Source: Peribolospora baueri (lineage: Eukaryota; Basidiomycota; Peribolosporomycetes; Peribolosporales; Peribolosporaceae). Taken from it: a stretch of DNA of 64,000 nucleotides. The position numbers and the translations under genes were made by a program. Shown here one piece after another: positions 1-64,000 of this stretch (the first letter of the stretch is position 1; each line of letters starts with the position of its first letter). The notes below the pieces were generated by a model. That model was not told the DNA's origin, searched no databases, and was given only the letters and a program-made list of their open reading frames with translations. The stretch is from assembly GCA_029717555.1 (NCBI GenBank), contig JAMDHS010000065.1:56637-120636 (forward strand), given 5' to 3'.

Positions 1-2
1 AG

Positions 3-1690
3 CTCGGCGCATCGCCTCTTTCCGGAGCTGGTTCGGCCTTGCGGCCCCCTTCTCCGACACCTTCCCAAGAAGTTGAAAAGATCACTGCTGCTTTGAGGCA
101 ACGTCGAAATTCCTTGCGAGACGTTGTTCCCATCGGCGACAAGGCTCGCAAGCATTCGGTGAACGTCGGCGACGAGCGTCTAGTGACGGAGAAATGGCCC
201 CAAGATGCTACTCTGCGCAAAGTGGTTAGCATTGATGTCGAGGAGCTCGAGCGCGAGGTCGCCCAACTCTCAAGGGAATATCGAGCTGCCAAATTGGGCG
301 ATCAAGTCAAGACGCGCGCGGGTCCGCCAGAGCTCACAATGCAGCGCGCTGCAGCTTCGCGCAGGTCTGTGCCCTCCCAAGACGTTGCAGCTGCCTTCGT
401 CCCTCGCGCAGAGCACTCTATGTCTGGCTCCACGCTGCGTTCGCCGTCTCCTCTGCGGCCGTTTTTGACTAATACTCTCCAACCAGGCCTCAGTCTGCCG
501 CTCCCGCGCACCGATGTTTTGGGTCAGGGAGGGCACGGCGAGGTAGTTGGGACTCTCCCGAGGCGGAAGACTGGGTGGCTGAAAGAGTCGAAGAACCGGT
601 CGGGTTTGGCGGGAGGGGCGGCGGTATTATCTCAGCATGCTGCTAGGCCAGAGCCGGCGCGGAAGACTATGCACCTCAGCAAAGGGCCCGCCTCCAACTG
701 CGACATAATGCAACGGAGAGGTAGATCCACGCGCGAAACTGAAGCGGGAGCTCAGAAGGAGCATTCATGTTGCGGACGCTCGCGGAGCCACCGTCGTCAC
801 GAGCACCACCATCACCACTACCATCACTGCATCCACGACCATCGGCCCGCGCTCTCGGCACCGTTATCTCCTCAGCGCGGAGAAGCTGCCTCCCATCTTC
901 GTTCTTGGTGTTACCCGCGAAACGCCAAAACATCGTCGAGAACAGACCACGTACAACAGGATCAACCAAATGGGAAGATGGCGACGGGGCTGGAAGAGTT
1001 CGATCCTGTGGTCGAGAAAGGCAGAGGCAGGAATGAAGGCAATGGGATTCGGCCGGAACGAGTGCTTTACGATGGTGGGCCGACTCCGTCCCGGTCACGC
1101 CTGCGGAAGCCGCCGTCAGCCGTCCCGGATTCCGCCACCCAACGTTCGTCGCCGGATGATCAACTGTCCGACGCGCTCCGAGCGGCAAGGGACGAGATCG
1201 TCAGAGTGAGGGAGGGCGCTGAGGAGATGAGGAGGAGGATCGAGAGACTCGTTGGATTCGAGCTCGATCACAACTCCGGCGTTGACGAGCATGGTAGGGA
1301 TGGCCAAGATCACGAGATTGCTGAAAAGGTACTTGGAAAGCCTTGCTTCACGGGGACGTCCGAACCTTTGCCTGGATCCGGGAAGGACGAGAACCGCATC
1401 CGGTGGAAGGGGCAGGTTGAGAGACGTCTCAAAGCGTTAGAGGAGGAAATGGAGATGCTGAGGTGAGTCGTCGTCGGTGCTGTGCCTTCGTTCGCCTTGG
1501 GTTGAAGGAATGACTACAGTAGGAAAAGTGGACGAGGTTGTTTAACCCTTCTCGTTCTTTGTCCGTCAGGAGACAAGCTGTGCTCACCTCTAATAACCCG
1601 CGAGGTTCGCCACCACCGCCCGCACTGGCTTCTGCTTCTCGAGCTTGTCAGGCGTCCCACTTCCGTCGTCCGGCCTCGGCAGACCGGTGA
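3..1690 (+). CDS. 3' part of an unrecognised coiled-coil protein (5' end outside window)
   Basis: The frame is already open at the left edge, so the start lies upstream. Exon 1 runs to 1462 (donor GTGAGT) and a short last exon 1570-1690 adds about 40 residues before TGA. About 525 residues are visible. They are Ser/Pro/Arg rich, with a basic helical start (EVEKITAALRQRR), a His-rich patch coded near 799-850 (HEHHHHHYHH), and two heptad-like helical stretches near the end (DALRAARDEIVRVREGAEEM and RRLKALEEEMEMLR). No catalytic motif or known domain was recognised. A structural or cytoskeletal coiled-coil protein would fit the composition, but that is only a guess. The last exon is low complexity, so the stop in unspliced sequence at 1464-1466 remains an alternative end. 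Confidence 0.55.
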
Positions 1691-2929
1691 AAAGGTCTCT
1701 GCTCTTGTTTCTGCCGGCAGGCGCTCCGTTGCCTCCCTCTGAGCGCCTGTAGCTGCCGGACGTATTCCGTCACGTCGTTCGCGTACAGCCCCCCTTCTTC
1801 ACTGTCTCGCCCTTTTTTTCAAGTCGCCTTAATTTTCCATGGCCCTCGTTTCCTTGCCCTGTATTCTTGCCACGCTACTCCGCCTTCGTGTCGTTACCTG
1901 AGCTATGTCCTGGCCTGACTATCTATCTATATGTACGTGTACTCGACTCATCCACATGCTCTTCACTTCCAACGGTGGACGAAAGGCGTGACTGCGACCT
2001 TGACTGGTGCTCCGGGTGGAAACTCGATTATAGCCCTCGCAGTTTGAGAATACGGTCTGAAAACACAACATTTAATGTCTTTTGTGACCATGTATGGAGC
2101 GTCGTTATATAGGGCCGGGCTTGGTTCGAGCGGCATCGGACCAGGTGTGTCGTCGAGAAGAAGTTTGCTGCGGCTGGCGTTGTTCGATCGTCCCGGCGGG
2201 ATCTCTGTCCGCTCGACAGGATCGTCCACCTCCCGTTGCCGGCCGCTAGAGGCACCTTTCGGTACGAGGACGATCCAGCTTCTCGTTCTTTGGCTTGAGA
2301 GCTCAGCAGTCGTTCCTGGGGTGGGTGAAACGCAAGAAGTCGTTCGCGCGAGGCCACCCTACGCCCGACCCAACACGCCGACGCCAAACATGCGCCGACG
2401 CTCCGCCCTCGGACGGGACCTTCTCATCCCTCCGTCTCTCGTCCTCGACTTCGCCTCTTCCGTTGCCTCATCCGTCCCCGGTCGTTGCGCAAAGGACAGC
2501 AAGCACGTCCGATGGCGATACAGGCTCTCGCTAATCATCCGCCTTGTGCTCTACTTCCGTGTCCATGCAGTGCTCGCGTTCACCGGACTCACGGCCGCAC
2601 TTCCATTCTCCTTCCTCTTGCACCTACCGTCGTTACCTTTCCTCTCAGACACCACCATCCCCTGCAGACGTCGCTGAGCGGCTTTCTCGCTTTTGCTTTC
2701 TCTTTACCCTAATCTTCCTCCACTTCGCAAGTCGCCGCCTCGACCTCTTTGACAACCGGCTGGTCGTCGTACGCGGAGGTCAATTTCGTTTCTTTTTTTC
2801 CCCATCGTCCAGTCGCAGGTCCGACTCTACGCCGTTCGAGCGCTCGTCTTTCACCATCTAGTCAAGACGACCCCTTCTGGACGTGGACAAGCTGACGTCG
2901 CCCGGCCCTCATTCTCGCCCGCGTCCGCT
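1691..2929. other. Intergenic region upstream of the FAD monooxygenase gene
   Basis: This stretch of about 1.2 kb holds the 3' flank of the first gene and the 5' flank of the monooxygenase. A TATA-like sequence (ttatatag) sits near 2104-2111. From about 2380 to 2880 the plus strand is pyrimidine rich, as is common in fungal promoters and leaders. Several frames are open but show no conserved protein motif. I see no gene. Confidence 0.5.
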
Positions 2930-5900
2930 ATGACGGAGTTTGAGAGCTCCGTACTCCCCGCCCTCACCAGCCTCTCGATATCTCCTTCCGTTCAGAAAGA
3001 CTATCCAGCCCACCGCGCGCCCGTGCCGACCATTGTCGGGACGCCGCCTCCTCCTCCTGACGGTGCATCAAATCAAGGGATGCCCACGTGGGATCGTGCT
3101 TCCCTGGATCGCCCTGCGAGCCCGGCTCCGTCTGCCAACAGCATGGACGACGGTCGCTCCCTGTCGGCAAAGGTGCTCCCTTCGCCACCCGGAGATTTCG
3201 CTTTCTCGCAAACTAGAGGCCCTATGCCGGATTCGGACGCCGAGTCCTTGTCCGGCGTGAGCGTCCGGACTATATCTGCGATGCGGGCCGATGATGGCGA
3301 CCGGAAGCAGCCTTCGGAGGAGGTGCAGGAAGAGCTGGAGAGCGACGAGGAGAGCGGGCGGCCGTCTCCCCACGGCAGGTCCAAGTCGTCTTTCCTTCGA
3401 GGTACCACCCTTCTCGGCATGCCAAGTGAAGCGGGCTCGTCCGTCACAATGTCGGGAAAGGTCAGCTACTTAGATCGGGACAAGATGAACCTCTTCCCAA
3501 CAGACACTGTCGTGCCCATCCTCGTATCGCAGCAGCCCACCGACTCGACCCCTTCCACGCCCCTCTCCCAAGTCACTTCCCAGTGCTCCGCCTCCATTCC
3601 GTCCTCACCCATGTCCGACGACGCCATACCCCTCACGCCATCCTTGCTCGCCGCCGTTCCGGAGACGCCCGGCGTAATCCCACCGACGCCTTACTCAGGC
3701 GGAGGAGGCAGCCCCTTCCACACGAGGCAGGACTTTTCGCACGAGCATCAGCACCGGCAGCGTAGGAACCCAGAAGCACTGGCTCCCCCTTCGGAAGAGA
3801 AAGTCTTCTCCCCTCCTCCGCGCTCGCCCATGCCCGATCCCCCGCCACGGAGTGCCAATGAACGCCCACCGAATGTGCTCATCCTTGGGGCCGGACCTGT
3901 GGGTTTGACGGCCGCGATCATGTTCAGGAGGGAGGGATGGGATGTGGAGGTGTGGGAGAGGGAGGAGAAATGGGCACCTAGGGTGAGTCGCTTTTACCGG
4001 TTCAAAGAGAACGGTGTGGTTTGCAAGGCACTTCTGGCGCCAAAGCTGCTGTTGCTCTTTCGACCCGGAAGGACTTACTCTCATTTGCTCTCGTTTCCGT
4101 CCTTCCCCGTCGTCGCAGCTACAAGCTGGAGGGGCGATGCATATCCCACCGAATGGGGCCCGGGTACTAGCCAAGCGGGAGATTCTAGACGCCTTCATGG
4201 CACCGCCGGTAGAGATCGAGGACCGACGGCAGGCAGAGATTTTCTCAGCTTCCGATCTCGGCTTCGACGATGACGAGGGTTCGGAAGGTGGCGACGCGGG
4301 CACACATGCCCTATCCGGAAGAGCTTCGTGGGAGTCGGCGCGATCCAACCGCGCCATGCCGGTGCCTGCGCCACACTACGTGGGCGCTGGCGCGGTGCAG
4401 CTCGCCGACTGGGAGTTTTACAATCACCTTGGAGATCAGCTCGCCACCGTGAATTATCCTCTCTACGTCGGGCCCTCCTTCTCACCCATCAATCCTTCCT
4501 TCCAGCGGCCTGATCACTCTCCGCCGGAAAACCCGAACCCGACGCCTTACCTCGCCGTCTCTCGCTCTCGTCTGCTCACCTATCTGCACTCCATTCTTCG
4601 CCTTCCCTCGTATGGCGTTGAAGTTGTTTACGGTGCCAAGGTGGAGGAGATCAATACGCACCGTGGGGAGATGCGTCTGGAGAGCGGGAGGGTGAAACGG
4701 ACGGACCTGATCATTGGCGCGGACGGGTGGTGGGGCGACGGGAGGGAGGCGGTCGTGCAGGGGTGGGAGTACTCCATGGCGTACGAGCTCCAGCAGCAGC
4801 GGCTCAAGTTGGCGGCCGCCCGGGCGGACACTGGGCTGCTGAAGAAGGGCAAGAAGAAGGACAAGAAGGCAGCGGAGGAGGAGGCAAGGAACGCCAACGC
4901 CCCGGCGCCCAAGTACTGTGGGACGAACGGCGTCGGCATCCATCGGACTTATTACGCCGACCTCCCCGCCGAGCTCCTTAACCATCATTCGGAAGTCCTT
5001 GGGAGCCTCATTGGGAAGGCCACGGTGTGGGTCGGTCCAGGCGGACACGCGATGCTGTGAGTCGGCTTTCCTTTTTCTTTCTTTATTTGTCGCGGCGCCC
5101 TCGGGGATGACGACGTGTGTTGGAGTGGCAGACTAAGCGCTGCTCCATTGAGCTCGGACTAAGCCCTCCACTTTACCCTCTCGATTCCTTCTTACTCCTA
5201 CGTCAACGCCACAGCATCCCCATGTCAGATCAGCAGTCCTACTCCCTGTCGATCAGCTTGCCGGCCGAGCAGCTGCAAAGGGACGCCGAGTGGGAGCTCG
5301 TGGATGATTTCACCGAGGTTCAGGACTACTTCACGGGCGGCGATGCCAAGTGAGTTGGCGTTCTTTGGAGGAGGTGGACCACCGGCCGCTCATTTCTCTC
5401 GCCTTCTTACCACTTTTGCCGTCAAATCAGACTTGACCTTTTGGTCTCGAACGTGAACCACGGCATCCGGACGGACGTCATGCTGCGCGAGCCTCTGCCG
5501 ACGTGGCATTGTGGGAGGCTCGTGCTTGTCGGAGACGCCGCACATCCCATGCTGCCCTTCTCGGTGAGTTTCGTGTTTTTCGCCGTCTTCGAAGTCGTGT
5601 GCTAACCATCGCGGGCTTTCTCTGTCCTTTTCGCTTTTTTTGCAGGGCCAAGCTCTGTCGCAGGGCTTGGAAGACTTGGACACGCTGCTCATGTCCCTCG
5701 ACTCGGTCCTCTCTTCCGCCGGCCTCACCTCGCCTCCCTCTTCGGCGTCGTCCAAGAAATGGGGCGCTTCCTCCTCGTCCGCAGCAGCGGCGGCGACGGC
5801 GCCGGAAAAATCGCTGATGGCGAGCCAGGCGATGCTGACGACGGCGTTCAGGACGTATGAGGCGGTGAGGATGGAGCGCACGTCGAGGCAGAACGAGCTG

Positions 5901-6225
5901 AATTCGCGCAATGTGCACGTGCTGGAGAGCGACGAGGAGGAGTTTATGACGATGAGGGACCGACAGTTTAGCAGGCCGGAGAGCGAGGACGTGAGTCGAT
6001 GTTGTGTCCCTGTCCGTCCACCTCTACTTTGTTCTCATCCCGCTTCACCCTTCTCTCTGCCAGCACATGCTTTTGTGGAAGAACACGCACGCGCTCCGGT
6101 ACCTCTTCGGCTACGACACCACGGCGGCGTTTGAGGCGTACCTTGCGAAGAAGAACGCGAATCAGCCGGCTTGGGCAAGCGCTAAGGACAGGGTGGCCAG
6201 GCTGCTCCCGTCTTGGGGCTTCTGA
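2930..6225 (+). CDS. FAD-dependent monooxygenase with long disordered N-terminus
   Basis: Six exons: 2930-3982, 4119-5056, 5215-5349, 5431-5563, 5646-5990, 6064-6225, giving about 921 residues with every junction in frame. The enzyme core starts near residue 315 with the dinucleotide-binding motif LILGAGPVGLTAA. Near residue 547 comes the DG motif (DLIIGADGWW), and near 735 the second FAD motif (LVLVGDAAHPMLPFSGQAL). This order is typical of the PF01494 aromatic hydroxylase family (salicylate or kynurenine hydroxylase-like), which use NAD(P)H and O2. The first 310 or so residues are Ser/Pro/acidic and look disordered; family members usually begin within 20 residues of the GxGxxG motif. A Lys-rich insert (KKGKKKDKKAAEEE) is also unusual. 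Substrate is unknown. Start chosen as the first ATG of the open frame; a later start closer to the FAD motif cannot be excluded. Confidence 0.85.
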
Positions 6226-7028
6226 GATGGCGGCTCTCTTCCTCATCGCTTTCTTTCTTTCTTCTCCCATCCCCTTCGTCTTCGTCCTCGTCCTCGTCCT
6301 TCTCCACGCCCGCTCCATCCGCGCACCTTGTCCTCTGCCGCGCGCTGTATCCACTCGACGCTGCCTTGATTTTGTACCCAACCATTCTTCCTTCCTCCCC
6401 TCCTTCCTTCCTTACTACTCTTCTATCGTTCTCTCCCGGATGCCACTGCCATTCATTCATTATTCATCCATTTTTTATCCATCTCTTCGCCCGTTGCCCG
6501 CGTCGAGTCGGATGTAGCGGCACACGTGACAGGCGCGCGGAAAGACGCGCGTGTGCTGCGGCGATGGGGGCCCCTATTTACCTTGGGTGCGGTGGGCCGT
6601 GCGTGGGCGGTTAGGAGAGCGTCTAGGCGGAGGCGGTGGTAAGGTATGTGAGGTGGATGGGAGAGGGAAGGATATGTGAAATGGCCGGGGGGAGGAAGCG
6701 TGAGGCGGAGGGGAGACGGCGTGGGCGTAGGCGTTGTGAGTGGGCGGCGAGTGGGTGTTGCATGTCTTTGTGTGTGTAGCGAGTGTAATGTTGCAGCCGC
6801 TCGTTCCTTTCTCCTGAGCAAGATCGTCGTCGTCGTCGACATCTTCTCAACTCTCGTCTGCTCCACCAGCTGTCACAGGATAACGAGACAAGACGAGACG
6901 AGACGATACCACTCGACTCGGTCCCATGGATGGCACAGCAACGACTGACCTTTGACTGACGACTCCTCCACGACGTCCTTGACCGCCGCGATATCTATAT
7001 ACCTCCATCTCGACCACCATCCTCCAGC
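6226..7028. other. Intergenic region upstream of chitin synthase A
   Basis: About 800 bases holding the 3' flank of the monooxygenase gene and the chitin synthase promoter/leader. There are CT-rich runs at 6240-6480, a run of cgagacaaga-like repeats at 6885-6910, and a TATA-like tctatatacc at 6993-7003, which lies too close to the ATG to be a usual TATA position. I see no gene. Confidence 0.5.
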
Positions 7029-8905
7029 ATGCACCGAAAGCCAGCGCCCACGTTCCTCCCTCCCTTCTCTTCTCTTCCCTTCGCCTCTGCTTCTCCACCT
7101 CCAATCTCCCCCGTCGACCCTTTCGACGACGCCCACCACCCCGCTCCCTCGCCCCGCCGCCCTCTCCCGCTCCAAAGCCCCTACGCTCCCCAACAGCAGT
7201 CGCAGCCGGCGGCGGGCGACATGGACAACCTTTACCCTTCTTCTTACGCCGACTACGCTTCCACCCCACCACAGCCCTCTACTTCGGCTCCCCTCCGCCG
7301 CTCCCTCGCCATCGACGACCAGGCCTCCGCCGCGCTCGCAGCTCAGATTCATGCCCGATTCGGTGGCGGCCCGGCCTCCAGCTCCGTGGACGTCGGCAGC
7401 ACGCCTCCTCCGGGAGACGCTGGTCCCGGCGGCTACGACTACCCGGCACCGTCGGGTTTTGGATACGGATACGGTGCGAACGCCTATGCTGGAGTAGGAG
7501 TAGGACAGGGACACGGACAGGGACAGGGCGTGTTCGAACCGGAGGAGGGCAGCGAGGATGGGAGCTACGACGGGGAACATGTCCTGCACGCTGACGACGA
7601 GGAGCGCGCTTTGACCGCCGGCCACGGTTTCCCTCCGCCGGTGCACGAGCACGATCTTTACGATGAGAAGAGCGCCCTTCAGGCCGTCCCGTCGCCGTAT
7701 GAGTGGCCCTACGTTTCCTCCGAGCAGCATTCCACATCCCCCCCGCCCATGTCGCCGACGGCAGGCGACGACCCGTACGCAGACCCGGATCCGTACGGTG
7801 AACGCAGACGCTCAGGCTCGCCCGTCAGCTCTCATACCTCTGATCCCAGTACCACCCTCGCCCACGGAAATACGCAACATTTCGGGCCTGCGCCTCTGCC
7901 CGGGGCCCAGATCCGGCGACACAAGTCAAAGAAGAAGGTACAGCTTACGCACGGCAACCTCGTTCTCGACTGTCCTGTGCCCACCAAACTCGCCGGCTTC
8001 CTCAGCCGACGCTCCGAGGAGGAGTTCGTGTGCATGCGCTACACCGCTGCCACCTGCGATCCAGACTCGTTCGCTGGAGACAACTTTTCCCTTCGGCCAC
8101 AGCTCTTGAACCGCCACACCGAGCTGTTCATCTGCATCACGATGTACAATGAGGATGAGAAGCTCTTCACGCGCACCCTTCACGGCGTCTTCAAGAACAT
8201 CGCCCACCTCTGCACGCGCAACAAGAGCAGGACATGGGGGCCAGAGGGGTGGAAGAAGGTGGTGGTCGCCATCGTCGCCGACGGTCGCAGGCACATCCAC
8301 CCGCGCGTGCTCGACTGTCTCGCCGCGTTGGGCGTCTACCAAGATGGGGTGGCGAAGAACATGGTGAACGGCAAAAAGGTGGAGGCGCACATCTTCGAGT
8401 ACACCACCCAGCTCTCCATCGACGAGAACCTACAGTTCAAGGGCGCCGAGCGAGGGCTCGTGCCCATCCAGATTCTCTTCTGCCTCAAGGAGAACAACGC
8501 CAAGAAGATCAATTCGCATCGCTGGTGCTTCAACGCTTTCGGCCCTCTCCTCCAGCCCAACATCTACATACTCCTAGACGTCGGCACAAAGCCGGCCAAC
8601 AAGAGCATCTACTACCTCTGGAAGGCCTTTGATCTCAACTCCAACGTCGCCGGTGCCTGCGGCGAGATCTGCGCCGAAGTGAAGGGCAAGTGGGGCATTG
8701 GACCCTTGCTACTCAACCCGCTCGTCGCGGCACAGAACTTTGAGTACAAGATTAGCAACATTCTCGATAAACCCACGGAGAGTGTTTTTGGATACATCTC
8801 GGTCTTGCCAGGCGCTTTTTCCGCGTACCGGTGAGTGGCAGGCGAGGACTGACGGCGGCGCGGTCTGGCCCCCCTGGCTGCACATTACTCACGACGCCCA
8901 TTTGT

Positions 8906-8936
<31 letters not shown>

Positions 8937-11335
8937 GTTTTTGCCTTCTCGGCCGACAGCTACATCGCTCTTCAAAATGACCACCTCGGCCATGGCCCCC
9001 TAGCCTCGTACTTCAAGGGCGAGAGCCTCCTTGGCTCCGAGGCCGACGTGTTCACCAGCAACATGTACCTCGCCGAGGATCGCATCCTCTGCTTTGAGCT
9101 CGCCGCCAAAAGGAACGACAATTGGGTGCTCAAATACGTCAAGGTGAGTCTGTGTCCCGAGCGGCGGTGTTTTCCTGACGGACGATGGCAGTGAGACGTG
9201 TCGTCAACTCATTCCTCTCCAACGCTTTCCCCTTCCCCGCAAAGTCCGCCCGAGGAATAACAGACGTCCCCGACACGGTGGCCGAGTTCATCTCCCAACG
9301 CCGCCGATGGCTCAACGGCTCCTTCTTCGCCGCCGTCTACTCGCTCGCACACGCCGGTCAGATTCTCCGCTCCGGCCACTCGGTGTGGCGCAAGACGATG
9401 CTGCTCGTTGAGACGGTCTACAACGCCATCAACCTCGCCTTTTCCTGGTTTGGATTGGTGAGTGGGCCCGGCTGGGGGTTGGGCGGTTTACGCGCCTTTT
9501 CCGACGCATTGCCTCGGATGGCGTGGAAGGAGGGCTGGAGACTGACTCTCACCTTCACCGGTTTCGACTCGACGACGCGTTCGCTCGTTCCACAGGCCAA
9601 CTTTTACATCTTCTTTGTAAGTCCAACCGGCCGCTATACGAGCTTTCCTTCGACGTGTCACTGAGAGCGAGAGCTCTTCTGTCCACGACTGATCACCTTG
9701 TCTTTTCATGCGACCATAAAGACCCTTCTTACGCAGTCGCTCGAAGACCCCATGTTTAACCTGAAAGGCATCGAGGTGTGGAACACAATCGTGCAGTACG
9801 TCTTCCTCGGTGTCGTCATCGCTTGCTTCATCTTTGCCATGGGCAATCGACCACAAGGGTGAGTAGAGTGGAGCGGCCTTGGGCTTGGGACCGAATGTTT
9901 ATAGTGGGCTGATCCCATCTCTCTTTCCTCCTCCGCTTGGCGTCGATATCCGCACAGATCCAAGTGGAAGTACATGACCGCTATCATCCTCCTCGCGTCG
10001 ATGACCGTGTGAGTCCTGCTTCCCTTCCACAGCCATCCGTTCGTCTTCTTGCGCTGAAGACGTTACCTATTGCCTTCCTTCAAGTTACATGATCATCGCC
10101 GCGATCATGTGCACCTTCAAGGCGGTGGAGCAGATGCACAACGCGATCTACGTACAGATGGTCATCTCCCTCCTGGCTACATGTGCGCCGTTTCTTTCTT
10201 TCTTTCTTCCTTTCTCACCGATCCTGCGTTTCATCCGTCGACATAAATACGGATGGCTCACATCACATCACCCCTTATGCTCTCCGTTCATTTTCTCGGC
10301 TACCTTCGTAGACGGAGTCTACCTTTTAGCCAGTTTGCTAGCCTTGGATCCCGCCCACCTGATCACCAGCTTTGCGCAGTATATCCTCCTCTCTCCCACC
10401 TACATCTGCATCCTCAACATCTATGCCTTTTGCAACTTGCACGACTTTTCGTGCGTCGACCGATGTCTTGCTTTCGGTCCTTCTGTTCTCGCCTGCGGCG
10501 GGTTGCTCATCGAGTCTGCTCGTTCTTCGTCTCTTACCGACCTTGGGTATTCAGGTGGGGCACGAAAGCCATCACGACGATGTCGACGGACCTCGGCACC
10601 GTCGTCTCCTCAGGCAAGGGCACCGTCGAGATCAGCCTTCCCACAGCACAATCTGACATCGATACCGCCTACGACGAAGCACTCTTCAACCTACGCACGC
10701 GGCCCATGCTCATCAAGGGCGAGCCGGACCAGAAGGAGAAGGAGGACATGAGAATGGACTATTATAAGAACGTGAGCCCGTGGCTGTTCACTCTTTTTTT
10801 TTTCCCTTTCGGATCGGGAACGGCTAAAGAATCATTGATCGATCATACCATCGTTCATCACAGGTCCGCACCAACGTCGTCCTCGCATGGGCCCTGTCGA
10901 ACGTGAGCGATGAAAATCAGTTGACTCGACGTCCATCCCTTTGAAGACCTTTGCTTCGCTGAACTGATGATCCATCTCCCCCCCGGTTTTCCCTCGCGCG
11001 CACCGCTCTTAGGGCGTCCTCGCCGCGCTCATACTCAATGGGGGGCCGACGAACACGTTCAACAAGGACAGCGGCGCAACGAGGGCAAAGGTGTACATGC
11101 TCTTCATCCTCATCTTTGTCGCTGGCATGTCTTGCGTGCGCTTCTTGGGCTCCACGCTGTGAGTGCGCTTCCCGCGGCTGGCCCGGGTGGTGGCGTGGCG
11201 GGTAGTGTACGAGGCGAGTAGGAGAAAAGGATTGACGAAGCGACCGACCACTCGCCCTTCTTACCCCTTTTGCCCCGCTTTCTCTTCCCACCCGATCGTC
11301 ACAGTTACCTTGCCATTCGCCTCGTCTCAGGATGA
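7029..11335 (+). CDS. CHS: Chitin synthase A (glycosyltransferase family 2, division 1)
   Basis: Membrane enzyme polymerising N-acetylglucosamine from UDP-GlcNAc into cell-wall chitin. Twelve exons: 7029-8830, 8960-9143, 9245-9457, 9596-9616, 9722-9858, 9958-10008, 10085-10182, 10312-10450, 10555-10771, 10864-10902, 11013-11158, 11305-11335; about 1025 residues. The first 310 residues are Pro/Gly/Ser rich. The catalytic region then shows [27 protein letters not shown], the [15 protein letters not shown] block, AEDRILC (about 639) and the hallmark SQRRRWLNG (about 679), followed by several hydrophobic membrane segments. Exon 4 is only 21 nt (ANFYIFF). The donors after exons 7 and 8 (GTGCGC, GTGCGT) are weaker than the rest, but the protein aligns across them with the paralogue at 40483-44801. 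The last exon adds YLAIRLVSG, matching the paralogue's C-terminus. Confidence 0.95.
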
Positions 11336-11841
11336 TCGGACGGACTCGCCCTTCGTCTGATCCATGACCCAATCCGTCGCACGCATCCCTTCTACCGTTT
11401 CCATCCTTTGTCTTAGTAGTCTCCCTATACCGGACCCTTCCTCTCCCGTCCTGTCGTTCCGCCAGCTTTCAACACTCTTCCTCCCTCCTTCCCTCCTTCC
11501 CTCCCTCCCTCTCCCGGCCGTGCGTCCGTCCGCCCTTCGATATTTTCTTCCCCGCTCTCATCTCGTCTGTAGCCCGCCAGCTCTGTCTTGTTTATCCAAG
11601 TCCAGTCAGTCCGTTCACGAGCGATGACGCCCTTCGTTCAATTCAACCTGCATCCAGCCAGACCCCGACCGCACTTCCCTCGCCGTCTCGCGAGCGTTTC
11701 TTCGTCTGACTGCTCCGTTCAGAACAGGTATCGCACATCCACCGAGAGGAGATGGGGAAGAGGCTTGGTCTGAATTGGCGCTGTGAAGGAGGGAGAAAGG
11801 GCGAGCGATGCGATCGGACGAAAGAAGCTTTCGGTGAGCTC
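11336..11841. other. Convergent 3' flanks
   Basis: Space between the stop of chitin synthase A and the stop of the minus-strand dehydrogenase. It carries a strong CT-rich run with ccctcctt-type repeats (11470-11515), probably untranslated sequence. No gene seen. Confidence 0.5.
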
Positions 11842-13696
11842 TTAGAAGAACTTGCCCGGCGCGACGGGCATCGAAGCGGTCAAGCCGCCGTCGACGGGAA
11901 GGGCTACGCCGTTGACGTAGGAAGCTTGGTCTGAAGGCAGCAAAGCGTGGACGGGACGGGACGAGGCGGGGAGACCAGGTAAGATCAGAATAGAAGAATG
12001 AACGGCATGACGCGCATCCCACTCCGGTTCCGCTCGGTTCGCACTCGTCTGTCTGTCTGTCGGCCCTCGCTGCTTGCTCCAGCCCAATACTCACCCGAAG
12101 CAAGGAAGAGGACGGCGTTGGCGATCTCCTCGCTGATGCCGAACCGTCCCAGAGCGTTGAGCTGGCCCACCTTGGCGAGCGTTCCCCTGGAGCGGGCGGC
12201 GTCAAAGGTGAGCTTGGTCATGCCCGTTTCGATGAGGCCGGGGCACTGTGGAGGACGGGCGTGAGAGAGGATGAAGGACAAGAGCAGTGAGATGGGGTTC
12301 TTCGGTTCGAAGGCCGTCCGCGAAACGAGAGGAGACGGAGACGGGGGAGAAGACGGAAGACGGGTGATAGGCCCATGGATAGACGCGCTCACTACGGCGT
12401 TCACTCGCACGTTGGTGCGGGCTAGTTGGCACGCACTCGTCTGAGCGAGAGAAATGACGCTGACGTACGAAGAAGAAGAAGGGCGGACAGAAGTGGTCGC
12501 AAGGGAGGGTTTCCTTGAGCGATGTGACAGAGAGGCAGAGGGTAGGAAAGGCGTGGAGGTAGAGTACGCTGGCTCACGCTGCTTTTGACGCCGAGTAATC
12601 AACAGAACCGGCTCCTGACCGCAAGCCCGCGACTGAGGAAGGGATAGGAGGCAGACAGAAGAACGGTCCGTTCGCATGTCAGTCAAGAAGGGTTCTGACG
12701 GTCGACATCACGGTACGCGGACTGACCAGAAGCGGTGAGCACGATGCTACCCCCAGATTCAGGCTTATCCTCGCTCGTGACCTGCATGGCGGCAGAGGCA
12801 TACTTCACGGCCAAAAAGCACGAGAGGCTGTTGACGTGGAGGGTATTCTCAAACTCATCGTGGTCGATGTTGCGAAGGACGTTGCCTGTCGCGACGCCTT
12901 TACAAGACGAGGGCGACATAGCGGAGAAATGAACAGGAAAGATGAGAATGACATACGGCTCGGTAGCTACTGCACACATCCCTCTCAGTTCGTACATCGA
13001 GAAAACGAGAGCTCACCGGCATTGGCAAAGAAGACGTCCAACCTTCCTTCTTCCTTGATCGCTCGTTCGCAAATGCCCCTGATCGCGTTGTCGTCTGCCG
13101 CGTCCACGTCTAGCGTCGTCACTTTGACGTCGGGGTACTTGGACTTGATGAACCGCTCGAGATCGGGGAGATTGTCCGGCATCAGGTCAAGGAGATATAG
13201 GTGTCTTGCACCTGCGGGAGAAGAGACGACGAGTTGAGAAGATTGAGGTTCATGCGTGGGTGAGCATGAGTTACACAGAAGCAGCGGGACGTCGCCGTCT
13301 CCTCTTCTCAACTGAAGCCGGCCGACCCCAGCTGACCGGCCAAGACAGGAGATAGGATCCTCACCCTCGTGTGCAAAGAGACGTGCGGTCGCTCGACTGG
13401 GAGGCAAAGCGTAGGAGACAGTGGGTGAGGAACGACATCTCTTCAAGGAGGGGCAGGCGACCCCTCCGTGCCTTCTTCCCTGACCATCCTCTCGGGGGGG
13501 AACGCCAACTCCCAGCCGACGACTAGCTCGCACCGCTCGCTCACCCTATCCCCGTCAAGCTTCCCACCCCCGTCACGACGGCCACCTTTCCCTTCAGCCT
13601 CACGCCTCTGGGCGCCGAGTCGAGGTGGGACTGGATGGCGGCGAGACGCGCCACGGTCCGCTTGAGCGTTTCCGGATTTGGGGAGGAGGGAGCCAT
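11842..13696 (-). CDS. Short-chain dehydrogenase/reductase (classical SDR)
   Basis: Eight exons read on the minus strand: 13696-13545, 13396-13365 (32 nt), 13211-13017, 12897-12727, 12632-12578, 12459-12393, 12245-12095, 11930-11842; about 303 residues, near the upper end for classical SDRs. The cofactor motif TGVGSLTGIG lies at about residues 40-50 after KGKVAVV, the structural NAG motif is present (FFANAG), the catalytic Ser lies in a VLTAS context, and the active site is YSASK. The C-terminal SYVNGVALPVDGG is the usual SDR ending. It should be an NAD(P)(H)-dependent oxidoreductase of a small alcohol or ketone; the substrate cannot be read from the sequence. A neutral N-terminal helix of about 35 residues precedes the Rossmann fold. 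The start is the ATG at 13696, which opens directly into this frame. Confidence 0.88.
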
Positions 13697-14284
13697 GCGG
13701 GCTGGACTGGTCGTGGGCTATAGTGTGCAGGCTGTTGAAGGAGGCGAAGGAGGTCGGCTGGGTGGAGAAGAAGGAGGTGGAGTCAATGGACAAGATGCGG
13801 GAGCGCCCTTGTCGATGATCGCGGGGCTCCTCAGAACGCCGGTTATTTCGGCGTGAAGAGCAGCCGGAGGTGGGCGACGGATGTTGGCTTTGAACGACGA
13901 CGTCGCATTCATCGTCGGTCAACGTCGCTTCTTCTTCACACCCAGTCTTCGCCCCTCGTTCTTTCTCGTCTTATCTGCTTCTCCATCTCAGCCCTGGCGT
14001 CCATTGAAGCGAGCTGACTGAGGCCTGCCGCTCTTCTCACTGCCCTCGGCGACTTCCCACTTTCAAGGGCAAGTCAAGTCGCCCGTCGGACCGTCTCGCT
14101 CTGACCATCTCCGTCTTCTCGCAATGCTCCTCCAGTCTGACCGTACTTGCTTTCATCCTTTTCACTGACCCATATTGTAGCGCGCTTCGCTCGTGTACAC
14201 ATTGTCGCTCCCTTCGCGAAAGAGTCAACCCTGTTCACTTTCCTTCCATCCCTCCTCGGGTAGAAAGCGCTCCTCGACGATCCC
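13697..14284. other. Divergent promoter region (SDR / unknown coiled-coil gene)
   Basis: About 590 bases between two divergently transcribed starts, so it should carry both promoters. No clear TATA box or repeated site was seen, and no gene. Confidence 0.5.
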
Positions 14285-16382
14285 ATGTCGTCTTCTACTC
14301 GCCCCATCATCTCCTTCGGCTCCTCGCGAAGGCCCTTTTTTCCCCGAGCCCAACGGCAGCACCAGCAAGACCTCTCCCGGCCCCGTGAGGCGTCGTCGAA
14401 TGAGCGGGCGGCTGCAGTCGTCGCGCGCCAGACGATGGTGACCACCAGCGTTTACCGCATGCCCGACGGCGACGAGTACGATCTCTCTGGGCTGCTGGGT
14501 CTCCAAGACTCGGGAGGCGCGACGCAGAGGTAAGTCGCATCGTTTTCCCAAGCCGCTCGAGCGTCCCCTCCCAAGATAGGATACTTTACGCTCATAACGT
14601 GCGCCCTCCTCCACGTCGGAAGCGATATCAGCAGGCTTCCCAGCGATGTTTCGCGCAGAGGTGCGTCTCTGGAAGACGGAAGGCCGTTTAACCAGATCTT
14701 GCCCCTCGAAGGTGAAACGGTACGCTCGAGCTCGGGCAAGAGAAAGGCAACGGAGGAAAGCAGCGGCTCGGCGGCGTCTCGTTCATCGAACACGATGGAG
14801 GACGACAAAGTCGGTCAGCAGCCCCAGAGGAAAAAGGCCAGAACCGCCGTCGATTTCCCAGGGCACATGTGGAACTCTTTCCAAACGGCTGATGGTATTC
14901 CGAGCAACTCTAACCCGATGGAAAAGACGAAAAATGTGTTTGTCCCCGTTGAGACGAAGAGAGGTCTAGAGGGCGTAGGCTGGAGCGGCGCCGAGATCAA
15001 GAGCCCTTCCAACCACCCATTCGAGACGGCGTGCAGCGTGGCCGATGTCGGCGTCGAGGAGGACGAGCAGGACGAGGATGAGGGCGTCCTCGGCTCCTCG
15101 GATGACGGATTCGGTAATGCTCCGCCTCTCCTCGGTAATGGCCATCACGACGGCAGTCGGGTCGGCCGGATGGCCACGCCAGCAGGGAAAGAAAGTTTGC
15201 CTGTCCAGGGCCGTCTAAAGGACAGCAGCGAGTTGGTGTTGGAGAGCTTCTTCGGCGACGTCTTCCCGCCGAAGCTGACGCGGGAAGGAGAGCTTCTGCA
15301 TTCCGGCCCGTTTGAAGGACCCTCCGGCGGCACCGTCGAGGAGTTCCCTTGCGGCAGCCCTTACGAGGACTCTTTGCTGTTGAGCGAAGTCGAGCGCGTT
15401 GAGGTGAGTTCGCGCTTGCTCAGCACGACGCTTGGCACGGTATGGGGTGAGGCGCCGTCTTGGGCGCGACAGAAAATGGAATCGGTGAGTAGGTAGACAT
15501 CAAGTCCTGGATTGAGGCGCATATATGCTGATCAGTCCCCTCTTGCTGGTCCTTAGGCATGATGACTCGTATTTTCATGTGCTACGGAAGAGTTTCCGAT
15601 AAGACTTGACTTGATGTCTCACTCCATGTCTTCGCCGCTCGTCCTTTCTAAGCGCTCTACCGAAGGCTACGCCACGGACGACCATCCTTCCCTCCAGCGC
15701 CTTTCCGCTTTCATTTCACAAGTCCGTGATGGGCACGGCGATGAGGCGGATAAAGAAGAGAACCAGCATGAGGCTTCTACGCGCTCGCACTCTCCTTCTC
15801 CCTCGCTCCAGCCTCTTCATCGGGAGTACGCGCCTCAAAGTGGATCTCATACGGCGGAAACGATGACGACGACGCGCTGGACGGCGTGCTCTTTCGAAGA
15901 TTGGGAAGCCGGCGGAGAGGGTGGGTCGGGTGGAGCTCGCTACCGCCTTTCCTCGAAAGGGACAACGTGAGCGACGTTCACGCTCCTTGTTCCTCCTTCT
16001 CGCTTTCGTTCTTTTTCGACTTGTGAATCGACAGAATTGGTGCAGAGGCTGCAGACGGTGGTCGACAAGGTCAAGGAGCACATGAGGTGAGTCGACCCTG
16101 TGTCCATTTTTTCCCTTTCCCGGCTATGTCCATGGCCAGGGCTACCGCTGGCGCGCGCGCAAGTCTAGATCGTACGACAGCATCTAACGGAAAGGCCTCC
16201 ATCTCCCAACTCGTCCGCACGAACCGCCCGCCGTCCTGTCCCTCAGGTCTCACAACCAACGTTATCGCGAGCTCGTCGACTCGCTCTCGGCGCGCGAAGC
16301 GGAGGTGAGCGAGCGAGAGGACATGTTGGGCTGCATCGCGCAGAGGATGCGGAGCGCTTTGAGGAAGGCGATGCAGCCTTGA
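14285..16382 (+). CDS. Unrecognised protein with C-terminal coiled coil
   Basis: Likely five exons: 14285-14529, 14632-15484, 15653-15920, 16035-16086, 16247-16382. Two junctions are ambiguous: the second exon may begin at 14623, and it may end at 15403. Donor 15921 (GTGGGT) is preferred over the stronger GTGAGC at 15967 because only it keeps the helix ELVQRLQTVVDKVKEHM in frame. About 515 residues. The protein has a basic N-terminus, a nuclear-localisation-like KRKATEE and RKKAR, an acidic middle (VEEDEQDEDEG), and a C-terminal helical run ending SEREDMLGCIAQRMRSALRK. I do not recognise the family. The nuclear-type basic motifs and short coiled coil would suit a chromatin or kinetochore-associated factor, but this is inference only. 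Confidence 0.6.
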
Positions 16383-17674
16383 AGGACGGCATGGACGTCG
16401 TCAACACGGTGTTTTTCGGTGGAGGCCGGGGCCGCTCCAAGCAAATAAGCTCTTCTTCCCCCGCCTCCTTTCTTCTCCTTCCCTTTCTGTTTCTCTCTCG
16501 CTCGTTTACCAACACCTCGCTTCCTCTCTCCGGCGGGTACACACGTCCACGCGTGCGTACCACATGTATGTATATACACGCGCAGAGCCTGTTCAAGTTG
16601 AAACGAACCGACGACGCTCGCGCGTGCCTCCCCCCACTTCCGTTCTCCTGTCTTCCCCATGTCCATTCTTCCCCTTGGGATGGGCCGGATTGAAACATGA
16701 CGGTTTTCGCGTTGGATGGCTAGGTTGGTTGGTTTGCCGTCGTCCATTTTTTTTCCGCGTCACGTCAGGACCATGGATGAATGCCAGAAACATCTCTGTC
16801 TGACAATGGCGACGTATGTGCAAAGACGAAAAGAAGGGAAACGTTGTCGTTCCCAAGACAAGCCAAGTCGAGGGAGGGTCAAGGTTGGGAGAGCGGGAGG
16901 AAGGGAAGGGAACGATAGATGGATTGAAGATGGAAACACGAAACTGGAAACATGAGAGACAAGGAAGAAGAGGAGGACGACGGGGAGAGAGGGACGCGAC
17001 GTGACGACGTACGGGCGGGTGAATGGATATGAACGCGATGAGACGAGACTAAACGGGACGGGCGATAAGCGATAGGCGATAGGCGATAGGCGCTAGAGAA
17101 TAGACGATGGGGGAAAAAAGAAAAGTGAGAGGGAGAGTGTGGGTGTGTGTGAAGCGAAACCGAGGCGACTAGCTGAAGAGCTGACGTGGGTGGATGGGAA
17201 GGAAAGCGAGAACGAGGGATCGGGCGGAGCGAAGACGACGGACGGACGGCCGGACTAGGTAGATGCGGCGATCGTGTCCCAGAGCCGATCCGACGGACCC
17301 GTCGAGCAATTCAAGGTGATGAAAATGAAGGAAGGAGGGGGAATCGAACGTGAACAAAGAGAAAGACGTGGAACGGCACGAGGCGAAGGGACGCGGGACG
17401 AGGCGAGCCGAACCGTATCGGATGGAGTGCCCGAAGGAGGGATGAAGAAAAGCCAGCGGCATAAATGCGAGCAGGGAACGGTAACGATAAGAAATCGAGC
17501 TCTGTGTTGTGTCTGTGGAGATCGCAGAAGAGGAACGGGGAGAGGAAGACAATGGAAAGAAAAGGGGTCGACGGCCGAAAGTGCGACGACGAATGGCAGA
17601 TCTGTTCGTCCATCGACGCCAGGCACAAGTTTAAAAAAAGCTGACGACGCCTGTGCCTGCGAGGGCGCCGGCGC
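16383..17674. other. Convergent 3' region between the coiled-coil gene and the Ypk1-like kinase
   Basis: About 1.3 kb between two facing stop codons. It includes GA-rich purine tracts on the plus strand (16815-17000) and a short run of gcgataggcgatagg repeats at 17065-17095. Open frames here are low complexity on both strands. No gene seen; long 3' UTRs or a regulatory RNA are possible. Confidence 0.45.
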
Positions 17675-20272
17675 TCAATCCCGCAGGCTGCCGTCCCCTT
17701 GCATCTCACTGCCGTTGTAGCTGAAGCCGACGAACTGCTCCTGCACGGTCGCAGAGAGCAGGTGAGACTCGTCGACGACCGAGTCGAGCGGCGTCTCGTT
17801 CGTGAACTCTGGGTCGAAGTTGGACGTGTCGATCGCCGAAGCCTGAGCGCGTGAGCGAGCAGCGGCGGAGCGGGAAGGCAGAAAGACCGTTGTCGGTGAG
17901 TGTCAGGCTAGAGTGCCAATGATAACGATTGGTCAAGGACGAGGGTGATACAGCGACGCTCACCACGCTAGGCTTGAAAGGTGGCTGGATCTTCTTCTGG
18001 ATCAACCTGTCCCAGTCGATGTGCTTGGAGAAAAAGGGATGGTTCCGGATGTCCCTCGCACCGCCTGGGCCGCTGCCCAACCGCTGGGCAGGGTCGCGAG
18101 CCAAGAGGCCGGTGAGGATGGAGCGAGCGTCCGGCTGGACCTCGTCGCCGAAGCGGAGCGGGTCCTGGAGGATCTTGCGATACATTTCGTTGACGTCCTC
18201 GGAGTAGAACGGCGGAAGGCCGGTGAGCATCTCATAGAGGAGCACGCCGAGCGTCCACCAGTCCACCGCCTTGGTGTACCCTTGCCCTTGAAGTAGCTCC
18301 GGCGCAAGATACTCGGGGGTGCCGCAGAAAGCTGTTCAAACAGAGGCGAGTGTGTGTACGCGCAAGCGCACGTTAGACACCCGACAAGCGTCAAGTGGCG
18401 AGGGAGTCTCAAAAAGGGTGCGGCAAACGGAATGCTCACTATTGGTGGTCTCCGTCTCCGTCATGTTGAGCTTGCAAAGGCCAAAGTCACACAAGGCGAT
18501 GTGGCCGGTGTAGTCGAGAAGGATGTTTTCCGGCTTGAGGTCACTGCGCGGGGAGAAGCGGAGCCGAAAGGGCGAAGGGCGAACGAAGCCGGTTAGGACG
18601 AAAAAAGGACAAGGAGTCGACTCGAGCCGCAGTAAACTCACCGATAGATGACGTTAAGGTAATGCAAATGCTCGAGAGCGGTTAGCAGCTCGGCGGCATA
18701 GAACCTGGCGCGCTCCTCGTTAAAGCGTCCCTCGCGCTGGAGGTGATGGAAGAGCTCTCCTCCGTTGACAAAGGCGAGGACGAGGTAGAGCTTCTCGGTG
18801 GACTGGAAGGAGAACTTGAGGGGCACGATGAACGGATTGTTGACCTTGGCCAATACGAGCCGCTCGGCCAAGGTGTGGGTGACTTCGGAGCGAGAGACGA
18901 TGTGTGCCTTGCGAATCGTTTTGAGGGCGTAGATTCGGGACGTGTCACGTTTGCGGACTTGCATGACCTACGGGGCCACATCAAAGCATCGGCACATGGA
19001 CATGTCAGCGACCTATCCCTCCGAAAGCCGGAGAAGACGACGACGACGACGATCTCAACTCGCCTTGCCGAAACTGCCCTTGCCGATGACCTTGAGCAGG
19101 TCGAAGGCGTCCATCGTGAGCGACTCGTTCATGTGGCTCTTATAGGACACTTGGATGTGGATCTCGCCGCTGGAACCGCTCAGTGGGACCCAGTCATCGA
19201 ATGTTCGCTGGTGGAAGACGGCGGCAAGGACGAAGAAAGTGATAGCATCAGCGCCGGAACGCACGGGAAGCAGACGAGATCGGGGCTCGACGAGGTACTC
19301 ACCTGGGGATCGAAATCGGGCACAAACTTGATGCCGCCGAGATAAATGTCGCTGACACCCATCACGTCGTCGCCCTGGCTGTCCCTTTGACCGCCGCCAC
19401 CGCCGTTGAGCGCGCCCGGGTTGGACTCTGGTGCGGAGCCGGTGCGGAGGTAGCATTGCAGGGAGAGCTCGGAGGTACGCGAGACGTCGCTGCGGGGAAG
19501 AAGAGAAGGCAAGGCGAATAAGAAAAGTCGGCGCGGCCCAAGTCAAGCGGCGTGGACAAAGAGGAAAAGCATTCGAACGGACGGCAACCGACTCACAAGT
19601 GCGCCTTGTACATCCACACGGGCACCGCCAAGTCGCCGCCCATGGCGTCGATGAGCACCTCGTTCTTGTCGAACTCGAGCACGAGGTACGGGAGCCACCA
19701 ACACTGTCTCCTCTGCAAGCTGCCCCTGTTACCGCCTCTCGCCCCGCTCGCGCTCTGGCCCGCCGCGGAGCCGGGGCTGCCGTTGGCGGAAGTGGGGGAG
19801 CCCGAGCTTCCGGCGCTCTTCGCCAAGCTACCGGTGAGGCCGGTATTGCCCGCATTTGCTGCGAGCGCCTTGGCGATAGCCGCGGGCGTGGCGACGCCAG
19901 GGGGGAGGGCGAGGCCGCGAGCGTCGATGATGCGGACAGTGAGGAGGCCGGAGCGGGCGATGGGAGCACCAGTGGAGGAGGCGAGGACGCTGCTCTTGGT
20001 CGGCGTGGCGGCGCCGCCTGGGGTTGGCGTCGCGGGCGTGGGCGTCTTGGAACGGTCGTCGGCGGTTGCCGTATTGAGGGAGGCGTTGGAGGCGCGGGAA
20101 GAGAGCGGGTTGGCCCCCTTGAGCTCTGGCGAGGCGGTCAAGAAGAGGAAAAAAAGGCAAGTTTTTAGGAGAGCGCCGAGTGAATTGGCCGTCAGCGCCT
20201 GCTCGCATACACGGGAGCAGAGGAAAGAAAGACGAGACAAGTCGACTCACTCTGACCCAATTTCCAAGACAT
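17675..20272 (-). CDS. YPK1: AGC protein kinase of the Ypk1/SGK type
   Basis: Ser/Thr kinase acting downstream of TORC2 and PDK1 in fungi, controlling sphingolipid and membrane homeostasis (family knowledge). Eight exons: 20272-20251, 20125-19597, 19489-19303, 19207-19064, 18967-18642, 18543-18440, 18331-17964, 17842-17675; about 615 residues. The tiny first exon encodes MSWKLGQ, resembling the start of yeast Ypk1. Residues 20-250 are Ala/Gly/Ser rich plus a conserved N-terminal region. The kinase domain starts near residue 279 with VIGKGSFGK, then [22 protein letters not shown], and the activation loop [14 protein letters not shown]. The turn region and the hydrophobic motif [10 protein letters not shown] close the protein. 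The intron after GKGSFGK uses a GC donor (GCGAGT, 19063-19058). The kinase sequence ([20 protein letters not shown]) separates it from PKA and Sch9 types. Confidence 0.95.
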
Positions 20273-22159
20273 CCTCACAAATTATTCGGCGCGGAAGAGG
20301 GGGGGTTAGGATCGGTCGCGAGTCGAAACGAAGAGGGAGATGATAGGTATATGCGCCGACGTTTGCCCAGGAACCGCGGTTGCGAGGAAGGAGCCGGCGT
20401 TGGTTTTGGGCGGCGAAAACGACAACTGGGTCTGAGCCGGCGGGTTTGTGGAGGTGCGAGGGCGGGCAGGCACCAAGGTTGGGGAAGAGGAGAGCGACGG
20501 GGGAGAGGGGATTGAAGAGGGAATGAGCGCGGCAGGATGGGCGCGACACGGCGGGCGAACAAGCAAACGAAACGAGGTCGGGATGGGAGCGACGGACGGA
20601 AGGGAGGAGAAGGACGTACGTACGTAGAGGAGCGAGAGGCGAGGGCCAAGTGTGGACGTGGGTTTGTGAACGCAAGTGGGGCGGCGGAGAGGGTGGGCAA
20701 GAGGGGGATGAGAGAAGGAGGGGAATGGAGATGGAGAGTGGAGGCGGGTGGAGAACGGAAGGCGGTGTTTGCGGGAGGTGGAGGGCGAGGAGATGGGCGA
20801 GCGGTGGGGATGATCGAAGGGGAGGGGGCGGCGTCGGTGGTGGGGACAAGAAAAAGGCGCGGTGGTGGTTGGAAGGAGAGGAGAGTGATGTAAGGAAGAC
20901 TGGGCGAGGTTGGAAGTAGTAGAAGCCGGTGGTGGTGGTTGCGTCTGCCTGGGCTTGGACTGGCTGGTGGTCGGATATAGAAGCGGCGGTTAAGTTTGCT
21001 TGCTATTTCACCACGCTTCGCTTGATGGACGACGGGAGGGAGGGACCGGCTTTTGCGGACCACGCGGCACGGCACGGGCGTCGGCGCGAGGGGATGATGA
21101 GGATGAGGATGGGAGGGCGACAAGAGAGAGAGAACGAGCGAGTGAGAGAGCGAGTTAATGAACGAGAGGGGGTGAAGCGGTTGAGTGATGATGGAAGAGA
21201 GAGCGAGTGAGTGACGACGGACGGCCGACGACGACGACCCGTCCACCCGGCCAGCCAGAGAAGAGAGAGACCGCACAAATCCTCCGCCCGTGCGGAAGAA
21301 AAGGGAGACGCTTGCTTGCTTGCTCGCCTTCGACGACGACGGCGGCGCGGGCCAACCTGTTTGCCCATGTGTAGTATAGGATCCCTTCCACGTAAGTATG
21401 TTCCCCTTCCGCCCTCGGCTCGGCTCGCTAGGCATGGCCAGGCCGAGCGGAACGGCGCGCATTATATGTCGACAGGACGGACAGGCAGGCCTTTGCCATT
21501 CTCATGTCCCTCCCAGTGTGCACATGCTCCCTCCCTTGACGACAGACAGACAGACGACAATCCATACGTCCGTCCGTCCGTATCCAAAGTGACTGCGCCG
21601 GAACATGCGTGCGTGAGTGACAGACAACGCACGCCGAAAGCGCATCCTCCCTCCCATCTTGAACGCCGGCTCATCGTTCAAGCGAGACGAGAGGAGACGA
21701 GACCGAACAAACTCGTCTCGTCTCCTTAGGACGAACGAACGACAAAGGTGACTATAGTATCATATCATTCAAGGCAGCCAGCCGGTGACGAGACGCCGAC
21801 GACGACGACGGAGAGAAATCTTCGACTTGGGACGAACAGACGCGTGGATGTATGAGTATGAATGATGGAACGAATGGGGCGGACACGAAAAACAGTGGAT
21901 TGGATGGATGGATGTCGTGATTCATCGACGTAGGACGATCGATGACCATAGACGCTTTGTCCCCCTCCTCTTCGCCCCCCCGCTCAAACGAGGCCAAAGA
22001 AAGGGACGACGGGCCGGGACAGGGAAGGGAGGCATGCGGCCATAGACGAACGTGAGTCGAGATGATGAGAGCTGGCCTCTTCTCCGTCCGCCCAATGCCC
22101 GTCTACCTTGCACGGGAACAACCGTCCCCGAAGCGCGAGCGCTCTCGCACTCCGACGGC
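20273..22159. other. Upstream region of the Ypk1-like kinase and 3' flank of vma3
   Basis: About 1.9 kb. Both neighbours are on the minus strand, so most of this is the kinase's promoter and leader. On the minus strand it is strongly pyrimidine rich over 20275-21230, as is common for fungal leaders. That composition leaves a 395-codon frame open, but its product is low complexity without any domain. A cgtacgtacgta run lies at 20613-20625. No gene supported. Confidence 0.5.
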
Positions 22160-23717
22160 TTAGCACTGACCACATCCAAGGAGAACGACGGCACGATGCC
22201 GTCAGTGTCGCGCGCTCAAGGCTGACTGAGAAAACATCGAGTCCGACTCACCCCGGGGTGCGCGGAGGCGCGGGTGTTGAGAATGAGGGCGACGATGAGA
22301 CCGTACACTAGAACGGATGGGAAGACGCCAGCGCGGACGGTCAGAAGATATACCCAATCAGTGGCATCGAGCGGGATGGGCAAGAAGAAAAATTGACTCA
22401 CGACCCAAGACTTCGGCGAAAATGAGAATAAGGACCTACGCATACCGGAAAGAGGAGCGCGTCAGCGTCCGCTCAACGCGAACCGCGACACATCGTTTAC
22501 CGACGCGACGTGCCCGCCCATCCTACTTCGTCCACTCACCATTCCGATGAACAATCTCGGCTGCTGCGCCGTGCCCCTAACGCCCGCATCGCCGACGATA
22601 CCGATGGCGAAGCCGGCAGCGAGACCGGCAAGACCGACGGAGAGACCAGCGCCAAGCTGGATGAAGCCCGTGTAGAGCGACATAGGCGACTGCACTGTGG
22701 GCGGCGAAAAGGGTAGAAGGAAGGGTTAGTTCAGATGTTCGCTGACTGAGCCATCCATCACAGCGATGAGGACGGCGGCCGGGGCGAAACTCACAGTCAC
22801 CGCTGATCAACACGCTGACGACGAGACCGTAAATCTGTCCGTTTGAAAAACGTGGGGGAGAGGGCCAATCCAAGCGCATGTCAACGCAAATCCCCAGACA
22901 AGCTCGGACCCAACGGAGTACAGCCCGCCTTCGCAAATCACCCAGCCCGTGCACTTACGGCAATGATACCAGCCATGACGACCGGGATGATGGACTTGAT
23001 GAGCAGGTCGGGGCGGAGGACACCCATGGCCGAGATACCGACGCCGGACTTGGACGTGCCATAGCTGTGGGAATGGCGGAGCAGACGGGAAGCGAGTCGG
23101 GTCAGCCACGGGCACGAGAGACGGATGAGGTTTGAACGGCTATCATCGAACGGCGGAGAGCGCCGACACGGGTGAACGGCTCACCTAGCACCGAGACCTA
23201 TATATCCACGTGAGAGCGCACGGCATGGGTGGAGAGAACGAGGCGAAGAGGAAGGGAGTGCGATTGAGCGACCCGCAAACAGAAGACACCAACACGGCCA
23301 GGCTCAGCGACGGCTGCGCTTCAGAACTGAGATGGACAAACAGGCGCGAACGACTGGTACGCACAGGTGAAGACGATGGCGGCGGTGCAGCCCTAGACGA
23401 GTGGCGAGGAAAGGCGGAAGGAAGAATGGAAGGGGGCCAGGAGCACATGAGGGCAGCGGTGCGGAGACGGGTGTCAGTTTACCATTCGCCACGTCCAGAG
23501 CGGGAACGCTTCTCGCCTCCCTTAACTACGACGTCCACGCCCGCCTTCACGCTCCGCCCTGTTCCCGCTCCACTCCAGTGCGGACCAGAAACGACGTATC
23601 CCTCGTCCACCCCATCGGCCCATCCCGCCGGTTGCTCATCCTCACGAAGACACGCACCATAGCCCCAAAGAAGGGGGAGTAGACCGGGCAAAGGTCAGAG
23701 ATCTGCGAGGACGACAT
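22160..23717 (-). CDS. VMA3: V-ATPase proteolipid subunit c
   Basis: Membrane rotor subunit of the vacuolar H+-ATPase. Nine exons: 23717-23658, 23392-23365 (28 nt), 23197-23185 (13 nt), 23064-22959, 22834-22795, 22694-22540, 22435-22402, 22307-22252, 22165-22160. The 165-residue product has the normal family length. It starts [18 protein letters not shown] and contains [65 protein letters not shown] and LILNTRASA. The proton-carrying glutamate is in IFAEVLG, near residue 142. The last exon adds one Cys before TAA; a C-terminal Cys is also known in yeast Vma3, which supports this splice. Without the last splice the protein would run on through [10 protein letters not shown]. The paralogous subunit c' is the main alternative identity. 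Confidence 0.93.
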
Positions 23718-26428
23718 CTTCAAACGAAACCCGAGTCGCTCAAGTCAAAAGTCGGAACGGAGTGGGGGTCAAGCGACCGAGGGGCGGGAGACGGAAGGAG
23801 AGACGGGCAGAAGGGGGACGCCGCTGAGAAAAGGCAAGGTGTGTGAGGAGGGGCCGCCGGACGGAGAAGGAGCGGTGGCGGCAGCGGATGCTGGAGTTGG
23901 GGAGATAAGAGATGGAGACGTGCGTGCAAATGGATGCGGGAACGAGTGGTGTAGTTCGAGTGCAAGAGGATGATGGGATGGGAGTGATGTGATGATGATG
24001 GGATTGGTCTGATCGAGAAGCCGCCTTGCCTGGCTGGGGCGACAACGGCCGGCTGATGTGGCTGGCTCTCTGACGGCACCTGCGCCGCCCGACGTACGGC
24101 GGGCTGCTTGCTTGGCTTAGGGGCGCAGCGGGCGTGCGCGAGACGGCCGTCAGCACGCCCACTGCGCGTGCGGGGTAACCCTACTTGGGAGCGCCAGCGC
24201 CGCCTGGACGAGCGCAGCGACGAGGGCGAAACATCATACAGGATGTGTGATTTTAGCTCTGATGCTGGTCATGTTGTGTGTGTCGAGCAATGCGTTTGCG
24301 GGAGGAAGCATGGCGCCCGTCAGTGGCTCGCTTGCGACATGCTGCATTGCTCAGAGGCTGCCCGAGTCAACCCCTGGTCGCGAATCGGGTAGATCATCGC
24401 GGACGGCTAGTCGAGGCGGCGTCGCGGCGCATTATATGCAGGTGCGTGGGTGGGTGTCGGTTCCTCTTTGGATCCCATATCCTTCCACCAGGCAGCATTG
24501 AAAACCGTACCTGCGATGAGCATGCCCAACTTTCGAGAGTTGCCCAAACTAGGAGGCCCCAAGCTTTGGACCCCGACCTTCCGCAAGCTGTGGGCGATGA
24601 TTCCCGCTACAGGCACATTATAGATATGCCAAGCCAATGAATTGTCCATCGGTGATATGTTTGCGACGGCGACCCTGACTCGAGTTGGGCCTGTCTTTTT
24701 GACCTCGGGCCTGCATATATGGAAGCCATGAACACAGTGAACACAAAAACGTCAGTGGGGCCGACATGCTTCCCCTGCCCCGTACAAGTCCGCCAAGCAA
24801 CCGGGGCCCAATGCCAGGACAGAAGCAAATGGTGGACCCTCATTCACATTGTTTTAAGCCGTGCCTGCGTGGATGAAATGGCTTTCTGCCGACGTCCAAC
24901 TGGGAGACATGGGCTGGTTCGACAGGGGCCAAGAAACTCCGCTCCGGACGCACGCACCGCCTTCATCATGTCCTTTTTTGACAACACAACGACTTGGCAC
25001 GACGCCGTTGCAGGCAGATACTCGCCCAAGGGACCACTTAATGATTCCCACAAGGAGGACAAATGGAAGAAGGTCGCCGTCTTGGGCAGGCCATGATGCT
25101 CATTCCATTGCGGGCCGTGACGAGGAAATCGGGCGGCATGCGGGTGAAGGAGAGACACCTCTCTTTTCTTTGGATCTCCCCTCCCTCTCGTTTTTCCTTT
25201 TCCTTTCTTGCCTCCGACGCCAGCGCAAGCGACCCGAAGCTGGCCTCGCTCACAGTCAAGCATAGGATACAGGTAACATACAGCGCCAGCAACGGTTGGA
25301 AGCTGCCGCGTCTCCACCGTCTCGTCCCGAGCCCGAGCCGGCGCCCGCCGTCACCCCAAGTGTGCGCGCATACCTTTGTTAAACTTAGCAGAGCCAGCTA
25401 GAGGCGAGGGGAAACGCGGAGGCGAGCTAGGCGGATGGAAATGAATCCGGCGTGAGGGGGCCGGACGGACGAGATGGTGGAGTTAGTTGTCGTCGTCGGC
25501 GGCGTCCATGAGCGACGGGTCGGAGTATGTTGTGCAGAGGGATGGACTGCGAGGTCGCGAACACGTACGTCCGTACGTGTACATACACACCTACCTACAT
25601 ACTTTAGAGGCGTCGGCGGCAGCAAAGCGGCGGACCGAAGAGGGTCGAGGAAGGTGCGGAAGGGTCCGAGGCACGTAAGGGCGCTAGGCGACGGCGCGCA
25701 GTGGGGTGGATTTGTTTGTACATAGCGAGGACGGGTGGGCAAGCAAGGCGAGGCGAGCAAGATGACGGGGACTCGATTATCCGGATGTTCCCCGCCCACG
25801 CCGTCGGCGTGGTGGAGCGCGGGGGCGAGGTGAGCAGGCGTCGGCGCGGGGCGGAGCGAGTTGAGTTGACTAGATCGAGGGATGGTCTCGGAGACCGGAA
25901 GTGGAAGGAGGGTTAAGTGGCACGCCGTGGCCGGCTCGCGCGGGAGGGATGGCGGCGACCAGCCAACAAGGGCGAGGCCGATGTCGCGTTGTTTGAGTCG
26001 AGCCTACTCCAGTCAGTCCGGTCAGTCCAGTCCAGTCCAGTCCAGTCCATTCCGTTCCATTAAGCCAAGACAAGTCAAGTCAAAGTCAAAGTCGACTTAA
26101 CCTCGACTCGGCCTCTTTCTCCCTTCCAGCGGTCGTTCGATCGAAAGATCCTCACCTCTCCAGAACGCCCGGGCCGACTCGCCCTCGCCCTCGTCTCGGT
26201 ATTCGGTGCTGCCCCAGGCTCGTCGGGCGAGGCGTCAGACAGCCGCCAGACACTTTCGAAGAGCGCATGCATTTCCTTCCTTCGCTGGCCTTCCTCTTTA
26301 ACTCCCTTCCACCATCTCATCCCCCTCCCTCCCTCCCTCTTTCCTTCATCCCCTCTTCCCGTCCCCGTCTCCCAAACAAGGGCCCCCTATCCCACCGAGC
26401 GTCTCTCACTCCCCCGCGCTCCCCCACA
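23718..26428. other. Long gene-free region between vma3 and an SDR gene
   Basis: About 2.7 kb between divergent starts. The centre (24235-25310) looks less GC rich than the flanks and contains gcattatatgc (24429) and gcatatatgg (24711). An inverted repeat cacgtacg-tc-cgtacgtg lies at about 25563-25580, and short aguccag-like tandem repeats (cagtccagtcc) at 26020-26050. Open frames such as 24844-25317 on the minus strand show no recognisable domain. It could contain two promoters plus a decayed element or an orphan gene; I cannot support a gene. Confidence 0.4.
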
Positions 26429-28126
26429 ATGTTCTCCGTCTCCGCCACTCGCCTCGCCTCGGCCTCGTCCACCATCGCCCGCCGCTCCGTCGGTGCCGCC
26501 TCTCGCCGTCTCAACGTCGCCCCCCGGCCATCCTTCTCGCCCATCGCTGCCGCCTCTTCCTTCGGCCAGCTCCGCGCCATCTCTACCACCCCTCCGTCCG
26601 AGGATGTCGAGAAGCCCAGCCACGCCAGCATCGACGAGCACGTCATCCCCTACCCAGAGGTGAGCCGCTCCCTCCGTTCTTACGAGCCTCTCAAGCTCGC
26701 TTTTTTGAACCCCGTCGACGGACAGCTGGTCTTCTTCTTGACAACACCGCTTAATGATCCGCAACCCGCCCCGGCCCTTTTTCTGACGCCTTTCAGGACC
26801 ACGAGCGCGACCCCAATGACATTGGACACCGGACCATCGGCGCTGGCGTCGGTCGCCACACCCAGCGCACCCTTGCAAGCCTGTCCATGGTGAGCCGTCG
26901 AGATGCGTCGTGGCCGGCGGCTTTGGAGTACTTGGTCTGACCCATCCGTCCCTCGTCCCTTGCAGGAAGGTAAAGTCTGCGTCGTCACCGGTGCCGCCCG
27001 CGGCCTGGGTAACCTGATCGCACGGACGTTCGTCGAGTCAGGCAGCAATGCCGTCGCCGTGGTGGACCTCAACGCGGACGATGCACGCACCGCCGCCAAG
27101 GACCTCACCGACTGGTTCGAGCAGCACGGAGAGGCGAAGCCTGGCGAGATCCTGGCGGAGGGGTATGGGTGCGACGTTAGTGACGAGACGGCAGTTCAGA
27201 GGACTTTCGACGATATTGTCAAGCGGTCAGTCTTCGTCGCCGGTTTATTTTTTTTTCGCACGCCAACAGGATGGCTCATGTCGTTCTGCTTACCCCGCGT
27301 CCAGATTCGGTCGCATCGACGTCCTCGTCAACTCGGCCGGTATCGTCGAGAACTTCCCCGCCACGCAGTATCCGACGCACAAGATCCAGAAGCTGTGGGA
27401 CATCAACGTCAACGGCTCGTTCTTCACGTGAGTACACCTGGGACGATGTGTGATGTTGCACTGGCCGAATCCGACATCTGACAGGCCTTTTTTTCGTTTT
27501 CCCCTTCCCTATAGCGCACGCGAGGCCGCAAAGCACATGATGAACACGGACATCAAAGGCTCGATCGTGCTTGTCGGCAGCATGAGCGCCGGCATCGTCA
27601 ACATCCCGCAACCACAGACGCCTTACAACGCCTCCAAGGCGGCCGTGCGCCATATGGCTTCCTCGCTCGCTGTCGAGTGGGCCAAGGACGGCATTCGCGT
27701 CAACTGCCTCAGCCCCGGTTACATGCTCACCAGCTTGACCCGCACCATCTTGGAAAGTAACCCGGCCGGTAAGGAGCTCAAGGACACTTGGGAAAACCGT
27801 AAGTGTACGAGACGAGACGTGTGCGGTGGAGGTCGTAAACTTCCCCCGTTCGGCCCTGCTCGCTGGCCAGACACTTACGAGTTTCCTTCGTCGCGCTCCT
27901 GTCGTACAGTTACCCCAATGGGCCGGATGGGCGTGCCCGAGGACCTCAAGGGAGCCGTCATCTTCCTGGCGTCTGACGCGAGCAGCTTCTGTACCGGAGT
28001 CGACCTCAAGGTCGACGGTGGTTACACCTTGTAAGTCTTCCGCGTCAGCCATGCATATCCCTGCCGACGTCCGCCGCTGACAACGCTGTGTGGGCCCTTT
28101 GCTCTTATCAACTTGTCAGGACCTAA
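26429..28126 (+). CDS. Mitochondrial-type SDR, polyol (arabinitol/mannitol) dehydrogenase-like
   Basis: Seven exons: 26429-26659, 26797-26889, 26966-27225, 27305-27427, 27515-27798, 27910-28030, 28120-28126; about 372 residues. The first 50 residues are rich in Arg, Ser and Ala with almost no acids (MFSVSATRLASASSTIARRS), a probable mitochondrial presequence that classical 250-residue SDRs lack. The catalytic part shows VCVVTGAARGLGN (cofactor), NSAGI, a GSMSAGI serine region, YNASKAA (active site) and the C-terminal block GRMGVPEDLKGAVIFLASDA, ending in VDGGYTLT. The pattern, with LSPGYMLT after the active site, is like fungal D-arabinitol 2-dehydrogenase and NADP-mannitol dehydrogenase relatives; substrate assignment is inference. 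The final exon contributes only a base, Thr and the stop. Confidence 0.9.
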
Positions 28127-29132
28127 TTCAACGACCAGCCGGTCGTCCTCGTTCCATTTGAACACGTCGTGCCTTTCTGCGTCGTATCGTAACGGACAGT
28201 GCGCTCTTCTCCTTCCCACTCGCCACCACAGACAGGTGTGCGTGTCCTCCTATAGATGTTGATGTTTCGCCAGTCTCAACCGCACCTTCAATTCTTGCTT
28301 AGTACGGTAACCCCGCTCTGGTCTCTCCTACCCGGCCTCTCGTCCTCGCACCGACATTTGCACGTCTCTCGTCATTTAATCCGCCGTCACCTCGTTCCAA
28401 AACCCGCACCTCCTCCTTCCTTCGTTCCGACTCGTGTTCTTCGGTTCCCGTGCTCGCTCATTCGTTCGTTCGCTTTGGGGCTTGTGCTTGGGGTCTTGGG
28501 CGTAGGGTGTCCATCTATCTGTCTACTCTATTGGCATTTTTGTTGTTGTGGCTTTTGGGGTTCTCTGGCAATGAATCAATCGTTTGCTCGTGTGTGTGAG
28601 GGCCTAGCTAGGCGTGGGCGAGCTTTCTTTTTGGTCGAGATGGAAGCGTTCGAAGACGTGTCGTCCATCGTCTTTACGAATGCGCAGGAGAAGATAGGCG
28701 TTGATCAGTGCCGAAGCTCGCCACTCGAATGATGTGTTCAAGCCCTGCCTTCTGTATCCTCATGCGACATGAAGACGAGGCCACCGACGACGGTATCATC
28801 AGGACCATCATATTGGGCTCGACACATGTTGCAATGAGAACGATCGTAAAACCGTCACCATGTCATGATGCGTCCACCGCCTCGACGCATCCGGCCAGAT
28901 GGAAGCGGACGCGGGAACGGAAGAAGGTGGCACGTGGGAATGACGTATATGTATCGTATCGGGGGCTGTGAAGGGGACGTTCGATCAACGAGGTTCGCCC
29001 AAAATTTCTCTCCCCCATCCTCCTTCCCATCTCCCATACCCAGTTCGTCCCATCTCGTTCGTTCCTCTACCATCCCATCCCATCCCATCCCAACCATCTT
29101 TTCCCAACAAACGTCCAATCAATCAACCAACC
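28127..29132. other. Intergenic region upstream of the Vip1-like gene
   Basis: About 1 kb with the 3' flank of the SDR gene and the promoter of the RRM gene. A run of catcccatcc repeats lies at 29067-29092, just before the start. No gene or RNA signature was seen; the longest open frame (28256-28732) is composition-driven. Confidence 0.5.
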
Positions 29133-30693
29133 ATGTCTTCTTCCTCCGCGCCCCTCCAACCCAAGACCGAGCCCGTCGTCTCCGGCAACCCCACGGGTGG
29201 CCCTACCGTCGTGGAGGTGACCGGCCTCGCTAAGACGACGACGAAGGAGAAATTGGACGAGTTTTTCTCGTTTTGTGGAGAGTGAGCGTTTTGTGCTTCT
29301 TTTTTTTTTGGATGTGGTCTGTCCCGCCTCATGCGTGGCGATGTGCTGTGCCCGGATGGCGCTCCGTGGCGTGCAAGTCAGATGATGACTGACGGTTCTG
29401 GGCTACCTACCTACCTACCCACCCTTGCATCCTTGCGACAATCAGGATCAAGGAGATCGACCTCAAGCCAGATGGCGATCACCAGAAGGCTGAGATCAAG
29501 TTTGTAAAGGGTGAGCGAGCGCCGCCGTGCTTCCCGCAACGCTGTATAGATTCGCTTCCCCAAACGCTGTATAGTTCGCAACTGACCGCTGACTGACTCG
29601 CCTTGCAACGCCAGAGTCTGCCGCTTCCACGGCTGAGATGCTCAACGGAGGCGCGCTAGAAGGCGAGACCCTTCGTGTCAAGTCCCTTTCGTCTCAGTCC
29701 GCCACCGCTCAACCCCATGTGGCATCCGAGGGTGACAAGGTCGGTCAGGAGGAGAAGCCTAGGTCGGCGATCGTTGCTGAGTACCGTGAGTACGTCTAAG
29801 CTTGACGCCCAATACGAAAGCCGGACGTCTCAGCTTGACGCCCGATACGAAAGCCGGAATGTCTGATCCAAATCGTTTTCTTGCGTCTAACAGTCGCTCA
29901 CGGCTACAAGCTGAGCGACGACGTCGTTCAGCGCGCCATCGACCTGGATGGTGAGTCCTGGCTTCCCAGCGGCCCCTTCGAACCAAATTCTCACCCGTCC
30001 GCTTCCCTTGCCTCGCCTCTTCTAGCCAAGTATGGCCTCTCGCACCGCTTCACGGCCTACCTGCGTTCCATCGACCGTACTCTCGGCGAGAAGCTGGCCC
30101 GGCACGACACGACCACCGCGGCCAAGCCCTCTGGCGCAGCGGCTGCCGCGACGACGACGGAGAAGGACGCTTCCAAGGCGGCTGCTCCCTCTGGCCCGGC
30201 CGGCGAGGGCCCTACCACGACCACCCAGGTGCCTGGAGGCGCCGATACCGCTCAGCAGCCCAGCTTGGCGCGTCAAGTGCAGGAGCGCGCCAACACCTTC
30301 CTTGAGAGCCCGCAGGTGAAGAGCAAGGCTGATTTCTTGTGGGCGAGGGGTAATGAGGTGAGTTTTGGTCGATTGCTTACAGAAAATTCCAGCCGTTTTC
30401 CGAGGGGAAGGAACACATCGCTGACTGACCGACCGATCCGCTCGTCGACGTGCCATTCGCAGTACTACAACAAGGCCGCTCACCACCCCAGGATCTCTGA
30501 GCTGTACAGCAAGATGTCGAAGACCGTCATGGACATCCACGAGGAGGCTCGCCGCATCGCTGTGAGTGTCCGATTCAGCTGGTCGTTTCCTTGCTGTGCG
30601 GATCAAGGCCTCACTCAAGAGCTGGGTGCTGATTACGGACGTGATTGTTTCCAGGATGAGAAGAAGACTTCTGCTGCTGCCAAGACGACTTGA
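29133..30693 (+). CDS. vip1: Vip1-like RRM protein
   Basis: Seven exons: 29133-29281, 29446-29510, 29615-29785, 29894-29950, 30026-30357, 30463-30561, 30655-30693; about 303 residues. An RRM occupies roughly residues 23-100 (VVEVTGLAKTTTKEKLDEFF, then EIDLKPDGDHQKAEIKF). After a short linker comes a conserved region with AEYLAHGYKLSDDVVQRAID and KYGLSHRFTAYLRSIDRTLG, and near the C-terminus KADFLWARGNEYYNKAAHHP. This order matches fungal Vip1 and the plant ACD11-binding-partner family (family knowledge); molecular role unclear, likely RNA or stress related. The middle (residues 165-225) is Ala/Thr/Lys rich. All splice junctions close in frame. Intron 3 carries a duplicated segment of about 30 bases. 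Confidence 0.9.
29786..29893 (+). repeat. Direct repeat inside intron 3 of the Vip1-like gene
   Basis: Two copies of agcttgacgccc[a/g]atacgaaagccgga lie in tandem at about 29799-29857, differing at one or two bases. They make up most of this 108-nt intron. The previous intron similarly holds aacgctgtatag twice (29538-29574). Confidence 0.75.
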
Positions 30694-31534
30694 AGAGCGC
30701 AAACATTCTCCCTTATATCTTCTCTCCGTCGTCTCCGCCAGTCGGACCGTGGGTCCTGCGTGCTCCCTCTTCGCCCTGTCCGCCGCGTTCTCAAAGGTAC
30801 ACACGATCGCCTCTTATCCCGCCTCATCTCCCGTCGTCTGTAATATTATGAAATTTGCTAGCCAAGGACCACACCGTCGTCCCGCCAGTCGGACCGTGGG
30901 TCCTGCGTGCTACCTCTTCGCCCTGTCCGCCGCGTTCTCGAAGGTGCACACGATCGCCTCTTATCCGCCCCATCCTCCGTCGTTCTGTCGTCTTCAGTAT
31001 TATGAAATTGCTAGCCCAATGCAGAGTTTCCGACGTGCGCGCCCGTTTTCACAGCGTTCTTATCAATTTTCATAGTTGGCAAAAATATGACTCGGATTTT
31101 CCATGATTAATTCAATTTCACGATTCGACGGTAATACGTTTGTTTCCTTTCTTTCGATGGGCCATGAATGTGTAAGCTCGCCTCGTCACGGTTCGAAGGA
31201 GAGAGAGAGCATCTGACCCGCGCGTGTCCGGCTATGAGCGCGTATGTGTGCAGTCGCCGAAACCTTCCATCGGAACTTAATTAACGTTGCTTTGCTCGGA
31301 CCCCCAACCGCTGTCGGCAATTTTCCCGCCCATCCATCCATCCCGCTTCGCCACCATCGACCGTCATCCCCGTCTTCTCTTTCGTGTTCTGCGTTTGATA
31401 CACACCGCTCCCGACCCCGGCGCTCGTCCTATCCTTTCGTTTCATTCGTTTCTTTTTTTATTGCAAACAGGTACAACAGAAAGGAAAAGATAAGGGATCG
31501 CGCGAGGGAACAAGGAGCGACATTGGACGCGGAA
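30694..31534. other. Intergenic region with a tandem duplication
   Basis: The left part (30737-31018) is filled by two diverged copies of a 147-bp unit, listed separately. The rest (31020-31534) is the upstream flank of the mosaic-protein gene, with no clear promoter element. No gene seen. Confidence 0.5.
30737..31018. repeat. 147-bp tandem duplication
   Basis: A unit beginning gccagtcggaccgtgggtcc at 30737 is repeated from 30884. The copies share long identical blocks (cgccctgtccgccgcgttct, cacacgatcgcctcttatcc, tattatgaaatt, gctagcc) with scattered substitutions and small indels. The first copy lies just after the stop of the Vip1-like gene and may form part of its 3' UTR. Confidence 0.9.
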
Positions 31535-34500
31535 ATGACCGACCTGCCGATCTTACAAGGCCCCATTATGAGCCTGGAGCGCGTCCTGAGCTACTTTCCC
31601 GATCTCGATGCTGTCGACCCGCACTTCTTCAAGCAGCCAAAGGTGAGGCAATGTGTGTTCGTTTGCGAGTCGGAGAGTCTTCTCCCTCCACTTGGTCGGC
31701 TCGGCCCGGCGCTGCCGCTCATTTGGCTCTCGTTTCTCGCTTTCCCTTTTCCCAATCCAGGGTGCAGCCGGCGCGTACATATATTCCATGACGAAGCAAA
31801 AGGCGGTATACGAGGTTGTGGAAGGGCGCATTAAGGCTGAGGACGGGTACGGATTTGTGTAGGTGACCGAAACATGTCTTGCCTGGCCTGTCCCATCCCT
31901 CTTCTGAAGTGCGAGCGCTCTTTTGCTTATCTGCGTCGCCGTCATGCCGCTCTGCAGACGAGTGCATCGGTGTCTCTTGCGCTTCAATCCGAAGAAGGAC
32001 ATGAATCTGGTCGGTTGGGGTGATAGTACCACCGGCATCCTGGATGCCGAAATGCTCGCCGCTCTCTCCTTTCTACTTCAGCTGGCTCGCGATAGGAAGA
32101 TCTTTATTCCAGTCGACCGCCGCATGCCCATCGGTCGTGCCCGCCAGGTCGCAGAGGAGCAGAAAGCCAGGGATGCCGTTCTTCAACATGTTCGACGCAA
32201 GGTAGGGAATGTCGGCAATACGGGACCTTCCTCGACGGATTCCACCTCTTCGGTCGAATCTTCTTCCTGTCGACCCAGTCATCAAGAAGACAACGACGAC
32301 ACGAACGACGTTGACGCATATCTCGCCAGCATCGCTCAGAACACTGATCAAGGAAGCCTCGATGCGATGCAAACATCCTCGAAGCAAGCCGTTAGTGAAA
32401 ATGCCGTTACGGCGGCGAGCTCAGCGCCGATAGATTTGACCGGTCCTAGCTCGCCTGAGGTACGCTCGCGCACGCATACAGCCTCATCCGGCCAATTACT
32501 CCAGTCCCCAGGAGCGACCACCCATCCCCGTCTTAGGAGTGATGCGTACATAGCTATACAAAGGCTTAAGGCAGTCACTATGAGTTCACCTTCGGCCGCC
32601 ACCCAATCCCGCCCGACTGCTGCAGAGGCGCAGAATGGAGTCGAATCGCGGCATGATCGCCAATCCATGGACGGACGCCGCGATGCAGGCGAACGTGCAG
32701 ATCGAACCTCAGAACACAGCCCTCGGCTTTCAACCGCAAGGGCATCGGATCCTCGCCCACCTGCAAATGTATCGGATCCCCACTCAACCGCAAAGGCATC
32801 AGATCTTCGCTCACCTGCAAAGGTATCGGATCCTCACTTACCTGCAAAGGTATCGGATCCTCACTTACCTGCAAAGGTATCGGATCCCCACTTACCTGCA
32901 AAAGTATCGGATCCTCACTTACCTGCAAAGGTATCGGATTCCCACTTACCTGCAAAGGCATCGGATCCTCACTCACCTGCAAAGGTGTCGGATCCTCACT
33001 CAACTGCAAAGGCATCGGATCCTCACTCAGCCGCAAAGGCATCCGATTCCCACCCTTTACCTCCATCAAACCGCCCTCACGCGGAGGGTCCCATTTTCAC
33101 GGGCCCTTTCAACGACCGTGAAACCGTAGTGTGGTGCCTCCGGTACCTCAAAGCGTCTATTTCTGAAGAACCGGTCAAGGACTTGCAAGACTATCTCAGA
33201 GTGATGAAGCTCAACAAGCTGGAGGACCTTATCGAAACCGAGAGGGGGTGGTACAACGGGAAGAGGGCATGGAGGTGCGCGAACTCGGATTGGGAAAAGG
33301 CCCTCTGTTTCTGTCCGTCATTGACTCATTTCCGCTTTGATGGCTCCTGATGGCACTGAAGGTCCTTTCTCAAAGTCTATCCCGGTAAAGAAGCGAAGGG
33401 AGATTCTGACGTCAGCCCGTCCGAGTCGCAGTCCAACGCTTGTCTTTATGCCATCTATCTGCTTTATCGGGACGGTTTCTGGAACTCTTATCTGGCCCGC
33501 AGGAAGGATGCGTGAGTCGGTCGCCTCACCCTCTTCATGTGGTTCGTTGAGCGTCAAAACGTGTTCATCGCTCCAGCGTCTCTCCTCCTCCTTCGATATG
33601 CACAGAGAGCAGAAGAGGGGCAGCCTGGAGAACCGTCTGGCCCCTACCGCCGCGCGCAGCAGGCCTCCCATATCGTCCAGCGACAAGGACGCCAATGCGA
33701 CGGACAAGCAGCCCTCTTCGCCTTCTGAAAGCTCCTCCCGAACCCTGGTCTTCTATCCTCCAGTCAGGGACCGTCAGAACGTATTGTCTTTGGCCGGTGC
33801 GGACGGTGCCAAGACCAAGACTCCTTTGATCGACCTGGCTCAGTACTTCCTCGTCCAGCTTAACCAGTCTATGCTCGATTGGTTCGCGACGGCGGAGGGT
33901 ATCCTGGACGGTCGTAGGTGCTGGAGGTGGGTAGTGAGAGTTTGGTATATGCTTCCGGTACGGGCCGGCCGCTGGCTGATCTTCCCTATTGTGCTGCTCC
34001 TAGATCTTTCGTCACAGTATATGCCGACGTTAGTGAGTTGGCAGAGATTTTATACCGCTTCTTCCACACTCGACGCAGTTCGTTGAAGGTTTTGTTTTCG
34101 TCTCCATTGTATCAGGCACTAATGGTGACAGCTTCCGGTCAGCTCGGGAAGCGGAGGAGAACGCAGCACTGGTAGCTTTGATCCTTCTCTTGCGTAAAGG
34201 CAGAGGCCAAGAACTTGCATTTTCTTGCAGCGAGCCTCAGATGCACCGTACCGAGCGCTTCAGGTGTGTCCACGTCTGCTCTGCTTCTCCATTGTCTGGT
34301 GAGGCGGGGAAGGGCTAACCATGCGTTCAAACGGATATTTTTAAATGCGTGCGGCGTCAATGGTAGGGCGCGGCTGGAGGAAGACACGTCGGTATCCATC
34401 CTCGAGGGATATCGCGCACCGCAAGTGTCGGAGGTGTTCATTAGCGGATTTCCCCATATTTCCTTCAAGGATAAAGTCTCTGACCTGATCCAGCGTTACG

Positions 34501-37394
34501 CGAAGGGTCACCACTTCGACGTGCAAAGGACACCGAGCGGAAAATTAATCGCTTTTATCGTCTTCGATAATCCCAGCGACGCGGCCGCCGTCATGGCGTC
34601 CTTCCATGGCTTTCCTTATGCTGGTGCCCGTCTATACAGTCGCTTCCGGGTGGGGAGCGACTCTTCTGGCCCATATGTCAACAACGATGACGCCAGGGGC
34701 GTCATGTCAGCCTCGGAGGGGGCAACTCGCTCGGATTGGCGCTCCAGCACACGTCGCATATCTCTGAAGGTGGATGACCGAGATCTTCCCGACGCTGCGA
34801 GAGATGCCGCCTCCACGTCAGGCGACTATCTTCGCCACCGAAAGCTTTACATCAGCGGTACGTCGGAGCGATCTCAACTTTGACCTTCACTTTCTCCCTG
34901 GAGTTTGGACTCTAAATGGACGTTGCGCGTCTATGGGTCTCCATGCAGGACTTAAGCCTCAGACGACGAATAAGGATATATTCCTGATTTTCAAGCGCTA
35001 CGGACACATTATCTCTACCAAGATCCTCACTCCTCCTGGCGACCGCTTCTCTTGTCGTGGTGATGCGTACTGCGAGTTCCAAAAGGAGCAGGATGCCGAG
35101 CGCGCCAGGGAATCCATGGACGGCACCGTCGCGCTGGGAAACAGGATCGGAGTCACTTATGCCTGGCCTCAGAAGAAGAAGAGCACGGCACTTGGCAGCA
35201 CTTTCAGAGGTGGCGGGGCTGAACCGGACTCCGTCCGTCCTGTGACCGAGGATAGCGGGAGAAGGACTGCAGTGGCGCGTCCTCTTTTTCGCTCTCCTTC
35301 CATGGACACAGAGGTGAGCCGTCTCATCTGCTGTAGGTTGGCCAACCCGTTCTAACGCATCCGACTTACCCTTTATGTCGTTCCAAGTCCCTCGTCGAGG
35401 AGTCCTCGAAGAGAGACTTGAAACGAAAAGAGGCCGATGATTCTCTCTGCAAGACGAGGTGAGGACGTTCCCGAAGAGGATGGTGACCTGCCCAGTTCCA
35501 ATAGCGCTCATCCTTGTTTGTGGCTTTGACTTTCGACCGGGGGCCGCGGCAGACATGGAGATGCGCCGCCGACCGATGATCAGCGAGCTGCGAAGCGGCC
35601 TCGGTCGGCGTCACCTGCTCACTCTATACCAAACGAGCAAGCAATGACCAAGGATGGCGCTTCCTCGACACAGCCTCAAGCGGCTGTGCTCATGGATCAA
35701 TCCGATGGGCTGGCTCTGGCTGATGGCGAGTCGGCAAGAAGCTCAGCTCGGACTGGTCCGTCGCCTGCTCAGTCTATACCAAACGCGCAAGCAATGGCCA
35801 TAGATGGTGTTTCCCCGACTCAGCCTCAAGCGGCTGTGCTCCCGGATCAGTCCGATAGGCTTGCTGATAGCAAGTCGGCAAGGAGCTCAGCTCGGACTGG
35901 TCCTGACATCACCTCATATAAGCAAGTTCTCGAACGCATCGTGAACCAAGTTATGACTATTTATCTCAATGGTAGCAACACGGTAAAGGATCTGAGGCTT
36001 GTTAGCAAGAACATGAACGAAGCGGCGCTGGCGGTTCTTTGGAGAGAGCCTTCAACCGCCCAGCTTCTTTCGTTCGTCTCGCCGGAAGTGCGCTCTGCCA
36101 TGGTATTTGATCCAACCTCGGAGAGCAGGCTCGACAATGGTGCCAAAACCACCAGGGGATCCTTCAGTGCTCAAGCCATCACGGTCACCGCCTCCCCATG
36201 GTCAAGGCATATCAAGGTGATGAGCCATGGATTGTTGCTTCTTTCTGCGTCGCTTGCTCACTTGTCATTTTCATCCTTTCGTACAGAATGTGCAAGCTTC
36301 GGTGCCTTCCAGCTCTCTGGACGCTCTCGCCTCGCGTGCACGGTTCGTCCATACTTTGGTTTTGGACAATTACGAGCTGATCACGGCGCTGGCGCTGCGC
36401 CCCAATCTATTCCCAAGCCTGCGCTGTCTTGATATCACCAAGTTATCTGGGTGTCCAAGGCAAGGACAAAAATCTCAGCTCAAGACCGTTCAAGCCATCG
36501 AAGATGTTTTGCCCTTGTTCACGTCGTTGGAAACGCTCGAACAAGTCGCGTTTGGCTGTGGCCATGACAGCTGTATCACAGCGGCGCGCTCGGTGTCGCC
36601 CATCATCAAGATTGAAGGCGAAGACAGAGGTATAAACCAAGAAATTGTCCAAGATGATGACAACTCAGTCATCGCCGCCAAGATGGACAAGCTCTTCCTG
36701 CGGGTCCTAACCGTCCGCCATCTCAAGGTGCTCGAGTGGAAGGCCAGAGTGGAGGGCAATTGGGTGTGTCCCGTGGAATTTCAGGACGGAGGCCTGAAGG
36801 GCCTTCGGAAGCTTGAAATGAACGCCAACGCTCGTACGATCATGCAAGTGGTAAGTGTCAGGAAACGACCCGCTACTCTATCGGCCTTGGTCGTTGCCGT
36901 TCACTCTCAACGCTTTCGAAACATAGCTTCAATTTATTTACGACGCCAGGACGGACAACCGGCCCCTTAGTGCGCTTCGGGCCATCGTTCTTGATGACTC
37001 GCTTGATCTTGCTCTTGCCATGGTCGCCATCATGGCTCCCAATCTTCGTACGCTCTATGTACGGGCAAAGCAAGCACGTCCTATGGCGGTGAGCGTTTGG
37101 AAATCGCTCGTCGAAGGCACGCCAAATATGTCGGAGGCCGGAATCTGGGTCAGCAACATGCTCGAAGGAGACGACAGGGCGCGCAATGGCGGAGAAGAAC
37201 CCGACGATAGTGGTCTCGCTTTCGAGGACGAGGTCGTCAACGGCTTATTTTCAGTCGAGACTTCGCGTATTGACAAACTGGTGGACGAGGTGGAGAAGGT
37301 ACTCAATGGCTGGACGGCCATTCAAAGGCTCATAGTCAGGCTCGGAAACAGGAAAATCAACAAGTTCCTTAGTCCGGCGCAGGCGCGAGCATGA
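31535..37394 (+). CDS. Large mosaic protein: triple novel module, repeats, two RRMs, F-box/LRR-like end
   Basis: Thirteen exons: 31535-31642, 31761-31858, 31958-33274, 33362-33511, 33606-33926, 34004-34032, 34143-34263, 34367-34857, 34949-35313, 35388-35458, 35553-36216, 36287-36850, 36927-37394. All close in one frame, giving about 1588 residues. Three related modules of roughly 80 residues lie near 40-118, 449-547 and 631-714; each has a W/F-R-x(2-4)-F/L-x-V/R-Y/F strand-like core followed by an Ala/Leu helix (LLQLARDRK, LYAIYLLYRDG, LVALILLLRKG). Residues 328-436 are a 9-residue tandem repeat (KVSDPHLPA type). RRM-like domains lie near 735-810 (EVFISGFPHIS) and 873-953 (KLYISGLKPQ, CEFQKEQDAERARESM). 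Residues 1043-1143 hold a duplicated 50-residue segment. The C-terminus (1145-1588) resembles F-box plus Leu-rich repeats (LVLDNYELITALALRPNLF). Function unknown. Two adjacent genes, the second starting near 35644, is the main alternative model. Confidence 0.65.
32737..33060 (+). repeat. Coding minisatellite, 12 x 27 bp
   Basis: Twelve uninterrupted copies of a 27-bp unit (consensus aaaggtatcggatcctcact plus tacctgc) inside exon 3 of the mosaic-protein gene. Copies 4 and 5 are identical; the outer ones are more diverged. Because 27 is a multiple of three, each unit encodes nine residues (KVSDPHLPA), and the other frames are also open across the array. Confidence 0.95.
35611..35907 (+). repeat. 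150-bp direct duplication in coding sequence
   Basis: Two adjacent copies beginning tcacctgctcactctatacc (35611) and tcgcctgctcagtctatacc (35761). They encode a Ser/Gln/Ala-rich segment containing STQPQAAVLMDQSD and ARSSARTGP. The second copy lacks one codon. Confidence 0.9.
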
Positions 37395-37720
37395 TGCCAT
37401 CGATGGACGGCGGACGCACGGACGCGATCAACAATCGCTCGGGCAATCTGCCGTCCACGGTTGGATATACCTCTTTTAAGCTCAAGATCGGCCGATAGCT
37501 GGCGCTCTCAATCACCCATCCCATCTTTCGTCGGGGTCCATTAGGTTTCGTTGTTGGTTTGCACACATCCTTTATTGCATCGGCTCGGAGGCCCTGCACG
37601 TACGCATGCTCAATACATATGAAAATTCAAATCCCTGATGTACGCTGTTGCTATTGTTAATTACGCCAGGAATGAATATAGCGTCTCTTGTCTCTATACT
37701 CTCTATATACGTCTCGGCCC
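37395..37720. other. Convergent 3' flanks
   Basis: About 330 bases between the stop of the mosaic-protein gene and the stop of the R3H gene. The stretch 37610-37720 is AT-richer with several atatac steps, as expected for 3' ends. No gene seen. Confidence 0.5.
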
Positions 37721-40131
37721 TCAGCTGAAAACGTAGTCGGTGAACCTTAGCTCCGGCATCCTCCACATCTGCTTCCTCTTCTGAACGCTCTTTCCCGGTT
37801 TACTGGCCGGATGGTCGGGGCGAGCACGCTCGTCCACCGGCCCGACCAAAGCAGGCACCCAATCGCGCGCCTCTGACTCCGCATCGTCATCAGAGGTCGT
37901 CGTGTGCTCCCACCCGTCCTGAGAAGCCGCTGTCGACGGCGATACTGGCGCGGCTGGAACGTCCTCCGGTCGCGCAGGTGATCGCAGGTGAAGCTGACTT
38001 CGTTGAAACGGTTGCACGGGCGAGCGAGATCGGCTGCGACTCGGCGAGGAGGAGGAGCGGGAGTGTAGGCCTCGCAGCGGGAGGTTTGGTCGTCTCGCTC
38101 GCGATGACGATGGGCCTGAGCCGCTATGGCCGGCCGTTCCTCCTTCAGCGGTATATGGCCAAGACCGAACCTCATCCCCTTCGCCCCTGCCGCGGTCCTT
38201 CAGAGCGAGCGAGGCTATCCCGTTCTCCACTTCCCGCGCCTCGTCTCCGCTCCAACTGGCTTCTTCCGCTTGGGCCACGCTGGCGACGCTGTTCGACATG
38301 GTGTCTGACTCCCATGCGTCGTCATCGGCATCCCAAACCGAGCTCGCCTCGCTGAAATCGTCATACACCGCCGCAGAATCCGCCGTATGCGCTCCTTCGG
38401 GGAGGATCTCGTCTCCGACTCGAGCGTGGTCCAAACTGACCTCACTGCGCCAGTCGTCCAGGGCGGCGTCCGCGACAGATTCGCTGTCCTCAGCGGCACT
38501 CGAGTCGTTCGTCCCCGTGCTGCGACTGGAACTGCCTAGACCGCCGCCATCTCCGCCCTGATCTGAGCTCATACCTGCATCCAAATCGGTCATCGGGGGC
38601 GTTTCCAAGCCGCTGGCACCGCCTCCGTCGATCCGGATCGGACGGATGGGACGGACGAAGGGAACCGTCGCGGCAGCTTCACCGCCAGAGCCAGGAGCTT
38701 GAATCGGGGCCGGTCTTGGCGGAGCGCGCGCTAAGGGGTTCGGGTTAAGGATCCAAGTCCATCGCTCAGTGGAAGCAACGACCGCTCCCGGAGCAGACGG
38801 AGGCGGCTTGCTGAAGCTGGGGCAGCCATAGTACCGAGCGAGACAGTGGACGGCGAAGCGCAAAAAGGGATCAGGCAGGTACCAGGCCAAGGAGCTGGGC
38901 GAGCGGCTCATCTCCACGAGAGTGGGCTCCCCTTCATCTTGCTCGACGGCCCTGCGCGCTTCGGCCGCCGTCGCTCCCCGGGGCGGAGTCGGGACGAGGT
39001 AGGGCGTGTTGTCGATGACGCGCGGCGCTTGTCGTTCATGCGCCGGTAACGAAGGATGGATCCAGACGGCGTGACCGTCAAGCCAACCTCGCAGCTCGAC
39101 TTCGGCGAGCCGAAGGACAGCTTCGACGATCCCCCCTCCTTCCGCCCCTCCGGGTTCGGCCCCCCTGCGTCTCAACGCTTTCCTTACGCCTTTCAAGCCC
39201 AGGTTGAACTGGCCCGCCTCGGCGGACAAGCGCTCGTACTCGGCGGGCAGGCCCGACGGGGTCGGCACCGTTCGAGGAAGGTAAGGCGGCGGGGGCGAGG
39301 GAAAAGTGGGAAGCGCCTGATTGTACGAGGGCGGCGCTAGGTCGCGAGCGCTCGGCCTGACGGCGTAAGGGTTGCCAGCGAGGCGATCTGTGTGAGGCGG
39401 GCGAGCGGCCGAGCGGACCGAGGGTTCGGACGATCGTGAGTGAGTATGGCCGGGGGTCGAGGAGGAACGTCTAGGAACGAGGGAGCCTCGCATTCCCCCC
39501 CCTTTTACGAGCCGAAGCCGACCGAACGCGCAACCAACTCACCGTTCTCCCACCGCCGCCTCGTTCTCTTCCCCATCTCCCTCTCCCTCACCCCAGCGCC
39601 AGCGGCCGAGCCGCCGCCGACGCGATGTGAGCCTAAGCCGTACCGGTGCAGCCTTTCGTCTCTCGTTGTCTGTTTTGGCCGCGGGTTGCGAAGGAGCGCC
39701 GGGATAGTCATCGGCACGGGCGCATCGAGCGAACGGCGCTCCGAACCGAGCGCAAGCGCCGCGGAGGATGGACGGCTGGCGGCTGCCGTCGAGGGTGAGG
39801 GTGAGTACGGGTGCCGATCCATGACGGACGGAGGAGGAGGAGGTGGAGGTGAGGTCCGTTGGACGGGGATGTAATGAAAATCGAGGTCGACATGAGCGTC
39901 GAGCTCTGGCTGTGGCTGTGGCGGCGTCGAGGAGGGCATGGGAGGCGGACGACGCAAGGGTGGCGCCTGCTTAGCGAGTGTCGACACTTTCCAATGCGGT
40001 GCAGTGATCGACGGTGGAGGGAGGGGAACAAGAGACGCAGACGTTCCCGTGGGCGGACGGAACCGCCTTCCGTCCGCGTACCGATTACGCCGATGCGTGG
40101 GGAGCGGCATGGATGGAGGTATCCAATTCAT
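37721..40131 (-). CDS. R3H-domain protein with R3H-associated N-terminal domain
   Basis: Two exons, 40131-39543 and 39387-37721, giving about 751 residues. The junction (donor GTGAGT, acceptor ACAG at 39388) reads RRRWENDRLAGNPYAVR, matching my memory of the R3H-associated N-terminal family, in which KQTTRDERLHRYGLG precedes an RR-ENxxL block. A second domain near residue 375 holds DPFLRFAVHCLARYYGCPSF with the Arg-x3-His signature (RFAVH) of R3H domains, which bind single-stranded nucleic acids. After that comes a long acidic and Ser-rich tail (residues 430-750) with an RS-like patch (RSRSRSP). Likely a nucleic-acid-binding factor; target unknown. An alternative start inside the intron (MRGSLVPR) would lose the first domain, so I prefer the spliced model. 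Confidence 0.75.
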
Positions 40132-40482
40132 TCATTCAAGCATCGAAACGGTCTTACAGTAGCACAAGCAGACAGACAGAGAAACCCGACAAGGTCGGAG
40201 AGGAAAAGCCCAGGCGACTGCGTGGCAAAGTTCGTCAAGGGGAGGCGGAGAAGGACAGACGCAGGGGGGGTTGCTGGGAAGCTGAATCAGCCAGCACGCG
40301 GGCTGGCTTGGTAGGCTAAGTAAGGCAGGAAGGATGGCGACCTAGCGTCAAGCGGAAGTGTCAAACGACGAAGGATACGAAGGATAAAAACTAAAAGGCG
40401 GTAAAAAGGGAATCGTCTGAGAACGTCGAGAGCGCGTCGAGCAAAGGAGAAAACGACAGCCAAGGAGGTCCGGCAAGGCCGC
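40132..40482. other. Upstream region of the R3H gene / 3' flank of chitin synthase B
   Basis: About 350 bases between two minus-strand genes. It should carry the R3H gene's promoter. No distinctive element or gene seen. Confidence 0.5.
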
Positions 40483-43400
40483 TCATTCTCCGGCGAAGAG
40501 TCTCTTGGTGAGATAGGTGGTGCTGCCGCAGAGGCGGATGAAGGCGAGGCCTGCAACGGAGAAAAGAAGGAAAGCCTGTTTCGGCGGTACAAAGAGAGAC
40601 GTTTGCGAGGAAAACAACTTCAGCCCGGGACCTCTAAAATGGACGCCGTTGACGAGTGGAAGAGGTGGGACTTGGGGGCAGATAGATCGGGGACTCACCA
40701 TGTAGTTGGTCACCGTCGCATCCTTGCCATTTGACGTGACTCTGCCGGTGGTGTTGAGGATGGCGATGGCCAAGGCAGCGTTGGAGAGCGTCCAGGCGAG
40801 GACGACGTTGGTGCGCACGGAGCGGTAGTAGTCCGTCTGCTTCGTCTCCGGGTCCACCTTGTCCTCGACCTTGGGCGCCTTGGTGGCGAGGACGTGGCAT
40901 GCGTCGTCGTACGCCTCGTTGATGTCCTGTGCGGAAGATGAAAGGCGGCGGCCAAAACCATCAGCCAAGCTGGGCCGGGCAGACGATAAAAAGAGGTGGG
41001 TTCAAGGACGAGACGTCCGAAACCGACCTTCTGCTCTGTCGGGATGGCCACCTCGACTTGGTTCTTGCCGGCCGTCTGGACGACACCGAGGTCGGTGGAT
41101 ACCTTGTCGGATCCCTTGGTACCCCACGAGACGTCGTGAGTGTTGCAAAACGCGTAGCTATCCAATGGAAGAGAGAGGACGAGGAACGACGACCCTTCAG
41201 AATCAGGAAACGAGCACATGGTCGAATGAGGGACACGAGGAGAAAACAATCCTCTCTCACATATTGATCACGTTGATGAAGGACGGCGCCAGGAGGAGAT
41301 ACTGGAAGAAACTCGTGAGCAGATGCCAAGGGTCCAGCTACGGAGGTTGGAAGACATGGTGGAAGGTAAGCAAAAGGTTCCAGCGGGATACCGTCATGCC
41401 TCGCCCCAGGACGACCGAACAAACGAGACGAGATGAGCGGCGCACGAAACAAACACTCACGAACATGATGCTGGCGACGAGGTAGAGTCCGTAGGTGGCG
41501 ACGAGGGAAATGACAATGTTGCGGAAGATGGAGTTGGAGAACATGTCGCCCACGTTGAACACCCCGCCGTCCTTCTCCACGGCGTCCTTGGCGTTCAGGA
41601 TGCCCTTCACGGCCAGGAAGATGGCTGCGAACTGTGACGCGATGCGGCGCAAAAACCCCGGTCAGCCACGGCCTTCCTTGCCTCCGCATGGACGGCGGCA
41701 TCCGACAAGGAGAGGGAGAAGCTACGCACCGTCATGTAGACGGTGATGAGCGCAAAGGCGATCATCGAGCCCGTGTACCCGACCTTGGAACCCTGCGGCC
41801 TGTTGCCCATGGAGAGTAAAAAGTTGAACACGAGCAGGGCAAGGTAGATGTATTGCAGAATGACGTTCTAAAAGGAGTGGTAGATCATGTGGAAGTGAGC
41901 GAAGCAGGTAGACGAGCAGGTGATCCCCACACGCAAGCACGGGGCCATCGCCGTCGGATGCGACCCGGAGACGGGCGGGCGTTCGGTACTCACAAAGACG
42001 TGGACCCCCTTGAGGCCGAAGCTCGGGTCTTCTAGGGACTCGGTAAGGATGACGAAGGCGATATAGTAGTTACCCTACCCGTCGAGTTCCCAAAACCGCC
42101 GTGGTGACAAAGGCAGGGGCTTCAGCACACGGAGAGCGAAGAACGCGAGGGGAAAAGAAAAAGAAAAAGAAGGCATCGGAACTCACCAGGGCGAACCATG
42201 AAAAGACGAGGCTGAAGACCTGGTAGAGGAGCTCAACGTGGAACCAGAACTTCTGCAGGAAGGAGTGGGAGGAGCGGTAGATGTAGCCGAACTTTACGAT
42301 CGAGTGGACCGAGGCGAAGAAGGAGCTGTTGCAGCGGAGGGAAGGGGACCGAAACGCGGAGATTGCGGTCAGAACGGTGAACGGAAGCCAAGCCTACGAC
42401 TCGCCTAATCGTTTTCCTCTCTACCCCCTCCTCCCCCCCTCCCCCCCAACCCCTCGGGGCCCACCCACTCACCCGTTCAGCCACCTCCTCCTCTGACTGA
42501 TGAGCTCAGGCACCTGATCAGGCACGTCCGTGATGGCATAGGCACTTTTGACGTAATGAAGCACCCAGGCGCAGTCGCGCTTGGAGCAGAGCTCCCAGCA
42601 GAGGATGCGGTCCTCGGCGAGGTACATGTTGGAGGTAAAGATGTCGGCGTCCGAACCACCACCGTGGAGGGTCTCGCCTTTGAAGTATTCGTTCAGCGGA
42701 CCCCGGCCCGTCGCATCGTTCTGAAGGGCGATGTAGCTGTCGAGGGTGGAAAAAACGTAGCAATGACCATCAGCAGGCGCTCCGGGTCGGCGGAAGAAAA
42801 AAAAAGCGGCCGAGGACGACGTACCGATAGGCGGAGAAAGCACCAGGCAAGACAGAAATGTAGCCGAAGACGCTTTCCAAAGGTTTGTCGAGGATGTTGC
42901 TCATCTTGTACTCAAAGTTCTGGGCCGCGACGAGCGGGTTGATGAGGTTCTGGAGATACTTTCCCTTGAGCGCCACGATCTCTCCGCACGCGCCTCCAAT
43001 GTTCGAGTTGATGTCGAACGCCTTCCAGAGATGGTAAATCGAGCGGGGGCCGGGCATGGTGCCGACATCGAGCAGGACGCAGACGTTGGGTTGAAGGACG
43101 GGACCAAAGGCTGATGACGACGGACGCAAAGAGAGGAAGGGACAGAGATGAGGGTGAGCCAAGGAAAGTGCTCGCGGTAGAGATCAACAAAGGGCGGAGA
43201 CGGACCGTTGAAAAACCAGCGATGGGAGTTGATTTTCTTTTGGTTCCTTTCCTTGAGACAGAAAAGGATCTGGACGGGCACGATTCCCTTTTCGGCGCCG
43301 CGGAACTTGAGGTCGGGGTCGATGGAGAGCTGGGTGGTGTACTCATAGATGTGCGCCGTGACCGGCTTGCCGTTCACTACGTTCTTGGCCACGCCTTCTT

Positions 43401-44801
43401 GGTACACGCCCATGGCGGCGAGGGTGCCTGCGTTGGGGAGAAATGAGAGGAAAGGTTGAAGAAGGTGAGGCGACGGCGACGGTGACAAAACCGGAATCGC
43501 CAGAGGCTCGACCACCCACTTAACGTGCGGCTGTTGATCTTCTTGCGCCCGTCGCTGACGATGCACACGACCACCTTCTTCCAGCCCTCCTTGCCCCACG
43601 TCTTGGAGCGGTCGCGGGTGCAGAGGTGGGAAATGTTCTTCATCACGCCGTGCATGGTGCGCGTGAAAAGGCCTTCGTCCTCCTGTCGTTTCGTTTGCCG
43701 AGGTGAGGGACAGACGAAAGGAAGGCGCGACGGTCAGCGGTACGATGCAAATTGAGGGCCTCCCCCTTCCACGGCATCCTCGCCTCGCCTCCACGGACGG
43801 AATGGACAGCGACCGACGCACGTTGTACATGGTCATGACGATGAACAGCTCCGTCCTCCTCGGTGGGTCAAACAAGACCTGCCTGAGCGTGTACCGCTCG
43901 TCCTTGAAGTCGTTGGGATCGCAAGTGGCGGCGGTGTAGCGCATGTGGGTGAACTCGCGCGACTCGCGGTCGGGGACCTTTTCGAGCAGCTTGGACGGCA
44001 CGGGACAGTCTAGGACGAGGTTGCCGTGGTAGAGTCTGCGCAAGACAAGAGCACAAGATGAAATGAGGATGACAGGCGAAGGCGATAGTGAAAAAGGTAC
44101 ACTTCGATGAAACACCTCACTCACTCGACCCTCTTGAGCGTCTTGTACCTCCTCGGCACCCTTTGCGGGATCATGCCGTATCTCACACCGCCACTACTGA
44201 CTGCAGATTCATGTCCGCCAAAATCATGGACGTCGCTGCCTTCTTCCTCGCCGTAAGGATCGTGTGCGGCGGCGATCCTGGGGTCGAAGCCGGCAGGGGC
44301 GAAGCCGTAACTATTGGCGCTCGCCGCGTCACTGTGTTCCCTGGCGCCGCGGGGAAGGAGCCGTCCACGCGCCTGGCCGTCGATATCGTCGTCGTCCTCG
44401 ACCTCCTCCGCTGGCTCAGACGAACGAAAGTAAGGGTTGGGCATGTGATGCGGAGGAGGTTCGCCGGCGGCGGTCGTGTCGTCGAAGTGGGTGGCGGGGG
44501 CGAAGGCGTACTGTCCTCCGCGCTGTACGAGCGGAATGTCGTCGGCTGAGTCTTCGACGTGCAAGGGCCCGGAGCTTTGTCCAACAACATGAGAGGGCGA
44601 AGGAAGCGGCCTCGGGTTCCCGTACACGTCCGGGCCGGCGCCGGAGACGGAAGAGGCGTGCTCGCTGAACGGGTCTGCGGGGTGAGCATAAGGGTTGTGC
44701 GGGGGAGGGGAGACCTGGTGTACGAGGGGAGGGGGCGCATGCTGGTACTCGGGGTACCTCTGGGCCTCGTCGGCCTCGGGGATATAGCTGTAGGAGGACA
44801 T
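40483..44801 (-). CDS. CHS: Chitin synthase B (glycosyltransferase family 2, division 1)
   Basis: Second UDP-GlcNAc-dependent chitin synthase, paralogous to the one at 7029-11335. Fourteen exons: 44801-44125, 44035-43822, 43682-43520, 43427-43206, 43110-42825, 42736-42473, 42325-42187, 42074-41994, 41867-41730, 41631-41461, 41337-41261, 41157-41028, 40926-40699, 40575-40483; about 960 residues. The N-terminal 220 residues are Pro/Ser/Asp rich. Conserved blocks: [62 protein letters not shown] (about 601), then [11 protein letters not shown] and a multi-pass membrane region ending [18 protein letters not shown]. Two donors are atypical (GTCCGT at 43205, GTCGGT at 41027), but alignment to the paralogue supports them. 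A 407-codon frame over 42901-44124 results from introns lacking stops and is not the protein. Confidence 0.95.
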
Positions 44802-45582
44802 GGCTCAAGGCTGTGAGAGGGAGGGAACCGCCCTGTCGGTGCGACGGTCAAGGAAGGGGATCGGTATGCGGAAGGAGGACGAGGGGAAGAAGAAGTAAAA
44901 ATAAGTGGCGGCGATCGTCGTCGTTATCGTCGTCGTCGCTGTTCGTTCGGTCAGTGATGCGATCCGGTGGGTGTGGTGGTGATGGTGGGTATATGTGTAC
45001 CTGGACAAAGAGAAGGAGGAGCGTCAGCGGTCGGTGGTCCGTCGTCGTCCACATATGTCCCCCTCTCCCTCCCTTCTTCCCGGCCTGCCTCTCTCCATCC
45101 CTCCCTCCCTCCATCCGCCACTTCTCGTTCCTGTCCCGTGCGTATGCACGCACCTCTCGATCACGACACGGCCGAAGGGAGGAGGGGGCGATGACGAGGC
45201 GCTGGGCTGGGCTGGGCTGGGCTGTCTGCGAGTGGGGGCAAAGCGCTGCGTCGAGCGGGTCCAGCTGGTGGTTCGTGGCGAGGATCCTTGGTCGTCGGCG
45301 CACAGCCTGCCTGGAGTTGACGTCGTCCGTCGCCTTCGCTCCCCTTGCCCATCCGTGCGCTCGCTCTCAGCCACAACCCAGCGACGACCTCGGCGGTGCA
45401 CTGCGGCGCCGGGGTTGCTGCGGCGCCTCCCACGTGCGCCGCCGGTCCGCGTCCGTAACCACATTCGGCGCGGTCGCTCGGAGCGGAAGAGAAAATTCCG
45501 ATCGAAACGCCGAAGACGCCGAGGCGGCGGGCATGGTCTATAAAAGGGCGTGGGGGAGGGGCCTCCCCATTTTCTTTTCCTC
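44802..45582. other. Divergent promoter region of chitin synthase B and the U1 gene
   Basis: About 780 bases with CT-rich stretches (45050-45125) and gctgggctgg repeats (45198-45222). Open frames here are compositional. The proximal TATA box of the U1 gene is listed separately. No protein gene seen. Confidence 0.5.
45537..45546 (+). promoter_or_regulatory. TATA box of the putative U1 snRNA gene
   Basis: The sequence tctataaaag is a near-perfect TATA element about 40 bases before the proposed RNA start, the spacing expected for RNA polymerase II snRNA genes in fungi. It is the best TATA match I noticed in the window. Confidence 0.65.
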
Positions 45583-45766
45583 ATACTTACCTTGTGTTGA
45601 GGTGGCCGCTCAAGGATGGCTTCCCTCCGGTGTGGTCTGCTCGCATTGCACAGCGACCCGTCTTCGTCTCACGAGCAGACCGCTCCGCCTCCTCGGCTCT
45701 GCTGGGGTGGAATACCCAATATTTCGAGCTGGCCCTTCTCTCCTTCGGGGGAGGAGGGCCTTTTTT
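45583..45766 (+). ncRNA. Putative U1 small nuclear RNA
   Basis: The RNA would start ATACTTACCTTG, matching the conserved U1 5' end (AUACUUACCU) that pairs with 5' splice sites. At 45644-45651 lies CATTGCAC, the U1A/stem-loop II loop motif, flanked by perfectly complementary arms gtctgctcg (45635-45643) and cgagcagac (45672-45680). An Sm-like site AATATTT lies at 45718-45724. It is followed by a 13-bp hairpin with a TTCG tetraloop (45731-45760) and a run of six T. Length of about 180 nt, order of elements and a TATA box about 40 bases upstream all fit U1. Stem-loop I (45598-45630) is only a loose match to the U1-70K loop consensus. The 3' end is approximate. Confidence 0.75.
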
Positions 45767-46213
45767 GCGTTCGGACCATCGGTGTAGCTAGCTAGCTATA
45801 TTATCAGAGTGCAATCCGAGGAAGCGTCGCATCGCATTGTAATCGCATCGTCTTTCATATCGTACAGTGCAGCATCTTAATCATCTTCCCTTACAGGAAG
45901 CAGCCATGTTAAGTGTTGGCCGCTCTCCCCACTCCCTGCCCGCCTCGTCGCGCCCGCACGATGGCCCATTGGCCACCGCCGGCCATGGATGGCCTCGAGA
46001 GTGCGCGAGAAGAAGAGAGCAGACGGCCTCCTATGCAAACACGCAAGCCAGATGCTCGCCAAAGGACGCAACCATCTGTTGCTTGTTTCGCGCGACCATG
46101 CCGCAGCACTTTCGCGAAGAACTCCCCCCCGCAGCATCCACTCCGTCGATCCACAGCAAAGTCAAAGTCGGCATACCAAGGTACGAACGGACGGACGGAC
46201 GGACCAGACAGAC
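45767..46213. other. Upstream region of the TcdA-like gene
   Basis: About 450 bases from the end of the U1 gene to the next ATG. A gctagctagct run lies at 45785-45795 and a ggacggacggac run at 46190-46203. No further gene seen. Confidence 0.45.
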
Positions 46214-48505
46214 ATGTCGTCTTCCCGGCCACATTTCCTCGACGGGCTCGCCGAATACACGACCCGCAGACCCCTACTGACGCTCACCGCAGCCGCGCTC
46301 GCTGGGTCCATCGTCACGGCCGGCGCGATCGGCGCTGGCAGGCGACTAACGCGTAAGAGGCGAAGGAAGCACCTCGCCGACTCGCTGAGCGCCGGCGACT
46401 GGGGTGAGGAGTCGCGCTTGCCTACCCCTTCCAATGCGGACGCGCACTTGGACCTGGGACAGGATCAGGAGGCGCACGACGCTCGACGGGCGGCGGACAA
46501 GCTGATCCGCGCTTCCAACAGCGCAGCGAGGGATTTTGACCCGGACCTCATCCGCGAGCAGCTCAGTCGCAACTACAGCTTCCTCGGCGACGAGGGTATG
46601 GCCAGGATCAGGGATAGCTTTGTCGTCGTCGTTGGAGCTGGTGGCGTGGGCAGTTGGGCGGCGCTCATGTTACTGGTGAGTGCTTGCGCGTCCCTCGACG
46701 CTTCCCTTCCGGCGAGGCTTGCCACAGGCTGATCACACCCCAATCCTTTCATATCGGCCACCGGTCTCCTCGTCTCCCATGCCGTTCAGCGCTCCGGAGT
46801 CTCTCGTCTCCGCCTCATCGATTTTGACCAGGTCACTCTCTCCTCTCTCAACCGGCATGCCGTCGCGACCCTCGGAGACGTCGGTCGACCCAAGGTCACC
46901 GTCTGCCAACGACACTTTGCCGACATCGCGCCATGGGCCGAGGTGGAGGCCCGGATAGAGATGTATTCTCCCGATAACGCTCGCCAACTTTTGTCCGGTG
47001 GGTTTCCGTGCACCGCGGGCAATACGTGTGTTCGATGCCGCTTTTCTGCTCTCCCCACTGACTCGATCGACGCCCCTCGCTTCGTCCTTTTTCCTCGCCT
47101 CGCGTCTGGCCAGGCGAACCCACGTGGGTTATCGACGCCATTGACAACATCAACACCAAAGTCGACTTGCTCAAGTACTGCTACGAGAACGGCATCAAGG
47201 TCTTCTCGAGCATGGGAGCCGGCGCCAAGAGTGACCCCAGCAGGATCCAGATCAGGTCGGTGGACAGACAGACAGACAGCGACCCCTTTGCTTCTCGTCT
47301 TCTTCCCCAGGCTGACCTCGTCCGTTCACACACGCCCTTTCTTTGCTTTTTTCCTGCCCATGGCGTCCATCGTCCAGCGACATCTCCACCACCTTTGAAG
47401 ATCCTCTGGCCCGCTCCGTCCGGCGCCAGCTCCGGGCACTCAACATCCCTCCCCTGCCGCCGAAGAACACCCCGACCGGCACCGGCAGGAACACGCCAGC
47501 CGGGGTGGACGACGCCCTGGACGCAGATTCGGCGGCGGCGGCGGCCCCCGTCGGCATCCCGTGCGTCTACAGCACGGAGAAGAGCGACACGCGCCTCCTA
47601 CCGCTCGACGAGGAGGAGTTCCAAAAGGGCAAAGTCGCCGAGCTGAGCGCGGTGGAGAACTTTAGAGTACGGATTTTGCCAGTCTTGGGTGAGCGTCCCC
47701 GTCCCGTCTATCCTCCCTCGGCCGGTCCGGTGCGGTGCGCCGCCGTCGTCCCTCGTTCACGCGCGTATCGCTCAAGGGTACACTTTGGCTGGCCTTTGTC
47801 ACGCCCCCGTCCCGTGCCGCGCTCTTCACGGCAGGTCCGCTGCCGGCCATGTTCGGCCTCGCGGCCGCGACGCACGTCTTGTGCGCCATCGCCGAGTATC
47901 CACAGGAGCCGCTGGCCATCAAGGGGAGGCGCAAGGTGCTGGAAAAGGTGTGTAGAAGAACGCCTCTCCGCTCCGTTCGGGCGGCGTACGCGTGCGTGTG
48001 CTGATCGTGACGTGGATCTTTCCCCCCGGGCTGTGGAGCAGGTCCTGATGGATACGTCCAGCGTTGAGCGACGCGTCTTTCAAGCAGCGTGAGTGTGGCC
48101 TGCAGTACAGTCGAGGTGGGACGATGAGCTGGCCGACTGAACCCGACCGTCCGACCTTTCTTTCCCAAACACGCCGCCTTCTTCTTTCGTCCGCCCTCGT
48201 CCCGTCCCCTCAGTAATATCCCCTTCTCCGTAGAAGACTTGAACTACATCTACTCCGAAATCTTCCGTGGCCGGTCCGTCCACCCTCCGTTCGCCTCCGT
48301 CTCCAAACCCTACATCCTCCGCTGGGACCCACGCCGACCGCTGGCGTACGACAACTTGGTCCTGTTTGACAAGGGCAACGCGGCTCGGCACGAGAAGGAG
48401 GTGCTCGTTCCGCGGAGGAAGCCGGACGAGGTTTGGGGTGACGAGGTGGTGCAGGAAGTGGAGAAGAGGATGGAGGAGGAGAGGAGGCTTCGGGTGTGGA
48501 GGTAG
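46214..48505 (+). CDS. tRNA threonylcarbamoyladenosine dehydratase (TcdA/Tcd1-type)
   Basis: E1-like ATP-dependent enzyme that converts t6A37 of tRNAs to its cyclic form; the fungal Tcd1/Tcd2 proteins sit at the mitochondrial outer membrane (family knowledge). Seven exons: 46214-46675, 46790-46997, 47114-47255, 47378-47688, 47835-47947, 48042-48088, 48214-48505; about 524 residues. An N-terminal hydrophobic helix (LLTLTAAALAGSIVTAGAI, about residues 21-39) is a likely membrane anchor and is followed by a basic stretch. The nucleotide site VVVVGAGGVGSWAALML (about 140-156) is followed by RLIDFDQVTLSSLNRHA, WVIDAIDNINTK and SSMGAGAKSDPSRI, all ThiF/MoeB/TcdA hallmarks. The product is longer than yeast Tcd1, partly from an Ala/Thr insert around residues 285-320. 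The intron donor at 47256 is GTCGGT. Confidence 0.92.
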
Positions 48506-49124
48506 AACTAAACCGCCCCGCCCCGCGCGGACCGCGGCGCATTCATTCTTAACCTCTTGTATGTACGTCGCGTCGCACACACACGCACACACGGACGACG
48601 ATACAGCTTTTCGTGACCGTCTCGGGACCTTTCCAACATCCGCGCTGACGTGCTGCATTGTATGCGTGCATGAGCGGACGGACGCGTGCGGACGGATGGC
48701 CGGACGCCGCACGCCGATGGACGGTTGGTTGGTTGGGGCGGACGGAAGGAGGCGGTTGGTGTGGTGGTGGCGATGCGATGTGGTCGCTTTCATCGGTCGC
48801 ACCACTTGGGTTGCGACGTTGGTGAGAGATACAAGGAGAGAGAAAGATCAAGCGTTCCTTCATTCCATTTCCGAGCTCGCTGTGGAGAAAGAACGAATAG
48901 GGCAAAAATTCACGCGTATGCATATACGACGCGGCGGCGCGCACGTGGATGGAGCGTCTCTCAGGCAGAGTAGAGAGGCAAGGAGACGCCAAAAAAAGAG
49001 GATGGAAAGAAGGAAAGAAGAAGAAGGAAAGAGGTATACGAAACGAAAAGGGGGCGCAATCCAGCATCATCCCATCTCCCGAGACGCCTCAGGCGGCCGC
49101 CTCCACTCCCGCCGGCTGCGTCGC
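48506..49124. other. Convergent 3' flanks
   Basis: About 620 bases between the stop of the TcdA-like gene and the stop of the minus-strand dioxygenase-like gene. It includes cacacacgcacacacgg and ggttggttgg short repeats and a purine-rich run (49000-49055). No gene seen. Confidence 0.5.
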
Positions 49125-50620
49125 CTAAGCTGACAGCTCCAGCTCGCCGCCGCCGTCTCTCTGTGCGCCTGTGACGATGCTAGGAGGCGCACGAGGCCCC
49201 CATATGGCGAGGCTGTCCTCGCTCGCGGGGACACGGGTCGTCTTTGTGGTATTGTTGACCAGGTCACCGTCGGAGTAGTGCTATCCGTTGCGGAGGCGAG
49301 AGTGGGTGAATCGTCAGCGATGGTTCGACGCTTTTCCTTCCCCGTTCCCGTCCCACCGTCCTTCCGCCCAGCCTAGTTAGCCCACAGCTGGCACAACCCC
49401 CAAGTCAGTCGCCGTTTCAAGAGCTCAACTCACCTCGAGGATGAAGCCGGTCTGATCGAACCAGTAATCAAAGACCTGCGAGCCTAGGATCTACTCGCGT
49501 CGCGATGCGGAGGATCAGTATCAGAACCGGAGACAGGAGGCCGACCGAGCCGGACTCACGTGTCTGCCGATGCCCCAACAAGGCTTGTACCCCTTGTCGG
49601 CAAGAAAGTCGTGAGCAAGGGCTTGGACGTCCAAGTCGTGCACCTCGAAGGAGGCGTGGTGGACGCGGTCCAAGTTGGACTGGAGAACGAAGAAGGAGTC
49701 TAGGGGCGGAAGGGAAAGTGGGGGGGTGCAGCTGCAGTCAGAATCCCAGTCACGGACGGCCCTCGGCAGACGAGACGAGCGACGGCGGGCGACGTACGAT
49801 GGTCTACGAGCTCCTCGCCGAGGTCGATGTGGAAAAAGGCGCCCACTTCCTTGTCTGGGTCATCGAGAGCGGTGAGCACGTCGGAGGGGACGAGGTTGAA
49901 GGCGGAGGTGTACCAAGAAGACACTTTGGTAAAGTCGGTGGCGAAAAGGCCATAGTGACCCAGAACATGGACCAAGCACTTGCCCTTGTCGTACCTCCTA
50001 AACGTGTTCACTGGCCGGTCCTTCTTCGAGGGGTAGTTCGTGGGCTGGACGACCTTGACGCCGCTATCCGTCCTGGACGTCGGAGCCTGGCCGTGGACGA
50101 GATGGACGTAGAAGCCGTTGGGGTCGCGGAGGGTGACGGAGCGCCCACCGCCTGGGCAAGCCGAGAGCGGGTAGACGAGCGAGGTGGCGTCAGCGAACTC
50201 GGGCGGACAGACGGCGTCAGGATGTTTGGCAGCCTGAAGAACGAGAGGCAGAGGTACGTAAGAAGGAACGCTCGCACGACCGTCGTTCTGCTCTGCCTCG
50301 CTCCGGGCCGGGCCGGGCCAGGCCAGCCGGTCGGTCGGCAGGCTCACCTTTTCCAGGTCCTCCTCTCCGACGACGACAAAGGTGCCTCCCAAGAACGCCT
50401 TGTGGTCCCCCTTCACGGCCACATAAACGTAAGGCCGGTCGCCGTAGCCTCTGAACCAGGCGGTGTCCCTGCGGAAGGGAGACTGGTCGGCGGGACGGCG
50501 GTCGACGAGGGAGAAGCCAAAGTCCTCGAGGAAGGAGCAGGCCTTGTCGAGGTCGGAGTGGGCGTAGGTGACGTGGGAGAGGTGGTGCAGACGGATGCGG
50601 GTGTCGGGGGTTGAAGACAT
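49125..50620 (-). CDS. VOC-superfamily extradiol dioxygenase-like protein
   Basis: Five exons: 50620-50348, 50233-49798, 49699-49560, 49490-49434, 49280-49125; about 353 residues. The two-domain layout is that of type I extradiol dioxygenases: N-terminal VOC module LHHLSHVTYAHSDLDKACSF, then a C-terminal module with DRVHHASFEVHDLD and GRHILGSQVFDYWFDQTG. The expected metal triad is visible: His in CLVHVLGHYG or DRVHH, His in the second strand, and Glu in GFILEHYSDGD. Such enzymes open catechol-type rings with O2, and the neighbouring divergent FAH-family gene fits downstream cleavage of the ring-opened product. The ring substrate is unknown. An upstream in-frame ATG at 50698 would add a hydrophobic N-terminus (MTFVLLALLCTF); I use the ATG at 50620 because the family is normally soluble. 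Confidence 0.85.
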
Positions 50621-51032
50621 GGCGGTGACCGAGCTCTCGTTGCTTGTTTCTCGGATGGGGATGAAGGTGCAGAGCAAGGCGAGGAGGACGAAGGTCACCT
50701 TCCATCACCTCCCCCGTCCTCGCTCTCCACACTCTAGGGTATCTCGGCAAGCCACGTGGGCGCAGACCTGGACGTACGCCGGCGCGCGCCGTCATCGCTG
50801 CCTCGAACGGGCGTAGTACGGCCGGCCATGCTCGTGTCGGACCCGCGGCACGGCAGCAAGATGGAGCACACTAAGGGCCCGCCCCCGCCTTCGGCCCCGC
50901 TCTCTTATTACACTCTTATTACACCTCTCTTTGCGTCGGAAAAAGCGGCTATCGGTGGAGACGACGGACGGTGTGGACAGCCAGCCAAGCCAGCTTCCGT
51001 GTTAGCCGGCCCTCGTAGCACAATCGCTTTCG
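50621..51032. promoter_or_regulatory. Shared divergent promoter of the dioxygenase/FAH pair
   Basis: About 410 bases separate the two start codons, so regulation may be shared. No convincing operator repeat was found. The duplicated ttattacactcttattacac at 50905-50924 is the most regular motif and a possible site. Confidence 0.4.
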
Positions 51033-52372
51033 ATGCTCGGCCGTGGCAGAGCCGTCCTGCTGTCCCTCGCCTCCACATCTCGCAGCGCTCGCGCCTCGGC
51101 CCATCGTCCAACCACCTCTCTTCGACCCGCCACCACCAGGACCAGGAACGCGATCGCTGGCCTCCCCACCATGTCCACCCCCTCCTCTTTGCCTTCGCCC
51201 GTCGCCCCGTGGAAGCGCCTCATCCGCTTCACCGCCCTCGAAGACGGCCAGACGTACCTGGGCGAGCCGACGGGCGAGGACCAGACGACCGACCTGGGAG
51301 TGCTAGTTTACGAAGGCAAGCAGAAGGTGCAGGCTAGGGTTATTGAAGGCGGTCCATTCGAGGAAGGCAAAGTCACGGACAAGGTCTTGACTGTCAAGGA
51401 GGTGCGTAGGGCGAGCCAGCTAGTTAGAGGACGTGCTGTGCTCAATCCCTCTCTCCTTCTTCCATTCTCGCTCGCTCGTTCAGCTCCTGTGCCCTCTTAC
51501 GAAAGAGCAAGTGAACACGATCCGCTGCCTCGGCCTCAACTATCGGGGTGAGCAAAAGGGAATGGTGGGAAGGACGGGGAGCGGGACGGACCAGCCTCTC
51601 GCTTTCTTTCCTTTTCTTTGAGCCCGCCTTGCCGCCTCGTCTGACGCCCTCCTTCCTGATCCTTCTTCTGCAAGACCACGCGGAAGAGGCCAAACTCGCC
51701 ATCCCCACCGAGCCCGTACTCTTCCACAAGCCTCGCACCTCCCTCACGGGACCCTATCCGTCGCCCATCGTCGTGCCCAAGCACACGCAAGACGGCCAGG
51801 CTGACTACGAGAGCGAGGTGTGCATCGTCATTGGGAGGGACTGCAAGGACGTGACGGAGGAAGAGGCGCTGGACTATGTGCTCGGTTATACCTCGTCCAA
51901 CGACGTTTCTGCCAGGAAGGACCAGTTTGCGACGTCGCAGTGGTCCCGGTCCAAGGGATACGACTCTGCTTGTCCCATCGGTGGGTCGCTCTGTTCGGAC
52001 CGGACCGTCTGATCGCCTCCCATCCCTCCTCCATATATTGATCCTCCGCGCGTCCTTGGCCTCCACCCAGGTCCGTGCATCGTCTCGACGGCGCTCGTTC
52101 CAGACCCGAGTGTGCTAACGATCCGGGGCCTACTCAACGGCAAGGAGATGCAACGCTCGTCGCTATCCAAGCTCATCTTCTCCATCGCGCGCTCCATCGC
52201 TTTCCTCAGCAACGGCACCACGCTCGAGCGCGGAAGCTTGATCTTGACGGGCACGCCCTTTGGTGTCGGTTTTACCAAGGAGCCTAAAGTGTGCTTGTGC
52301 GATGGTGATGAGATGAGGATCGAGACGGGCGGCGGCGTTGGTACGTTGATCAACAAGGTGGTGTATCAGTGA
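51033..52372 (+). CDS. Fumarylacetoacetate hydrolase (FAH) family protein, FAHD1-like
   Basis: Four exons: 51033-51401, 51484-51547, 51675-51980, 52071-52372; about 346 residues. After an Arg/Ser/Thr-rich leader of about 45 residues with no acids (MLGRGRAVLLSLASTSRSAR), likely mitochondrial, the core shows RCLGLNYRDHAEEAK, YESEVCIVIGRDCKD (two metal-binding Glu), GYTSSNDVSARK (metal Asp) and TGTPFGVGF. These are the landmarks of the FAH C-terminal hydrolase/decarboxylase fold, acting on acylpyruvates, oxaloacetate or ring-cleavage products. A second Met at 51171 (MSTPSSLPSP) would give a cytosolic form. Head-to-head pairing with an extradiol dioxygenase-like gene suggests aromatic catabolism; this is inference from context. 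Confidence 0.92.
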
Positions 52373-53451
52373 TCGCCGGACCGGAAGCCACGGTTAGAGG
52401 CGTAGACGAATGAATGACTAGGAATCTGCGAACACGATCAGTCAGTCAGTACGAAAGAAGGTAGCCCACGCATGCATTCCATCACCACATATGTCACCAT
52501 CGGCCGACCCGGCCGGCGGGCCTGGTGTGGACTGCGAAGTGACTTTGGCGAGAAGGCTGGCTGGACGCGGCATCGCAAAGTGTACATTTGTAAACCTAAA
52601 ACATCGTCGTCGTCGGTTTGTTTCACTCGCACGGACGCGGTTGTCGGTCAGACGATCAGATCGAATGCGGACGCGCGGGAATGTAGCGTTCGCCCGGCCG
52701 TCGGTAGTCGGGTCCGGGTTAGCGGGAGGTGTTAGGTCAGGGACAGATGACAGATGGATGGATGGAGGCTTGCACGGCGACAGCGGCGACGGCAGCGAAG
52801 ATCGACTCGACGAGCTCGGCCGCCGCTGCCGACGGATGGACGGATGGCCAAGCGTGATATACGCAATCGCCCTTCCTCATCCCTCCTTCTCGCCCTCCAT
52901 CTCCCCTCCATCGTCTCCTCGCCCCGTCGTCAACATTCGTTGCCGTAACTACCTACCAAACCGCCGTCACGAACAGCCGTCCGCCTGCTTCCAGCCCGCC
53001 CGCCTTCTCTTCTCCGCAGCGACCCCAACCCACGCTCACATCGCCCCGATCGAACCAGTCCGCTGTCGTATCCCCGTCTCCAGCTCGCTCCACCGGCAAG
53101 GCGAATAGGAGAGCGGTGATAGGATAAAACAGAATCGGACAGGGCAGGACAGGACAGGATAGGACAGGATAGGACAGGATAGGACAGGATAGGACAGGAC
53201 AGGACAGGATAGGACAAGATTGGAGTGTCAGAGGGCGACGGACCACCCGAAAGGAGCCGCATCCTGGACGGAGAGAGGAAGAGCGCAGCGAAGGAGCACA
53301 TCTTACGCTTGCTACTACCGCCGCCGCCGCCCAGCACCTCTTCTTCGTCTCTCCTCTCCTCCCTGCTTCATCGTCCGTCTCCCTCCTCACCTCTTCCCCT
53401 CTCCACCTCGACCAGTCCAGTGGTCGACAAGCCCTACAGGTGCCGCCCACC
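52373..53451. other. Intergenic region upstream of the GPI-anchored protein gene
   Basis: About 1.1 kb. It contains an array of ggacaggata repeats (53137-53218), listed separately. Open frames across 52491-53108 have no family signature. No gene seen. Confidence 0.5.
53137..53218. repeat. Short tandem repeat array (ggacaggata type)
   Basis: About eight units of ggacaggata or ggacaggaca in tandem, made of alternating pentamers aggac/aggat. It sits about 230 bases before the start of the GPI-anchored protein gene, possibly in its promoter. Confidence 0.9.
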
Positions 53452-54713
53452 ATGCTCCGCGCCATCCGCCTCCCAGTCGCTCTCCCCCTCCTCCTCTCCC
53501 TCCTCGTTCTTCCTACTACTGCCACCCCCCCTCCTCTCTCCCGACAAGTCGCCATCCTCCGCTCTTTCCGCCCCGCCACGGCTCCTATCGAGGCGGTCAG
53601 GAGAGCGAAGACAACAGCGGTGATCAGCATCCCCGTGGATTGCGTCGCCGTCTGTCAGCCCTTCGAGTCGAGTAGGGAGGTGAGTGACAGTCCGGTCTGC
53701 GTCTTTCGCATCGCATCGCCTATATCCTTTGCATGTCTGGCTCCTCGCGCTCTGCAAGTGGGCTCCTCCGCCTAGCTGGTGAATCGCCGATCCCCGCCCG
53801 CGGTTTTGGACGCTGACCGGAAGAATCTCGCCTTACCCCCTTCTCGTGACACTCTCACCCGCTTCGCCAGACCTGCACAGATGACTCCTGCTTCTGCACC
53901 GTCGAGAACGTTTCCACCTTTGCCGCCTGCCTCAACTGCTTCCCAAGCTACGTGGCCGCTTTCCCCCAGTTTGGTAGTGGCAACGCCGCGCCGGAGACCG
54001 TTTTCAATGGTGAGTGGGTCGAGGAGACGGTAAGCGAAAGCGCGAGGAGGGTGGATCCAAGGAGGAAAGGATAGACGAGGTTCGCTAGGTGCACGACGCT
54101 GCTCGCTCGTGTGCGACTCACACAAACTCCGTGCTCACCTTCACATCATCTGCCTATTCGCCTCGGTCACCGCCTGTCAGCCTTCTTAAACGGCTGCACA
54201 AACGAAGGATTCCTCTCACCGGCCACGCTCTCCTCTTCCGCCGCTTCGTCCACCGCAAGTAGCGGCTCTTCAACTGCCTCCACCAACGCCACCACGACCG
54301 GCGCCGTCTCTGGCTCTCGCTCCTCGACCCCCACTTTCTCCGGCGCCTCCGCATCTCACACCGGCTGGCTGTCCGTCACCGGCTCCCTCAACTCCACGTC
54401 CCTCTCTGCTGGATCGTCCACGACGACCGACTCGGCCATCCACAACTCGTTCACCGAGCCTTCCTCCATCAGCGTCGCTTACTGCTCCGGTACCACCGCC
54501 TGTCCCTCCATCACCACTTCTCCCATCGGCGGATCGTCTGGAGGCCAGGCAACACAGACGGGCGGCGCGGGAGGGAACCCCTCGGCGACGCACACGGGCG
54601 GGGCGGTGGCCAAGGTCGCTGGAGGACGGGACGGTCCTGCGAGCACGGCCGCCGCCGTCGCCGCGTTAGCCATGGCCGTCGTCGCCGGCGCTGGGTGGTT
54701 GGCCGTCGTGTGA
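53452..54713 (+). CDS. Secreted, GPI-anchored Cys- and Ser/Thr-rich surface protein
   Basis: Three exons: 53452-53679, 53871-54009, 54181-54713; about 299 residues. A signal peptide is clear (MLRAIRLPVALPLLLSLLVL, cleavage likely after TTA). The mature N-terminal part has eight or more cysteines, concentrated in TCTDDSCFCTVEN and AACLNCF, suggesting a disulphide-bonded domain. Residues 140-260 are Ser/Thr rich and suitable for O-glycosylation. The C-terminus has small residues followed by a hydrophobic tail (ALAMAVVAGAGWLAVV), as expected for GPI attachment. The architecture resembles many basidiomycete wall proteins, but I do not recognise the family. Role probably in wall structure or adhesion (inference). 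The first ATG of the frame (53440) lies only four codons upstream. Confidence 0.8.
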
Positions 54714-55565
54714 CCGCGAGCGGCCGATGGCAGACGGGGAGGAGGATTGGACGGACGAAGAGGTGCCGACTGAACTGGCGGGCACCTTTTTTACCTCTTT
54801 CCTTCCTTCCTTCCGTTCGCTTCGCTCTCGTCCTCGTCTCCCTTTTCTGTTTCCCTCCTTCTCCAATCAACGGACACTGCTTCTCATCGCATTTCAGTAC
54901 TCTTCATCCACATCGTCCTCTCCTTCGTCTTCCCTCGCTCGCTAGCCACGTGTGCCCGTAATCTGTTTTTTGTAACACCTCTCTCCCCTTCACCTCATTT
55001 GCACGGCTCACCTAATTCCACCTTCCTTGCTCCGTTCGCGCTTTCTGTGTGTGGCGAAGGCCGCTTTACATTGAAGGGTCGGTATTTGTGGCGGCGAACA
55101 GGACGGGATGGATCGCACGTACGTACGAATGAACACGCGTAGACGAAGCGTTTATACCTACTTTCTTTCTCCTTTCGCGCGGGGCCGGGCGACTTCGGTG
55201 CTGCGGCACGGCCCTGGTGGCAGTCTTCCCATGTCGCCGTCGCCGTCATTGTCGTAGACGACGTTTTCCTTTCCTTTCCTTTCCTTTCCACCTCCAGCGT
55301 CCTTGCACGCATCCTCTCCTCCTCTCCTCTCGTATCCGCCCTTTGCATTTCACACGTCGTTCTTGTTCCTAGCATCAGCAGCTTTATACCACCCCGTCCT
55401 CCGCCCGGAATAGTCTCGCCAGCACCGCACGCCCCGACGCCTTTCTACCCATACCTTCCTCCTCCTTCCGCCCACTTCACACCCTCTGCGCCCCCTCCCT
55501 CATCTCCGGCCAGGACAGTCTTTTTTCTTGTCGGCCCTTCGAACCACCGCACACTCCGAAGCGAG
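54714..55565. other. Intergenic region upstream of the DUF2433/RRM gene
   Basis: About 850 bases with CT-rich stretches, cctttcctttcc repeats (55268-55290) and a cgtacgtacga run (55119-55129). No gene seen. Confidence 0.5.
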
Positions 55566-58500
55566 ATGTCCGTCGCAAATTCCACCTCCGCCGCCACCGC
55601 CACCCCCGCGCACAACACCCTCTCCGCAGCGCCCCCTCTCCAGCGCTCCCTCTCCGGAAACAGTGCCTCGGGCAATACGACGGCACATGTGATCGAAGGG
55701 GACAACGGACGCATTCTTTGCGTCTCGGATGTGCGAGGTGCGTCTTCGAGGGCTCCTCCGTTCTGTTTTTGCTTCCCTGTCGAGCCTTTCCGTGAGGGAC
55801 GACGGCAGGAGAGGGCCGTATAGAGGCACCTCGGACCGTACCTAACTCGTTTCTCTAACCCCCCTCGTCCACGATTTGATCGCCCTTTTCCCTCCCCCTA
55901 ACAGGAAACATCAGCATGCTCAACACGCTGGCAGCCGAGCACGACGCCAAAGCCATCATCCACACTGGTGACTTCGGCTTCTACGAGCTTTCCAGCCTGG
56001 AGCGAATCAGCGATCGGTGAGTCGGCAGGTCGGTCATGCGTCCCATCATCGTCCGAGGGTGGCGGCCCCGCTGACGTGCCCATATTGCTTCGCACCGCTC
56101 CATCGCCCATCTCATTCAGCACCCTCCGCCACCTCGTCCAATACTCCACCCTCATCCCCAACCACCTCCGCACCAAGCTCCTCGCTCCCGAGCCAGGCTC
56201 CCGTCTTGGCCCTGGGGGTGTGCCGCTCAGCTCGGCTAACCTGCGCCGACAGATCACCTCTCACCCTGCGCCCTTACTCTCCGAGTTTCCCATCCTCCTC
56301 AACGGCAAGATCAAGCTCTCGGTACCTGTCTACACGGTGTGGGGAGCGTGCGAAGACGTGGCCGTCCTGGAGCGCTTCAGGAGCGGCGAGTACCGCGTGG
56401 ACAACTTGCACGTTCTCGACGAAGCCACCACGCGCGTGCTCGATGTGGGCGGAGTGAGGCTCAGGCTCTTCGGCCTCGGCGGAGCCGTCGTCTTGCACAA
56501 GCTCTTCGACAACGGAGAGGGACAGGCTACCATCGCAGGAGGGCAGGGCACGATGTGGACGACGGTGCTGCAGATCGGGGAGCTCGTTGACACTGCGCAG
56601 AGGGTGAGCGATTGGCTTTCACCGAGGCGTTCGCTTCCCTTTGCCTATCGTTCTCGATGACGAGCGACGAGCTGACGAGAGAGCGTCGTTGCCGTTTCAC
56701 TCTTCCCATCGTGCCTCTTCGCTTCGGTTTCGACCGTTCGTTCGACGCCTCACAGGTCTATGACCCCACCGAGACGCGCCTGCTCATAACGCACGCATCC
56801 CCTGGCCGCGAAGGTCTGCTCGCTCAGCTCGCCCTCGCCCTCAAGGCCGACCTCACGGTGAGCGCCGGACTCCACTTCCGCTACGGCGTGAGCTACAACG
56901 AGTTCAGCGTACAGCACGACACGGAGAACTATCGCAACAAACTCGTCAGCGCCAAGGCCGCGTTCGGAGAGATTTGGGAAACGGTCCGGACGCAGGTGGA
57001 GGCTGTCATTGAGTGAGTCGAGTCGAGGGCGTGCGACGGACGGGCATCGCGCGTGCGAGCGAGGACAGGACAGGAGATCCAATGTTGACTTTGTTCGCCC
57101 GGTGCGCCGTCGTGTCTCTTTTCTAGCGACAACCAGCGCATCCTGCTCAACAACGCTCTGGCGGTGACGAATCGTGTGCCCCCCCTTTCCACCGCCACCG
57201 GCGCGTCCAACGAGGAGCCGGCGTGGAAGAACACGTGGAACTGGAATCTGCCCGACGCAGCATATGGCAGTCTCGTCCTGGACATTAAGGACGGTAGGGT
57301 CAGCGCCGAGACGAAGAGTCAAGGTGAGCTCACTCGATCGCCGATCGTCGAGTCAAAAACCAGTTCTTTGATCTCTGCGATCTCGCTCGCTCACGTCTTG
57401 GTCTTGTTCCTTTCTTTCCGTCCTAGGATTCAATTTCGCCTATCGCAGAAACAACTCGACCCTGTCCGCCGTTTCTGCCTCTCCTCTGCCCGCCACCAAG
57501 ACTGCGCCCAACGCGGCCCCACCGACCGCCGCGCCCGCCGCCGCTCCCACTTCGCCTGTCGTCAGCAAGGCAGCGGCGGCGCAGCCGGCAAAAGGTCAAC
57601 AGGGTAAGAAGGGCGCCAAGGAGGCGGCCGTGGACGGCGGCTCGACCGCCGGCGATGCGGACGCTGTCAAGCCTCCTCCCTCGGCTCCCTCCTCTACAGG
57701 CGCGCCGACGCCGACCTCGCGCCGGCCTCCGCGAAACCCGTGGACAATCTTCGTGTCCAACTTGAACGACGCGCTTCCCGTGTCCGAGGCCGAGTTGCGA
57801 AGCTTCTTTGGCCCCGCCGCTGCGGGCATCACCAACGTCAAGCTCGTCTTTGACCATTCGCACAAGGGCAAGAAGGGCCCCGCGGAGGAAGGCGGGGGGA
57901 AGCAGGAGCCGAAGCAGCGAGGGATCGCATACGTCGAGTTTGGGGATGAAGAGGCGATGCAGGAGGGCTTGAAGAGGGCTGGGGAGACGGTCAAGGAGGG
58001 GTGCGTGCCCAAGCTCGTCCAGGCTGATCCGACGAGGATGGGCGGCGCGAGTGGGGGGAAGAAGGAGGTCAAGGAGGTCAAGGAGGTCAAGGAGGTCAAG
58101 GAGGTCAAGGAGGGTAAGGAGGGTAAGGATGGGCGGGAGGCAAAGGATGCGAAGGACGCGAAGGACGCGAAGGACGCGAAGGACGCGAAGGACGCGAAGG
58201 ACGCGAAGGACGCGAAGGACGCAAAAGATGGCCGGGAGACGAAGGAGGGCAAGGAGGGCAAGGATGGAAAGGATGGAAAGGACGCCAGCGCGCCTGCCGT
58301 TCCCGCCGCTTCGACTCCGACTCCGACTCCGACTCCGACTCCGACGACTAGAGAGAGCGCCGCCGACGGTGAACCGGCAGCTGCGGCCGAAGAGGGTGCC
58401 GCCGGGGTTGGCGCTCCTGGCGGTGGCACCGGTCGTGGTGGGAGGGGAGGCGGACGAGGTGGGAGGGGCGGAGGAGGTAGGGGAGGTCATGGTAAAGGCA

Positions 58501-58598
58501 AGGGGAGCGGGGGAGGCACGACGAACGTGAACGGCACTGGTCCTGCCGCTGCTACCAGCGGTGGAGGTGGTGGTGGCGAAGGTGGGGAGGCGAAGTGA
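55566..58598 (+). CDS. DUF2433 phosphoesterase-like protein fused to an RRM and low-complexity tail
   Basis: Six exons: 55566-55737, 55905-56016, 56120-56603, 56756-57012, 57127-57323, 57427-58598; about 797 residues. Residues 45-380 follow the calcineurin-like phosphoesterase plan of fungal DUF2433 proteins: GRILCVSDVRGN, IIHTGDFGFY, PVYTVWGACEDVAVLERF, LFGLGGAVV, LLITHASPGREGLLAQLA and LHFRYGVSYNEF. An RRM follows near 460-550 (PWTIFVSNLNDALPVSEAEL, GIAYVEFGDEEAMQEGL). The tail has about five KEV and nine KDA tripeptide repeats, a TPTPTP run and a Gly/Arg-rich RGG-like end. RNA binding by the RRM and RGG parts is likely. Several residues expected to bind metal are altered (SDVRGN instead of SDxHGN, GACED instead of GNHE), so catalysis is doubtful. 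Exon 6 contains a GTAAGA at 57604 that is not needed for the frame. Confidence 0.88.
58147..58224 (+). repeat. Coding 9-bp tandem repeat (KDA)n
   Basis: About nine near-perfect copies of gcgaaggac encode the Lys-Asp-Ala repeat. They are preceded at 58066-58110 by five copies of aaggaggtc (Lys-Glu-Val) in the same exon. Confidence 0.95.
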
Positions 58599-59329
58599 GG
58601 CGAGGAGAAGTTGCGTCGAGCTCCTCGTTTTGTTCGAAGGAGTCTTCCCCACCCTGGCCACTCTCTCCCCTCCCATGTGGGCTTTCCTACTCTAATCGTC
58701 TCATCTTCCTGATTCCCCATGAACCCGACGGACCTGGTCTCTTAATGCTGAGCTCATTACCGTTGTCCGTCCGCCTTAAAACGTCGAACCGTCGTCATGC
58801 GATCCCGATGATGATCCGGCGCGCGAGCAGGCAAAGTCGGCCAAGAAGCCAGCTTCACCCGCGGGCTCGGAATCCTTCTTGACTCCCCATCTCGCTATTC
58901 CTCTCCTGTGGCCCGTCGCGCAACCTCTTCCCTTCCTTGCTTTTCCTTTTCTTTTTCTTTTCCTTCCGTCGATCTGATCATCAATGGGAAGAAAACTGTT
59001 TCTTAGGAATACCTGTTTTTGTGGTCACGCACGTCCCTCCCGTCCTTCCGTCCGTCTCTTGTCGCGTACATGTTTCGTCGTCTATTTAGTATGTCCTACA
59101 CCTTCGTATCCCCGCGTGTTTCTTTTTTTCCTCGTCGAGTCAGAATCCAGATGCTACAATTCTCTCAATGATGATGCGGTGTGAAGTCGCAACCGTCAGT
59201 CAGGCCCCTCGGAGACACGGCGCCGCCTCCTCGTTCACGTCACGCATAGGTACGCTATAAGACGAGCAAGTGAGGAAGGACGACGACCGTCGGCAAAAAA
59301 AAAAAAAAAAAAAGAAAAAAAAAACGAAC
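58599..59329. other. Convergent 3' flanks with a homopolymer tract
   Basis: About 730 bases between two facing stops. An A-tract interrupted by one G (59296-59324) lies just beyond the stop of the reductase gene; read on that gene's strand it is poly(T). No gene seen. Confidence 0.5.
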
Positions 59330-60855
59330 TCAGGTTGACGGCAATCCCAGCAAGTAACGGCAAGTGTCCGCAACGGTGTCCTCCCAGGGGCGGAATTTGA
59401 TGCCAAGCACCTCTTCCGCCTTGTGAGGGTCGACGGCGGCGACGGGCCCTTCCATGTGTGCCCGACTCTGCTCGTCCTCCTCGCCGAGCCCAAGCTTCTG
59501 TGATTCCACCGAACCGGAGAACTCTGGGTTGCCACGGAGCCATTCCACCACCTCGGCCCAAAACATTCGTCCTCCAGACAGCAGGAAACGTTGGTCGGCC
59601 GCCTGGGCCACCTGGATGCCTCGGAGGTGGGCCAGCGCGGCGTCGCGAACGTCGACGTAGAACGGCATCTTTGTGGGAGGCGTGAACATGGCCCGTGGGT
59701 ACACTGCCGCCATGAATGACTTGATCGAGCCTCGAACGGAAGTCAGGGTGTGTCGGACCGCCGACTGAGGCCATGGTGACGGGCCCTGGGGATCATCACG
59801 GCGTATCGGATGAACATGGATGGTATGGTGGTGAAGTGACGTTCCCACACAAAGCGAATTCAGCATGACTCTTTTTGCCCACCATTAGCATCGCAGGACA
59901 CATGACAGTCAGCTCGAAAGGCTTCCCGCTCTTCTCGACAAAGCTCCATGTCGCCCTCTCGGCAAGAGCCTTTGCCGCTCGGTAGGCCACATCCGGGCTC
60001 GCTTTCTTGGCCTGTTCATACGTGACTGGAGCATCGGGTAAAAGATTTCCGTCCTTCAAATCAGCTTCTGTCGTGTCATCGTAGAAGAGTGACAAAAGCG
60101 TCGCTCACTCGGATTCCAATCTATCCTCAGTAGGGACGATGACATGAAGTCGAAAAAAGAGGAACGAGCGAACACGGTCATTCCCCCGAAGACTCTTACG
60201 AGCGGTCAAGCGTCCGCCGTCGCTCACCCATTTCCGTGAACGTCTTGAGCTTCCACTGGCCACCTTCCTCCATGACGGCCCCATAATGACTTGTCAGCTC
60301 GAACCTCTTCACCGTACCCTTCTTCTTCGCCGCTTCGAGCAGATTCTCAGTGCCCTTGATGGCTGGCTTGAGCAGGTCACGCTCCACATTCTCCACTTCC
60401 TCCGTGTCCATCGGCGATGCAGTGTGTATCACGAACGGCACCTCCTCACCCGCCTTCTCCTTGCTGAACGCCGACTCGAACGCATGTGGCTTGGTGAAAT
60501 CGGGCACGATGGAGAAGGATAGCTGGCCGATCTCGACCTCCTTTGGGTGCGCTCGGGTGACCTGTTGCAGCTTGGCGATGGAGCGCACGACGGCGTGGAC
60601 GTGGTACGTCGGCTGGCGAGACGCCAGGAGATGGTTCAAGACATGTCCGCCCAGGTACCCTGAGGCGCCCGTCATCTGAACGGAACGGAACGAGGGGGCG
60701 GCGCAGAACCCGTGTCGTGGCGCACTGATGTCAACACGCCCTAGCTCCTCTTCTACCTACCGCCCTGGGCGACTCGGCCCAGACTGGACTAGACAGCTAA
60801 GCTCAGCACTCACGAGCACGTTGTGGTCGACCGGAAAGTCCGTGTTCTGCACCAT
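59330..60855 (-). CDS. Dihydroflavonol/cinnamoyl-CoA reductase-like extended SDR
   Basis: Five exons: 60855-60814, 60675-60228, 60120-60109 (12 nt), 60067-59883, 59785-59330; about 380 residues. The N-terminus reads VLMTGASGYLGGHVLNHLL (TGxxGxxG cofactor motif). VIHTASPMD and a GTENLLEAAKK helix follow, and AYRAAKALAE is the YxxxK active site. The C-terminal FYVDVRDAALAHLRG is typical. The microexon supplies Asp-Trp-Asn-Pro, a motif well conserved in this family just before the variable loop, which argues that it is real although the following intron is only 41 nt. Skipping it (exon 2 to 4) also keeps frame and is the alternative. Members reduce aldehydes or ketones with NADPH; the substrate is unknown. 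The end is near an A/T homopolymer. Confidence 0.87.
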
Positions 60856-61151
60856 CCTGTAGATAGAGAGAGCTGTGGTCAAGGAAGAGACCGAGGAAAA
60901 GAACTTCGGGCATGCTCGCTCATTTCAGGGCCGCTGCCTGGCCCGAAGACTTCGGGGTGAGTAAGCAAGCGTCAGTGCTTAGACGCGCGCGTCGTCCGCT
61001 CATGGGGTTCCCGGTCCTAACTGATCTCGTTCGCATACGTAGAAACAACACGGCGGGAGGTGGAGATTGACGGGGCTCTATAACCGAGCGGATCGAGAGC
61101 GGGTGCTCCGGGAGGTAGGAAATGGGGAGACGTGTTTGAAATCTCCCTCGC

Positions 61152-62950
61152 TCACTTGCCGGCCTCCTTTTCCTTCCCTTCCTTATTCTTCTTCTTCTCT
61201 TCTTCCTCCTTCTTCCTCCTCTCCTCTTCCTCTTCCTCCTTCTTCTTCTCCTCCTTCTTCTTCAGGTTCTCGAGCACCACGAACCCTTCGCTCCTCTCGT
61301 CGCCCTTCCTGGCCTCAACGTCCCCAGACACGGTGCCCTGGATGACCTTGCCGGCGACCCCTTCACTCTCAGCGTACGATGAGTCCTCCCTAATCCGCTT
61401 ACTCCTATCCAGTGCCTCTGCGGCGTTCACGCTAGAAAGACGCGAGCCCGTCGTAGCCACCGTCCCAGAGTAGTAGTTCTCTCCGCCGAGGGTGAGAAGG
61501 ATGGAGGCGCCGACGATGGTAGACAGCCAGAACCTGCAAGGGACAAGCAAAACAAGAAATAGATGACGAAAGGGCGGGTCGGTCAGGAACGAGCGTCCAC
61601 ACACTCGTATCCACGACTGAATCACCTGTACGTGGAGTACCACCGCGGCGCTGTTCGGCCGGGAACGATGCGAAGGCAAGGCGAAGAAGACGGGAAAGCG
61701 AATTGGTGAATATCGGCGTCGATCGATCGGCACTCTCCCCGAATTCGCCTCGCCTCATTTCGCTCGTACGCTCGCCTGCGCCTGCGCCGTGACGATTTGG
61801 AGTTAACTACTCACCCCAACCGGCAGTAGTGGCCTTGAGGTCTCCGAGCCACACAGCGACGAATGTGGCCCATTGGGCGGCGAGAGCGACTTGAGGGCTC
61901 AGGAGGAGAGTGGGCCATGCGACAACGGCAGGAAAGGCGCCGAGCATGTATCGCGGGTGGCCCACTTGACCTCCCAAGCGTGCGAATTCAAGGCCCCAGT
62001 GGATGGCGCCTGGGAGATGGCGGAGAAAAGAGTCGGTGGAGTGGATCTCGTAGCAGTTAAGAGATTAAGGGTGGGCGCTCGCTCACCGAGGAAGGAGAGG
62101 ATGACCGCGCCGTAGGCAATTTGCACGTTCTCTACATGTAACAGAAGCGCGCTGGCCGTCTCCACGTCCTCCGATGCGCCGCCTGGTGGAAGCAAGACGG
62201 AAGATAGACGTCGTGAGCATGGGCTCTCCCACCGAAAGGACGAACAGGCGCAGGCTCACTGGCTGCGGAAATGGCCTGCTGGCGGGCGAGATAGACGGTA
62301 GCGAGGCTGGTGGTTAGGTATGGAAGGAGTCCGGCGGCGCCCCAGATGAGCGCCGGACGAGGGACTTGGCCTGCCAACTCGGAAGCGATGGTCCTCTAAT
62401 CGACGAAGCAGGAAAATGAACGGGAAAGGACTCAGAAACGGAGGGCAAGGATCGAGTGCGAAGAGAAGGGGCGTCGACCGCAAGTCGTGCTCACCGCATC
62501 CCTCAGGATTTCCACCTTGCCCGCTTCATGTGGTCCTATCTGGCTCGCACTCTCCACGGCGGCCTCAGGCCCGGAAGGAATGCCTTTCTTGGCTCCGGAG
62601 TCCGAGGAAGAGGATTTCCGGGTGCCGGAGATGGCCTCCTCGAGGCTCTCCCGTACTTGGTCCGCCTCCTCCTTAATGTTCTTCTTCATGTGGGTAAAAT
62701 CCTTGGAAGCGGGCTGGCCGGACACTTGGGAGGATGCGAAGCGGTGCTGTTGGAGGCCCAGCTTCAGGGCTGCGGGCCGCGAAAGAGAAAAGGGGAGAGA
62801 AGGGGCGAGCGAGGGAGTAGGAGAGGACACGCTGGGTGAGCAGAGGGCAAGGCGAGCGGCTGGGGTGAGTATGCGAGCTAGAGCGGGCGGCCTTAAGCCG
62901 AACGTGAGGCCTACGGGGGCGCGGAGCGTGGCGGCGGTGGGGAGCACCAT
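61152..62950 (-). CDS. DUF3429 mitochondrial membrane protein
   Basis: Six exons: 62950-62495, 62395-62260, 62182-62087, 62009-61815, 61650-61626 (25 nt), 61533-61152; about 429 residues. The first 70 residues are basic, Leu/Ala/Pro rich and nearly free of acids, fitting a mitochondrial presequence. Next comes a hydrophilic helical stretch (KNIKEEADQVRESLEEAISG). The DUF3429 domain then gives several membrane helices: PALIWGAAGLLPYLTTSLAT, ENVQIAYGAVILSFLGAIHW, GLEFARLGG, MLGAFPAVVAWPTLLLSPQV, TFVAVWLGDLKA and APRWYSTYRFWLSTIVGASI. The C-terminus is a highly charged Lys/Glu run (61160-61270). Molecular function of the family is not established to my knowledge; an inner-membrane location is the usual prediction. 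Confidence 0.88.
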
Positions 62951-64000
62951 GTCAGGCGGGTTGGGCTAATCGTGTGTGGTAGGTAGCGGGGGAAACAAAG
63001 GACAGTGTCCCGATCCACGTCAGTAGTTATTCCATTCTCGACCGCCGGCAACGCTGCGCTGGGCTGGTTGGTCGATCGAGGCTTAACGAGTTGGATGCGT
63101 CATACGAGCTGAAACGATCGCGAGCGGATCGCAGGCGATCTGAGATGGATGTGCTGCGGCAAGCCGACAGCCGCAGCCAACGCGGCCCTCGGCGAACCGA
63201 GGTGGCTTGCATGTCTTGCGTCGATTCGTTCGGGCCCGCCTTGGCCTCGTTCGAAAGGTCTGCTCCATAGCGACCAAACCAAGCCGATCTGGTCACAAGC
63301 CCCGGTGATGCCATGCGAGACCAAAGTCGGGACGGGAGCCCGCTGGTGAAAGCTTAGTTGAAAGGGGGCCTGCTTTCGTAGCCAGTTAGTTCTCTGCACT
63401 GACAGACGAGCGTGCGGCATGGGGGCAAGGGGAGTGCAACGAGGAATCCGGTGTGATATGGCGGCGTCCGACGCTAAAGCTATTCCCAGCGAGAAGGAGG
63501 ACAGGGCGGTGAGTGGTGAAGACGAGCGGACGGACGGTGGTGGTGGTGGTGGTGGTGGTGAGCGGACTGACTGGGAAATGACCGAACGTCTGGTCCCGAA
63601 CGGCTTTCCCTCTCTCGCTGACTCGTCCAAACGGCGCGCTGGAGCACCTCACCGCCACACACATCCCTTCCACTTCTCCATCTCGCCCTCCAGTCCTTCG
63701 ACGATAGCTTGGCACTGGGCCCATTGTGGCCACTGTGGCCGGCCTTGGCGCATCTTGGCGTCCTGTTTGTCCTTTCTGTCGAACCGGCCCGCACAGACTC
63801 TGCGCGCACTGCACTGCACGTTCGCTGCCGCTCGCCGCTGCAGTTGCGTTCCCTGTTCCTGACCGGCGACGGTCGTGCTCTCTGCCCGTCGCGCTTCTGC
63901 CCTCGTCGAGCCAAGAAAGCCAAGAGGTCAAAGTCGAGCTGACACTGAACGATGAGACATCACCGGAGCCCGACTGATCTCGTCTTGACTGCCCGCGCCG
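62951..64000. other. Right-edge region with a weak gene candidate
   Basis: Between the start of the DUF3429 gene and the window edge. A possible plus-strand gene could use an ATG at 63458 (MAASDAKAIPSEKEDRA), donor at 63509 and acceptor at 63693, with two frames open afterwards (stops at 63942 or 63977, the latter ending VELTLNDETSPEPD). Neither shows a known motif. A ggtggtggt run lies at 63538-63560. Not supported well enough to call. Confidence 0.3.

Follow-up and report, generated by a model that had tools for sequence, protein, structure and literature searches.

The window analysed here, a stretch of 64,000 nucleotides from the basidiomycete Peribolospora baueri, contains a putative gene whose product would combine, in this order, three dsRBD-like modules (designated A, B and C), a linker made of a nine-residue repeat, two RRMs and an F-box-like, leucine-rich tail (Table 1). 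The earlier note on this DNA had covered what are now the first seven exons, ending at position 34263. The reading frame passes this point and can be traced to 37394, with a single stop, the TGA at 37392-37394, closing the 13-exon frame. The introns are predictions based on the reading frame, the splice signals and homology across the junctions.

Table 1. Features of the putative gene and of its encoded modules
Feature	Position	Strand	Basis or remark
Putative single gene, 13 exons, 1597 residues	31535..37394	+	Open frame
Exons of the putative gene	31535-31642, 31761-31858, 31958-33274, 33362-33511, 33606-33926, 34004-34032, 34116-34263, 34367-34857, 34949-35313, 35388-35458, 35553-36216, 36287-36850, 36927-37394	+	Open frame
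Module A, dsRBD-like, residues 5-116, core from residue 38; cut by introns 31643-31760 and 31859-31957	31547..32099	+	Match to helicase dsRBD1
Phase-2 intron in module A, splits GT|A (Val)	31859..31957	+	GT..AG ends; four codons upstream of the position in B, C and the helicase
27-bp tandem repeat, 11.6 copies, in frame (nine-residue repeat); linker between modules A and B	32736..33047	+	
Module B, dsRBD-like, extension from residue 445, core residues 473-545; exon end at 33511 in phase 2	33084..33511	+	
Phase-2 intron in module B, splits AG|G (Arg), just before predicted beta-2	33275..33361	+	GT..AG ends
Module C, dsRBD-like, extension from residue 603, core residues 630-702; cut by introns 33927-34003 and 34033-34115	33739..34198	+	
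Phase-2 intron in module C, splits AG|A (Arg)	33927..34003	+	GT..AG ends; shares its alignment column with B and helicase dsRBD1
RRM 1, weak, RNP1 degenerate	34428..34652	+	PF00076, 20.7 bits, E 3.8e-4, just at the cut-off
RRM 2, clear, with intron 34858-34948 inside it	34839..35166	+	PF00076, 45 bits, E 9.8e-12
F-box-like helix and leucine-rich tail	35905..37394	+	Sequence pattern

The tail, from about position 35553 on, is placed in the same gene as the RRMs on the basis of the reading frame. By its sequence pattern it looks like an F-box with leucine-rich repeats; no Pfam family matched it at E values up to 10, and the search found no F-box domain in it. A repeat of about 45 residues, seen by eye, occurs in two copies before the F-box-like part (35553-35905; SPAHSIPNEQAM / SPAQSIPNAQAM) and spans an internal ATG. 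This ATG, at 35644, could be the start of a second gene, in which case the RNA-binding protein would stop shortly past the RRMs and the tail would belong to a separate downstream gene. However, the open frame continues across the intron at 35459-35552 into the tail and on to the terminal TGA, and the protein repeat straddles the proposed start. A single gene is preferred, and two genes are considered a possibility of some weight, though the less probable arrangement.

The 27-bp repeat of the linker might vary from strain to strain. Behind the upstream gene, at about 30727-30980, a stretch of some 90 bases with CCAGTCGGACCGTGGGTCCTGCGTGCT was seen by eye in two copies about 150 bases apart. Elsewhere in the window, the frames 7029-8834 and 42901-44124 encode putative chitin synthases, judged by their sequence, and the open frame 57630-58598 shows a long lysine-aspartate-alanine repeat run (KDAKDA...) after a start that looks RRM-like.

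Relations among the modules and to a helicase dsRBD

One module present three times in a single protein had been described at this locus. Pairwise local scores were compared with those of 4293 natural decoys and 1000 shuffles. B and C are clear duplicates: blastp aligns them with 35% identity over 99 residues (E 4e-18), ungapped at both splice junctions, and their local score of 123 was reached by none of the decoys (0/4293) or shuffles (0/1000). Module A appears related to B and C, more weakly than the earlier note stated, with scores of 42 against B (equalled or exceeded by 6 of the 4293 decoys) and 36 against C (27 of 4293 as good). The threefold occurrence is supported in this graded form, the duplication being clear for B and C and the likeness of A to them weaker.

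A genome search with module B located a further relative on contig C88, in one uninterrupted frame (E 7e-4), whose module scores 76 against B and 75 against C, with 0/4293 decoys as high in each comparison. The gene concerned (L160, G000:C88, 1357-3222) encodes one uninterrupted dsRBD-like module, which is followed by an RRM-like domain; its long tail is rich in proline and arginine. Its RRM-like domain reaches 18.5 bits, slightly below the Pfam cut-off of 20.7, and similarity between this domain and the weak RRM of the 13-exon gene was not found. A phase-2 intron lies 3' of the module if the splice sites have been placed correctly. The module of this paralogue, used in turn as the query in a genome search, found only its own place.

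The closest relative of module A lies in another gene. A search of the genome with PF00035 (Pfam dsrm) returned three places, two of them in one helicase gene and one in an RNase III-like protein. The helicase, which we take to be of the DHX9/Maleless type from its motifs and its PDB neighbours, carries two N-terminal dsRBDs (L004, G000:C129, 1200-2300), and a phase-2 intron cuts only the first of them. This first domain, helicase dsRBD1 (C129:138593-138923), scores 26.7 bits with PF00035 once spliced (cut-off 23). Module A aligns to it with 37% identity over 70 residues (pairwise E 8e-8, or 3e-9 with the preceding flank added), and the score of 69 was matched by none of the 4293 natural decoys, none of the 1000 shuffles and, in a separate test, none of 2000 shuffles. 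Simple triplication of one module does not fit this result: A is closer to helicase dsRBD1 than to B or C, and it may therefore have an origin separate from theirs.

The other comparisons with the helicase are weaker. Against helicase dsRBD1, module C was equalled by 9 of 4293 decoys and 5 of 1000 shuffles, the C88 module was marginal (score 38, 44 of 4293 decoys as good) and module B lacked significance, its score being reached by 3083 of the 4293 decoys. The motif G-x-R-x-[WF]-R is common to B, C, the C88 module and helicase dsRBD1. Module A gave no signal with the second dsRBD of the helicase, where 1871 of 2000 shuffles did equally well, or with E. coli RNase III (589 of 2000). Whole-genome searches were run exon by exon with a loose first pass on the 22.1 Mb assembly of 178 contigs. 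With A and with helicase dsRBD1 as queries (E up to 10), they retrieved only the own exons of each and did not retrieve the other, which slightly lowered our already high estimate for a dsRBD fold in A.

Probable assignment of the modules to the dsRBD fold

The modules had been thought to match no known domain. Most likely, they are divergent dsRBDs, as indicated by the match of A to helicase dsRBD1, the dsrm hit of that helicase domain, the profile comparisons and the PDB matches. Family searches do not name them: at E values up to 10, PF00035, whose cut-off is a detection threshold and not a definition of a dsRBD, matched none of A, B, C and the C88 module; Pfam DND1_DSRM had no match in the modules; and Pfam and NCBIfam gave no credible family, the matches obtained being unrelated (E 0.07-0.43).

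A search with a profile of A, B and C returned a single PDB match at E up to 10, and this was the dsRBD protein DRB3 (E 1.3). When the C88 paralogue was added to the profile, DRB3 was again the sole match over the same range (E 1.6). With helicase dsRBD1 added, the profile gave ten matches at E up to 10, all ten of them to dsRBD proteins, with Maleless as the best (E 4.9e-4). The match of the modules to DRB3 is in register of the last helix. Module C alone found three weak matches, the best again DRB3 (E 0.2) and the others, an ankyrin design and endonuclease III, not dsRBDs. Helicase dsRBD1 alone, an accepted dsRBD, found no dsRBD in the PDB (phmmer, E up to 1); the absence of a PDB match therefore means little, and the modules seem to add to the signal of the combined profile.

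The reference profile was built from 37 dsRBDs, 29 bacterial and eight eukaryotic, with helicase dsRBD1 excluded. The bacterial domains were taken from a phylum sample in which 59 of 60 genomes were matched; 30 loci were kept and 29 used, one (L105) being too short. An earlier bacterial set was unusable, since the 80 loci listed out of 561 were near-identical rnc genes (96-100%). Seven of the eukaryotic domains were transcribed from PDB alignments, and the eighth is the second helicase dsRBD. For comparison, an RRM profile was made from 30 RRM segments of the fungus's own genome, some of them partial.

With hhalign, the profile of A, B, C and the C88 module matched the 37 dsRBDs with a probability of 86.5 (E 4.6e-6; 0/100 column shuffles as good). 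The match runs from column 5 to 75 of 77 in the query and from 6 to 70 of 71 in the template, nearly the full length and within the 65-75 residues of a dsRBD. The probability was 82.6 against the eukaryotic dsRBDs alone and 34.0 against the bacterial ones alone. Single modules gave lower values (C 28.1, A 1.5, B 0.4). Homology to dsRBDs is seen pairwise for A, with helicase dsRBD1, and for B and C within profiles only (62.8-86.5). Against a dsRBD HMM, module C scored 6.8 bits, a value reached by none of its 2000 own shuffles and by 4 of 1231 natural decoys, among which are segments from the E. coli rnc locus and from the 13-exon gene itself (L005, L006). Module A scored 0.5 bits (55 of 1231 decoys as good), and module B alone showed no signal (-4.7 bits, 900 of 1231); the assignment of B consequently rests on C and C88. 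AlphaFold models of B and A were made from intron-retaining single sequences with the stops read as residues, and, with pLDDT values of 44 and 36, respectively, were too poor to inform on the fold.

The first idea about the modules, namely that they are RRMs, came from the segment GYGFVRVHR of module A, which resembles RNP1, and from the two RRMs downstream. The modules would then be degenerate RRMs in a protein with five such domains, and hhalign of A alone did align nine residues with the RRM profile (E 0.002, probability 12.9, 0/100 shuffles). Against this, the four-module profile reached a probability of 0.9 with the 30 RRM segments (7 of 100 shuffles as good), far from its value with dsRBDs; module C scored -3.4 bits with the RRM HMM; PF00076 matched none of the modules; and A aligns to a dsRBD over 70 residues. 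The HMM and hhalign scores led us to reject this candidate, and an RRM identity is now regarded as extremely improbable. It is also very unlikely that A alone is a dsRBD and that B, C and the C88 module represent a truly new fold. The missing signal of B, both alone and against helicase dsRBD1, would agree with a new fold, as would the lack of a Pfam name for B, C and C88 and of an NCBIfam name for B and C. However, a profile of B, C and C88 without A still matches dsRBDs (probability 62.8, E 7.2e-5, 0/100 shuffles; columns 29-71 only), C alone surpassed all its shuffles with the dsRBD HMM, and B and C share both the G-x-R-x-[WF]-R motif, present also in C88, and an intron column and phase with helicase dsRBD1. 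A dsRBD fold is, in our judgement, very probable for A and only slightly less so for B and C. Each module would consist of a helix, three strands and a helix, preceded by an N-terminal extension.

Intron positions within the modules

The three introns that had been reported inside the modules have GT..AG ends and are all in phase 2. The one in module B has a length divisible by three, yet contains an in-frame TGA. An alignment built without regard to introns places the intron of module A at column 81, whereas the introns of B and C come four codons later, at column 85. The statement that each intron falls exactly at an arginine is accordingly correct for B and C, where Arg codons are split, and incorrect for A, where the codon is for Val. 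In B, C and helicase dsRBD1, the codons that are interrupted occupy one alignment column, all in phase 2, the helicase splitting CG|A, and the module of the C88 paralogue has no intron at that position. Phase 2 by itself is unremarkable, being found in six of the first 11 introns of the gene model; the exact codon is what counts.

Shared position and phase had been read as a sign of internal duplication within one protein. This reading holds for B and C, which agree in codon and phase, and does not extend to A; nor is the position private to this protein, since helicase dsRBD1 is cut at the same codon in the same phase. This phase-2 intron, which lies before beta-2, would predate the duplication of B and C, and perhaps also the split from the helicase dsRBD; the C88 paralogue would have lost it, and in A it would have moved or been gained anew. 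Alternatively, the common intron might not be ancestral, and independent insertions could have targeted a preferred splice-like sequence (AG|G) ahead of beta-2. The four-codon offset in A, the intronless C88 module, the AG|G and AG|A splits of B and C, and the frequency of phase 2 in the gene are compatible with this. On the other hand, the intron of helicase dsRBD1 agrees with them in codon and phase although it splits CG|A, and the chance of one exact match in a domain of about 73 codons is estimated at about 1 in 219 under uniform insertion. Independent insertion is thus judged rather unlikely, and an old intron is preferred.

Possible role and comparison with known systems

Type A dsRBDs are characterised by a KKxAK motif in region 3, whose lysines are described in PMC5716075, and a GPxH motif in region 2. 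In sequence, modules A, B and C lack both the KKxAK lysines and GPxH, and for this reason they are not filed as canonical Type A dsRBDs. One arginine is kept near the region-3 position in C and in C88, and helicase dsRBD1 keeps a Lys-Arg pair in region 3. Type B dsRBDs are described as lacking the two region-3 lysines and as binding proteins (PMC5716075). In DND1, the tandem RRMs select RNA, and the dsRBD, which is without some of the canonical residues, is required for reporter regulation and dispensable for binding two of three tested targets; it is thought to bring effectors to the targets bound by the RRMs (PMC9537309).

The RRMs of the protein, chiefly the second, would bind single-stranded mRNA, and the three dsRBDs, having lost the region-3 lysine pair, would act mainly as protein-docking or dimerising domains of Type B. 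Protein recruitment seems likelier because the lysines that grip dsRNA are missing, and together with the Type B and DND1 precedents this suggests that the RRMs hold the transcript and that the modules dock partners or dimerise. We give docking as the main role of the modules an even chance. The modules could instead still bind double-stranded or structured RNA, the front half of the protein taking stem-loops and the RRMs single strands. The fold evidence (the profile match and the match of A to helicase dsRBD1) is in keeping with RNA binding, as are the region-3 arginine of C and C88 and the Lys-Arg pair in the nearest relative of A; the KK pair and the GPxH loop, however, are found in none of A, B and C, and retained RNA binding is considered fairly unlikely. 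Taken as a whole, a multi-domain RNA-binding protein with three divergent dsRBDs before two RRMs, a docking role for the former and an old intron is the reading to which we assign a probability of about 0.65.

As to the partners, two Piwi-domain matches, one of them above the cut-off, lie at G000:C96:14805-15651, and the fungus may thus have retained an Argonaute. The genome also has two places with an RNase III domain; with these, RNAi partners are conceivable. A far more speculative extension, to which we attach very little likelihood, would make such proteins fungal RNA-bound adaptors, in which the RRMs choose the transcript, the degenerate dsRBDs dock partners, perhaps the DHX9-like helicase, whose own dsRBD resembles A, or RNAi proteins, and the F-box-like tail recruits a ubiquitin ligase, marking RNPs for turnover.

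The domain itself is a known one. Novelty appears to lie in the architecture, with two RRMs preceded by three worn dsRBDs and with another gene built on the dsRBD-RRM plan. The matches listed in an open-literature search included no fungal dsRBD-RRM protein and no conserved dsRBD intron. Among known systems, DHX9/Maleless-type proteins are like module A in the sequence of their first dsRBD and like B and C in its intron codon and phase; they are helicases, whereas the present gene has no helicase and its modules lack the region-3 Lys-Arg pair. TRBP, PACT, Loquacious and Staufen are not known to have RRMs. Their Type B dsRBDs have lost the region-3 lysines, as the modules have, and dsRBD5 of Staufen also carries an N-terminal extension; unlike the present protein, TRBP, PACT and Loquacious combine two Type A dsRBDs with one Type B (PMC5716075).

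The combination of RRMs with a dsRBD is shared with DND1, RBM46 and ACF1 of the hnRNPR-like subfamily. DND1 has its two RRMs in front and its one dsRBD at the end (PMC9537309), whereas in the present protein three dsRBD-like modules stand in front. Membership of that subfamily is defined by tandem RRMs and a C-terminal dsRBD of the DND1_DSRM type; the order here is reversed, and DND1_DSRM finds no match. The occurrence of RRMs and a dsRBD within one protein is described as rare and as limited to DND1 and two other hnRNPR-like proteins (PMC9537309), a statement that we take as meant for animals. The reversed order in a fungus, with three dsRBDs and a similar second gene, would mean that the combination arose independently. 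The case would also reveal dsRBDs that escape Pfam and standard domain searches, and the intron position may be of sufficient age to follow dsRBD duplications between a helicase and RRM proteins.
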